Source: Acidimicrobiia bacterium
GTDB lineage: Bacteria > Actinomycetota > Acidimicrobiia > Spongiisociales > Spongiisociaceae
Direction of reading: 5' to 3'
Length of the DNA: 53,527 nt
Assembly: GCA_011523635.1 (NCBI GenBank)
Contig: WTGI01000060.1
Span: 1-53,527, forward strand
This document shows, in pieces, positions 1 to 53,527 of this stretch. Position 1 is the first letter of the stretch. Every line of letters begins with the position of its first letter. Made by a program: the position numbers and the translations under genes. The notes beneath the pieces were generated by a model. It was not told the origin of the DNA. It was given only the letters and a program-made list of their open reading frames with translations, and did not search any database.

Positions 1-51
1 CAAACCAGCCCCGATACTCACACATCAGAGCCACCCAACAAGGTAAAGGGG
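1..51 (+). repeat. Terminal inverted repeat, left arm
   Basis: These 51 bases are the exact reverse complement of 53474-53524 at the other end of the window. The match is perfect and stops where the G-run here (positions 48-53) continues into a different sequence. No gene overlaps it. Most likely it is a dispersed repeat at which the contig assembly stopped on both sides; a true terminal inverted repeat of a replicon is less likely because the interior is core chromosome. Confidence 0.95.
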
Positions 52-427
52 GGTGCCTCGTTGCTTACATCACCACGACGTCTGCATCCACACACAGTGT
101 GTGTAGTACGTGTGGAGAATACACGCCGCCATCGCATAGCATGAACATCTTATACACACAATGAACCCGGCTAAGGCCATATACGGCGCACATAGCCACG
201 ATCAGGAGCCAGATAACGAACACTGGTCAATATATAATGTAAGAATCTACACTGACCTGTCGGTTCCAAGGGGGTTCAGGAAGTGGCCGACGGCCGGTGG
301 CCATCCACAGTTCGAGTCATCGTGCCCAACCCGGCCAGGCAGTGTCCGATTCCCGGGTCACGTCCGGAGAAGGCGCTCTCGATCAGCAAGGAATCACGGA
401 TCCGCGCCGAGAACCTAGAGGCCGGCC
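52..427. other. Non-coding left flank
   Basis: I see no credible gene here. The sequence is poorer in GC than the rest and contains short alternating CA/TG runs (near 92-104). Open frames crossing it lack a ribosome site and any recognisable protein pattern until the dehydrogenase fragment begins near 428. Confidence 0.5.
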
Positions 428-659
428 CTTCCTGGACGCACCGCCTATAGAGATCGGGGTGACCGAAGAACCGAGCTCGTTCGGCCCCTATGGCGCCAAG
501 GGAGTGGGGGAGCCCCCCACCGTCTCGTCAACGGCCGCCGTGGTCGCCGCCATCCGCGAAGCCACCGGCCTGGAACTCAGCCGCACCCCCGTCCGTCCCG
601 AACACGTCGCCCATCCGTTCTCGCTGACGAAGGCCGCCGGCGAATTAGTTGAACGCTGA
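428..659 (+). pseudogene. 3' fragment of a xanthine/CO dehydrogenase large subunit gene (copy 1)
   Basis: The translated frame shows the C-terminal signature of the molybdopterin-binding subunit of xanthine dehydrogenase-type enzymes: FLDAPPIEI, then YGAKGVGEPPTVSS, then AAIREATGLEL and TPVRPEHVA. Only about 65 residues of a normally 750-residue protein remain, so it cannot be functional. The same region occurs again, with more residues, at 6591-6912 on the same strand, and the two copies are closely similar at DNA level. The tail after EHVA differs from copy 2. The fragment ends just before the palindromic site and the AlbA-domain gene. Confidence 0.8.
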
Positions 660-698
660 CGCGAGATGGCCGCCCGTCGCGGCACTGCCAAGGTATGC

Positions 699-752
699 CA
701 TAGTTATGACATACTTGTCTGATAACCTAACGCGCATAACAAGTATGACATA
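699..752 (+). promoter_or_regulatory. Composite palindromic site A, upstream of the AlbA-domain gene
   Basis: Two arms face each other across exactly 20 bases: CATAGTTATGACATACTTGT (699-718) and ACAAGTATGACATA (739-752). Read outward they are the same half-site, ACAAGTATGWCATA. The whole arrangement, including the 20-base spacing but not the spacer sequence, recurs inverted at 2588-2642 on the far side of the gene. It covers the likely start region of the gene (ATG at 706 or 745), so an autoregulatory operator is plausible; ends of a mobile unit are the alternative. Confidence 0.75.
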
Positions 753-2457
753 TCCACTCTTCCACCCCCGAAGCAACGAGCCGCGGCCTTCTGACCTTAC
801 GGCCCAGGAGTTCGCCGAAAGATTCCATAGCGAGAGCATTCACGTTGAGTTCAAAGAGGGGTTCTCGCAAAAACGCATCACGGCGGCTGTTGTGGCTTTC
901 TCAAACACTGACGGTGGTGTGATCCTCATCGGGGTCGATGACAAGGCTCGTATAAAGGGAGCCGCCCCCAATGGTAAGAGACACAAGGACCTCCATGAAT
1001 GGATAGGCAATCTTAATGATCCAGGACGTTATGAAATATGTGACTTGAGGGTCCAAGGTAAGCCGTTAGTTGTGATTGCCGTCTCTCGCCGTATCGAAGG
1101 ATTTGCCCAGACGAGCGACGGTCGCCTGCTTGTAAGGCGGGGCGCATCGAATCGGGCCATGGTGGGATCTGAGCTTTCTCGCTTTCTCGCTGATCGTTCG
1201 CTCCACCGCTTCGAGACCACTCCCACTGATACCAACCTTGATGACGCCGACCCGGATCTGCTGGCTGATCTCGCACGGGCATGGTCATGGGGAGACGAGG
1301 GAATAGAAGATCGTCTGGAGGAGCGCGGTTTTGCCGAGCGCCAGGGCGAGGCGTGCAAGTTGACGGTGGCAGGAGTTCTTTACCTTCTCCCGGATCCGCA
1401 CCGGGTCCTGGGCAAGACGTTCGTCGAGGTGTTCAGGTACCGCGGCGAGGGCCACATTGAAGACCGTCGGGTGGAAATCACCGGCACCCTGCCCGTCCAG
1501 GTAGGGGCAGCGACTGCGGTGGTCCTTGATGAGATCGGTTATGAACTTGTCGTGGTGGGCGTAACGAGATACGAGTTGCCCCGCATGCCCGAGGTCGTCC
1601 TGCGAGAGGCGATCGCCAACGCGGTCGCCCACCGGTCCTACGAGGCTGGGGGTGTGTCCATCCGGGTCGAGATCCGTCCCGATCGGATCGTGGTGACGTC
1701 TCCCGGGGGACTACCGGAACCGGTGACGGTCGACAACATCCGTGAGCAGAGCTCGGCCCGCAACCTTGAAGTCATAAGAACGCTCCGGAGGTTTGGCCTT
1801 GCCGAAGACGCTGGTCGCGGAGTTGATGTCATGCAGGACGAGATGGCATCCAACCTATTGGAGCCGCCGAGGTTCCGAGACGACGGATCATCGGTGAGGG
1901 TCGTATTGCCGCTGGCCGGAGTCGTGGCGCCCGAGGAAAGGGTCTGGATAACCGAACTCGAACAGAGCGGGGCATTGGCGCCCCGTGATCGGCTCCTTTT
2001 GGTATTTGCTGCCCGCGGTGAGGTGTTGACGAACGCGCGGGCAAGAGAAATACTCGGAGTCGACAGCCGTACGGCTAGGCAGGCTCTCCAGCGGCTCAGA
2101 GATCAGGGTTTGCTCATACAGCACGGTGAGAGGGGGGGCGCCGGGTACCTGATCGGCACCGATCTGACACCTTCTTCGGGAGTGCACAGGCGGTCGGTGC
2201 CCGATGCTGGTCACTCGCGCCAGGTCAATGACTATTACCAGGTTCCGTTCGCGTTCGCTCTTTCGAATGAGGAGGTCGAGTCGCTCGTGATCGACCTAGC
2301 ACGGGAGGGGCCCGTTACCAACGCTCTGGTACGGCGCCGCACGGGGTTGGACCGGACCAGTGCTCTGTCGGTACTTGCTGGCTTAGTGGACTCCGGCCGT
2401 CTTGAGCGGCGAGGCGAGCGGCGAGGCACACACTATGTACTAGTCGGGTCGCAATAG
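745..2457 (+). CDS. AlbA_2 (Schlafen-like) domain ATP-binding regulator
   Basis: The protein of about 570 residues has three parts. An N-terminal AlbA_2/Schlafen-like nucleic-acid-binding domain (about 20-140) contains HVEFKEGFSQ and the typical SNTDGGVILIGVDD. A middle part carries a GHKL/HATPase_c_4-type region with REAIANAVAHRSY and the later GLAEDAGRGVDVM, the layout of the so-called RecG-like transcriptional regulators. The C-terminal part looks like two winged-helix modules (about 400-440 and 510-565). Family members are linked to regulation and sometimes to phage defence. The frame is open from 649; ATGs at 706 and 745 lie inside composite site A and none has a good ribosome site, so the start is uncertain. 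I prefer 745 because it leaves the usual short lead before the AlbA domain. No partner gene is adjacent. Confidence 0.8.
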   Translation: MTYPLFHPRSNEPRPSDLTAQEFAERFHSESIHVEFKEGFSQKRITAAVVAFSNTDGGVILIGVDDKARIKGAAPNGKRHKDLHEWIGNLNDPGRYEICDLRVQGKPLVVIAVSRRIEGFAQTSDGRLLVRRGASNRAMVGSELSRFLADRSLHRFETTPTDTNLDDADPDLLADLARAWSWGDEGIEDRLEERGFAERQGEACKLTVAGVLYLLPDPHRVLGKTFVEVFRYRGEGHIEDRRVEITGTLPVQVGAATAVVLDEIGYELVVVGVTRYELPRMPEVVLREAIANAVAHRSYEAGGVSIRVEIRPDRIVVTSPGGLPEPVTVDNIREQSSARNLEVIRTLRRFGLAEDAGRGVDVMQDEMASNLLEPPRFRDDGSSVRVVLPLAGVVAPEERVWITELEQSGALAPRDRLLLVFAARGEVLTNARAREILGVDSRTARQALQRLRDQGLLIQHGERGGAGYLIGTDLTPSSGVHRRSVPDAGHSRQVNDYYQVPFAFALSNEEVESLVIDLAREGPVTNALVRRRTGLDRTSALSVLAGLVDSGRLERRGERRGTHYVLVGSQ

Positions 2458-2587
2458 GTGTAGGGCATGCAGCGAGCACCCAGCCCGACGGAAGGCGACA
2501 GCCCACTAAGCGCCATACGGACACCTCGCTGACGGGCTGGCCTTCCCTCACTAAAGAGGCTGCCTGTCTGGCGTACTGACGGTGGGG

Positions 2588-2642
2588 TTTTGTCATACTT
2601 GTTACTGAGGAATCAAACCCGAACAAGTTTGCCATAACTATG
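2588..2642 (-). promoter_or_regulatory. Composite palindromic site B, downstream of the AlbA-domain gene
   Basis: This is the inverted counterpart of site A (699-752). The arms are TTTTGTCATACTTGT (2588-2602) and ACAAGTTTGCCATAACTATG (2623-2642), again separated by exactly 20 bases whose sequence is unrelated to the spacer of site A. The outer arm of B matches the outer arm of A (CATAGTTATGGCAAACTTGT on the minus strand, two differences). It lies 130 bases past the stop codon with no gene beginning right after it, which is unusual for a simple promoter operator. Confidence 0.75.
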
Positions 2643-3592
2643 TTCTGGTTGTTCTGACCAGGCAGTTCTTGCCCGGACCAGGAGCGGATTGGGCCTTGGG
2701 CGCGTTTCAGGGCAGAGGCGTTGCTGCAGATGCCAGACATCTTCTTTCGTGGATCATCATGCCTGCCACGACCGTCACACGGCTACTCGGGTGGGTGCCC
2801 GACTCGTCAACGAAACCGAGGCACACCTTCGAGCCACACTCCTTCCAGACGCGTTCGTGCCCCGCCGAAGCGAGGCACGCTCTGCATGGTCCAGCAGGGG
2901 AACCGCTTATGGCTCGCGGACCGGGACCAAAGCTCAGTCCATCCCCGCCGGTTGTGCCTTCAACCCTAATACCAGTTGTGGCTTCCGGCAGGGGAGTACA
3001 CGCTCATCGGTCAGGGTGTTCGGATCGGCTGGAAGTCATCGGTCGGGTTGGATTAGCTCAGGCTTCCACTTATGACTCAATCATGCATGCGAGGATCTGA
3101 CTGTTTTGATTATGTCATATCCAATGTTTCGAGTGGTCTCGTGGAGCCCGGACCGCATAGATAGCGGCTTGTGGGCAGTGTGCGACCATCGGCTCCTGTG
3201 GTCGCTGTTCGCTGGTGAGATCGGCGGGTGAGTGTCCGGGTCTCGCATCGGGGCCTCGCCCGCTGGGTTGACGAGGCGACCTGCCTCGTCCCGCATCCTC
3301 AGGTCCCGGTAAGCGACAGTTCTCCAGCCCACACCCAGGGCCCATGCGCTCAGGCGAGGCCAGAACGGTTACTGTCCATTCTCACCCGGTGGGAAGATGT
3401 GGAGTCTTTGCCCAATCAATTGTGGAGTCCTCTGGGCGGGTTGCAGGAGGCCCAGGTCTGAGGTGGTGTAGAACTCCCCACCCCACCACCACGGTCTCTT
3501 CGGGTTTTGGGGTGTTGAGCTCGCGGGTTAGGGGGCCTGGCCGGCGCCGTATCGGCCTGTCACCTAGTCTCTCACCTAGCCCAGCTAGTCGT
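2643..3592. other. 950 bases without a recognisable gene
   Basis: Several open frames cross this stretch on both strands but none shows a ribosome site, a family pattern or a sensible start. It contains a 40-bp repeat (3018-3057) also found beside the IS481 remnant. I read it as decayed mobile-element or rearrangement debris. Confidence 0.5.
3018..3057 (+). repeat. 40-bp direct repeat, copy 1
   Basis: Begins GTTCGGATCGGCTGG and ends GTTGGATTAGC. It matches 5952-5991 at 39 of 40 positions in the same orientation, while the flanks differ on both sides. Copy 2 sits at the upstream edge of a broken IS481-family transposase, so this may be the surviving end of another copy of the same element. 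Confidence 0.85.
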
Positions 3593-4144
3593 CTAGCGCG
3601 CCCATCTCATCGTGCGGTAGTCGGCGCATAGATCTTCGACACGGGCGTAGGCCCAGTCACGGCTGCTCTTCGTCTCCTGGTAGCCCAAGTAGTCGTCGAG
3701 CATCTCTCTGAGCCCCGCTGGGCTGGTCAGCCCGGTTTCGCGCATGAGCAGCAATATGTCATTGGTGTCCGTTTCGCGTCCAGCGAGGAGCTTGAGCGCG
3801 AGCAGTGCGCGCAGGCTGAAACATGTGACAACGAGCCGCCGCCCGGCGAAGAGAGGCGCTGGGTCCGTGTCGAACCCTTCCGTGTCGATACCGAAGTGGG
3901 CGATGTCGTTGTTCAGCCAGTCGGCAGGAAGCCCTTCGTTCTTGGCGACAGCGGCCGCGGCCCGGTGTAGCTCGTCTGGGTACGAACGGTCGAACACGTC
4001 CACGTCCTCCGTGAGCCGGTGGGGATTGACTCTCATCATCCCGACACCGCCCCCAACTCGGATGTGTATGGGCGGTCCGTCTTGGAGCTGATCGTCGACA
4101 GCCTGGAGCAGTGCCAAGACTCGATCCATGTGGAAGAGGGTCAT
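3593..4144 (-). CDS. AbiEii-like nucleotidyltransferase (DUF6036-type), putative toxin
   Basis: The 183-residue protein has the minimal nucleotidyltransferase layout: a glycine-rich stretch IRVGGGVGMMRV near residue 30, then the acidic pair in TEDVDVF (about 45-51), and a helical C-terminus with ALLALKLLAGRETDTNDI. The last motif is characteristic of AbiEii/DUF6036 proteins, whose well-studied relatives act as toxins by transferring nucleotides to tRNA. The start ATG overlaps the stop of the upstream gene by four bases (ATGA), so the two are translationally coupled. The substrate is not visible from sequence. Housekeeping function cannot be excluded, but gene pairing with a winged-helix protein argues for a type IV-like toxin-antitoxin or phage-exclusion pair. 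Confidence 0.75.
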   Translation of the reverse strand: MTLFHMDRVLALLQAVDDQLQDGPPIHIRVGGGVGMMRVNPHRLTEDVDVFDRSYPDELHRAAAAVAKNEGLPADWLNNDIAHFGIDTEGFDTDPAPLFAGRRLVVTCFSLRALLALKLLAGRETDTNDILLLMRETGLTSPAGLREMLDDYLGYQETKSSRDWAYARVEDLCADYRTMRWAR

Positions 4145-5220
4145 GCGACTTGGCCGGTCCAGATGCCATGCACCCGGTAGTCCATTATGTGATGCTGCGC
4201 GAACCAGACGCGATGGTATTCGCAGGCAGGCGACGCGTTGAGCCGGTCCCGCTGGTTAAGCGGCCGGCCTCCGTATATCAGGATGTCTTCGTGCCATCGG
4301 TGCCGCCACACCCAGGGTGGTATCGCGACAGCGTCGCGGTCGCATAACGCGTGGACGGTGGCAGCGATCCGGACAAGGTCCAACCGATTCGGACCGGTCG
4401 GTTCCCGTTCGCACATCGCGGCCCGGTTGTCGGGCCAGTGCGCCCAGTCTTTGATGAACTGCGAAACGGGCACAACCCGGCCCCGGCCGTCTTCGCCTGT
4501 CTGGATCAGGGCAGGCAGATGCGCCGCTTCCAACACCGCGGGGCGGCCCGGCCAGACCGGAAGGGGTTCCCTACGGGCAGGGGGGGTGAGGTGCCCTTCG
4601 ACCACGTCGCAGACTTCCGCTATCCGGGACCGCAGCTGCGCCGCGTTGTCGCAACGCTCTGACCGGGCGGCCCACATGAGAACATCCGGGCGTACCGTCC
4701 GATGATGCTCGACGGTGGCAGCCGTTATCCGCAACGCTTCTTCCCATCCGACTTCTGCGCACGTGTCGAAGAACCGAACCGCTTCCAGGTAGGCCACCTC
4801 GACGGGGTTCAATTCCTGCCGCCGTTGGTTGGACCGCCTACGGATGACGAAGCCGGGCATTGGACGTGTTGTGGGGGGCGAACCCACCGCGGCTACACCG
4901 ACCAGTTCTTCGCCGCCGTGTGTCAGCCATCCGACGGCCCGACCGGCCGCGTGGCCGGCGACACCGAACCCCGGCCCTGCGACCTTCCGCATCACTTCGT
5001 CGAACGGGGGCAGCTGCGGGCAGCCGTAGATGTCACGGGTCGGTTTCCAGTACAGGTCAGGGCCGAGCCGGTCGCACAGAGCAGCCTTGGGGCCTTTCGC
5101 TGTCTCGCGGCTCAAGAACGCGTGGACCGCGGACCGTGACCGGCCTGGCACTTCTCCCGACCGGAACACCGACCCGACCGGAAGGGCTTCAATCCACCGA
5201 CGCTGCGCGCACGAACCCAT
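4141..5220 (-). CDS. AbiEi/DUF6088-like winged-helix protein with long C-terminal domain
   Basis: The 359-residue protein starts with a winged-helix module (about 1-65) containing GSVFRSGEVPGRSRSAVHAF and DLYWKPT, the pattern of AbiEi/DUF6088 antitoxins. Residues 80-180 include the AbiEi-like core (AGHAAGRAVGWLTHG, ELNPVEVAYLEAVRFFD). The last 130 residues (WIDxIL-like WHEDILIYGGRP and AQHHIMDYRVHG) are not something I recognise and make it longer than simple AbiEi proteins. It is the first gene of a two-gene unit with the nucleotidyltransferase downstream, order antitoxin then toxin as in AbiE. The start ATG at 5220 has a TACTAT -10-like box about 15 bases upstream and no clear ribosome site. 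Confidence 0.65.
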   Translation of the reverse strand: MGSCAQRRWIEALPVGSVFRSGEVPGRSRSAVHAFLSRETAKGPKAALCDRLGPDLYWKPTRDIYGCPQLPPFDEVMRKVAGPGFGVAGHAAGRAVGWLTHGGEELVGVAAVGSPPTTRPMPGFVIRRRSNQRRQELNPVEVAYLEAVRFFDTCAEVGWEEALRITAATVEHHRTVRPDVLMWAARSERCDNAAQLRSRIAEVCDVVEGHLTPPARREPLPVWPGRPAVLEAAHLPALIQTGEDGRGRVVPVSQFIKDWAHWPDNRAAMCEREPTGPNRLDLVRIAATVHALCDRDAVAIPPWVWRHRWHEDILIYGGRPLNQRDRLNASPACEYHRVWFAQHHIMDYRVHGIWTGQVA

Positions 5221-5294
5221 GGTGTAAGTAGCATAGTAGGTAGAGAGGCTTACATTGGTTATTGGCCGTGTCGACCCCTTTCCACCGAGGAGAC

Positions 5295-5950
5295 AACGTC
5301 CGGGTTCGGCTTGCCGTTGGTCTGGGGCCGGTTCGGTCGGGTGAGTTTGTGGGCGGCGCCCGACTGGGCGAGCGCGTCCGCGAATGCCTTGCCTCTGCGG
5401 TAGCCCCAGGCGTTGTCGGTCATTACCCGGTCGATGCGATACCCGAGGGTGGCGAACGTTTGGGCGGCTCGGAGGATGAAGCCGGCGCAGGTTTCGCTTC
5501 TCCGGTTGTCGTGGATCTCTGAATAGGCGAAGCGGCTGTGGTCATCCACCATGGAATGGACGCATTCGTAACCGACCGCTGGGTGCGACCGGCCCGGCAC
5601 CGTCCGTGTGCTCGCCATCCGCCCCCATCAGGGACTTTGGCCACCTTCTTGATGTCGACATGGACCAGTTCTCCTGGACAATCCCGCGCGTAGCGGATGG
5701 GAACACCCGTGGGTTGGTCCAGATCACACAAACGCGCCAGGCCACGACGGCGCAACACCGCATAGATCGTGGAACGGGGCACACCGAGCCGGCCGGCCAT
5801 CAGATGCGGCCCCTCCCGATGCTCTATGCGGTCGGCCACCACCCGGTCCTCCACCTGGGTGGGTATGCGTCCCCGGGCTGCGATGAGGCCTCGAGTAGCG
5901 GTCCCTAAGCCCCGCTTCGCCTTCTGTCTCGAAGCGGCGGAGCCATCAGG
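5295..5950 (-). pseudogene. IS481-family transposase remnant
   Basis: Read on the minus strand the sequence begins with a helix-turn-helix part (EDRVVADRIEHREGPHLMAG, RLGVPRSTIYAVLRRRGL), then LVHVDIKKVAKVPDGGG, and after a frame change near 5580-5620 the DDE core appears: HSMVDDHSRFAYSE, then RVMTDNAWGYRRG and RPNRPQTNGK. The region that should carry the last catalytic glutamate (normally NGKVERFN) is replaced by unrelated sequence near 5295. The first 60-80 residues are also missing. The element is therefore truncated at both ends and frameshifted. It abuts the promoter of the AbiEi-like gene. Confidence 0.85.
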
Positions 5951-5951
5951 G

Positions 5952-5991
5952 GTTCGGATGGGCTGGAAGTCATCGGTCGGGTTGGATTAGC
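5952..5991 (+). repeat. 40-bp direct repeat, copy 2
   Basis: Matches 3018-3057 with a single difference (G at 5960, C at 3026). It lies immediately upstream of the IS481 remnant, which is read on the other strand, so it may mark the original end of that element. Confidence 0.85.
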
Positions 5992-6012
5992 GTTCTGACC
6001 TGGAACGATACG

Positions 6013-6056
6013 AATTACTCAACGTACTGAGTATTTTTACTCAGGGTATTGAGTAA
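6013..6056. promoter_or_regulatory. Tandem TACTCA/TGAGTA palindromes, orphan operator
   Basis: Two palindromes lie side by side: TTACTCAACGTACTGAGTA (6015-6033) and TTACTCAGGGTATTGAGTAA (6037-6056), giving four ACTCA half-sites in 44 AT-rich bases. Such arrays usually sit in the promoter of an autoregulated gene. Here the nearest reading frames are a broken aminotransferase end on one side and the IS remnant on the other, so the regulated gene appears to have been lost. Confidence 0.6.
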
Positions 6057-6077
6057 ATCGACATCCCGGGTGATCTG

Positions 6078-6590
6078 TTAGGCGGTTCCCAGGAGGTCCT
6101 GGAGCCTGGTGAGGCCGGTCACGAGGTCCTCGTCGCCAAGGGCGTAGGAGAAGCGGGCGTAGCCGGGTGCCCCGAAAGCCTCGCCGGGCACGAATGCCAC
6201 CCCGGCCTGGTCTATGCAGACGTCGGCCAGTTCCAGCGAGGTGGCGGGACGGGCGTCGCCGACGCGGCGGCCCAGCGCGCCGCGCACCGACGCGAAGCAG
6301 TAGAAGGCCCCCTGCGGCTCGATGCAGTCGATGCCCCGGGTCTCGTTGAGCATCCGGTGCATGATCTTGCGGCGCCGGTCGAACGCCTCGCGCATCATGT
6401 GGACATCGTCGAGGGGACCGGACACGGCGGCGACGGCGCCGGCTTGCGCGATGTTGCCCACGTTTGATGTCAGGTGGCCCTGCAGCTTGGTCGCCCCTCT
6501 GATCACGTGGTCGGGCGCGATCATCCAGCCCACCCTCCATCCGGTCATGGCGTAGGTCTTGGCCACTCCGTTGACGATCACGCACCGTTC
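6078..6590 (-). pseudogene. Truncated second copy of the aminotransferase (C-terminal part)
   Basis: The frame encodes the last 170 residues of a class I/II PLP aminotransferase, from [20 protein letters not shown] (including the PLP-binding lysine of AKTYAM) to the normal C-terminus. It is nearly identical in DNA to 9276-9788, at a constant offset of 3198 bases, except that the last 60 bases of coding sequence have drifted. Homology stops abruptly at 6590, where a dehydrogenase fragment in the opposite orientation begins, so the N-terminal half is gone. Confidence 0.9.
6131..6589 (+). repeat. Long direct repeat, copy 1 (aminotransferase 3' half)
   Basis: About 460 bases repeated at 9329-9787 in the same orientation. 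Between roughly 6179 and 6550 the two copies look identical by eye; scattered differences appear only toward both edges. The pair brackets the dehydrogenase fragment and the restriction-modification genes. Confidence 0.9.
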
Positions 6591-6912
6591 GGTGGTGGGC
6601 CAGATTGAGGACGGGACCATGCAGGGGATTGGTCTGGCCACCCTCGAGGAGATCGCGGTCGAGGACGGTGTGATCAAGAACCCCACCTTCACCGACTACC
6701 TGCTGCCCACCTTCCTGGACGCTCCGCCCGTCGAGATCGAGGTGATCGAGGAACCCAATTCCTTCGGCCCCTTCGGCGCCAAGGGAGTGGGGGAGCCCCC
6801 CACCGTCTCGTCAACCGCTGCGGTGGTGGCCGCTATCCGCGACGCCACCGGCCTGGAACTCAACCGCACCCCCGTGAGACCCGAACACGTGGCCCTAACC
6901 ATTCGCAGGTAG
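6591..6912 (+). pseudogene. 3' fragment of a xanthine/CO dehydrogenase large subunit gene (copy 2)
   Basis: About 106 residues of the C-terminus of the molybdopterin subunit are readable: [54 protein letters not shown] and TPVRPEHVA, ending at a stop at 6910. The upstream 85 percent of the gene is absent because the sequence switches to the aminotransferase fragment at 6590. A shorter copy is at 428-659. An intact CoxG-type gene (11657-12220) lies nearby, so a full dehydrogenase locus may once have been here. Confidence 0.85.
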
Positions 6913-6951
6913 ACGGGTGCCGAGCCGGTCAGATCGGCCTTCTAGTCCAGA

Positions 6952-7962
6952 TCAACGCAGATAGGAGTAGCCGGGCGTCTGCTCGTAGGGTGTGTCTAGG
7001 TAGACTTTCGCCTCGGGCGCGCCACTGAACCTGCCATGACTCCACCGCACCTCGACATGCCCCTTGACATGGACCTTCTCATCCGGGACTTTGTCTGTGA
7101 GGACTCCGAGCCATTTGACCTTGGGTTGCCCGGCGCTCCTATCAGGTTCAACCTCGAATGAGTCGAACCTGTATCGTTGGCGGAAGTCCCACGGGGTGTC
7201 CACCCGGAATCGCATTGGAACTTTCCTGGGGTTGGCACCCAGGATGAAGTACGGCGCAGGCTGCAGGCGAAGTAGTCGCCATAGCATCTCCTCGAGTGTC
7301 CCCTTGTTGGTACCGAGAGATTTCTGCCATCGCTGGGCCGACGCCGTGGAGACCGCATCGCAGAACTGCCGGTATGGCATCACTAGGTTCTTTGGCCAGC
7401 GACGTGGCAACCGGTTCTTCAGCCCGAGCCGATGCTCCTTCGCCAGATCTGTCACTGCGTCTGGTAGATCCCTGCTTCCCACGAATCGTCGGCATGCTTG
7501 GTAGAGATTCTGGTATTCGTCAGGGGCCGCATCTGAGTACCAATCGACCGCTCTCCCTCGGCGCGTGGTGAGCATCCGGTCGAATAGGTGGGCAGGGGAG
7601 GCGTTGTACAGGATCTTCGATCTGTACTTGCAACTTACCAAGTACACATGGTCGACTCGGAGATCGGCTGGCACTTGTTCGTAGCCGGGAGGCCTATGGC
7701 TCCCCTTCCATTCGACACGTCTTGGTTTGCGATTCCGAAGTCCGTCCACCGATGATGCGAAGGCCTGACCGTTTTCCCAGGCCTCTTCGAACAGTCTCTG
7801 ATGCTCTCCGGCTTTGCGAGCATGTTTAAGGCGATTGAATTCCCGGGTTGTTACATTAAGCATCTCCGCCGGAGGTGCGTTCAGAGCATCGTCTACGCAT
7901 TCGATTCCGAGCATGCCCAGCCCAGTCACGATCTCGGTGAGTTCAGTTTTCAGGGATGGCAT
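6952..7962 (-). CDS. Putative type II restriction endonuclease
   Basis: I do not recognise a named family for this 336-residue soluble protein. The assignment rests on its position 94 bases downstream of, and on the same strand as, a site-specific DNA methyltransferase. A possible PD-(D/E)xK-like core is RVDHVYLVSCKYRSKIL (about residues 101-117): an aspartate, a hydrophobic strand and a lysine, with serine-cysteine where an acidic residue is usual. The C-terminal third is rich in aromatic and basic residues (WDFRQRYRFDSFEVE; KVKWLGVL). Codon use is less GC-biased than in the core genes, in keeping with transfer. The start ATG at 7962 has a weak GAG ribosome site. Confidence 0.55.
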   Translation of the reverse strand: MPSLKTELTEIVTGLGMLGIECVDDALNAPPAEMLNVTTREFNRLKHARKAGEHQRLFEEAWENGQAFASSVDGLRNRKPRRVEWKGSHRPPGYEQVPADLRVDHVYLVSCKYRSKILYNASPAHLFDRMLTTRRGRAVDWYSDAAPDEYQNLYQACRRFVGSRDLPDAVTDLAKEHRLGLKNRLPRRWPKNLVMPYRQFCDAVSTASAQRWQKSLGTNKGTLEEMLWRLLRLQPAPYFILGANPRKVPMRFRVDTPWDFRQRYRFDSFEVEPDRSAGQPKVKWLGVLTDKVPDEKVHVKGHVEVRWSHGRFSGAPEAKVYLDTPYEQTPGYSYLR

Positions 7963-8056
7963 GGCTATCTCGGGCTGTGATGCGAATCCCCAGGTTGGTC
8001 CACGTGGGAGTCACGCGTTGACTACGAACGGATGCGCGTTTTCGGTCTCTCGGTCC

Positions 8057-16534: not shown

Positions 16535-16791
16535 TCGAATGTCGGCAGTGGGCGACGGGCGAACTGCTCCCTTGGTGGCACCAGCGTCTCAGTGCGTGCC
16601 TCCGGCGCGAGCAACCACTCCTTGATGCTCCGTCGTGCTGGGCGTTGCATCCGGCGCCACTGCTCGATCGGGACTACGACCGCCGTCTCCACGCCTCGGT
16701 AGGTGACGATCTGAGGACCCTCGGCAAGGGTCTTCCGGAGCAGTTCGCCGAACCGGGCCTTCGCCTCCCGCATTTGCCATGTTCGTTCCAT
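16531..16791 (-). CDS. Phd/YefM-type antitoxin, no toxin beside it
   Basis: An 86-residue antitoxin: MREAKARFGELLRKTLAEGP and QIVTYRGVETAVVVPIEQW follow the Phd/YefM pattern of a DNA-binding alpha/beta domain. The C-terminal third is the toxin-binding tail (SIKEWLLAPEARTETLVPP). Normally a PIN or RelE-type toxin gene follows within a few bases; here the downstream sequence is the truncated end of another TA locus, so it is an orphan. Start ATG 16791 has GGGAGGAT ten bases upstream. Confidence 0.85.
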   Translation of the reverse strand: MERTWQMREAKARFGELLRKTLAEGPQIVTYRGVETAVVVPIEQWRRMQRPARRSIKEWLLAPEARTETLVPPREQFARRPLPTFD

Positions 16792-16842
16792 CGCATCCTC
16801 CCTCGCTCCTCGAGTGACCTCAGGATATTCCGGGAGCGCTGC

Positions 16843-17769
16843 TTAGGTCCCGTGGCCCGCCGCGATGCGCAGGGCCCGCTCCAGCAGGTGGGCATCGCCG
16901 AGTCGCCTGCGCAGTTCTCGCTCGATGCCGCTTATCGGGTACAGGTTCTGGGGCGCCCTTGACTCCTTGTGGGGTTCGCTGGCGAACTGCGGTAGGCAGG
17001 CGCTGACGTACTCGGCACGTTGGACAGCCTCGGCCGCGGTACCCGTCCCCGGGAGTTCGAGCCGGACGATCCCCGACATCGGGTGGACCCGTGGGCCGGG
17101 CAGGCGCAGGTACCAGGACCAGCGGCCGCGAGCCTGACCTCCGCTGAGGAAGAAGAGGGGGGTTCGCTGTCCGTCGGCCAGGTCGCCGAGTACCGCCCGG
17201 ACGGCTTGGGGGAGGTAGACCTTGTGATGGGTCTTGATGTAGCCGACGCCCTGCGGGTCGCGATACCCGCGCAGGGGGCCGTCGAACACGATGAGACCGC
17301 AGGAGACGGAGCGGGCCACGCCAACCTCGAGTTCGGTGCGGCGCCCGTGAATGGCGAGGTAGGTGGCTTCGGGCGTCTCATCCTGGGCGGGCACGAACTC
17401 GTAGGTGGCGTGGCGGGTGCCGATCGGGCCCGCGGTGGACGCGGCCGGAGCGACCAGCGAACGCGCTACCCGGATGCCTGTGGTGATGGCGGTGCCGGGC
17501 GCGCAGACCGTTGCGCCGGCAGCCATCGACACGCAGACGGCGGGGGTGGAGATACCGTTCTCGTGTATCCAGATGCGCGCGTCGATCCGCTGGATGCCGT
17601 CGATGAAAGCGATCTCATCGGGCCTGGTCGCAGGTCCCGGGTCGATCGGAGCCCAGTTGTCCAGCTCTCGCTCGACCGTGGCGTCGGCCAGGTCCTCGGC
17701 GTCTTCGCTGGACGACACGTTGAGAGACGATCCGTATTCGGGCGCCCACGACTCGACGCTGAACTCCAT
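16843..17769 (-). CDS. nurA: NurA-domain 5'-3' nuclease
   Basis: The 308-residue protein has the NurA layout: EIAFIDGIQRIDARIWI near residue 50 with the first metal-binding aspartate, a middle VARSVSCGLIVFDGPLRGY with a second aspartate, THHKVYLP, then a C-terminal IVRLELPG and HPMSG. NurA is a nuclease that works with the HerA helicase in resecting DNA ends. It is the last gene of a four-gene unit; its ATG overlaps the rad50 stop (TGATG), and herA and mre11 are upstream. The gene order supports the call more than any single motif does. Confidence 0.85.
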   Translation of the reverse strand: MEFSVESWAPEYGSSLNVSSSEDAEDLADATVERELDNWAPIDPGPATRPDEIAFIDGIQRIDARIWIHENGISTPAVCVSMAAGATVCAPGTAITTGIRVARSLVAPAASTAGPIGTRHATYEFVPAQDETPEATYLAIHGRRTELEVGVARSVSCGLIVFDGPLRGYRDPQGVGYIKTHHKVYLPQAVRAVLGDLADGQRTPLFFLSGGQARGRWSWYLRLPGPRVHPMSGIVRLELPGTGTAAEAVQRAEYVSACLPQFASEPHKESRAPQNLYPISGIERELRRRLGDAHLLERALRIAAGHGT

Positions 17770-20633
17770 CAGGTCTCGATCCGTTCCACGGTGGCGGATC
17801 CCCCCGTCTTGGTTACCTCCAGGCGTACCGGCATGCGGTCGGCGAGTTCCCGGATATGGGTGACGATCCCCACGAAGCGCCCGGTGGTCCCGAGCTCCTC
17901 GACCGCCGTTGCGACAGTGTCGAGGGTGTGGGGGTCGAGGGTTCCGAACCCTTCGTCGAGGAAGATCGACTCCATCCTCGGTGCGCCCTCGGGGGCGAGC
18001 TCCGCGGTGGCGTCGGCCACGGCCAGCGCTAGCGACAGAGACGCCAGGAAGGTCTCGCCGCCCGAGAGGGTCCGGGCACTGCGTACCTCGTCGGCGTTGG
18101 TGTGGTCACGCACCGCGAAGTCACGCCCGTGGGTCGTGAGCGAGTACTGGCCGTCCGACAGCTCGAACAGCCGCCCGGTGGCCCGATCGACCAGCTGTTC
18201 GAGCGCCGCCTCCATCAACCAGCTCTCGAATCCGTCGGTGCGGAGCAGCAGTCCGAGATGGTTCGCCACCGCGGCCCGGTCTCTTTGCACGCCGATGCGT
18301 TGCCGCAGTTCCTCGAGCTCCTCACGTCGCCTGTCGAAGTGCTCGAGTTCGGTGGCCGAGGCGGCGCGACGCTCCGTGAGCAGCTCACCCAGTTGCTCCA
18401 CCGACGCGCCGGGATCGGCATCGCCGAGGACTGCGGCGCAGCGTTCCTTGAGCGAGCGGACGACCGCTGATCGATGGCTCGCCTTCGAGGACTGCTGCTC
18501 GGCGGCTGCTCTTCGCTCGGCGGCAGCGGCGCGGACCTGGTCCCGGATCCACCCGGTCAGGACGTCCCAGGCCACGGCGGGATCGGATGTGTCTATGGCA
18601 GGTGGGCCGAAGGCGGCCACCCGGTCGCGGCCGTCATGCAAGAGCCTGATGGCGTGGTCACGCCGGCTGTTCACCCTCTCCAGTTCGGCGGTTGCCCTTT
18701 CATAGGCGGTGTCCGCGTCGTTCAGGCCGGAGTCTGCGCTGTCCAGTTCATCTTTCAGGCGGGCGGCTTCCGCCAGTTGAGCGCCCAGTTCGTGCTCGTC
18801 GGGGAGTTCGGCGACGGTGGCGCGGAGCGACCTGAGTTGGGAGCGCAGGACTCCCTCGGATGCGGCCAGCCCCGTGACTTGCTGCTCCGCGACCTGCTCG
18901 CCATCGAGGGCTTGGGCGTAGGCGGCCGACTCCCGGTGCCGGCGCGCATGCGCCTCGGCTTCGCGTGTCGCTCCTTCCGCACGGCGAACGGCCTCGGTCA
19001 GCTCAGCAGACTCTGCGCGCAGGGCGTCGAGTTGGTCGGATGGCGGGATCGACGTGATCTCGGACTCGCACTCCGCCAGGTTCTTGAAGGCAGAGGCGGC
19101 GTCCGCCCGTCTCCCGATCAGTTCCCTGTCGGCGTCTTCAAATGCCTGCTTGGCCCTTACCCGGCCGGCTTGGACGGCTTCGTCGTCCGCCTGCGCTTGC
19201 CGTAGATGGGCATCGAGGTCGTGAGCGGGCAGCTCGCGCACCTCCTGCAGGCATAGAGGACAGTCAGATCCCACTTCGAGCAGGTCGACATGACCGAGGA
19301 CACCGGAACGGCGGCGGAGTTCCGCAAGCCGCTCGGAACTCTCCGCGGCGGCCGATTCGGCGTCCGCCAGAGCCGCTTCGGCCGGCCGGAGCGCCGCCTC
19401 GGCAGACTGAACGGCCTGGGTGGCCCGGGCGGCCTCCCCGGAGGCGGCCTGATGGCGGGCGTGTGCCGCCGTCCAAGCTTCGACCTGGGCAACCGTTACT
19501 CCGGCGGCGAGGGCGGCTCGCGCCCTGTCCTCTGACTCCCTGGCCTGGTCAAGGCGCCGGTCCAGTTCCGCCTGCTTGCCGCGGACCCGGTCGGCGGCTT
19601 CCTTGGCCGACTCGTGCGTTCGGGTTGCTTCGGCACGTTGCTCGACGATGGCTTCGTGCTCGCGTGTTCGTAGCGCCAGGTCGGCGTGCGTCTTCAAGTC
19701 CAGCTGAACGGTGGCGACATCGGGACCGTTCTCCAGCGCCTCCCGGGCTGCCCGTCTCCTCGCGCTCAGGTCCCTGCGGCGCTCGTCCGTCCGGATCCGG
19801 GCCCTGGTCGCCTCGGTGATCTGATCGGCCAACTCGGCCAGGCCGGCCGGCGCCGCGATCCCTTCCATGCGGTGAAGCCGGTCGTCAAGCCGTTCGACTC
19901 CGGCATCGAGGTCGCGCAGTTCGGCGTCGAGGGAGGTGACTGTCTCCCGGTCGGACTTGAACCGGGTGTGGGCCGCGTCCAGTTCCTTGATGCGACTCTC
20001 GAGCGCGGCACGCCGTTGGTCGGTGAGTTCTGCGGTCTTCCTGTCGAAGTCCGGCTGGAGGGCATCGACATGGTTACGGGCCTGGGCCGCTCGCTGCCGG
20101 GCGGCCCGGCCGATCCGCCGGTACAACTCCATTCCGAGCAGCCGGACCAGGGTGGATTGACGGTCGCTGGGCTTGGCGTGGAGGAAGGTGGCGAACTTGC
20201 CCTGCGGGAGCACGACCGTCCGGTTGAACTGCTCCACGTCCAGCCCCAGGATCCCCTCGACTTCCTGGGACATGGAGGTGGCGTCGTCGGCGAGAACATT
20301 GGCGCCCTGCTCGAGGCGTGCTTCCCTGGTGGTAGCCCCGCCGGCGGAAGTCCGGCGCACGATGCGGGCAGCGGTCATGACCTGTCCGTCGAGCTCGAAG
20401 TCGAGCGCGACCCGGGCCTCGTTGCTGGTCTGGTTGATCACAGGCGCCACCAGACGGTTGTTCTCGTAGCGGGCGACGGTGCCGTAGAGGACGAATGTGA
20501 TGGCGTCGATGATCGTCGACTTGCCCGATCCGGTGGGCCCTACCAGCGCGACGAGGTCGACGTCGGCGAGGTCGATGTCCGTTCGCTCGCGGAACGTCCC
20601 GAAACCCTTCATGGTGATGCGCAGCGGTCTCAT
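17769..20633 (-). CDS. sbcC: SbcC/Rad50 SMC-like ATPase
   Basis: A 954-residue coiled-coil ATPase. The Walker A is LVGPTGSGKSTIIDAI (about 30-45), the zinc hook CPLC sits in the middle of long heptad-rich arms (about residue 456), and the C-terminus has the ABC signature RTLSGGETFLASLSLALAVA and Walker B SIFLDEGFGTLD. It forms the DNA-tethering ATPase of the Mre11-Rad50 complex. Its ATG overlaps the sbcD stop (ATGA) and its own stop overlaps nurA. Length is within the normal 850-1100 range. Confidence 0.95.
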   Translation of the reverse strand: MRPLRITMKGFGTFRERTDIDLADVDLVALVGPTGSGKSTIIDAITFVLYGTVARYENNRLVAPVINQTSNEARVALDFELDGQVMTAARIVRRTSAGGATTREARLEQGANVLADDATSMSQEVEGILGLDVEQFNRTVVLPQGKFATFLHAKPSDRQSTLVRLLGMELYRRIGRAARQRAAQARNHVDALQPDFDRKTAELTDQRRAALESRIKELDAAHTRFKSDRETVTSLDAELRDLDAGVERLDDRLHRMEGIAAPAGLAELADQITEATRARIRTDERRRDLSARRRAAREALENGPDVATVQLDLKTHADLALRTREHEAIVEQRAEATRTHESAKEAADRVRGKQAELDRRLDQARESEDRARAALAAGVTVAQVEAWTAAHARHQAASGEAARATQAVQSAEAALRPAEAALADAESAAAESSERLAELRRRSGVLGHVDLLEVGSDCPLCLQEVRELPAHDLDAHLRQAQADDEAVQAGRVRAKQAFEDADRELIGRRADAASAFKNLAECESEITSIPPSDQLDALRAESAELTEAVRRAEGATREAEAHARRHRESAAYAQALDGEQVAEQQVTGLAASEGVLRSQLRSLRATVAELPDEHELGAQLAEAARLKDELDSADSGLNDADTAYERATAELERVNSRRDHAIRLLHDGRDRVAAFGPPAIDTSDPAVAWDVLTGWIRDQVRAAAAERRAAAEQQSSKASHRSAVVRSLKERCAAVLGDADPGASVEQLGELLTERRAASATELEHFDRRREELEELRQRIGVQRDRAAVANHLGLLLRTDGFESWLMEAALEQLVDRATGRLFELSDGQYSLTTHGRDFAVRDHTNADEVRSARTLSGGETFLASLSLALAVADATAELAPEGAPRMESIFLDEGFGTLDPHTLDTVATAVEELGTTGRFVGIVTHIRELADRMPVRLEVTKTGGSATVERIET

Positions 20634-21787
20634 GAGCCGAGCCCGGCATGTGCATCGCTGTGCTCATCGAGCAGCTCACCGAACAGGTCGCGGACCCGGC
20701 GGTCCTCGATGTTCTCGTGTTTCAGGTATTCGCCGAAGAGTTCCTGCGGAGACCGGCTGCGATGATCGAGGCTCCGCTTTCGGGTATCCGAGGCGGGTGA
20801 CTCGACCCGGACGTCCACCACGCCGGGACCGAGGAGTTCCCGCACCGTCTGGGCCAGCCCGGCCCGGCCCGGGCCCTGGACGACCACCTTCAGCCAGGCG
20901 TCATCGTCGACGCCAACCGAACTCAGTTCCTCCAGTGTGCCTGTCAGAGTCCGCAGCGGGCGGCCGGAGGCGAGCCGCACCACCTTGACATCCGCCGGTG
21001 TCCGCGGTTCTAGCGTCACGACGTTCACCTGCTTGACCTGCTCGGCCTCGCCGAAATCGAGCTGCAGTGGCGAACCGCAGTAGTTGAGGGGGTGCCTGAC
21101 GCTCTGCGGACGGTGGAGGTGGCCGAGCGCGCCGTACCCGATCGTCACCGGGAAGGACTGTGCCGTGATGGCGTACTCCTCGACCAGGTGGGCCGGACGT
21201 TCACCCCCTCCGGCCTGGCCGCCCAGCACGAAGGCGTGGGTCGTGAGCAGGTTCACGGTGTCGGCGCCGAACGGCTCGCACAGCTGTTCGATCAGCAGGC
21301 GTAGCCGGTCGCTGTAGTGCTGGGCGTTCTCGAAAGCTTCTCCGGCCATCAGGTGCCTGGCCCGCACGATGCCGCGCTTGGACACGAACGGAAGCATCGC
21401 CAGCCGCACGTCCGATCCGTCACGGGCGCGCAACTCGATGACGCCGCCGTCGTCGGGGCGGGTCGGTTCGGCAACCACGTGGACCTGCCCGAGCCGCAGC
21501 AGGGGAGCGACCGCCCGGAGCCGGCGGGGGTTGTCGTGATTGCCGGCGATCACGGCCACGTCGGCACCGGTGTCGGCCAACTCGAGGAGGGCTCGGTAGA
21601 CGATGCTCTCCGCCTCGGCGGACGGAGCAGCCGAGTCGAACAGGTCGCCTGCCACGATGACCAGATCGACCTCCTCACGCGCCGCGATCTGCGCGATCTC
21701 GGCCAGGACGGCGGTGTGCTCATCCGCCCGCGATGCCCCCCGGATCGTCTTTCCAACGTGCCAGTCCGAAGTGTGGAGAAGCTTCAA
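20630..21787 (-). CDS. sbcD: SbcD/Mre11 nuclease
   Basis: The 385-residue metallophosphatase has all phosphodiesterase motifs: KLLHTSDWHVGKTIRG, VIVAGDLFDSAAPS, VIAGNHDNPRRL and a later TTHAFVLGG and GHLHRPQSV. It is the nuclease partner of the Rad50-like protein. The start codon is TTG at 21787, nine bases after the herA stop; the family motif begins two residues in, so this start is firm. The C-terminal capping region ends with a LFGELLDEHS segment likely to bind Rad50. Confidence 0.93.
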   Translation of the reverse strand: MKLLHTSDWHVGKTIRGASRADEHTAVLAEIAQIAAREEVDLVIVAGDLFDSAAPSAEAESIVYRALLELADTGADVAVIAGNHDNPRRLRAVAPLLRLGQVHVVAEPTRPDDGGVIELRARDGSDVRLAMLPFVSKRGIVRARHLMAGEAFENAQHYSDRLRLLIEQLCEPFGADTVNLLTTHAFVLGGQAGGGERPAHLVEEYAITAQSFPVTIGYGALGHLHRPQSVRHPLNYCGSPLQLDFGEAEQVKQVNVVTLEPRTPADVKVVRLASGRPLRTLTGTLEELSSVGVDDDAWLKVVVQGPGRAGLAQTVRELLGPGVVDVRVESPASDTRKRSLDHRSRSPQELFGEYLKHENIEDRRVRDLFGELLDEHSDAHAGLGS

Positions 21788-21796
21788 GGCCCGGCT

Positions 21797-23500
<1,704 letters not shown>

Positions 23501-23629
23501 CAGCCGATTATGACATGCGCCTGTGACACTTCTGGGCTGGGGGCGAGGGGTCGGGGAATGTACCGCCGCCTGCCGCCAAGCCATGGACGCCGTTTGCTTG
23601 AATAGCGGACATCACGTGAGGAGGATGCC

Positions 23630-24577
23630 CTGACCAATACTTCGCTGCGACGACCACTCGGCGGCTCCGAGTTGGAAGTATTCCCGCTGTGCTTGGGGAC
23701 GAACACCTTCGGCTGGACGGCCGACGAGGCCACCTCGTGCGCGGTCCTGGACGCATACGCCGCAGCCGGTGGCAACTTTATCGACACCGCTGACTCCTAT
23801 TCGGCCTGGGTGCCGGGTAACGAAGGCGGGGAGTCCGAGACCATCATCGGTCGGTGGATGAAGGATCGGGGTAACCGCGAGGATATGGTCATCGCGACCA
23901 AGGTCAGCCACCATCCCGACTACAAGGGTCTGGCCCCCGCCACCATCAGGGCTGCCATCGAAGCCTCTTTCAGGCGTCTGGGCACAGATGTCATCGACCT
24001 CTACTACACCCACTACGACGACCCCGACACACCCCTCGAGGAGAGCATCGGAACCCTGTCGGAACTGGTGGATGAGGGCAAGGTGCGCTACCTGGGCCTC
24101 TCCAACTACTCGGCGGAGCGGCTTGAGGAATGGGCGCGCGTCACGGAGGCCGGCGGTTTCCACCGTCCCGTTGCTCTGCAGCAGATGTACAGCCTGGTGG
24201 AGAGGGGTGTCGAGCAGACCACCCTCCCCATCGCTCGGCGAGAGGGATGGGCCTTCCTGCCCTACTACGCACTGGCGGTCGGTTTCCTGACCGGCAAGTA
24301 CTCGTCGGGACAGCAGGTCGACAGCCCTCGGGCCGGCACCGCCTCGGCCTACCTGAACGACCAGGGAAGGCGCATCCTCGCCGTGATGGAGGGAATAGCG
24401 GAGTCACACGGGGTCGGGCTTGCTTCCGTCGCGCTGGCCTGGGTGGTCGCTCAGCCGGGGATCGGGGCCGCGCTGGCGGGTGTTCGCAACACCGAGCAGC
24501 TGGAACCGCTGATCGAGTCCACGTCGCTGACGCTCACCGAAGACGAACTGGCCGCGCTGGACGAGGCCTCCCGATAG
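23630..24577 (+). CDS. Aldo/keto reductase, probable CTG start
   Basis: The 315-residue protein is an NADPH-dependent aldo/keto reductase of the AKR11/general-stress type: LCLGTNTFGWT, the catalytic aspartate/tyrosine pair in FIDTADSYSAWV, VIATKVSHH, DLYYTHYDDPDTPLEESI and LGLSNYSAERL. The N-terminal strand LRRPLGGSELEVFPLCLGTN must be translated to make the fold, yet there is no ATG, GTG or TTG in frame between the upstream stop (near 23603) and that strand. A CTG at 23630 follows AGGAGG at five bases, so CTG is the probable start. The substrate is unknown. Confidence 0.85.
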   Translation: MTNTSLRRPLGGSELEVFPLCLGTNTFGWTADEATSCAVLDAYAAAGGNFIDTADSYSAWVPGNEGGESETIIGRWMKDRGNREDMVIATKVSHHPDYKGLAPATIRAAIEASFRRLGTDVIDLYYTHYDDPDTPLEESIGTLSELVDEGKVRYLGLSNYSAERLEEWARVTEAGGFHRPVALQQMYSLVERGVEQTTLPIARREGWAFLPYYALAVGFLTGKYSSGQQVDSPRAGTASAYLNDQGRRILAVMEGIAESHGVGLASVALAWVVAQPGIGAALAGVRNTEQLEPLIESTSLTLTEDELAALDEASR

Positions 24578-24657
24578 CCGTAAGCCGCACAGCCGTCTGA
24601 GGTTGTTCCGAGTTGCCGGCCAACCACCCGGGCACGCGGTCAGGGGGTGACAGCGGC

Positions 24658-27546
24658 GTGCCGGTACGCATCCAGGTGACATCCTCTGACGACCCGAGAG
24701 CGGGCCGGATCGTGGAGGGTGCTCGCCTCCTGGGAGTGACCGGCTTGGTGGCCTGCCGGGTCAGCAGGGTCCACTACCTGCAGGGAGACCTGTCCGAGAC
24801 CGATATCGACCGGCTGTGCCGCGAGGTCCTGGTGGACCCGGTGGTGGACGAGCTGGTGGTGGGCTCCCCGGCGCCCACGCCCCACCCTGCGGTGGAGGTG
24901 GCACCGCGTCCGGGCGTCACCGATACCGAGGCGCGGGAGCTGGAGCGGGCCGCGGCCGCCCTGGGTCTGCCCCCGGTGCGGGCTTCCACCGCCCGCCGGT
25001 ACGAGCTGATCGGCGACCTCGACGGGGCCGCCGTTTCGGCCGTGAGCAGGCGGTTGCTGGCCAACGACACCATCGAGCAGTATTCGCTCGATTCGATACC
25101 CCCCTCCTTCGACACACCGGCCACAGCGGGCGCCCGCGTCGAGTCCGTCAGGCTGTCCGGATTGGCGAACACCGATCTCATGGATCTCAGCCGGGAACGC
25201 CTCCTCTCGCTGGATCCGGCCGAGATGCGGGCCATCCAGGAACACTTCGGGAGCGAGGGAAGGGATCCGACCGACGCCGAGTTGGAGACGCTCGCCCAGA
25301 CCTGGTCGGAGCACTGCATGCACAAGACGTTCCGGGCTCGCGTCCGCCTGGAGCACACTAGAGCGGATGGCTCCGTCACCGTCGTCCACTACGACGGCCT
25401 GCTGGCCGCGCTGAGGACGGTCACGGAAGAGCTCGCTCGACCCTGGCTCCGGTCGGCTTTCGACGACAACGCCGGCATCGTCGCGTTCGACACCGACTTC
25501 GACCTTGCCTTCAAGGTTGAGACCCACAACCATCCATCGGCACTTGAACCTTTCGGGGGTGCCAACACGGGTATCGGCGGGGTGGTTCGAGACGTGATGG
25601 GGGTGTCGGCGCGGCCCATCGCCTGCACCAACGTCCTCTGCTTCGGGCCTCCCGATCTGGCAGACCGGGACCTGCCGGCCGGTGTCCTCCATCCCCGGAG
25701 GGTTCGCGACGGAGTGGTGGCCGGAATAGGCGACTACGGCAACAAGCTGGGCCTTCCCACCGTAAACGGCGCGGTGCTCTACGACGAGGGATACGTCGCC
25801 AACCCACTCGTCTACTGCGGGGCGCTGGGCCTGCTGCCATCCGGATCGCATCCCACCGAGCCGAGGGTCGGCGACCGGGTCATCGCCATCGGAGGCCGGA
25901 CCGGTCGCGACGGCATCCACGGCGCCACCTTCTCATCCGCCGGGATGGACGAGGGGACCGCCGAGCAGGCCGGGACGGTCGTGCAGATCGGCGATCCGAT
26001 CACCGAGAAGGGCTGCATCGAGGTGGTCGAGGAGGCTCGCGACCTGCGCCTGTACAACGCCATCACGGACTGCGGAGCGGGTGGATTCTCCTCGGCGGTG
26101 GGCGAGATGGGCGAGCACCTCGGCGCCGAAGTGGATATGGCGGGTGCGCCCCTGAAGTACGAGGGCCTGGAACCGTGGGAGATCTGGCTGTCCGAGGCCC
26201 AGGAGCGCATGGTGCTGGCGGTGCCGGGGGATGAGGTCGAGACCCTCCGCCGCATTTGTGACCGTCACGACGTGGAGATGACCGATCTCGGGTCGTTCAC
26301 CGGCACCGGACGCCTGGTGGTGCGGTACGCCGACACCCCGGTGGTCGATCTTCCCATGGATTTCCTTCACGGAGGTGTCCCGAGGCGGGAGATGGTCGGG
26401 CGCTGGGTCGACCCGACACCGGAGCCCGTGCGAGTGCCCGATGCCGACCCGGCCCGGCTCGTCCTCGACCTCCTGTCCCATCCGACCGTCGCCTCCAAGG
26501 AGGCCATCGTCCGGACCTACGACCACGAGGTCCGGGGAGGAACCGTCGGCCGGCCGTTCGTCGGCGTCCGGGCGGACGGTCCCGGAGACGGTGCGGTGCT
26601 CAAACCCCTGGGCACCTGGGGCCATGACATGGCCGTGGCGCTGGCCGTGGGCATCAACCCGCGCATCGGGCGGCTCGATCCCTGGGCGATGGCCATGCAC
26701 GCCATCGACGAGGCGGTTCGCAACCTCGTGGCGGTGGGGGCTGATCCGGGGCGTGTCGCCCTGCTCGACAACTTCTGCTGGGGCGACCCCACCAAGCCGG
26801 ACCGGCTCGGCTCGCTGGTGAGGGCGGTGGAGGGATGCCTGGAGGGGGCGCGCCGCTACCGCATGCCCTTCATCTCGGGCAAGGACAGCCTGTTCAACGA
26901 GTTCGCCGGGGAGGCGATCCCCGGCACGCTGCTCATCTCGGCCCTGGGACTTGTTCCCGACCTGCACCGGACGATCGGCAGCGCCCTCACCCGCGCCGGT
27001 CACGATCTCTGGCTGGTGGGGGAGCCCTCGGAGCAGCTCGGGGGCTCGCTGGTGGACGAGCTGCTGGGCATCGGCGACCGGCGGGTCCCGCCGGCGGTGG
27101 AGGATCCCTTGCGGCGCTACCTGGCGGTGCACCGGCTGATCACCGAGGGAAGCGTCACCGCCGCCCACGACGTGAGCGACGGCGGTGTGGCCGCGGCGAT
27201 CGCCGAGATGGCCGTCGGCGGTCGACTCGGGATCGAGGTGACAGTCCCTGCTTCGGGAGGGAATGTCGTGGTAGCGCTCACCAACGAGGCGCCGGGCCGG
27301 TTGCTGCTGGAGGCGCCCCGGGCCGGGCGCGACCGGATAGCAGCTCGGCTCGGTCCGCTCGGGCGGCGTATCGGTGCGGTGACCGCAGGACCCTCGATCC
27401 GGATAGGCGTGGCCAGGCATCCGGAGCCGGTTACGATCGACCTCGATGCAGCGGTGCGAGCCTTCACCGGACGAGGACCGGCCCCGGACGGGGGCACTCT
27501 TAGGAGAGAAGACCCTGTGAGAACAGCCCGAAGGAGAACGCCGTAA
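24658..27546 (+). CDS. purL: FGAM synthase: PurS-PurS-PurL fusion
   Basis: Catalyses the amination of FGAR in purine synthesis, with ammonia supplied by PurQ. Residues 1-65 (VRIQVTSSDDPRAGR; VLVDPVVDELVV) and about 75-155 (ERAAAALGLPPVRAS; LLANDTIEQYSL) are two PurS-like units in tandem. The PurL catalytic part follows: AQTWSEHCMHKTFRA, VETHNHPSALEPFGGANTG, and the second half with YDHEVRGGTVG and ISGKDSLFNEF. It totals 962 residues. GTG 24658 fits the first PurS strand. It is the first gene of a nine-gene pur operon. Confidence 0.93.
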   Translation: MPVRIQVTSSDDPRAGRIVEGARLLGVTGLVACRVSRVHYLQGDLSETDIDRLCREVLVDPVVDELVVGSPAPTPHPAVEVAPRPGVTDTEARELERAAAALGLPPVRASTARRYELIGDLDGAAVSAVSRRLLANDTIEQYSLDSIPPSFDTPATAGARVESVRLSGLANTDLMDLSRERLLSLDPAEMRAIQEHFGSEGRDPTDAELETLAQTWSEHCMHKTFRARVRLEHTRADGSVTVVHYDGLLAALRTVTEELARPWLRSAFDDNAGIVAFDTDFDLAFKVETHNHPSALEPFGGANTGIGGVVRDVMGVSARPIACTNVLCFGPPDLADRDLPAGVLHPRRVRDGVVAGIGDYGNKLGLPTVNGAVLYDEGYVANPLVYCGALGLLPSGSHPTEPRVGDRVIAIGGRTGRDGIHGATFSSAGMDEGTAEQAGTVVQIGDPITEKGCIEVVEEARDLRLYNAITDCGAGGFSSAVGEMGEHLGAEVDMAGAPLKYEGLEPWEIWLSEAQERMVLAVPGDEVETLRRICDRHDVEMTDLGSFTGTGRLVVRYADTPVVDLPMDFLHGGVPRREMVGRWVDPTPEPVRVPDADPARLVLDLLSHPTVASKEAIVRTYDHEVRGGTVGRPFVGVRADGPGDGAVLKPLGTWGHDMAVALAVGINPRIGRLDPWAMAMHAIDEAVRNLVAVGADPGRVALLDNFCWGDPTKPDRLGSLVRAVEGCLEGARRYRMPFISGKDSLFNEFAGEAIPGTLLISALGLVPDLHRTIGSALTRAGHDLWLVGEPSEQLGGSLVDELLGIGDRRVPPAVEDPLRRYLAVHRLITEGSVTAAHDVSDGGVAAAIAEMAVGGRLGIEVTVPASGGNVVVALTNEAPGRLLLEAPRAGRDRIAARLGPLGRRIGAVTAGPSIRIGVARHPEPVTIDLDAAVRAFTGRGPAPDGGTLRREDPVRTARRRTP

Positions 27547-28325
27547 CCGCGCCACCGGTCCTCATCCTTCATTCCCCGGGGACCAATCGCGATGCCGAGG
27601 CCGCGCTGGCCGTGAAGCTGGCGGGGGGAGACCCGAGCATCGTCTCCATGAACGATCTCCGTGCGGGAGTGGTGTCGATATCCGGCTTCGCCGCCCTGGT
27701 GCTTCCCGGCGGGTTCTCCTACGGCGATGCTCTGGGCGCCGGAGCCCGCCTGGCTCTCGAGCTCCGGACATGGCTGTACGAGGAACTGGCCGCGGCCGTC
27801 CGGTCGGGGCGGCCCGTGCTGGGAATCTGCAACGGCTTCCAGGCGTTGCTCAAGTCGGGCCTTCTCGGAGAACCGGGAACGCCGAGGCGGGTGACGCTCA
27901 CCGACAACGCCAACGGGCGTTTCGAATGCCGCTGGGTCAACCTGCGCGTAGAGCCCGGTTGCCGGTCCGGCTGGCTGAGCGCTATCGAGGGCGCCCTGAT
28001 CCGTTGCCCGGTGGCCCATGGCGAGGGCCGGGTGGCCGTGACCGACCCCGAAGTCGTCAGAATCCTGGAGGAAGAGGGGCTGGTCGCCTTCCGCTACCTG
28101 TCGGAGGACAGCCACGCCGGAACGGAGCGGGTGGCGGGTGGGCGCTACCCGTCCAACCCCAACGGGTCGGTGGCCGACATCGCCGGTCTCTGCGACCCGA
28201 CCGGGACGGCGGTCGGTCTGATGCCGCATCCGGAGGATCACGTGGTCGACTGGCAGCGACCGGGCGGCCCGCCCGGCGGCCTGGGCCTGGCCATCTTCGA
28301 GGCGTTCGTCGATGCCGCGCGGTAA
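27543..28325 (+). CDS. purQ: FGAM synthase glutaminase subunit, start codon abnormal
   Basis: PurQ releases ammonia from glutamine for PurL. The class I amidotransferase motifs are all there: VLILHSPGTNRDAEAA, VLPGGFSYGDALGAG, the nucleophile cysteine in VLGICNGFQALL, VAHGEGR and GLMPHPEDHV with the catalytic histidine and glutamate. The conserved first strand lies upstream of the first usable start (GTG 27612). The frame between an upstream stop at 27501 and that strand has no ATG, GTG or TTG. AAGGAG at 27531-27536 points to GTA at 27543, overlapping the purL stop as GTAA. One base change would give the usual GTGA overlap. Confidence 0.88.
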   Translation, partial: VTAPPVLILHSPGTNRDAEAALAVKLAGGDPSIVSMNDLRAGVVSISGFAALVLPGGFSYGDALGAGARLALELRTWLYEELAAAVRSGRPVLGICNGFQALLKSGLLGEPGTPRRVTLTDNANGRFECRWVNLRVEPGCRSGWLSAIEGALIRCPVAHGEGRVAVTDPEVVRILEEEGLVAFRYLSEDSHAGTERVAGGRYPSNPNGSVADIAGLCDPTGTAVGLMPHPEDHVVDWQRPGGPPGGLGLAIFEAFVDAAR

Positions 28326-29310
28326 GGCGCTCGACCTCGGCCCGGCGACGGCCCGCCCGTTCACCGGGATCGACCCCGCCGCCGTGGAGGACATCGGCCC
28401 GGTAGTGCGGGGGAAGGTGCGCGACGTGGTGGATCTGGGTGAGCACCTGGCGCTGATCGCCACCGACCGCCTGTCCGCGTTCGACCGGGTGCTGGGGACG
28501 GTCCCGTACCGGGGCCAGGTGCTCACCCAGCTGTCTGCCTGGTGGTTCGACCGCATCGCCGATCTGGTTCCGACCCACATGGTGGCGACGCCGGATCCCA
28601 ACGTGATGGTCGCCCGCAGGTGCCGGACCCTTCCGGTGGAGGTGGTGGTCCGGAGCCGGCTCACCGGCAGCACCGGCACCTCGCTGTGGACCATGTACGC
28701 GGCCGGCGCCCGCCACGCCTACGGCATCCGCCTCCCGGACGGCCTGCGGAAGAACGACCCGCTGCCCCGGCCCGTCATCACCCCCACGACCAAGGGAGCG
28801 GCGGGCGCCCACGACCGGCCGGTCACCGAGCGCGACATCGTGGAGGACGGCCTGGTGGAGACCGAGACCTGGGAGGAGGTGCGGAGCGTGGCGCTGGCCG
28901 TGTTCGAGCGGGGCCGGCAGGCGGCCGAGGAGGTCGGGCTGGCGCTGGTCGACACCAAGTACGAGTTCGGGCTCGACCCGGACGGCGGCGTGGTCATCAT
29001 CGACGAGGTGCACACGCCCGACTCGTCGCGCTTCTGGCGGAGCGCCACCGTGGAGGAGCGCCGCGCCGCCGGCGCCGAGCCCGAGAACCTGGACAAGGAA
29101 CTGGTGCGCCTCGCCTATGCCGCGCAGGGCTTCACCGGTGACGGCGACCCCCCACCGCTCGGCAGCGACCTCGCCGCCAGGGCCGCGCGAGCGTATCTGG
29201 AAGTGTTCGAGGCCCTTACCGGCCGGCCGCTCGTGCCGGCCCCCTACCCGGCAGCACCGCGAGCCGTCGCGGCGGTGCGCGCCTACCATATGCATTACCG
29301 CACTCCCTGA
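28312..29310 (+). CDS. purC: SAICAR synthetase
   Basis: Joins aspartate to CAIR in purine synthesis. The 332-residue protein is of the longer PurC type: RGKVRDVVDLGEHLALIATDRLSAFD with the ATP-binding start, PVEVVVRSRLTGSTGTSLW, TPTTKG, and LVDTKYEFGLDPDG followed by IIDEVHTPDSSRFW. It overlaps the end of purQ by 14 bases, which implies coupled translation. No domain is missing. Confidence 0.95.
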   Translation: MPRGKALDLGPATARPFTGIDPAAVEDIGPVVRGKVRDVVDLGEHLALIATDRLSAFDRVLGTVPYRGQVLTQLSAWWFDRIADLVPTHMVATPDPNVMVARRCRTLPVEVVVRSRLTGSTGTSLWTMYAAGARHAYGIRLPDGLRKNDPLPRPVITPTTKGAAGAHDRPVTERDIVEDGLVETETWEEVRSVALAVFERGRQAAEEVGLALVDTKYEFGLDPDGGVVIIDEVHTPDSSRFWRSATVEERRAAGAEPENLDKELVRLAYAAQGFTGDGDPPPLGSDLAARAARAYLEVFEALTGRPLVPAPYPAAPRAVAAVRAYHMHYRTP

Positions 29311-29346
29311 CGGCCGCGCCGCGAGCGACAGGGTAGGAGCAACAGC

Positions 29347-29838
29347 GTGACCGATCGACCACTCGTCGGGGTCATCATGGGCAGCGAGTCCGACTGGCCC
29401 ACCATGCGCCGCGCCGCGGAGGTGCTCGAGGACTTCGGCGTTCCGCACGAGTGCCGGGTCGTCTCGGCGCACCGCACCCCCGACCTGATGGTGAGCTACG
29501 CCGAATCGGCCTCCGGCCGGGGGCTCCAGGCCATCATCGCCGGCGCGGGCGGCGCCGCCCACCTCCCGGGGATGGTGGCCGGGCACACCATCGTCCCGGT
29601 CATCGGCGTGCCGATCATGAGCAGGGCCCTCAAGGGTATGGACTCGCTCCTGTCGATCGTCCAGATGCCCGCCGGGGTGCCTGTTGCAACCATGGCGATC
29701 GGGGAGGCGGGGGCGACCAACGCCGGTCTCTACGCGGTGGCCGTCCTGGCCCGCAACGATCCGCAGTTGGCGGAGCGGCTCACCGCCTACCGCGCCGGGC
29801 GGGCAGCCGAGGTCATGGCGAGCGAGCTCGAGCTGTGA
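29347..29838 (+). CDS. purE: N5-CAIR mutase, class I PurE
   Basis: Rearranges N5-carboxyaminoimidazole ribonucleotide to CAIR. The 163-residue protein has [20 protein letters not shown], the catalytic histidine in [11 protein letters not shown] and [16 protein letters not shown], and [20 protein letters not shown]. The SDWPTM and AHRTP motifs and presence of purK make it class I. The start GTG/ATG zone at 29347 follows a 36-base gap from purC with GGAGCAA upstream; its stop overlaps purK. Confidence 0.95.
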
Positions 29839-31001
29839 TGGCACCCGTTCTGGCGCCGGGCGCCACCATCGGCATCGTGGGTGGCGGGCAACTCGGGAGG
29901 ATGCTGTCCTTCGAGGCGCACCGTCACGGCTACCGCACGGCCGTGCTGACCGGCGGGGCCAAGGACACGCCGGGAGGGCGGGTCGCCGAAGTCGAGGTGG
30001 CGGCCGGCTATGACGATGATCTGGCCCTGCAGCGCTTCGTCGATCTATGCGATGTCATCACCTGGGAGTTCGAGAACGTGGAGGTGGGCCTGCTGGAGGA
30101 GTTGGCCACCCGGTCGGGCGTACCCGTGCGACCTGCCGGGCGGGTCATCGCGGCCGCCCAGGACCGCGGCCGCGAGCGGCGCGCCCTGATGGCGGCAGGT
30201 GCGCCGGTGGCGCGTTTTCGAGAGGTCGCCACGGCGGCGGAACTGGTCCGGGCCGTGGAGGAACTCGGCCCGCCGGTGATCGCCAAGCGAGCCCGCTTCG
30301 GGTACGACGGCCGCGGCCAGGTGCGGCTCGGCACTGTCGACGAGGACGAGGCGCGCCGGGTGGTCGGCGCCCTCGACGGCGAGCGACTGGTGGTCGAGGA
30401 GGTAGTTCCCTTCGATGCCGAGATCTCGGTCGTCGTCGCCCGCGGTCTCGACGGCGAGGTGGCCCATCACGGCGTCATGGAGAACGTCCACGTCAACCGC
30501 ATCCTCGACACGACCGTCACCCCTCCCTTGTCGGTTCCTCCCGCCGTGGCCTCCGCGGCGCCGGACCTCGCCACCGCGATCGCCCGCTACCTCGATCTGG
30601 TCGGAGTACTTTGTGTGGAGATGTTCGTGACGGGTGAGGAACTGATCGTCAACGAGATCGCGCCCCGGCCCCACAACAGCGGCCACTGCACCATCGAGGC
30701 CGCCCCGACCAGCCAGTTCGCCCGCCAGCTGCGGGCTATATGCGGCCTGCCCCTCGGAGACGGGGCCTGCCGCCCGGCGGCCATGGTGCAGCTCCTCGGT
30801 GACCTGTGGGGAGACGGAGCCGCCCCGCCGCCCGACTGGCCGGCTGCGCTGGCCGACCCCGGCGTGCAGCTCCACCTCTACGGCAAGGAGGAGGTGCGGC
30901 CCGGCCGCAAGATGGGCCACATCACCTGCACGGACACCTCGGCCGAGCGCGCCCTCGAGCGGGCTCTGGCGGCCCGCCGAAGACTCGGGCGCCGGCCATG
31001 A
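29838..31001 (+). CDS. purK: N5-CAIR synthase (ATP-grasp)
   Basis: Carboxylates AIR with bicarbonate and ATP. The 387-residue ATP-grasp protein shows TIGIVGGGQLGRMLSFEA, VITWEFENVEV, VIAKRARFGYDGRGQVRL, EEVVPFDAEISVVVARG and NEIAPRPHNSGHCTIEA. The start ATG shares bases with the purE stop (TGATG). Standard length and motifs. Confidence 0.95.
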   Translation: MAPVLAPGATIGIVGGGQLGRMLSFEAHRHGYRTAVLTGGAKDTPGGRVAEVEVAAGYDDDLALQRFVDLCDVITWEFENVEVGLLEELATRSGVPVRPAGRVIAAAQDRGRERRALMAAGAPVARFREVATAAELVRAVEELGPPVIAKRARFGYDGRGQVRLGTVDEDEARRVVGALDGERLVVEEVVPFDAEISVVVARGLDGEVAHHGVMENVHVNRILDTTVTPPLSVPPAVASAAPDLATAIARYLDLVGVLCVEMFVTGEELIVNEIAPRPHNSGHCTIEAAPTSQFARQLRAICGLPLGDGACRPAAMVQLLGDLWGDGAAPPPDWPAALADPGVQLHLYGKEEVRPGRKMGHITCTDTSAERALERALAARRRLGRRP

Positions 31002-32431
31002 TTCCCGGCGCGGACCGGGACAGCCCCCGGGAGCAGTGCGGGGTGATCGGCGTCTACTCGACAGACCGGGAGGTGGCCCGGATCGCCTTCTTCGGGCTCT
31101 TCGCCCTGCAACATCGGGGTCAGGAGGCTGCCGGGATCGCCACCTATGACGGCCGTTTCGCCCATGTGCACAAGGGCGAGGGACTGGTCGGCTCGGTATT
31201 CAACGAGGACGTCCTCTCCGGCCTGAGAGGCGGCGCCGCCATCGGCCACACCCGCTACAGCACCACCGGTGGATCGACCCTGCGCAATGCCCAGCCCCAG
31301 GTCATCGAGACCATCGACGGCCCGCTGGCGGTGGCGCACAACGGCAACCTCGTGAACGCGCCCCGGCTGCGCCGGGAGCTGCTGGAGAGGGGCATCGGCC
31401 TGCAGACCTCCTCCGATACCGAGCTGATGTTGCACATCCTGGCGACGACCCAGGGCAGCCGGCTGGACCGGATCCGCGCGCTCATGCAGAGGGCCGAGGG
31501 CGCCTACTCGCTGGCGATCCTCACCCGTGACGCCGTATACGGAGTACGGGATCCCTGGGGTTTCCGTCCGCTGGTGATCGGGGAGATCGAGGGCGGCTAC
31601 ATCCTGGCCTCGGAGACCTGCGCCTTCTCCACGACGAGGGCCGATTTCGTGGCGGAGCTGCAGCCGGGTGAGATAGCCCGCATCGACGCCCGCGGTCTCC
31701 ACATCAGCCCGGGCGGTCCGCCGCCACCGCCCCGCGCCTTCTGCACCTTCGAGCACATCTACTTCTCCCGGCCCGACACCGTGCATGACGGGAAGCTGGT
31801 GCACAGCGTCCGCCAGCGCCTCGGCCGCCAGCTGGCCCGCGAGGCGCCGGTGGACGCCGACCTGGTCCTGTCGGTGCCCGATTCGGGGACACCCCACGCG
31901 GTCGGGTTCGCCCAGGAGGCCAACCTGCCCTACACCGAGGGACTGATCAAGAACCGCTACGTGGGAAGGACCTTCATCGAGCCGACCCAGGATCTCCGCG
32001 AGGCCGGGGTCGCCATGAAGTTCAACCCGCTCCGCGACAACCTCGCGGGCCGGCGGATCGTGATGGTCGACGATTCGATCGTGCGGGGGACGACCGGCGG
32101 GCAGTTGGTGCGCATGCTGCGCGACGCCGGTGCCTCGGAGGTACACGTCCGGGTGGCCTGCCCGCCGATCACCCATCCCTGCTACATGGGCATAGACATG
32201 GCCACCCCCGACGAACTGGTCGCCTCCCGCCTGTCGGTGGCCGAGATACGCGAGGAGATCGGCGCCGACTCGCTCGCCTTCCTTTCACTCGAAGGACTCA
32301 TGCAGGCGCTGGACGCCGAGGACGGCTTCTGCAACGCCTGCTTCACCGGCGAGTACCCGTTCCAGCGGGAGCGGTATGTCCAGCTGCGGTTCGGTCTCAA
32401 GGATCGGTTCGCCTCCGTGTGGGGAGAGTGA
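30998..32431 (+). CDS. purF: Amidophosphoribosyltransferase
   Basis: First committed step of purine synthesis, PRPP plus glutamine to phosphoribosylamine. The 477-residue protein begins with a short propeptide-like MIPGADRDSPREQ before CGVIGVYS; that cysteine is the catalytic N-terminal nucleophile after processing. HRGQEAAGIATYDG, GHTRYSTTGGS and AHNGNLVNA complete the glutaminase. The PRTase loop is VMVDDSIVRGTTGGQLV. CEDGFCNACFTGEYP near the C-terminus carries two of the cysteines that bind a 4Fe-4S cluster in Bacillus-type enzymes. Overlaps purK by four bases (ATGA). Confidence 0.95.
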   Translation: MIPGADRDSPREQCGVIGVYSTDREVARIAFFGLFALQHRGQEAAGIATYDGRFAHVHKGEGLVGSVFNEDVLSGLRGGAAIGHTRYSTTGGSTLRNAQPQVIETIDGPLAVAHNGNLVNAPRLRRELLERGIGLQTSSDTELMLHILATTQGSRLDRIRALMQRAEGAYSLAILTRDAVYGVRDPWGFRPLVIGEIEGGYILASETCAFSTTRADFVAELQPGEIARIDARGLHISPGGPPPPPRAFCTFEHIYFSRPDTVHDGKLVHSVRQRLGRQLAREAPVDADLVLSVPDSGTPHAVGFAQEANLPYTEGLIKNRYVGRTFIEPTQDLREAGVAMKFNPLRDNLAGRRIVMVDDSIVRGTTGGQLVRMLRDAGASEVHVRVACPPITHPCYMGIDMATPDELVASRLSVAEIREEIGADSLAFLSLEGLMQALDAEDGFCNACFTGEYPFQRERYVQLRFGLKDRFASVWGE

Positions 32432-32435
32432 GCTC

Positions 32436-33752
32436 GTGAGCGCGGTGCTCGTGGTGGGCGGCGGCGGCCGCGAGCATGCGATCTGCCGCTCCCTGGCCCG
32501 ATCCGCCCGGGTGGAACGGATCCTGGTGGCGCCCGGCAACGCCGGCACCGAGCAGGAGGAACGTTGCGAGAACGTGGCGGTGGGCGCCGGCGACGTGGCC
32601 GGCCTGATCGCTCTCGCCGAGCGCGAGTCGATCGACCTGGTGGCGGTGGGTCCCGAGGCGCCGCTGGCCGCGGGTCTGGCCGATGCGCTGGAGGCGGTTG
32701 GCATTCCCACCTTCGGACCCGGCGCGGCCGGGGCCCGCCTCGAGGCCTCCAAGGCCTACTGCAAGACCTACCTCGACGCGCTCTCGATACCGACCGGTGC
32801 GTCGGCTACCTTCCGCGATGCCGGTCCGGCCCTGGCATATCTCGACCGGCTTCCCTCGGTCCCGGTCATCAAGGCGAGCGGGCTGGCGGGAGGCAAGGGC
32901 GTCGTGGTGGCCGAGACCCGTGACGAGGCGGCAGCAGCCATCCGCGCCATGCTGGTGGACGGACGGTTCGGGGATGCCGGCCGGGAGGTCGTGGTCGAGG
33001 AACGCCTCCGGGGCGTCGAGGTGTCGGTGCTCGCGTTCTGCGACGGCGCCGACTTCGCCGTGATGCCGCCGGCCCAGGACCACAAGCGGCTGCTCGACAG
33101 GGATGCCGGACCGAACACCGGCGGGATGGGCGCCTTCGTCCCATCACCGGTCGCCACCGGCGACCTGCTGGCCGGAGTCGGTGACCGGTTCATCCGCCCC
33201 ATCCTCGACGCGCTCGGCGAGGCGGGCACACCCTACCGGGGCGTCATCTACCTCGGGCTGATGCTCACCGCCGCCGGCCCGAAGGTCCTCGAGATCAACT
33301 GCCGCCTGGGCGATCCCGAGACCCAGGCCGTCCTGCCGCTCCTGGAAGGGGACCTCTACGAGATCATGGCGGCCTGCGCCACCGGTTCGCTGGGTGGCCT
33401 TTCGGTCGAATGGTCGCGGTCCGCGTGCGTCACGGTGGTGATGGCTTCCGCCGGGTACCCGACCGCCCCGGCCCGGCCCGCGCCGATCAGCGGCCTCGAC
33501 CGGGCGGCGGGCGAGGGATGCGTGGTGTTTCACGCCGGAACCGACCGCAACGGCGGTGTGACCCGCGCCACCGGCGGCCGGGTGCTGGCCGTCACCGCGC
33601 TGGGAAGCACCCTGGAGACGGCGACCGAGCGCGCCTACGCGGGGGTGGAGGCCATCTCCTTCGAGGGCGCCCACTACCGGCGGGACATCGGCCGCCGTCC
33701 ACCCGCGGCCGCGACCGCCGCGGCGCCGTCCCGGGAGGCGGCCGGGGGATGA
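32436..33752 (+). CDS. purD: Phosphoribosylamine-glycine ligase
   Basis: Makes GAR from phosphoribosylamine, glycine and ATP. The 438-residue ATP-grasp protein shows LVVGGGGREHAICRSLA, LVAVGPEAPLAAGLAD, IKASGLAGGKGVVVAE, GVEVSVLAFCDG, DHKRLLDRDAGPNTGGMGAF and EINCRLGDPETQAVLP. GTG 32436 follows GGGGAGAG. The C-terminal 20 residues are an alanine/proline-rich tail not found in most PurD proteins. The stop overlaps the purM start. Confidence 0.95.
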   Translation: MSAVLVVGGGGREHAICRSLARSARVERILVAPGNAGTEQEERCENVAVGAGDVAGLIALAERESIDLVAVGPEAPLAAGLADALEAVGIPTFGPGAAGARLEASKAYCKTYLDALSIPTGASATFRDAGPALAYLDRLPSVPVIKASGLAGGKGVVVAETRDEAAAAIRAMLVDGRFGDAGREVVVEERLRGVEVSVLAFCDGADFAVMPPAQDHKRLLDRDAGPNTGGMGAFVPSPVATGDLLAGVGDRFIRPILDALGEAGTPYRGVIYLGLMLTAAGPKVLEINCRLGDPETQAVLPLLEGDLYEIMAACATGSLGGLSVEWSRSACVTVVMASAGYPTAPARPAPISGLDRAAGEGCVVFHAGTDRNGGVTRATGGRVLAVTALGSTLETATERAYAGVEAISFEGAHYRRDIGRRPPAAATAAAPSREAAGG

Positions 33753-34747
33753 TCACCTATCGCGACTCCGGGGTCGACATAGACGCCGGCAACCGGACGG
33801 TCGATCTGCTGGCCGCGTCGGTCGCCTCCACCGCCACCGACGAAGTGCTGGCCGGCGGGGGCGGATTCGGCGGTATCTACGCGGCCGACCGGCTCGGACC
33901 CGGCAAGGTGCTGGTGGCCTCCACCGACGGGGTCGGGACGAAGGCCGAGCTGGCAGGACGTTACGGGCGCTGGCATGACCTGGGGATCGACGTGGTGAAC
34001 CACTGCGTCAACGACATCCTGGTGGTCGGCGCCGAGCCGTTGTTCTTCCTCGACTACATAGCCACGTCGCGGCTGGTCCCCGAAGTGGCGGCGGACATCG
34101 TGGCGGGCATCGCCGAGGCCTGCCGCGAGGCGGGCTGTGCCCTCCTGGGCGGCGAGACCGCGGAGATGCCGGGCGTATACCGGCCGGGCGCGGTGGACAT
34201 CGCCGGAACGATCGTGGGGATGGCCGACCGCGACAACCTCTGGCCCCGTCTCGACGAGATCGGGGAGGGGGACCTGGTGGTCGGCCTGCCGAGCAGCGGA
34301 CCCCACACCAACGGCTACTCGCTGATCCGTCGCCTGCTGGACGGCCGGAAGCCCGCGCCGGAGCTGCTCGACAGCCTGCTGGCGCCCCACCGCAGCTACC
34401 TGCCGATGGTGCGCTCCCTGCAAGCCGGCGGAGTGGCCCCCAAGGCGCTGGCCCACATAACCGGCGGGGGGCTGGTCGACAACCTCCCCCGGGTGTTGCC
34501 GGACGGCCTGGGCGCGACGGTCGAGCTGGGATCGTGGGAGGTGCCGGAACCCTTCGTCACCCTGGTGGCCTGGAGCGGGATCGAGGACGGCGAGGCGTTC
34601 CGGACCTGGAACATGGGCATCGGCATGGCGTTGGTAGTGGACAGCGGCCTGGGCGGGCGCGCCGCCGAACTGGGCTGCGTGGAGATCGGATCGGTCGTGC
34701 CTGCCTCGGGCGATGAGCGGGTGGTGTTCACCGGGTCGTGGCGGTGA
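33749..34747 (+). CDS. purM: AIR synthetase
   Basis: Closes the imidazole ring of AIR. The 332-residue protein has TYRDSGVDIDAGNR, LVASTDGVGTKAELA, NDILVVGAEPLFFLDYIA, CALLGGETAEMPGVY, GLPSSGPHTNGYSLIR and HITGGGLVDNLPRVLP, all normal for PurM. It overlaps purD by four bases and purN by four (GTGA) at its end. Confidence 0.95.
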   Translation: MITYRDSGVDIDAGNRTVDLLAASVASTATDEVLAGGGGFGGIYAADRLGPGKVLVASTDGVGTKAELAGRYGRWHDLGIDVVNHCVNDILVVGAEPLFFLDYIATSRLVPEVAADIVAGIAEACREAGCALLGGETAEMPGVYRPGAVDIAGTIVGMADRDNLWPRLDEIGEGDLVVGLPSSGPHTNGYSLIRRLLDGRKPAPELLDSLLAPHRSYLPMVRSLQAGGVAPKALAHITGGGLVDNLPRVLPDGLGATVELGSWEVPEPFVTLVAWSGIEDGEAFRTWNMGIGMALVVDSGLGGRAAELGCVEIGSVVPASGDERVVFTGSWR

Positions 34748-35373
34748 CCGCCCGGATCGTGGTCCTGGCATCCGGATCGGGCACCAACCTCCAGGCACTG
34801 ATCGATGCCGTGGAAGCGGGCCGGCTCCGCGCCGAGTTGGCCCGGGTGATCGTCAACCGCAGCGGAGCCCGGGCTCGTGGGCGGGCCCGCCGGGCCGGGA
34901 TCCCCGAGGAGTGCCGCCTGCTCGGGCCGTATCTCCAGGACGCCCCCGACCGCGCCGCCGCCCGCCGGCGCTACGACGCCGACCTGGCCGGAGCGGTGGC
35001 GGCCGAGCAGCCCGACCTGGTGGTGCTGGCGGGATGGATGCACCTCCTGTCCACGGCGTTCCTCGACCACTTCCCGGAGCGGGTGGTCAACCTCCATCCT
35101 GCGCTGCCCGGGGCGTTCCCCGGCGCCAACGCCATCGGGGACACCTGGACGGCATACCGGGCCGGAGAGGTCGCCTCGGCGGGGGTGATGGTCCACTACG
35201 TGGTGGACGAGGGGGTGGACGACGGTCCTGTCATCGCCACCGAGGAGGTACCGATCCTCCACCACGACTCGATCGACACCCTCACCGAACGGATCCATCG
35301 GGTGGAGCACCGGCTGCTGGTCGAGGCGGTGGCGACCGTGCTGGAAGGGCGCCGGCCGGGCAGTACCTCTTAA
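34744..35373 (+). CDS. purN: GAR transformylase
   Basis: Transfers a formyl group from 10-formyltetrahydrofolate to GAR. The protein of about 209 residues shows VVLASGSGTNLQALIDA, LVVLAGWMHLL, the catalytic NLHPALPGAFPGANAI (asparagine, histidine) and HYVVDEGVDDGPVI with the catalytic aspartate. GTG 34744 gives the GTGA overlap used repeatedly in this operon; GTG 34738 is an alternative. It is the last pur gene; purH and purB are not in the window. Its TAA shares bases with the stop of the convergent next gene. Confidence 0.93.
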   Translation: MTARIVVLASGSGTNLQALIDAVEAGRLRAELARVIVNRSGARARGRARRAGIPEECRLLGPYLQDAPDRAAARRRYDADLAGAVAAEQPDLVVLAGWMHLLSTAFLDHFPERVVNLHPALPGAFPGANAIGDTWTAYRAGEVASAGVMVHYVVDEGVDDGPVIATEEVPILHHDSIDTLTERIHRVEHRLLVEAVATVLEGRRPGSTS

Positions 35374-35660
35374 ATCGGGGTCAGCATCCTGGCGTCGACC
35401 CTGGTGATGTAGTCCATGGGGTTGAACGACATCTCGTCGCGACGGGGATCGGCGTAGTAGCGCTTGTCGACCTCCTCGAAGGGTTCCTCACCGTCGTGAT
35501 GGACGATCCACACGTACTGGTAGGACTCTTCTACGATCCATGGGCCGCTACGCCGGAAGCCGTGGTCCAGCCGGATGGGGAGTAGCTCTTCGTCGACTTT
35601 TGCGGCGAACTCTTCCATCATTCCCGGCTTGATGTCATAGATGCGGAGCTGGGCGTTCAT
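35370..35660 (-). CDS. NIPSNAP-like small protein
   Basis: A 96-residue alpha/beta-barrel-type protein: AQLRIYDIKPGMMEEFAAKVDE and a W/Y-rich second half (YQYVWIVHHDGEEPFEEVDK) match NIPSNAP or dimeric ferredoxin-like domain proteins. No enzymatic function is assigned to this kind of protein. Its stop TAA and the purN stop overlap on opposite strands (TTAA), so the two genes converge with no room for a terminator between them. Confidence 0.7.
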   Translation of the reverse strand: MNAQLRIYDIKPGMMEEFAAKVDEELLPIRLDHGFRRSGPWIVEESYQYVWIVHHDGEEPFEEVDKRYYADPRRDEMSFNPMDYITRVDARMLTPI

Positions 35661-35725
35661 GCTCCCATCGTACCGCAGTGTTCCCGATCCCCCCGATGGT
35701 GCTGATCGCAGATTCGGGACAGGCC

Positions 35726-36736
35726 TCAGGCGACGATGCCGTGCCCTTCCTGCGTGGGCACCCGGTCCATGAGACTCTTCATAGCCTCCTGGACGGTCTC
35801 ACCCTGGTAGAGGATCCTCCCCACCGCCTCCGCGATCGGCATTTCCACGCCATGCCGGGCTGCCAGCTGGAGAACGGCCTCGGTGGTCCGCACCGCTTCG
35901 GCGACGGTTTTCATGCCCGTGGTGATCTCGCCGATCTCGCGTCCCTGGCCCAGCTGGTATCCCACCTGGTGGTTGCGGCTGCTCGGGCTCCCGCAGGTCG
36001 CCATGAGATCACCCACGCCTGCGAGACCCCCGAAGGTGAGAGCCTCACCGCCTAGTACTACGCCGAGGCGGGTCATCTCCGCCAGGCCGCGCGTCGCCAG
36101 GCCGGCCATGGTGTTCATGCCGAATCCCATACCGCGCGACACCCCCGCCGCCAGTGCGATGACGTTCTTGGTGGCGCCGGCCACCTCCACCCCGATCAGG
36201 TCCGGGTTGGTGTACACCCGGAACCTGGGCGTGCCCAGGATGGACTGGATCTCCCGGCCAACCCTCCGGTCGGGCATGGACAGGACTGTGGCGGCGGGCT
36301 GGCCCTGCATGATCTCTTCCGACAGGTTCGGGCCGGACAGGGCGCCCACCCGGCCTGGATCATGACCGTCGAGCACGTGTAGCGTGACTTCCGACATGCG
36401 CAGGGCGGTGGAAGCCTCGATGCCCTTGGCGAGGCTGATGACAGGTATGGAGGTCGGGATGATGCCGCTCGCCTTCTCCAGGACGTCCCGGTAGCCGTGG
36501 GATGGCACTGCGACCAGCACCGCCGCCGCTCCGTTCACAGCCCGGGTCAGGTCGGTGGTGGCTGTGATCTGGTAGGGCAGGCGAACCCCGGGAAGGTATT
36601 CGGCGTTCTCCCGATCGGTATTGATGGCGCTGGCCAACTCGGCTCGCCTGGTCCACAACCCTACGGAGGCATTGGCGGCGGCGAGCTTCGCTATGGCCGT
36701 TCCCCAGGATCCGGCTCCGATCACCGCTAAGCGCAT
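35726..36736 (-). CDS. gpsA: NAD(P)-dependent glycerol-3-phosphate dehydrogenase
   Basis: Makes sn-glycerol-3-phosphate from DHAP for phospholipids. The 336-residue protein has MRLAVIGAGSWGTAIAKLAA, AVPSHGYRDVLE, SLAKGIE, ALSGPNLSEEIMQGQPAA, the catalytic lysine in EVAGATKNVIALAAG and GLAGVGDLMATCGSPSSRNH. The ATG at 36736 begins directly with the Rossmann motif and is preceded by a GATTAT box about 11 bases upstream, consistent with a leaderless mRNA; a longer frame to 36853 has no support. It diverges from the ychF-like gene. Confidence 0.95.
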   Translation of the reverse strand: MRLAVIGAGSWGTAIAKLAAANASVGLWTRRAELASAINTDRENAEYLPGVRLPYQITATTDLTRAVNGAAAVLVAVPSHGYRDVLEKASGIIPTSIPVISLAKGIEASTALRMSEVTLHVLDGHDPGRVGALSGPNLSEEIMQGQPAATVLSMPDRRVGREIQSILGTPRFRVYTNPDLIGVEVAGATKNVIALAAGVSRGMGFGMNTMAGLATRGLAEMTRLGVVLGGEALTFGGLAGVGDLMATCGSPSSRNHQVGYQLGQGREIGEITTGMKTVAEAVRTTEAVLQLAARHGVEMPIAEAVGRILYQGETVQEAMKSLMDRVPTQEGHGIVA

Positions 36737-36822
36737 GACCGATAATCGTAGATGGTTCTCCACCCGGTTGACGGCGCCAGCACCTCCGAACTCGGGCATT
36801 TTGTGGGTACCCTCAGCGGTTG

Positions 36823-37884
36823 ATGACGAGCGCCGGCCTTCTCGGCTTTCCAAACGTCGGCAAGACCACGCTGTTCAACGCGCTGACCGGTCTGGAGGCG
36901 TTCACCGCGCCCCACCCCTACACCACCACCCAGCCAAGGATCGGCACGGTCCGGATGCCGGACCGAGCCCTTGACCGGCTGGCGGCCCTGGAGCGGTCCC
37001 GCAAGGTCACCCATGCCGGTCTGGATCTGGTCGACCTACCGGCGGTCCGCCCCGGTTCGATCCGGGGGCTCGGCGCCGGGCGGGAGCCGGACCTGCTCCT
37101 GGCGGTGCTGCGGGCTCACGACTCGGAGGCGGTGCCGGCGGACGAGCACGGAACCGATCCGGCCGGCCAGGCCGACGACCTGCTGGTGGAGATGGCCTTG
37201 TCGGACTTCGAGATGTTCGAGCGCCGCAATGAGCGCCTCACCAAGGAGGCTGCCGCCGACCCGCACCTGCGCCCGGTGGCCGAGGCGGTTACCAGGGCGG
37301 CCGAGCGGTTGGGGGAGGGGGTCCCGCTCCGGCAGTCGGCCTGGTCCGACATCGAGGTCCGGGCCTTTCGCGACATGGCCCCGCTCAGCCTGCTTCCGTG
37401 CGTGTGGGTGGTCAATGTCGCCGAGGACGATGTCGGGGAAGGCATGGCGGCCGCACAGGTTCGCGAGGTCGTGCCCTCCACGGATCCGGTGCTGGCGGTC
37501 TCGGCCCTCATCGAGGAGGAGGTGGCCGGGCTGGAGGCATCGCAGCGAGCCGAGGTCTACGAGGGGCTCGGCCTGGGGGAGGGCGCTCCGACCAGGGTCC
37601 TGCGGGCGGTCCAGGACGCCATGCGGTCGGTTACCTTCTACACGGTCAACCGTAGGGAGTCCCGGGCGTGGACGGTGCCCGAAGGGACCCCGGCGCGGGA
37701 GGCGGCGGGAAAGATCCATTCGGACATGGAGAGAGGTTTCATCCGGGCCGAGGTGGCCACGATCCAGGAGGTGATCGGATGCGGCGGCTGGGCGAAGGCC
37801 AGGGCAGGCAGCACCGTGCGGGTCGAGGGCGGGGACTACCAGGTCCGGGACGGGGACGTGATGATGGTCCGGTTCTCTGTATGA
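36823..37884 (+). CDS. ychF: Divergent YchF/Obg-family NTPase
   Basis: The 353-residue protein has the YchF layout: G domain with P-loop LLGFPNVGKTTLFNALTG, switch PHPYTTTQPRIGTVRMPD, a helical insert, and a C-terminal TGS domain (TFYTVNRRESRAWTVPEGT; GGDYQVRDGDVMMVRF). Two things are unusual. The G3 segment is LVDLPAVRPGS instead of the usual DIAGLVKGAS, so the conserved DxxG glycine is an alanine. The G4 position reads NVAEDD. YchF proteins bind ATP and ribosomes and affect translation under stress. It might be a second, specialised member; whether a standard ychF exists elsewhere is unknown. Confidence 0.85.
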   Translation: MTSAGLLGFPNVGKTTLFNALTGLEAFTAPHPYTTTQPRIGTVRMPDRALDRLAALERSRKVTHAGLDLVDLPAVRPGSIRGLGAGREPDLLLAVLRAHDSEAVPADEHGTDPAGQADDLLVEMALSDFEMFERRNERLTKEAAADPHLRPVAEAVTRAAERLGEGVPLRQSAWSDIEVRAFRDMAPLSLLPCVWVVNVAEDDVGEGMAAAQVREVVPSTDPVLAVSALIEEEVAGLEASQRAEVYEGLGLGEGAPTRVLRAVQDAMRSVTFYTVNRRESRAWTVPEGTPAREAAGKIHSDMERGFIRAEVATIQEVIGCGGWAKARAGSTVRVEGGDYQVRDGDVMMVRFSV

Positions 37885-37924
37885 GACCGGTCACGCGGCA
37901 TCCTGCCAGGCAGGGGCGGCGCCC

Positions 37925-38836
37925 GTGAACCGTCCTGTGCGTGAGTCCGTCCCGAGCTTGTTGCTGCTGGCTCTCAGGGGTTACGCGATCGGGTCGGCCG
38001 ACCTGGTCCCGGGAGTGTCGGGGGGGACGGTGGCACTGGTCTCCGGCATATACCCGCGCCTGGTGTCCGCCATCTATGCCGGGGCCCGCTCGGCCGGGAG
38101 AGCTCTCAGGGGCGACTTCACGGGCGCTCGCCGGGCTGCCGGACAGGTCGACTGGTGGTTCCTAGCCCCGGTCGTGGCGGGCGCGGCTCTTGCGGTGCTC
38201 TCGCTGGCCCGGGTGGTGGAGGACTTGCTAAGGGACCATCCCGTCCGTATGGCCTCCGTCTTCTTCGGTCTCATCGCCGGTTCCGTCTGGGTGGCGTGGC
38301 GGATCGTCCGCGAGCCTGGTGTCGGTCACGGTGTGGTGGCCGGGCTGGTCGGCATCGCATCGTTCATCCTGTTCGGGTTGCGATCGTCGGTGATCGCCGA
38401 TCCGGCCTGGTATGTCTTCGTGGGCGCCGGCGCCCTCGCCATCTGCGCGTTCATCCTGCCCGGCGTGAGCGGCTCGTTCATGTTGCTGGCGATCGGCATG
38501 TACCAGCACGTGCTGGCGATCGTCAACGACGCCCGCCTCGGTCATCTGGCGGCCTTCGCCATCGGAGCGGCCGTAGGCCTGGGCCTCTTCTCCCGGTTCC
38601 TACAGCGGTTGCTGGCCCGTCACCACGATCTGGTGGTGGCCGCCATGATCGGCCTGATGCTCGGCTCGTTCCGCATCCTCTGGCCGTGGCCCGCCGGGCT
38701 CGGCGACGAGACAGGCTCGGGCGCCACCACCCTGGGACCGCCCGGCCCGGATCTGGCTGTGCCGGTGGGACTGGCCGCCGTCGCCGCCCTCGTGGTGGTG
38801 GGCTTCAGCGCCTGGGTACACCGCCGAGCCGGCTGA
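37925..38836 (+). CDS. DUF368 family membrane protein (PopT-type)
   Basis: A 303-residue membrane protein with about eight hydrophobic segments and the two family signatures, ADLVPGVSGGTVALVSG near the N-terminus and ILPGVSGSFMLLAIG in the middle, which form an internal repeat. DUF368 proteins have been shown to recycle undecaprenyl phosphate across the membrane. GTG 37925 starts 40 bases after the ychF-like stop, so co-transcription is likely. Confidence 0.88.
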   Translation: MNRPVRESVPSLLLLALRGYAIGSADLVPGVSGGTVALVSGIYPRLVSAIYAGARSAGRALRGDFTGARRAAGQVDWWFLAPVVAGAALAVLSLARVVEDLLRDHPVRMASVFFGLIAGSVWVAWRIVREPGVGHGVVAGLVGIASFILFGLRSSVIADPAWYVFVGAGALAICAFILPGVSGSFMLLAIGMYQHVLAIVNDARLGHLAAFAIGAAVGLGLFSRFLQRLLARHHDLVVAAMIGLMLGSFRILWPWPAGLGDETGSGATTLGPPGPDLAVPVGLAAVAALVVVGFSAWVHRRAG

Positions 38837-38952
38837 CCGCCGGGTGTCCGTCGGGATGCCGATACGAGACGGGCCGCCGAGATCGACGCCGTGGCTCCAT
38901 GCCATGGCGCTCCGAAGGGTAAAGTCGGGGGTCGGACACTTAAGGGAGGACC

Positions 38953-39237
38953 ATGCGACGCTTCGTAATCGAACGCGACATTCCTGACATCGGCTCCGCC
39001 GAGCGCGAGCAGTTGCGCGGCGCAGCCCAACAGTCCAACTCGGTTCTACGGGCGATGCAGTCAGAGGGTAAGCACATCCAGTGGGAGCACAGCTACGTCG
39101 CCGGGGAGAAGACCTTCTGCATCTACGTCTGCGACAGCCCTGAGCTGATCGACGAGCACGCCGAGCGCAGCGGGTTCCCGGCGACTGTGGTCACCGAGAT
39201 CGGCAAGATCATCGACCCGACTACCGAGAAGAGCTAG
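38953..39237 (+). CDS. DUF4242 small protein
   Basis: A 94-residue protein that matches the DUF4242 pattern: RRFVIERDIPDIGSAEREQL, then IQWEHSYVAGEKTFCIYVC and a C-terminal HAERSGFPATVVTEIGKII. Function is unknown for the family, a ferredoxin-like fold is likely. The ATG follows GGGAGGA at a good distance. It stands alone, converging with the nitrilase-family gene. Confidence 0.8.
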   Translation: MRRFVIERDIPDIGSAEREQLRGAAQQSNSVLRAMQSEGKHIQWEHSYVAGEKTFCIYVCDSPELIDEHAERSGFPATVVTEIGKIIDPTTEKS

Positions 39238-39408
39238 GGGTACTCCCCTGGAAGGGGGCGACTTCGACCCGGGTGATCTCGCCACCCGGGCAGTAGCGCT
39301 CGTCGCCGCAACCCTCGTTGTTTCCGGCCACGACCAGCCACGACGACTGACCGGTTAGCCCCCTCAGGCCGGGGATGCCGGATGACGCGGACTCGCGGAT
39401 CGCCCGGC

Positions 39409-40251
39409 TCAGGGCGACGAGATCTGGTGGTATGTCTCCGGGCGGCGGTCCCGGTAGAAGGCCCAGTGATGGCGCACCTCCTCGATCAGGTCGAGGTCCA
39501 GGTCGCGGACGACAACGTCGTCCGCGGTGTCTGAGCCCGTGCCGCCGATGATCTCGCCGCGCGGCGAGGCGAAGTAGGAACTCCCGTAGTAGTCGGTGTC
39601 CTCCAGGTCCTCGCTCCCGACCCGGTTGATGGCGCCGACGAAATACTCGTTGGCCACCGCTGCCGCCGGCTGCTCGAGTTCCCACAGGTACTTGGAGTGC
39701 CCGCGGGTGGTGGCGGAGGGGTTGAAGACGATCTTGGCGCCGGCCAGCCCCAGTTCTCGCCATCCTTCCGGGAAGTGGCGGTCGTAGCAGATGTACACCC
39801 CGATCCGGCCCACGGTGGTGTCGAACGTCGGAAAACCGAGGTTGCCGGGACGGAAGTAGAACTTCTCCCAGAACCCCGCCACCTGCGGGATGTGGGTCTT
39901 CCGGTACTTGCCCAGGAAGGTGCCGTCCGAGTCGATGACGGCGGCGGTGTTGTAGTAGTGGCCGGTGTCCTCGACCTCGAATATGGGCACGACCAGCACC
40001 ATCCCGGTCTCTCTGGCGAGATCGATCATCTTGGTCACGGTGGGTCCGTCCGGGATCGGCTCCGCGGTGTCGAAGTGCTCGTTGCGCTGCTCGGTGCAGA
40101 AGTAGGGTCCGCTGAAGATCTCCTGGAAGCAGAGGATCTGGGCGCCCTGGGCGGCGGCCTGGCGGGCGTAGTCGATGTTCTTGGCGACCATCGAATCCTT
40201 GTCGCCGGTCCACTCGCTCTGAACGAGAGCAGCCCTCACTACGTTCGGCAT
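39409..40251 (-). CDS. Carbon-nitrogen hydrolase (N-carbamoylputrescine amidase / beta-ureidopropionase type)
   Basis: The 280-residue nitrilase-superfamily protein has the catalytic triad: glutamate in ILCFQEIFSGPYFC, lysine in KYRKTHIPQVAGFWEKFYF, cysteine in IGVYICYDRHFPEGWR. WEKFYFRPGN is typical of beta-ureidopropionase and N-carbamoylputrescine amidase, which release ammonia and CO2 from N-carbamoyl compounds. ATG 40251 has GGGAGGCC upstream. It diverges from a second hydrolase of the same superfamily across a palindrome (40308-40322), so both may act in one pyrimidine or hydantoin degradation route. Confidence 0.88.
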   Translation of the reverse strand: MPNVVRAALVQSEWTGDKDSMVAKNIDYARQAAAQGAQILCFQEIFSGPYFCTEQRNEHFDTAEPIPDGPTVTKMIDLARETGMVLVVPIFEVEDTGHYYNTAAVIDSDGTFLGKYRKTHIPQVAGFWEKFYFRPGNLGFPTFDTTVGRIGVYICYDRHFPEGWRELGLAGAKIVFNPSATTRGHSKYLWELEQPAAAVANEYFVGAINRVGSEDLEDTDYYGSSYFASPRGEIIGGTGSDTADDVVVRDLDLDLIEEVRHHWAFYRDRRPETYHQISSP

Positions 40252-40307
40252 TACCTGGCCTCCCTTGCCACCTGAGGCATCCCCACGAAAGGGGAGTCTC
40301 ATCCAAG

Positions 40308-40322
40308 TTTACAAACTGTAAA
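40308..40322. promoter_or_regulatory. 15-bp palindrome between divergent hydrolase genes
   Basis: TTTACAAACTGTAAA has perfect arms TTTACA and TGTAAA around AAC. It sits in the 98-base gap between the two divergent hydrolase genes and is much richer in AT than its surroundings, as expected of an operator serving both promoters. The regulator is not encoded nearby. Confidence 0.6.
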
Positions 40323-40349
40323 ATGAGTGAGCCAAACAGAGGAGCACGG

Positions 40350-41297
40350 ATGCCAAGACGGATCACGGTCGGAGCGGGCCAGATGGGCGCGATAGCCCGC
40401 GACGAGTCGAAGGACGAGGTTGTCGATCGCCTCATGGCGCTCCTCCATGAAGCAGGGGAACAGGGGGTGGACCTGCTGGTCTATCCGGAGCTGGCCATGA
40501 CGACCTTCTTCCCGCGGTGGTTCGTGGAGGATCCCGCCGAGTTCGACCACTACTACCACCGGGAGATGCCCGACCGGCACACCAAGCCGCTGTTCGACGA
40601 GGCCCGGCGCCTCGGCATCGGCTTCGCCCTCGGCTACGCCGAACTCCACACCGACGAGGATGGTGTCGAACACCGTTACAACACCTACATCCTGGTGGAG
40701 CGGGACGGTACGGTGGTATCCAAGTTCCGCAAGATCCACATTCCGGGTCATGCCGACTACGAGCCGTCGCGCCCGTTCCAGCACGCCGAGCGCCACTACT
40801 TCGAGCCCGGCCCGAACGGCTTCGGCGCGTGGCAGGCCTTCGAAGGCGTGGTGGGGATGGCCATCTGCAACGATCGCCGCTGGCCCGAGACCTACCGGGT
40901 GCTCGGCCTGCAGGGCGCGGAACTGATCCTCATCGGGTACAACACGCCCCTCTACTACTCGCCCGACCCCACCCAGAATGCCCTGTCGGGTTTCCACAAC
41001 CACCTGGTCATGCAGGCCGGCGCCTACCAGAACGGCGCGTACGTGGTCGGGGTGGCCAAGGGCGGCTTCGAGGAGGGGGTGGAGAGCCTGTCCCAGAGCG
41101 TGATCATCGCCCCGTCAGGCCAGATCATCGCCCAGGCCATCACCCTGGAGGACGAGTTGATCACGGCCACCATCGATCTCGACTTCTGCGAGACCTACAA
41201 GGGCACCCTGTTCAACTTCGACTACTACCGGATGCCCGAGCACTACGGCCTGGTAACCGAGCGGCGAGGCGCGGTGGCGCCCGTGGCCAACGACTGA
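40350..41297 (+). CDS. N-carbamoyl-D-amino-acid hydrolase-like protein
   Basis: The 315-residue nitrilase-superfamily protein has glutamate in LLVYPELAMTTFFPR, lysine in FRKIHIPGH and cysteine in GMAICNDRRWPETYR. The ELAMTTFFPRW and AICNDRRWPE motifs are those of N-carbamoyl-D-amino acid amidohydrolase, which releases D-amino acids from their carbamoyl derivatives after hydantoin opening. The ATG 40350 follows GAGGAG at five bases; ATG 40323 lies at the edge of the palindrome and lacks a ribosome site. Hydantoinase and racemase are not in the window. Confidence 0.88.
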   Translation: MPRRITVGAGQMGAIARDESKDEVVDRLMALLHEAGEQGVDLLVYPELAMTTFFPRWFVEDPAEFDHYYHREMPDRHTKPLFDEARRLGIGFALGYAELHTDEDGVEHRYNTYILVERDGTVVSKFRKIHIPGHADYEPSRPFQHAERHYFEPGPNGFGAWQAFEGVVGMAICNDRRWPETYRVLGLQGAELILIGYNTPLYYSPDPTQNALSGFHNHLVMQAGAYQNGAYVVGVAKGGFEEGVESLSQSVIIAPSGQIIAQAITLEDELITATIDLDFCETYKGTLFNFDYYRMPEHYGLVTERRGAVAPVAND

Positions 41298-41609
41298 TGG
41301 AGGACCGTCTCGGGGTTCGATCGACTAAACCCGCAGGCCCCGGATTGCACCGGTACCGGGCGCTTCGCCCGATCCGGTCCGGCGCCCGAGAACGCGAAAA
41401 CCGTTCCGCCCACGCCGCCAGCCCTACCGGGCTGCCCACCCCCGCCGCCACCGATCCAGGTCCGGACGCGCCGGCGGGTGTGCGGAATGGAACTCTTCAC
41501 GAGAGTCGGAGAGGGTTCGCTGCTCCCACGGAGACCCGTTGTTGCTAATCCGTCTGGAGCGTCCACCCGTCCGGCGCGATCCGGATGATCACCAGGTCCG
41601 GACCCGGTG
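41298..41609. other. Intergenic stretch before thrC
   Basis: I see no gene in these 310 bases. The sequence is GC-rich with several short inverted stretches (for instance CCGGGCGCTTCGCCCG near 41357) that could form small hairpins. Frames from the flanking genes extend into it without any protein pattern. Confidence 0.4.
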
Positions 41610-41622
41610 ATGTTTGTTGATA

Positions 41623-41671
41623 GGGGTTGCAATATGCCGACGATCGGCAGCAGAGTCAACCCCCTTTTTTT
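41623..41671 (+). terminator. Terminator-like hairpin in the thrC leader
   Basis: GGGGTTG (41623-41629) pairs with CAACCCC (41657-41663), an inner hairpin GCCGA-CGA-TCGGC (41636-41648) fills the loop, and seven T residues follow (41665-41671). This is a good intrinsic terminator on the plus strand. It lies only 27 bases before the thrC start, leaving no obvious room for a separate promoter, so it could act as an attenuator of thrC; it might also simply end the upstream hydrolase transcript. Confidence 0.7.
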
Positions 41672-41697
41672 CGCGTTCTCCACCCGGCAGTCTCCGT

Positions 41698-43053
41698 ATG
41701 ACCCCGCCGGCACGGGAGCCGTGTGAAGTGTTCCTGACCGGTCTGCGCTGCACCGTCTGCTCCGATGCGTACCGGCCGGCGCCGGGTAGGTACGTATGCG
41801 ACCGTTGCGGTGAGGTGGGCACGCTCGACGCCCGGTACGACTACGCGGCTATCGGCCGGGTGCTGAGCCCTGACACCCTGGCGGCCGACTCGGAGCGATC
41901 CATATGGCGCTACCGGCCGCTGCTTCCGGTCGGACCCGACGTGGCCGTCTCAGCCCTGGGAGTGGGGGGAACGCCGCTCATCGAAGCGGAGAGGCTGGCC
42001 GAGCGCTGGGGCGTGGAGCAGTTGTGGATCAAGGACGAGGGCCGCCAGCCAACCGGCTCGCTCAAGGACCGGGCCTCGGCGGTGGCCCTGGCGAAGGCGG
42101 CCGAAGAGGGGGCCGAGACGGTGACCACCGCGTCAACAGGGAACGCGGCCGCCGCCCTGGCGGGCCTGGCGGCCGGTACCGGCCAGACCGCGGTCATCTT
42201 CGTCCCGGAGACGGCGCCCGAGGCCAAGGTCGCCCAGCTGCTGGCTTACGGGGCCTTCGTGATGCTGGTGGAAGGTACGTACGACGACGCCGTCCGGCTG
42301 TGCCAGGAGGCGGTGGACCGCTTCGGCTGGTACAACCGCAACACCGGGATCAATCCCTACGTGGGGGAGGGCAAGAAGACGGTCGCCCTGGAGATCGCCG
42401 AGCAACTGGGCTGGGAGGCACCCGATGCGGTCTTCGTGAGCGTGGGGGACGGGTCGATCATCGGCGGGGTCCACAAGGGCTTCCGGGATGCTCTGGAACT
42501 GGGGTGGATCGACCGCATGCCCAGGATCTACGGGGTGCAGGCCGCCGGGAGTTCCTACATGGTCGACGCCTGGCGGAACGGAGAGGACCTGACCACCAAA
42601 CCGCCGGTCAGCGCCCTCACCGCCGCCGACTCGATCAGCGCCGATCTGCCCCGCGATCGCGTCAAGGCGATGGCGGCGGTGGTCGAGACGGGCGGTGGCT
42701 GGGTGTCTGTCGATGACGATGCCATCCTGGAGATGATCCCGACGGTGTCGGCCGATTCCGGCATCTTCCCGGAACCTGCCGCCGCCGCGGCCTTCGCCGG
42801 GCTGGCCGAAGTGGTGGCCGGAACGCAGGAGGGCGTCCCGCCGGTGGGGGCCACCGACCGGGTGGTGGTCATCTCCACCGGGTCGGGGTTGAAGGACATT
42901 CGCGGGGTCATGCGCGGGATCGACCGGACCGGCGCCGTACCGCTACCGGTGCGGCCGGGCCCGGACGGGCTCGACCCCGACGAGATAGCCGCCAGAATGG
43001 AACAGTGGCTGGAAAGGCTCAAGGGGGTGACGGGGGACCCACTCCACGGGTAG
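41698..43053 (+). CDS. thrC: Threonine synthase
   Basis: Converts O-phosphohomoserine to threonine with PLP. The 451-residue protein starts with a zinc-ribbon-like piece, LRCTVCSDAY...YVCDRCGEVG, found in one subgroup of ThrC. The PLP lysine is in PTGSLKDRASAVALAKA, the phosphate-binding TASTGNAAAALAGLA follows, and the C-terminal part has VISTGSGLKD. ATG 41698 begins just before the ribbon. A strong hairpin with T-run ends 27 bases upstream. Confidence 0.92.
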   Translation: MTPPAREPCEVFLTGLRCTVCSDAYRPAPGRYVCDRCGEVGTLDARYDYAAIGRVLSPDTLAADSERSIWRYRPLLPVGPDVAVSALGVGGTPLIEAERLAERWGVEQLWIKDEGRQPTGSLKDRASAVALAKAAEEGAETVTTASTGNAAAALAGLAAGTGQTAVIFVPETAPEAKVAQLLAYGAFVMLVEGTYDDAVRLCQEAVDRFGWYNRNTGINPYVGEGKKTVALEIAEQLGWEAPDAVFVSVGDGSIIGGVHKGFRDALELGWIDRMPRIYGVQAAGSSYMVDAWRNGEDLTTKPPVSALTAADSISADLPRDRVKAMAAVVETGGGWVSVDDDAILEMIPTVSADSGIFPEPAAAAAFAGLAEVVAGTQEGVPPVGATDRVVVISTGSGLKDIRGVMRGIDRTGAVPLPVRPGPDGLDPDEIAARMEQWLERLKGVTGDPLHG

Positions 43054-43279
43054 GGCGTCCCGTGAACCTGCACTCACCTAGCGAACGTCGGGCGAGCACC
43101 GCCATGAACTAGGTGGTCCCTACTCTGCCCGGTCCGCATGCGTCTGGGCACGAGGGGGTTGATATGGGCCGGTGTCATTGTTACAACGGCCTCATGATCC
43201 ACATCTCCCGCGCCACTATGTCGCACGCTAGAACCAAGGGGCGAGCTTCCGAGCGGCACGCGATGACTGGTACCCTCCG

Positions 43280-43477
43280 GTGAAAAGGCGTAACTTGGTG
43301 CGACGCCTCCGGATCATCTCCAAGTCGGCCGACCTGGAATTCGAATTCGTCAGGGAGGGTCGTAGCCACCAGATATGGGCGATCGGGAGCGAACGGGTGC
43401 ATATCCCCCGCCACCGGGAGATAAACGAACATACAGCCAGGGCAATCCTCAAAGAAGCCAGGGAGGCCGTCCGATGA
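43280..43477 (+). CDS. hicA: HicA-type mRNA interferase toxin
   Basis: The 65-residue protein has the dsRBD-like HicA pattern: MKRRNLVRRLRI at the start, FEFVREGRSHQIWAIGS with the catalytic histidine, and VHIPRHREINEHTARAILKEA. HicA cleaves mRNA during stress and is neutralised by HicB. GTG 43280 sits a few bases after a TACCCT box. The stop overlaps the hicB ATG (ATGA). Confidence 0.9.
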   Translation: MKRRNLVRRLRIISKSADLEFEFVREGRSHQIWAIGSERVHIPRHREINEHTARAILKEAREAVR

Positions 43478-43692
43478 CATCCCTCAGTGCCACCGATACT
43501 TACCAGGCTGAAGCCTTCCATACCGCCGATGGTTGGTGGGCGATTCGGGTGGTGGGCCTGAAGTTCGGGTATACGCAGGCCGCGCATCGCGATGAAGTAG
43601 AGGAAGTGGCCCGCGATCTGATCGCCTGCTCACTGGACGTCGATGAGGCCGAGGTGGGAAGGGTCGTGGTCAGCGAGAGGGTATGGTCATAA
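43474..43692 (+). CDS. hicB: HicB-like antitoxin
   Basis: The 72-residue protein reads YQAEAFHTADGWWAIRVVGL, then TQAAHRDEVEEVARDLIACSL, the partial RNase-H-like fold of HicB antitoxins. It lacks the C-terminal helix-turn-helix or RHH domain of longer HicB proteins, so repression may depend on another factor. It overlaps hicA by four bases. Confidence 0.85.
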   Translation: MTSLSATDTYQAEAFHTADGWWAIRVVGLKFGYTQAAHRDEVEEVARDLIACSLDVDEAEVGRVVVSERVWS

Positions 43693-43830
43693 TCCGTTCC
43701 GCTCCCTAGGTCTGGTGATGATCGGAGAATCGAGCGCGATCCGACTCAGACCAGGGATAGAGGACCGTCCGTTTGGGAGCAGGCTGGTTCCATCCGACCA
43801 TCGCTGCCTGGCATAGAGAGATATCGCGCC

Positions 43831-45291
43831 ATGATCGATCTGACAGTTGACGAGGCCACCCTCGAGGCGGTGGCCGCCCACACCCGGGACCGCGGGGTGC
43901 GCGTTCCCACCCTCGCGCAGATGCGGGATCCGGGCCTGATCCCTTCCGACGTCCGTGAGGGGCTCGAGGACATCGGGCTGTGGGATCTCCACCCGCTCAA
44001 CCTCTTCAGGATCACCTGGCACAACCAACCCGTCTCCCGCGGGGGAGGCTTCGGCGGGGTGAACTACGTGGAGTGGCCCTCCGAGCTGACAGGAGTGGAC
44101 GCCCGGATCATCTCCCTGATCGGCAAGTGGTTCCCCACGGGTGCGCACAAGGTGGGAGCCGCCTTCGGCTGCCTGGTTCCCCGGCTCGTAACCGGACAGT
44201 TCGACCCCGGATCCCAGAAGGCGGTCTGGCCGTCCACCGGCAACTACTGCCGGGGAGGCGCCTACGACTCCAACCTGCTGGGTTGCGAGTCGATCGCGAT
44301 CCTCCCGGAGGGCATGAGCCGGGAGCGATTCGAGTGGCTGCAGACAGTGGCGGGGGAGATCATCAAGACCCCCGGTTCCGAGTCGAACGTCAAGGAGATC
44401 TTCGACAAGTGCAACGAGTTGGCTGCGTCCGGCGAGGACCTGGTGATCTTCAACCAGTTCGACGAGTTCGGCAACTACCTGTGGCACGTATCGGTGACAG
44501 GTCCCGCCGTGGAGGAGGTGCTGGCCGAGGTGATGGGGGAGGGTGACCGGTACCGCGGCTTCGCGGTGACCACCGGATCGGCGGGGACCATCGCCGCCGG
44601 CGACTACCTCAAGCAGCGCTTCCCCGGCTCGGTCATCGCCGGCGGAGAGGCCATCCAGTGCCCGACCATGCTGCTCAACGGCTTCGGGGAGCACCGGATC
44701 GAGGGCATCGGCGACAAGCACATCCCCTGGGTCCACAACGTCAAGAACACCGACTTCGCCATCGGGCTGGACGACGAGGCCGCCATGTCGCTGACCCGCC
44801 TGTTCAACGAGGCGCCGGGACAGGAGTACCTGGTGTCCCGTGGTGTCGATCCCGACGTCCTCGAAGGCCTTCCCCTGCTCGGTATCTCCGGCGCCGCCAA
44901 CCTGCTGTCGGCCATCAAGCTCGCCAAGTACTACGAGATGACCGGCCGGGACATAGTGGTGACCATCGCCACCGACTCGATGGACATGTACCGGAGCCGG
45001 CTCCACGAGCTGAGCGAGGACCGGGGCACGTTCACCACCCACGATGCGGTGGCCGCCTACCACCGGCACCTGCTGGGAACGTCCACCGAGCACGTCCACG
45101 AGCTCGGCTACTACGACCGCAAGCGCATCCACAACCTCAAGTACTACACCTGGGTGGAGCAGCAGGGAAAGACCTACGAGGAGATCCAGGCCCAGTGGTA
45201 CGACGACGACTACTGGACCGGCATCCAGGCCCTCGCCGACCCGATCGATCGACTCATCGCGGAGTTCAACTCGCTGACCGGCCTCGGCTGA
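43831..45291 (+). CDS. PLP-dependent TrpB/cysteine-synthase-like protein of unknown role
   Basis: The 486-residue fold-type II PLP enzyme has the lysine in FPTGAHKVGAAFGCL, a glycine-rich phosphate-binding segment TTGSAGTIAAGDYLK, and ATDSMDMYRSRL near the end. A C-terminal extension (YYDRKRIHNLKYYTWVEQQG, YEEIQAQWYDDDYW) is not found in TrpB or cysteine synthase. Such long members are annotated only as PLP-dependent protein subunit beta, without a proven reaction. The ATG at 43831 follows a TAGAGATATC stretch, leaderless-like. The neighbours, hicAB and mazEF, give no metabolic clue. Confidence 0.8.
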   Translation: MIDLTVDEATLEAVAAHTRDRGVRVPTLAQMRDPGLIPSDVREGLEDIGLWDLHPLNLFRITWHNQPVSRGGGFGGVNYVEWPSELTGVDARIISLIGKWFPTGAHKVGAAFGCLVPRLVTGQFDPGSQKAVWPSTGNYCRGGAYDSNLLGCESIAILPEGMSRERFEWLQTVAGEIIKTPGSESNVKEIFDKCNELAASGEDLVIFNQFDEFGNYLWHVSVTGPAVEEVLAEVMGEGDRYRGFAVTTGSAGTIAAGDYLKQRFPGSVIAGGEAIQCPTMLLNGFGEHRIEGIGDKHIPWVHNVKNTDFAIGLDDEAAMSLTRLFNEAPGQEYLVSRGVDPDVLEGLPLLGISGAANLLSAIKLAKYYEMTGRDIVVTIATDSMDMYRSRLHELSEDRGTFTTHDAVAAYHRHLLGTSTEHVHELGYYDRKRIHNLKYYTWVEQQGKTYEEIQAQWYDDDYWTGIQALADPIDRLIAEFNSLTGLG

Positions 45292-45314
45292 TACGAGACC
45301 GGGCTGCAGCTGTC

Positions 45315-45333
45315 ACACGTGTTCAACACGTGT
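45315..45333 (+). promoter_or_regulatory. Double ACACGTGT operator of the mazEF unit
   Basis: The palindrome ACACGTGT occurs twice (45315-45322 and 45326-45333) separated by TCA. The second copy runs into a TAAGAT box (45333-45338) eight bases before the mazE ATG at 45346, which fits a -10 element and a leaderless mRNA. Bound MazE-MazF would block RNA polymerase. Confidence 0.7.
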
Positions 45334-45345
45334 AAGATAGGACGC

Positions 45346-45573
45346 ATGAAGAAACTGACCATCACAATCAACGACGAGGTATACGAGGGGCTCTACCGCC
45401 GGGTCGGAAAGAGGAAGATCAGCCGGTTCCTGGAAGGTCTGGCCCGGCCGCATGTCGTGGATGCCGACCTCGATGCCGCGTACCGGCAGATGGCAGCCGA
45501 CGAGGCCCGGGAGGCCGAGGCAGAAGAGTGGTCCGAGGGCCTGATCCACGATGTCGCAGATCAACCGCGGTGA
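45346..45573 (+). CDS. mazE: MazE-type antitoxin
   Basis: The 75-residue protein begins [20 protein letters not shown], a ribbon-helix-helix pattern, continues with [16 protein letters not shown] and ends in an acidic tail rich in alanine and glutamate, suited to wrap the toxin. The ATG at 45346 is right behind the -10-like box. It overlaps mazF by 23 bases. Confidence 0.85.
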
Positions 45574-45883
45574 GGTCTGGTGGGTGAGCTTCGGCCGGCC
45601 GGTCGGAGGCGAGATTCGCAAGACACGCCCTGCCGTGGTCGTCAGCAACGATGCGTCCAACCGGGCGCTGAACCGCCTTCAAGTCGTACCCCTCACGTCC
45701 AACGTCGAACGTCTCTACCCCAGCGAGGCCTACGTGGTCGTCAACGGCAAGCAGCACAAGGCCATGGCCGATCAGATCGCCACGGCCTCCAGAACGCGTT
45801 TGCACCGGAAGATGGGCCGGATCTCCGATCCTGACCTTGCCGAAGTCGAAAGAGCTATCCGCGTCCAACTCGGCCTGGGCTGA
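45551..45883 (+). CDS. mazF: MazF/PemK-type endoribonuclease toxin
   Basis: The 110-residue protein has the MazF pattern: [31 protein letters not shown], the catalytic-loop [15 protein letters not shown], and [17 protein letters not shown], with the arginine and threonine that cut RNA. It follows the antitoxin with overlap and its TGA overlaps the ATG of a tiny membrane protein. Confidence 0.93.
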
Positions 45884-46050
45884 TGTCCGGCGGCAGGTTC
45901 GAGTTGTTCGGATGGTGCCTGTTCACCGTCTCGGGGGTCATGTTCCTGGTCGCCGCCCTGCGGGCCGGTGACGCGCTCCTGCTGTGGGGCTCCATCACCT
46001 GGCTGGTCGGCGTCGGTTTCTTCCTCGCAGGTATCAGAAGCCGCAGATGA
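45883..46050 (+). CDS. 55-residue YrhK-like membrane protein overlapping mazF
   Basis: The ATG at 45883 shares one base with the mazF stop (TGATG). The frame runs 55 codons to a TGA at 46048 and encodes two hydrophobic segments: LFGWCLFTVSGVMFLVAAL and LLWGSITWLVGVGFFLAGI, joined by a short RAGDAL turn and closed by a basic RSRR. The pattern resembles YrhK-like small membrane proteins. Coupling to mazF suggests it is part of the same transcript, which is not a usual member of mazEF loci; it may only be a fusion of neighbours. Confidence 0.7.
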   Translation: MSGGRFELFGWCLFTVSGVMFLVAALRAGDALLLWGSITWLVGVGFFLAGIRSRR

Positions 46051-46131
46051 CTCAGCGGTGTCTCCGATGCTGACAGTCGACATGGTTGACTAACCCAATA
46101 CACACCACTAGCTTGCCTACATCAGGATCTG

Positions 46132-46159
46132 TACAATGAGAAGGTGCTACCTCATTGTA
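46132..46159 (+). promoter_or_regulatory. 9-bp inverted repeat operator of the AbrB-PIN pair
   Basis: TACAATGAG (46132-46140) and CTCATTGTA (46151-46159) are perfect inverted arms around ten bases. They lie 27-54 bases upstream of the antitoxin ATG, where AbrB-type antitoxins normally bind to repress their own operon. Confidence 0.75.
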
Positions 46160-46185
46160 TATATCAGAGACCATTGGAGGACAGG

Positions 46186-46455
46186 ATGCGGAGTTTCACC
46201 ATGTCCACCACACAACGCAACCAGGTGACGATACCCGGCGAGGTACGACACCATCTCGGCATCGAGCCGCGGGACAAGGTCTCGTTCACTATCGAAGACA
46301 ACGGTGCCGTCCGGCTCCGCAAGGCGCCGTTCACACTCGAGACGGCATACGGGTCGGTGAGGGCCCTGGATGACCATGGGGATCTCGAGGACATCATCCG
46401 GATGGCCAAGGAAGAGAAGGCGGCCGACCTGGTCGACGAGATGACCGGGTTGTGA
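46186..46455 (+). CDS. AbrB/SpoVT-type antitoxin
   Basis: An 89-residue swapped-hairpin AbrB antitoxin: TMSTTQRNQVTIPGEVRHHLGI and DKVSFTIEDNGAVRLRKA form the DNA-binding barrel, followed by an acidic helical tail that binds the toxin. ATG 46186 follows GGAGGACA. It overlaps the PIN toxin start by four bases (GTGA). Confidence 0.88.
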   Translation: MRSFTMSTTQRNQVTIPGEVRHHLGIEPRDKVSFTIEDNGAVRLRKAPFTLETAYGSVRALDDHGDLEDIIRMAKEEKAADLVDEMTGL

Positions 46456-46865
46456 GGTACCTGGACACCAACGTCATCATCCGGTATCTGACCAGGGACG
46501 ACGAGACGAAGGCGGCCGCCTGCTACCGGCTGTTCCAACGGGTGAGCAACGGGCGTGAGGAACTGACCACCTCGGTGGCCACCATCGCCGAGGCCACCTA
46601 CGTGCTGTCCTCCCAGCGCGGCCCTTACCGACTGCAGCCGGACGAAATCGCGGCGAGGCTCCATCCCATCGTGTCGCTACGAGGCCTGGTGATGCCTGAC
46701 AAGCGGGTGTGTATCCGAGCGCTGGACGTGTACGCCCAATACCCGTTCCTCGACTTCGCAGACGCTCTAGGGGTGGCCCATATGGAGGCCAAGGGGACCA
46801 CCGAGATTCTCAGCTACGACAGAGACTTCGACCGGCTTCCCGAAGTAGCGAGAGTCGAGCCCTAG
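46452..46865 (+). CDS. vapC: PIN-domain VapC-type toxin
   Basis: The 137-residue protein has the PIN catalytic acids: MRYLDTNVIIRYLTRDD, then VATIAEATYVLSS, LDFADALGVAHME and ILSYDRDFDRL. VapC toxins cut tRNA or rRNA. It is intact and paired with the AbrB antitoxin. Confidence 0.92.
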   Translation: MRYLDTNVIIRYLTRDDETKAAACYRLFQRVSNGREELTTSVATIAEATYVLSSQRGPYRLQPDEIAARLHPIVSLRGLVMPDKRVCIRALDVYAQYPFLDFADALGVAHMEAKGTTEILSYDRDFDRLPEVARVEP

Positions 46866-46924
46866 GGGAGGTGAGATCGGTACGCAGGCCGGCGGAGCTC
46901 TCGTGCGTTCTTGTGGGGGCGGGA

Positions 46925-47311
46925 CTAGCCGCGTAGCCGGACTCCCGGGACTGTACTGAGGTACTTTACGCTCTGTGGCGCGCGACCACCGGGATCCAAC
47001 ACCTCAAGAGGCACGGGCTCCGTGTAGCGCTTGACGGCTCCCACTTCGATTCCCACAGCTCGGATTGTGGTGCTGAAGTAGTCGAAGAAGTCCTGTCGGT
47101 CTATTCCAGCTACGCCGGCGAACCGGGCCCACAACTCCTCCGGAGTCCCGACAACCTGATTCTCAACATCGAACTCACCCTGAACAGCCTTGACAGGGGA
47201 TGTCACATACACGTACGCCTTCTGTATGTCGTTCGCAAGACGACGCTTACGGAATTCCACCTTCTTGGAACCATCCAGGATCGCATACGCGAAACGTGGT
47301 TTGATCGACAT
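46925..47311 (-). CDS. ASCH/PUA-like domain protein
   Basis: The 128-residue protein opens with MSIKPRFAYAILDGSKKVEFRKRRL, the diagnostic ASCH segment (GxKxxExR), followed by beta strands (AYVYVTSPVKAVQGEFDVE) and a helical region. ASCH and related PUA-fold domains bind RNA or modified nucleotides and occur in TA and coenzyme-modification systems. The ATG overlaps the stop of the upstream three-domain PIN-GNAT gene as TGATG, so the two products are probably made in fixed ratio. It could be the antidote or a specificity factor; nothing in the sequence decides this. Confidence 0.8.
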   Translation of the reverse strand: MSIKPRFAYAILDGSKKVEFRKRRLANDIQKAYVYVTSPVKAVQGEFDVENQVVGTPEELWARFAGVAGIDRQDFFDYFSTTIRAVGIEVGAVKRYTEPVPLEVLDPGGRAPQSVKYLSTVPGVRLRG

Positions 47312-48792
47312 CAGTACACAGCGTCCAGGTTGTCGCTTATCCACTTTAGGGCTCCTTTGTCGATGACCTTTTGGACTGTCTGTGGTGGACCCTTCAGGAC
47401 GTTGTTGTCGATCAAGGTGTGAAACGACCATGGCTCCGACAATAGTCGATCGTGGCGGAATAAGATGGCAAGCACAGACGTATTCCTGCAGAGCTGCCGG
47501 ATCTGCGAATCTGTGTAGACGGTTCGCTGCCCAACGAACTGTCTGATCACAGATGGATCAGTCGACCTGTAGAGGTCTTCGATCACGCCAATGGAAGTAA
47601 CGGCCCGCGCATCCTTTGATCGATAAAACAGAATGGTTGATCCTATAGTGAGGGTAGTGATCTTAGACCGAGTTAGGTAGGCCTTCAATATGGCGTTACC
47701 TGCGGCGGTGGTACCGAACATCCCATGCTGCCTACTCGCCTCTGGGAACAGCACACGGTGCCATCGCGGCTGTATTGGGATTACGAAGGGCTTACTCACG
47801 AGCACGGCGTATGGCCCAAAGCGCCGATTGAACTCAAGAGGATGAACGCTGGCGTCGTTACTCGTGGGGCAGAGATCCTTAACGAGAGCCATTTCACCAC
47901 GGCGCGTTCGTCGGCCAAGGTCACGAAACCCGAAGGCATCCAGCAGGAAGATCAGGTTTTCATGGCGTGGCAGCACCTCGACATACATCTTCTCGTAGTT
48001 CCCGCTGCGAGCATATCCGAATGTCGACTTCAGGAGAAGCTCACCCCGCTTGGTACCTACGGCGTGTTCGGCGACCTTGAAGGTACAGACCTTCAGGACC
48101 CTTCCCCCTATACCATGCGGTTGGTCCGTCTCGGTCTTCAGGATCGCGAGGCCTTCCATTCCCTCGGGAGAATCTCCGATGACAAGGCAATCGCGGTGCT
48201 CACGTTGGACCTTCTGCAGCCATACATCAAATCCGTTGTATTCAGACCGCAGTGACTCGAAGAGGGGATCATGGCTGTTCAACTGATAGCCCTTGAGTTG
48301 TCGTACGGTCGGAAAAGTGGTTGGTTCGTCGAACAGCCGCTCTAGGAGTTCGATTCCACCTTGGATGGTCATGACACGATTGCCGAGCCCTGCCCTCTCC
48401 GCATGTCCACGTAAGCGTTTGTCCTGACTGATCAGAAAGTCAGCCGCGTTGGAGTAGATCGCAGCAAGCATGTGAGAATCCACATCGTCGTTGGGAGAAT
48501 GGGGCTTCGTGTATCCGGCTCGTGAGATCAGCTCCTGCGGGACCTCGAGCGGATCGAGGATGCTCCACTGGCGCATTCGCAGGCGAGACGCCTCTCGGAG
48601 GCTTGAGCTACCTGTTCGGTCTATGTCTCGCTGGGTGGCTGCCGCTAGCCACACCTCACAACCGTGACGGTTGGCGAGCTCTAGTAACCGCGTTGCCCTG
48701 TCGGCATCTGGGTGCCGCCTCCTTGGGGAGATATCAACGCAGGCGTAGAAGACATTTGTATCGAATAGTAGGCGGGGCTGTAGATTATTCAT
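47311..48792 (-). CDS. Three-domain PIN-GNAT-EVE-like protein
   Basis: The 493-residue protein shows an N-terminal PIN nuclease domain (about 1-150): LLFDTNVFYACVD, AATQRDIDRT, the acidic NDDVDSHMLAA and FLISQDKRL. A GNAT acetyltransferase domain follows (about 185-305): CLVIGDSPEGMEGLAIL, a degenerate acetyl-CoA loop AEHAVGTKRGELLL, and YVEVLPRHENLIFLLDAFGF. The C-terminus (about 370-493) resembles EVE/PUA folds: IGSTILFYRSKDARAVTSIGV and RTVYTDSQIRQL. It is followed by the overlapping ASCH gene. Start ATG 48792 sits just behind a TAGATA/TACAGT zone with no ribosome site. Codon use is much less GC-biased than in the core genes. Confidence 0.8.
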   Translation of the reverse strand: MNNLQPRLLFDTNVFYACVDISPRRRHPDADRATRLLELANRHGCEVWLAAATQRDIDRTGSSSLREASRLRMRQWSILDPLEVPQELISRAGYTKPHSPNDDVDSHMLAAIYSNAADFLISQDKRLRGHAERAGLGNRVMTIQGGIELLERLFDEPTTFPTVRQLKGYQLNSHDPLFESLRSEYNGFDVWLQKVQREHRDCLVIGDSPEGMEGLAILKTETDQPHGIGGRVLKVCTFKVAEHAVGTKRGELLLKSTFGYARSGNYEKMYVEVLPRHENLIFLLDAFGFRDLGRRTRRGEMALVKDLCPTSNDASVHPLEFNRRFGPYAVLVSKPFVIPIQPRWHRVLFPEASRQHGMFGTTAAGNAILKAYLTRSKITTLTIGSTILFYRSKDARAVTSIGVIEDLYRSTDPSVIRQFVGQRTVYTDSQIRQLCRNTSVLAILFRHDRLLSEPWSFHTLIDNNVLKGPPQTVQKVIDKGALKWISDNLDAVY

Positions 48793-49128
48793 CGTATCTA
48801 CACTGTACAAACAAGGTGAATACACACATCAGCGAGCCGAAATCGGCAGCAGTGTTTCCGTCAATGGCGCATGCCCGGGACAGACCGCACTGGCCACTGC
48901 ACGAGTTTCTGAATGGTAGTCATACATGACACTAGAGAAGGTACCACAACCCAACGACAATTCATAGGTGTTGATCTGCTGAACGGCAACGCACGCGGCG
49001 GCGGAGAGTGCTACGTGAAGCTGGCCTAGGGTGGTTGCGCTGACCGCAGAACCCGACGCAACCGCCCATGCTTGACTGCTTTTCCTAGCCTTGTTTCGTG
49101 ACAAAGCGATCGCAGACGCCTGCCCATG
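48793..49128. other. Promoter region and gap between two divergent conflict modules
   Basis: These 336 bases separate the PIN-GNAT gene from the RHH-PIN pair. Open frames exist on the minus strand but have no start signal or protein pattern. I see nothing else in it. Confidence 0.4.
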
Positions 49129-49150
49129 CTGTAGCACGTCTGTGCTACAG
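49129..49150 (+). promoter_or_regulatory. Perfect 9-bp inverted repeat at the RHH-PIN promoter
   Basis: CTGTAGCAC (49129-49137) and GTGCTACAG (49142-49150) face each other across GTCT. TACAGT at 49146-49151, inside the right arm, is positioned like a -10 box nine bases before the ATG at 49160. This is the expected place for an RHH antitoxin to repress its own leaderless transcript. Confidence 0.8.
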
Positions 49151-49159
49151 TTCGTATGC

Positions 49160-49387
49160 ATGAGCACCACGACCGTTCGACTCAATGCGGACGACAGGGA
49201 GATCCTCGACGGGTTGGCGCCGTTGTTCGGAGGCAGATCCAACGCCATCCGACAAGCGCTACGCGCGCTGGCGGCTGACCGGAAGCGACACCTCGCCCTC
49301 GAGTCCTTCCTCGACGCGTGGACCGCCGAGGCCGGTCCGGTGGACGAGGAAGCGGTAGCAGCAATGGCGCGGCGCTACGGGCTGTGA
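49160..49387 (+). CDS. Ribbon-helix-helix antitoxin
   Basis: The 75-residue protein is a CopG/RHH antitoxin: STTTVRLNADDREILDGLAP, then GGRSNAIRQALRALAADRK. The acidic C-terminal helix (DEEAVAAMARRYGL) would bind the toxin. ATG 49160 follows the operator-promoter directly. The stop overlaps the next gene (GTGA). Confidence 0.88.
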   Translation: MSTTTVRLNADDREILDGLAPLFGGRSNAIRQALRALAADRKRHLALESFLDAWTAEAGPVDEEAVAAMARRYGL

Positions 49388-49758
49388 TCCTTGACGCCGG
49401 GGTGTTGATCTCGGTCGACCGCGGCGACGAATCCGCACGAGTCTTTCTCACGGCGGTCGCTCGCTCGGGTACACGGCTACATACCAGCCATCCGGTCGTA
49501 GCCCAGGTGCGGAGGGACGGTTCTCGCCAGGCCCGCCTGGCCGCTTTTCTCAAGACGGTCACGGTGCACTCGCTCGATGACGGTCCGTCGGTCGGCAGGC
49601 TTCTGGCGCTCTCTCGCTCGTCGGATGTCGTCGACGGCCATCTCGTCCACCTGGCCCTCCGGCTCGGTGATGACCTTCTGACCAGCGATCCGGACGATCT
49701 CACCAAGCTGGTTGCCGTACTCGGTCCAGCCGGACTGAGGGTTCACCGCTGGCAGTAA
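49384..49758 (+). CDS. vapC: PIN-domain toxin
   Basis: The 124-residue protein has PIN motifs VILDAGVLISVDRGD, TSHPVVAQVRRD, DVVDGHLVHLALRLGDDLLTSD. The first catalytic aspartate is present; the second acid position (usually E) in the PVVAQV segment is not acidic, as in several functional VapC variants. GTG 49384 overlaps the antitoxin stop. Confidence 0.85.
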   Translation: MILDAGVLISVDRGDESARVFLTAVARSGTRLHTSHPVVAQVRRDGSRQARLAAFLKTVTVHSLDDGPSVGRLLALSRSSDVVDGHLVHLALRLGDDLLTSDPDDLTKLVAVLGPAGLRVHRWQ

Positions 49759-49847
49759 GGGGTCGGTCACGCCGAGATGTAGGGCCGGGCCGCAGTGACG
49801 GCATAGAATTCGCCGACCGGAAGACACCGCGGTGAGATCGGGGAGTC

Positions 49848-50723
49848 GTGGGCAGGGCACAACGACGCAGGGAGGAGAACCGTCGACGCAGGCTCGAGGA
49901 GACTCGGGCTACCGAACGGAAGCGCGCCGGCCGGCGCAGGTCCCTCATGATCGTCCTGCCCACGCTGGCTGTGGTGGCCGCGGTGACGGTGTTCGTGGCG
50001 CTAGGACGGGATCCGGCGGGCGAGGAAGCGACCCTCAGCGGAACCGGCGCCATATCGACGGTCGCGGTGGCCGGCGATACGACCGTTCCCTCCGCCGTCG
50101 CGCCGCCGGAAGGATGTCCGGCGCCGGATGGAAGCGACGGGACCAGGATCGACTTCGAGGGTCCTCAGCCGATGTGCATCGACCCTGCCGCCCGCTACAC
50201 CGCCGTGTTCGACACCAGCGAAGGGGAGATGCGCTTCGACTTGGCGGTGGCCGACACGCCGGGGACGGTCAACAACTTCGTGACCCTCGCCCGCTGGGGA
50301 TACTACGACGGCACCCTGCTATTCCGCACCGATCCTTCGATCGACATAATCCAGGGCGGCTCCCCCCACACCAATAGCGCCTCCGACCCGGGGCCCGGTT
50401 ACAGGATCCCCGACGAGCCCTCATTCACGCTGGACCCCGACACGGGCCAACCGGTGGGTCCCTACCGCTACCGACCGGGCCAGCTGGTGATGGCCCGGTC
50501 GGCCGGGTTCGATTCAGGGGGAGCGCAGTTCTTCATCACCACCGGCCCGGACGCCGCCCTCCTGGACTCCCAGGGAATCTACGTGGTGTTCGGCGCCACT
50601 GACGAGGCGGGGCTTGAGGTGGCTCGCTCCATCATGGATCTCCACGTCCCCACCGGTGCCCTGGGAGGCGCCCCGTCGAGGGACGTGATCGTCCATTCCG
50701 TGACGATCGTGGAAGCCACTTAG
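49848..50723 (+). CDS. Cyclophilin-type peptidyl-prolyl isomerase with membrane anchor
   Basis: The 291-residue protein starts with 30 strongly basic residues, then one transmembrane helix (SLMIVLPTLAVVAAVTVFVAL), a threonine/alanine linker and a cyclophilin domain: PGTVNNFVTLARWGYYDGTLLFR, GQLVMARSAGFDSGGAQFFIT and YVVFGATDEAGLEV. It should fold secreted proteins outside the membrane. GTG 49848 follows a GGGGAG. It is the only housekeeping gene in the right-hand TA island. Confidence 0.88.
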   Translation: MGRAQRRREENRRRRLEETRATERKRAGRRRSLMIVLPTLAVVAAVTVFVALGRDPAGEEATLSGTGAISTVAVAGDTTVPSAVAPPEGCPAPDGSDGTRIDFEGPQPMCIDPAARYTAVFDTSEGEMRFDLAVADTPGTVNNFVTLARWGYYDGTLLFRTDPSIDIIQGGSPHTNSASDPGPGYRIPDEPSFTLDPDTGQPVGPYRYRPGQLVMARSAGFDSGGAQFFITTGPDAALLDSQGIYVVFGATDEAGLEVARSIMDLHVPTGALGGAPSRDVIVHSVTIVEAT

Positions 50724-50758
50724 GGCAGTATGAAACGTAGGGGACTACTTCTTGGCGC

Positions 50759-51046
50759 ATGACTAATCTCAGCATCCTTTCATCGGAGCGCTCGGTGCCT
50801 GCCGGGCATTTCAAGGCGCATTGCCTGCGCCTCATGGATGAGGTGGCAGAGACGGGAGCAGCGATCGTCGTGACCAAGCACCGCCGGCCCGTCGTAAGGG
50901 TCACCCCGTTCCCCGAGGATCGTCCCCGGCTGGTCGGATCATGCGTGGGTCAACTGCGGATCATCGCCGATATCGACGACGACCAGGCGATCCCACTGGA
51001 CGATTGGGACATGATCGATACTTCGCGAGATCCCGGTCGGCGGTGA
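50759..51046 (+). CDS. Phd/YefM-type antitoxin with broken toxin gene
   Basis: The 95-residue protein shows SVPAGHFKAHCLRLMDEVAE and GAAIVVTKHRRPVVRVTPF, the Phd/YefM DNA-binding fold. Its C-terminus (LRIIADIDDDQAIPLDDWDM) is a typical toxin-binding tail. The toxin gene after it is reduced to a 3' remnant. Confidence 0.85.
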   Translation: MTNLSILSSERSVPAGHFKAHCLRLMDEVAETGAAIVVTKHRRPVVRVTPFPEDRPRLVGSCVGQLRIIADIDDDQAIPLDDWDMIDTSRDPGRR

Positions 51047-51070
51047 GATCGCCGGCGAGTCGGTATTGCT

Positions 51071-51180
51071 GATGAACACCGGCTGCACAACGATCTTGCT
51101 GATCAACTGATCGTCGCCACGGCCATGCTGGCAGTGCTGCGGTTCGCCACTATGGACAGAAGGATCATCGGCTGGGCAAC
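51071..51180 (+). pseudogene. 3' remnant of a PIN toxin gene
   Basis: The frame reads HRLHNDLADQLIVATAML, then LRFATMDRRIIGW, which is the C-terminal PIN segment with the last conserved acids (DxxD and the TMD position). The first 80-90 codons are gone; only about 25 bases separate the antitoxin stop and this remnant, so an internal deletion removed them. Confidence 0.8.
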
Positions 51181-51245
51181 GGCGGAGCCGGCTCGTTCCG
51201 CTGTTCGACCCCACAATCGAAGCCGGACCGTGATACCACGCGGCC

Positions 51246-52583
51246 TTAAGTCGACTCGGCCCCGGTGGTGTGGCGGCGGTGGCTTCCGCGGTGTCCGGCC
51301 TTGAGGACGCATTGGGCTTTGGCTCGCGGCATCCACTCGGAGCAGGGCGGTCTGGCGGCCAGGCGTGACAGGGGGATGGTGAGGGTGGCGTTGTGGCCGG
51401 TGACGGCGAACGCCTGCGCTCGCTCCCGCGCCTCGCGGTCCCGGATCATGACCTCCAGGTCGCGCTCTTCGATGGCGCGGTACCTGATGGCGGCGCTCGC
51501 AAACGAAACTCGTCCTCGCCCGGTTTCGAGAATCGCTCCCTGGTCGAGCAGGCGCTTCTTGTAGGCGGATGTGTTGGGCGCTGCCGTTCCGAGGCGGAGT
51601 CCTATGTCTCTGAGGCGGGAAGGACCGTCGTCTTCGAGCATCGCGAACAGGAAAAGCTTGTCGGTGGGTGACAGGCGGCTCCAGATCGGCCCGGTCACAT
51701 GGTGGGCGACGTCGTCGTCCATCAGCGTGGCGGCTTGGGCTACGTGGTCGGCGGTTATCTCGGCGGGCGGCGGGCCGGCGAGTTCCCAGATGTGGTGTCC
51801 GATCGACTGGATGGCGTAACCCATACCGCGGGTAGCGGCGCCGGCACGGCGGAGGAGCTGCAGGTCGATGGCTCCGCCGTGGGTCGCAATCGGTCCTTCG
51901 ATCGCCCCCATGGCGTCGTGGATGGTGATGTTGGTGACGCGTTCCCGGTTGCACCGATGGAAGAACGTGAATCCCTCGTTGGTCAGGAGCGTGTAATCGA
52001 TGTGGGGAAGCCCGATGCCGATGAATGCGAGCGGCTGGCGATCGACCTTGGTGATCTGCTGGAGCGCTCCGGCGACCCGGCTGGCCTCCGGCGCGGCCAG
52101 GTTGTGGAATTCGTCTATGACGAGCAGGACGCCGGCGCCTCCGTTTTCGATGGTGGTGGTGACGAGCGCGTCGAGCAGTTTCCGGTAGGTGGGCCGGCGG
52201 GCGGAGGTATTCTCCCAGGTGGCACCGCCACCGACAATCGGTAACGACGTTCCGGTCAGCCTCCGTCTCCGCGGAGGGTCGATGTCGTCAAGGTGCTCGT
52301 ATACCTGCTCCGTTATGGCGGCGACGGCGCCCTCCTCGGGATGTGGCGCGAGGGGCGCGTCGATTCTGATGACCCGCCAGCCCGCGGCCGACGCCTCGTC
52401 CGCGATCGCCGAGGCCAGCGTGGTCTTTCCGACCCCGCGCGGTCCGAGCATCAGCGTGGTGAACTCTTTCCGGGCAGGTCCGGTGGCGAGCACTCGGGCC
52501 ATCCGTCCGATGGCCTCGTCCCGCCCCGCCAGCACGGGTGGTATCCGGCCGAAGTCGGGGGTGAAGGGATTGTGAGGGTTCAT
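51246..52583 (-). CDS. Stand-alone AAA+ ATPase (Orc1/Cdc6-like P-loop protein)
   Basis: The 445-residue protein has FTPDFGRIPPVLAGRDEAIG before Walker A LMLGPRGVGKTTLASAIAD, Walker B VLLVIDEFHNLAAP, a sensor region FIGIGLP, and a C-terminal winged-helix part (LSPTDKLFLFAML, GTAAPNTSAYKKRLLDQGAI). The last 40 residues carry two cysteines and a histidine cluster (CSEWM, QCVLKAGHRGSHRRH), possibly a small metal site. Such ATPases occur alone in actinobacterial genomes and have been linked to plasmid or TA-like functions, without a proven role. ATG 52583 follows GGAGGG. Confidence 0.75.
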   Translation of the reverse strand: MNPHNPFTPDFGRIPPVLAGRDEAIGRMARVLATGPARKEFTTLMLGPRGVGKTTLASAIADEASAAGWRVIRIDAPLAPHPEEGAVAAITEQVYEHLDDIDPPRRRRLTGTSLPIVGGGATWENTSARRPTYRKLLDALVTTTIENGGAGVLLVIDEFHNLAAPEASRVAGALQQITKVDRQPLAFIGIGLPHIDYTLLTNEGFTFFHRCNRERVTNITIHDAMGAIEGPIATHGGAIDLQLLRRAGAATRGMGYAIQSIGHHIWELAGPPPAEITADHVAQAATLMDDDVAHHVTGPIWSRLSPTDKLFLFAMLEDDGPSRLRDIGLRLGTAAPNTSAYKKRLLDQGAILETGRGRVSFASAAIRYRAIEERDLEVMIRDREARERAQAFAVTGHNATLTIPLSRLAARPPCSEWMPRAKAQCVLKAGHRGSHRRHTTGAEST

Positions 52584-52629
52584 CGTCGGAGCCCTCCGCT
52601 AGCTATCCTATTGCTATGATACCGCAAGA

Positions 52630-52647
52630 AGTTATGTGATTATAACT
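52630..52647 (-). promoter_or_regulatory. Palindrome over the ATPase -10 box
   Basis: AGTTAT and ATAACT are inverted arms around six bases. On the minus strand the segment reads AGTTATAATCACATAACT, with TATAAT as a consensus -10 box inside it. It is about 50 bases upstream of the ATPase start. An autoregulatory operator is plausible. Confidence 0.6.
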
Positions 52648-52737
52648 ACTCGCGTGCTAGGCGCTACCGGCGCGTTGCCCGGCTGCCGGAGCTACCACGG
52701 CAGCCGTCCGCCGTCCGCACGTCCTCGGGCGTAGTCC

Positions 52738-52968
52738 ATGGCGACGGTAAGTATTCACGAAGCGAAGACGGATCTCTGCCGCTTGCTGGCGCGGGTCGAG
52801 GCAGGCGAGGAGGTCATCATCGCCCGCCACGGGATGCCGTTTGCTCGCCTCATCCCCTACGCGCGGTCGGGCAGCCCGCTATTCGGGTCGTGGAAGGATC
52901 GGATCACGGTGGACGACAGTTTCTTTGACGCGCTCCCGGACGAGGAGTTGGCCGCCTGGGAGGTCTAG
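52738..52968 (+). CDS. Phd/YefM-type antitoxin with decayed toxin gene
   Basis: The 76-residue protein MATVSIHEAKTDLCRLLARV, GEEVIIARHGMPFARLIPY matches Phd antitoxins of the PhdYefM type; SPLFGSWKDRITVDDSFFD is the toxin-binding part. The stop is three bases before a damaged PIN gene. Confidence 0.9.
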   Translation: MATVSIHEAKTDLCRLLARVEAGEEVIIARHGMPFARLIPYARSGSPLFGSWKDRITVDDSFFDALPDEELAAWEV

Positions 52969-52971
52969 CGG

Positions 52972-53060
52972 GTGCGGATGCCGCTGGATCCGCACCCGCT
53001 TACCTGGTGGATCACAGGAGACATCCGATCACCAGCGGCTGTTTGGTGTTCGTGTCGATC
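52972..53060 (+). pseudogene. Decayed 5' part of a PIN toxin gene
   Basis: The frame starts MRMPLDPHPLTWWITGDIRS, clearly derived from the common PIN beginning RLLLDTHALLWWLTGDPRLS, but with several replaced residues, including the T and A after the first aspartate. The frame leaves homology at about 53050. No complete toxin can be made. Confidence 0.75.
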
Positions 53061-53473
53061 GAGTCGCTGTTCGACGGATACGGGGTCTGCCGGCTCTGGT
53101 GATCCCGGGCCCTTGTTCCCGGCCGTCGGAACCTGCCCCATCAGCAGGTCATGGCTAGGCGGCCGTCAGGGTTGCCGGATGGACTCTAGGTAGGCGAAGA
53201 AGGTCTGCGACCGGCGTTCGGCGGCGCCCGGCTTGCAGCGTGGCCTGGTGTATCTACCAGTTGTGTGGAGTTGGTCGTAACGGCAGTCACCGTTCATGGA
53301 TAGTCCTTCATTCTACCGTGACTCATAGGGGACTCGGACAGACAGATTGTGTAGTTTCGATTATTCTATGACCTAAGCCGTGTTAATGTCTTCACTCATG
53401 ATCCACACCTTGAGCTACGGGTCGAGAGGCCACGATCACATAGCGCCCGAGCCGTCTCTCTCTCTCTCTCTCT
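53061..53473. other. Non-coding right flank with (TC)10 run
   Basis: No gene is recognisable after the toxin remnant. A perfect (TC)10 dinucleotide run occupies 53455-53474 and abuts the terminal repeat. GC content falls toward the end, as it does at the left end. Confidence 0.5.
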
Positions 53474-53524
53474 CCCCTTTACCTTGTTGGGTGGCTCTGA
53501 TGTGTGAGTATCGGGGCTGGTTTG
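53474..53524 (-). repeat. Terminal inverted repeat, right arm
   Basis: Exact reverse complement of 1-51. Only three further bases (CTC) follow before the window ends. Confidence 0.95.
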
Positions 53525-53527
53525 CTC

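Follow-up and report, generated by a model that had tools for sequence, protein, structure and literature searches.

A PIN-GNAT-EVE and ASCH gene pair of the PDC-M11 kind in a toxin-antitoxin island of an Acidimicrobiia bacterium

PADLOC lists the two-gene system PDC-M11 under a PDC label, which we take to denote a candidate defence system. Operons of (PIN)-GNAT-EVE and ASCH genes, often with AAA_17 and near type I restriction-modification (RM) genes, are described by Bell et al. 2020 (PMC7641849), who credit Iyer et al. 2013 for these systems and state, in the part of the paper drawn on here, that none of their modules is experimentally characterised. A GNAT-EVE and ASCH pair of Escherichia phage PhiR47_2 (PV340567) is annotated as GevT toxin and GevA antitoxin, which match PDC-M11A (2.1e-133) and PDC-M11B (6.8e-52), respectively. 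These names are the depositor's annotation; a literature search at the level of listings found no paper behind them, and PMC13190303, in the part drawn on here, mentions only phage PhiR47.1. In the literature searched, we found neither the name PDC-M11 nor a test of the module's mechanism.

The module analysed here lies in a 53,527-nucleotide stretch of an Acidimicrobiia genome (contig WTGI01000060.1), hereafter the window. Two minus-strand open reading frames of 493 and 128 residues, joined by a TGATG overlap, had been predicted and are confirmed (Table 1). The larger product, the predicted toxin, matches PDC-M11A at 6.6e-161 (residues 7-490 of 493, profile positions 2-485 of 486) and the ASCH protein matches PDC-M11B at 3e-39; both are full-length matches encoded by adjacent genes, as PDC-M11 requires of its two components. 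Among the PHROGs, the toxin corresponds to 10674 (7.8e-64), and 3136 is also matched by the module. The PIN, GNAT, EVE order of the Bell et al. operons is found in the toxin, with the PIN domain just under the Pfam cut-off and the EVE domain recognised via relatives, and the module has the two overlapping co-oriented genes and the mobile setting of a type II toxin-antitoxin (TA) system. The module is therefore not the new conflict system proposed in the original prediction but an already catalogued one, present in PADLOC as PDC-M11, in the operons of Bell et al. 2020 and in the GevT/GevA deposit.

The surroundings agree with what had been predicted from the sequence. Pfam places PemK/MazF, MazE/PrlF-like with PIN, and Phd/YefM genes around the module, together with a second PIN gene below the cut-off, forming a TA island, and the GC contents of the toxin gene (0.553) and the ASCH gene (0.571) are lower than that of the window (0.662). 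A promoter and terminator scan gives signals at or below chance level.

Table 1. Coordinates of the module and its neighbouring features in the window.
Feature	Position	Strand	Details and basis
PIN-GNAT-EVE protein (predicted toxin/effector; PADLOC PDC-M11A)	47311..48792	-	493 aa; ATG at 48792, stop 47313-47311
ASCH protein (predicted antitoxin/partner; PADLOC PDC-M11B)	46925..47311	-	128 aa; ATG at 47311
TGATG stop/start overlap, toxin to ASCH (putative translational coupling)	47309..47313	-	Sequence
PIN domain, about residues 1-155; acidic D11, D102, D105, D124	48328..48792	-	Pfam PIN_3, conservation
GNAT domain, residues 159-309; variant acetyl-CoA loop GxKxGE (246-251)	47866..48318	-	Fold match, conservation
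EVE/PUA-like domain, about residues 325-493; GNxIxK, conserved R423, C-terminal PPQ	47314..47820	-	Pfam on relatives, conservation, hhalign
Last ~44 toxin codons; sole part of the toxin gene left (frameshifted) in congener G300	47312..47442	-	Genome comparison
Inserted segment bearing the module; ~87 bp here in congener G298, same two flanking PIN genes	46862..49129	.	Genome comparison
MazE/PrlF-like antitoxin (46192-46455) and PIN toxin (46452-46865); neighbour outside the module	46192..46865	+	Pfam
Right-flank PIN gene; neighbour outside the module	49318..49758	+	PIN 21.2 bits, below cut-off

Pairing of the two genes and loss of the toxin

A set of 99 loci was compared, consisting of the best 80 of 221 relatives on genome contigs, 9/9 viral contigs, nine phage or plasmid loci picked by hand from 46 matched records, and the window itself; PhiR47_2, a tenth such locus, stands outside this count. 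Searches with an ASCH profile built from eight sequences, seven of them from the same 99 loci, find an ASCH gene adjacent to the toxin gene on the same strand, with at least 85% profile coverage, in 96/99 loci, and the contigs of the remaining three (L043, L099, L105) end at the toxin 3' end. The predicted coupling to an ASCH gene is thus conserved, and no toxin homologue with examined flanks is without one. The toxin gene comes first in 69 loci and the ASCH gene in 27. As a yardstick, HsdM, the next most frequent neighbour cluster, is found in 18/99 loci. Fusion of ASCH to HTH is seen in 14 loci, which include near-identical viral contigs (Pfam on L037, the others by similarity to it), ASCH is fused to AAA_17 in L085, and AAA_17 lies within ~2.6 kb in 26/99 loci.

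Archaea and bacteria have the pair, as do plasmids and prophages. Viral contigs yield no close relatives when the window protein is the only query, and nine when an alignment is used. All 15 toxin-query matches among phage records fall within the 29 ASCH-query matches, leaving 14 with ASCH only (the thresholds differ and duplicates are included); in the four of these 14 that were examined, the toxin profile has no match in the stretches covered. In a phylum sample, 8/296 genomes match PDC-M11B, three with a full toxin and one (G112) with a remnant, and no toxin is detected beside ASCH in the other four, two of which are weak or partial matches. GevT and GevA are each found in 274/5426 E. coli genomes; all 274 GevA places have at least 80% coverage, while among the 60 GevT matches listed one contains IS1 and one covers 54%. 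Toxin and ASCH also co-diverge (Mantel r 0.858 vs a permutation maximum of 0.081 in 89 loci; nearest neighbours agree in 49/89), which we do not use as proof of contact between them because joint inheritance predicts it.

Within the genus, the three-domain toxin is present in 1/10 genomes, namely the window's own. The congener G298 has an empty site, with window positions 46861 and 49130 mapping 87 bp apart. The congener G300 keeps the ASCH gene with an intact reading frame (dS 0.152, dN 0.043, dN/dS 0.28) and, of the toxin gene, the last ~131 bp (~44 codons), from which one base has been lost. The gap is occupied by a gene similar to HEPN (Pfam HEPN 0.0079, below the cut-off) and a gene resembling an MNT nucleotidyltransferase, for which Pfam gives no match. 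With a dN above that of trpB (0.008) and similar to that of the neighbouring PIN gene (0.033), this ASCH gene may have been retained simply because the loss is recent. psiM2 matches psiM100 apart from one gap, whose end falls within the toxin gene; the last ~44 toxin codons remain, as does ASCH, which matches over residues 1-117 of its 129 (95.7%) and has a changed tail (last ~10 residues). The psiM100 record notes an 'inserted fragment IFa', which we set aside; because psiM2 keeps the last ~44 toxin codons, a deletion in psiM2 is simpler. G112 (L004/L137) has an intact ASCH gene and a toxin remnant that comprises the PIN part, up to about profile position 114, and the final ~46 codons. Three separate deletions stop 44-46 codons from the toxin end, a pattern which suggests that the 3' end of the toxin gene carries signals for ASCH expression.

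Further broken loci include a decayed four-domain copy in G509, with a readable ASCH gene ~0.5 kb further on, and four interrupted toxins next to complete ASCH genes (L094, L112, L117, L129), which have single stops or shifts on draft contigs. The reverse case, a broken ASCH gene beside an intact toxin gene, is absent among the 8 broken loci; as the toxin gene makes up 79% of the coding length, 8/8 breaks in it are not significant by length-based arithmetic (p ~0.16). The module is mobile, and the toxin has been lost with ASCH retained.

Domains, conserved residues and a four-domain variant

The three-domain reading of the toxin is upheld, with a different kind of evidence for each domain. For PIN, PF13470 (PIN_3) matches the window protein at 26.9 bits (E 9.2e-6), just under the cut-off of 27. 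GNAT has no Pfam match on the window protein itself and is assigned by the fold of the AlphaFold model (built from 56 sequences; pLDDT 92.6, pTM 0.91), whose best match among solved structures is a GNAT (Z 17.0, 2.2 Å over 138 residues, model range 159-308). The matches listed for the whole model are GNATs, and the EVE and PIN calls rest on sequence. Pfam does not match EVE on the window protein itself, and PF01878 (EVE) matches 15/56 full-length relatives and 21/32 C-terminal regions of relatives (E up to 0.1). PDB sequence searches return no match for the EVE region and one chance-level row for the PIN region. Among the 50 matches listed of 936 in a Foldseek search of viral models, most are acetyltransferase-like and none is named PIN-GNAT-EVE. 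In hhalign, the EVE and ASCH profiles align with each other (probability 89, E 2.3e-6) as far as the PPQ motif at the end of both. The ASCH protein appears to be related, via the PUA fold, to the EVE reader within the toxin.

Residue conservation was assessed in the 91 toxins (the window's among them) that are 440-620 aa long and uninterrupted; length or interruption excluded the other 8/99 loci. The acidic PIN residues D11, D105 and D124 are present in 91/91 and D102 in 82/91. In the GNAT domain, K234 and E251 are found in 91/91, G246 and G250 in 90/91, and K248 in 74/91 (R in 16), and the EVE residues G365, N366, Y372 and R423 in 91/91. The module is a two-gene unit of near-obligate pairing, with conserved PIN acidic residues and a conserved GNAT loop.

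Pfam gives no significant match for the window ASCH protein (E 0.12), and the predicted ASCH assignment is borne out by Pfam ASCH matches to 51/58 of its relatives and by its model (pLDDT 91.0). The closest structure is ZmASCH (ZMO0922; PDB 5guq, 5gus, 5y6b, 5y6c), a member of the same ASCH family (Z 17.2, 2.0 Å over 127 residues, 32% identity; profile match E 1.5e-32). The part of Kim et al. 2017 (PMC5615036) drawn on here reports nucleic-acid binding and weak ssRNA cleavage by ZmASCH, with contributions of Y47, K53 and S128. The equivalent residues of the window protein are Y35, K41 and S114, and across 58 ASCH partners the Tyr is kept in 58/58, the Ser in 57/58 and the Lys in 22/58 (R in 7). 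The window ASCH thus resembles an ssRNA-binding protein. Unlike the window ASCH, ZmASCH stands alone: contrary to expectation, no toxin gene is detected within ~5 kb of it in a genome with a 100% match or in three close relatives (90, 78 and 62%), these four being the Zymomonas-like genomes.

The ASCH fold is also shared with YqfB (9kyf; Z 9.8, 2.2 Å over 92 residues, 15% identity), described in the part of PMC6972931 drawn on here as an ac4C (N4-acetylcytidine) amidohydrolase with a Thr-Lys-Glu triad and an Arg, inactive as T24A. The Lys and Arg of the YqfB site are kept in the ASCH partners (K16 and R21 in 58/58), and the position of the nucleophile Thr24, assigned by the spacing K21-T24-R26, is occupied by Glu in 58/58. 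By sequence, the ASCH partners are without the nucleophile of YqfB-type deacetylases, and the window ASCH departs from the catalytic set of these amidohydrolases at Thr24.

Some ASCH matches have no classical toxin, and beside them we found a four-domain protein of ~680-715 aa, in which one more GNAT at the N-terminus precedes a PIN-like domain, an inner GNAT that lacks GxKxGE and an EVE-like C-terminal region. The full-length loci found number eleven, L183 and L184 (both G308), L186 (G298), L207, L208, L209, L211 (Calothrix), L212 (Nostoc), L213 (Prevotella), L230 and L231, and further copies are cut by a contig end (L185) or decayed (L210). ASCH lies directly downstream on the same strand in the eleven and in L185. 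The N-terminal GNAT motif [RQ]xxGx[GA] is seen by eye in 9/11, with L213 and L230 differing at one position each; the acidic residues of PIN vary more, and the two cyanobacterial proteins deviate the most. On L184 and L186, Pfam names the N-terminal GNAT only, the other three domains being assigned by alignment to the three-domain family, and PADLOC M11A gives only weak or partial matches (1.8e-12; 2.8e-7). In both cases the preceding gene belongs to a type ISP RM system (Pfam Type_ISP_C), and L211 comes after an annotated cytosine methylase and an Eco29kI-type nuclease. We found no description of this form in the literature searched, and 'GNAT-PIN' and 'four-domain' are absent from the part of Bell et al. 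2020 drawn on here. If an acetyltransferase was indeed added while the inner GNAT decayed, acetylation would be a needed activity.

Proposed mechanism and alternative readings

We consider it probable (about 0.6) that the pair is a toxin-antitoxin-type (abortive-infection) module of the (PIN)-GNAT-EVE/ASCH, PDC-M11 and GevT/GevA kind, in which the toxin acetylates and/or cleaves an RNA chosen by EVE and ASCH restrains it; toxicity, neutralisation, substrate, trigger and phage protection are what we infer. The EVE domain would select an RNA (or tRNA) target, possibly via a modified base, and the GNAT domain would acetylate and/or the PIN domain would cut this target, stopping translation. By binding either the toxin or the nucleic acid that the toxin recognises, the co-translated ASCH would keep the toxin off; infection would release the toxin when ASCH is lost or titrated. 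The conflict-system reading of the original prediction is retained in this form, with toxicity and defence as its predicted part: the ASCH pairing is conserved, the GNAT fold is present, EVE is detected in relatives, and neither contrary result (a model lacking the folds, or, among toxin homologues with examined flanks, one lacking the ASCH gene) was found.

Several observations support this TA-type reading. The ASCH pairing is constant (96/99) despite the varying gene order, the toxin has been lost naturally with ASCH kept (G300, psiM2, G112, G509), and the module is found in a TA island, near type I RM genes in 22/99 loci, and in prophages and plasmids. The depositor's names GevT toxin and GevA antitoxin and the candidate status of PDC-M11 in PADLOC point the same way, and the HTH-ASCH fusions may be likened to autoregulating antitoxins. 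Against it, the breakage of toxin but not ASCH genes is not significant alone (p ~0.16), the psiM2 ASCH tail is altered as well, and ASCH genes occur in cells without detectable toxin (4/8 ASCH-positive phylum genomes and the Zymomonas-like genomes), so that ASCH has some other role.

A guard of restriction-modification is a rather unlikely alternative, in which ASCH would be a sensor or tether to the RM complex and the effector would fire once a phage disables RM. This logic is PrrC-like. ASCH-HsdS fusions are found in 7 loci (Pfam on L062, the others by similarity), all with HsdM and/or HsdR genes; such type I genes lie near 22/99 loci and any of four RM clusters near 31/99, the clusters being named from one Pfam-scanned member each and several loci being cut by contig ends. 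The RM genes preceding the four-domain L184, L186 and L211 fit the same idea. However, 68/99 loci, the window included, have none of the four RM clusters within ~7 kb (some loci being cut short).

The HsdS fusions and the four-domain form would also suit an acetylation-based, RNA-targeting guard, which we regard as unlikely. Here, ASCH would be a decoy or sensor competing for the same nucleic-acid mark as the toxin, and a phage that changes the mark or inhibits the ASCH-carrying restriction system would free the effector; the four-domain form, whose added acetyltransferase looks intact, would then show that acetylation is indispensable.

Quite improbable is base modification (Iyer et al. 2013, as cited in the part of Bell et al. 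2020 drawn on here), in which GNAT would acetylate a DNA base as a mark to be read by ASCH and EVE. The PUA-fold readers and RM neighbourhoods are consistent with it, as are four rhizobial loci with a second, convergent ASCH gene bearing a YqfB-like K-x-x-T-x-R, but the PIN acidic residues D11, D105 and D124 (91/91) point to RNA, and the main ASCH has Glu at the nucleophile position in 58/58.

An enzymatic antitoxin, with ASCH as a deacetylase removing the product of GNAT, is very improbable: the common fold with YqfB and the invariant K16 and R21 agree with it, and the residue comparison weakens it, as Glu replaces a Thr whose loss in T24A inactivates YqfB. Equally improbable is the counter-conflict role argued in the part of Bell et al. 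2020 drawn on here, in which phage GNAT-EVE toxins make acetylated aminoacyl-tRNAs and PIN-GNAT-EVE would destroy these. Prophages do carry GNAT-EVE that has no PIN domain, as this role supposes, but the form with PIN shows strong conservation of its own GNAT residues.

In comparison with known systems, we find no difference between the window pair and PADLOC PDC-M11. The domain order, ASCH partner and defence setting are common to the window module and the operons of Bell et al. 2020, as far as the cited part describes them, whereas neither the AAA_17 gene often present there was found near the window module nor the frequent type I RM genes within ~7 kb of it. GevT/GevA of PhiR47_2 is likewise a GNAT-EVE and ASCH pair with overlapping genes, but GevT has no PIN domain and sits next to cI in a lambdoid prophage. 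To these descriptions, the present analysis adds the count of near-constant ASCH adjacency, the loci in which the toxin was deleted naturally, an empty site, the similarity to ZmASCH and the four-domain variant; the last four offer concrete and cheap tests of which gene is toxic, of acetylation vs cleavage, and of the ASCH ligand.

Island slot and insert edge

In the congener G300, which has kept the ASCH gene and lost most of the toxin gene, the toxin's place is taken by HEPN-like and nucleotidyltransferase-like genes; this is an exchange of one TA-like pair for another in the identical island slot. In the window, a palindrome lies on the border of the insert that carries the module, just ahead of the right-hand PIN gene pair, for which it may serve as an operator.

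Features by locus
Feature	Locus	Position	Strand
Palindrome TGTAGCAC-n-GTGCTACA	Window	49127-49148	
HEPN-like gene + nucleotidyltransferase-like gene	L169 (G300)	4639-5720	
Orphan ASCH genes, two Gram-positive phages	L132 (Javan523), L133 (Oenococcus phage)		
Four-domain GNAT-PIN-degenerate GNAT-EVE proteins	L183, L184, L186, L207-L209, L211-L213, L230, L231		
HsdS with ASCH partner joined at N-terminus	L062, L066, L096, L106, L110, L111, L117		
Second ASCH gene, convergent	L035, L036, L073, L084	just downstream	minus

ASCH genes without a detected toxin

ZmASCH is a crystallised ssRNA-binding ASCH protein (PMC5615036). No toxin gene was detected beside it in four related Zymomonas-like genomes (L226-L229), across which its flanking genes are similar in size, and it is perhaps a domesticated antitoxin. 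For the orphan phage ASCH genes, an anti-toxin or regulatory role is possible. Both lie near a gene annotated as a DNA modification methylase, with terminase genes close to the site in Javan523.

Variant architectures and partners

The four-domain protein gene is directly followed by an ASCH gene at all eleven loci tabulated for it, and genome G308 holds three copies, including a contig-cut one (L185). For the two proteins scanned, coverage by PADLOC models is only weak or partial. Some of these genes adjoin type ISP restriction-modification (RM) genes or a cytosine methylase/Eco29kI pair. The ASCH-HsdS fusion loci are archaeal, mostly methanogen, with type I RM genes present. The second ASCH gene adjoins rhizobial PIN-GNAT-EVE genes, and its product carries the K-x-x-T-x-R motif of YqfB-type N4-acetylcytidine (ac4C) amidohydrolases.
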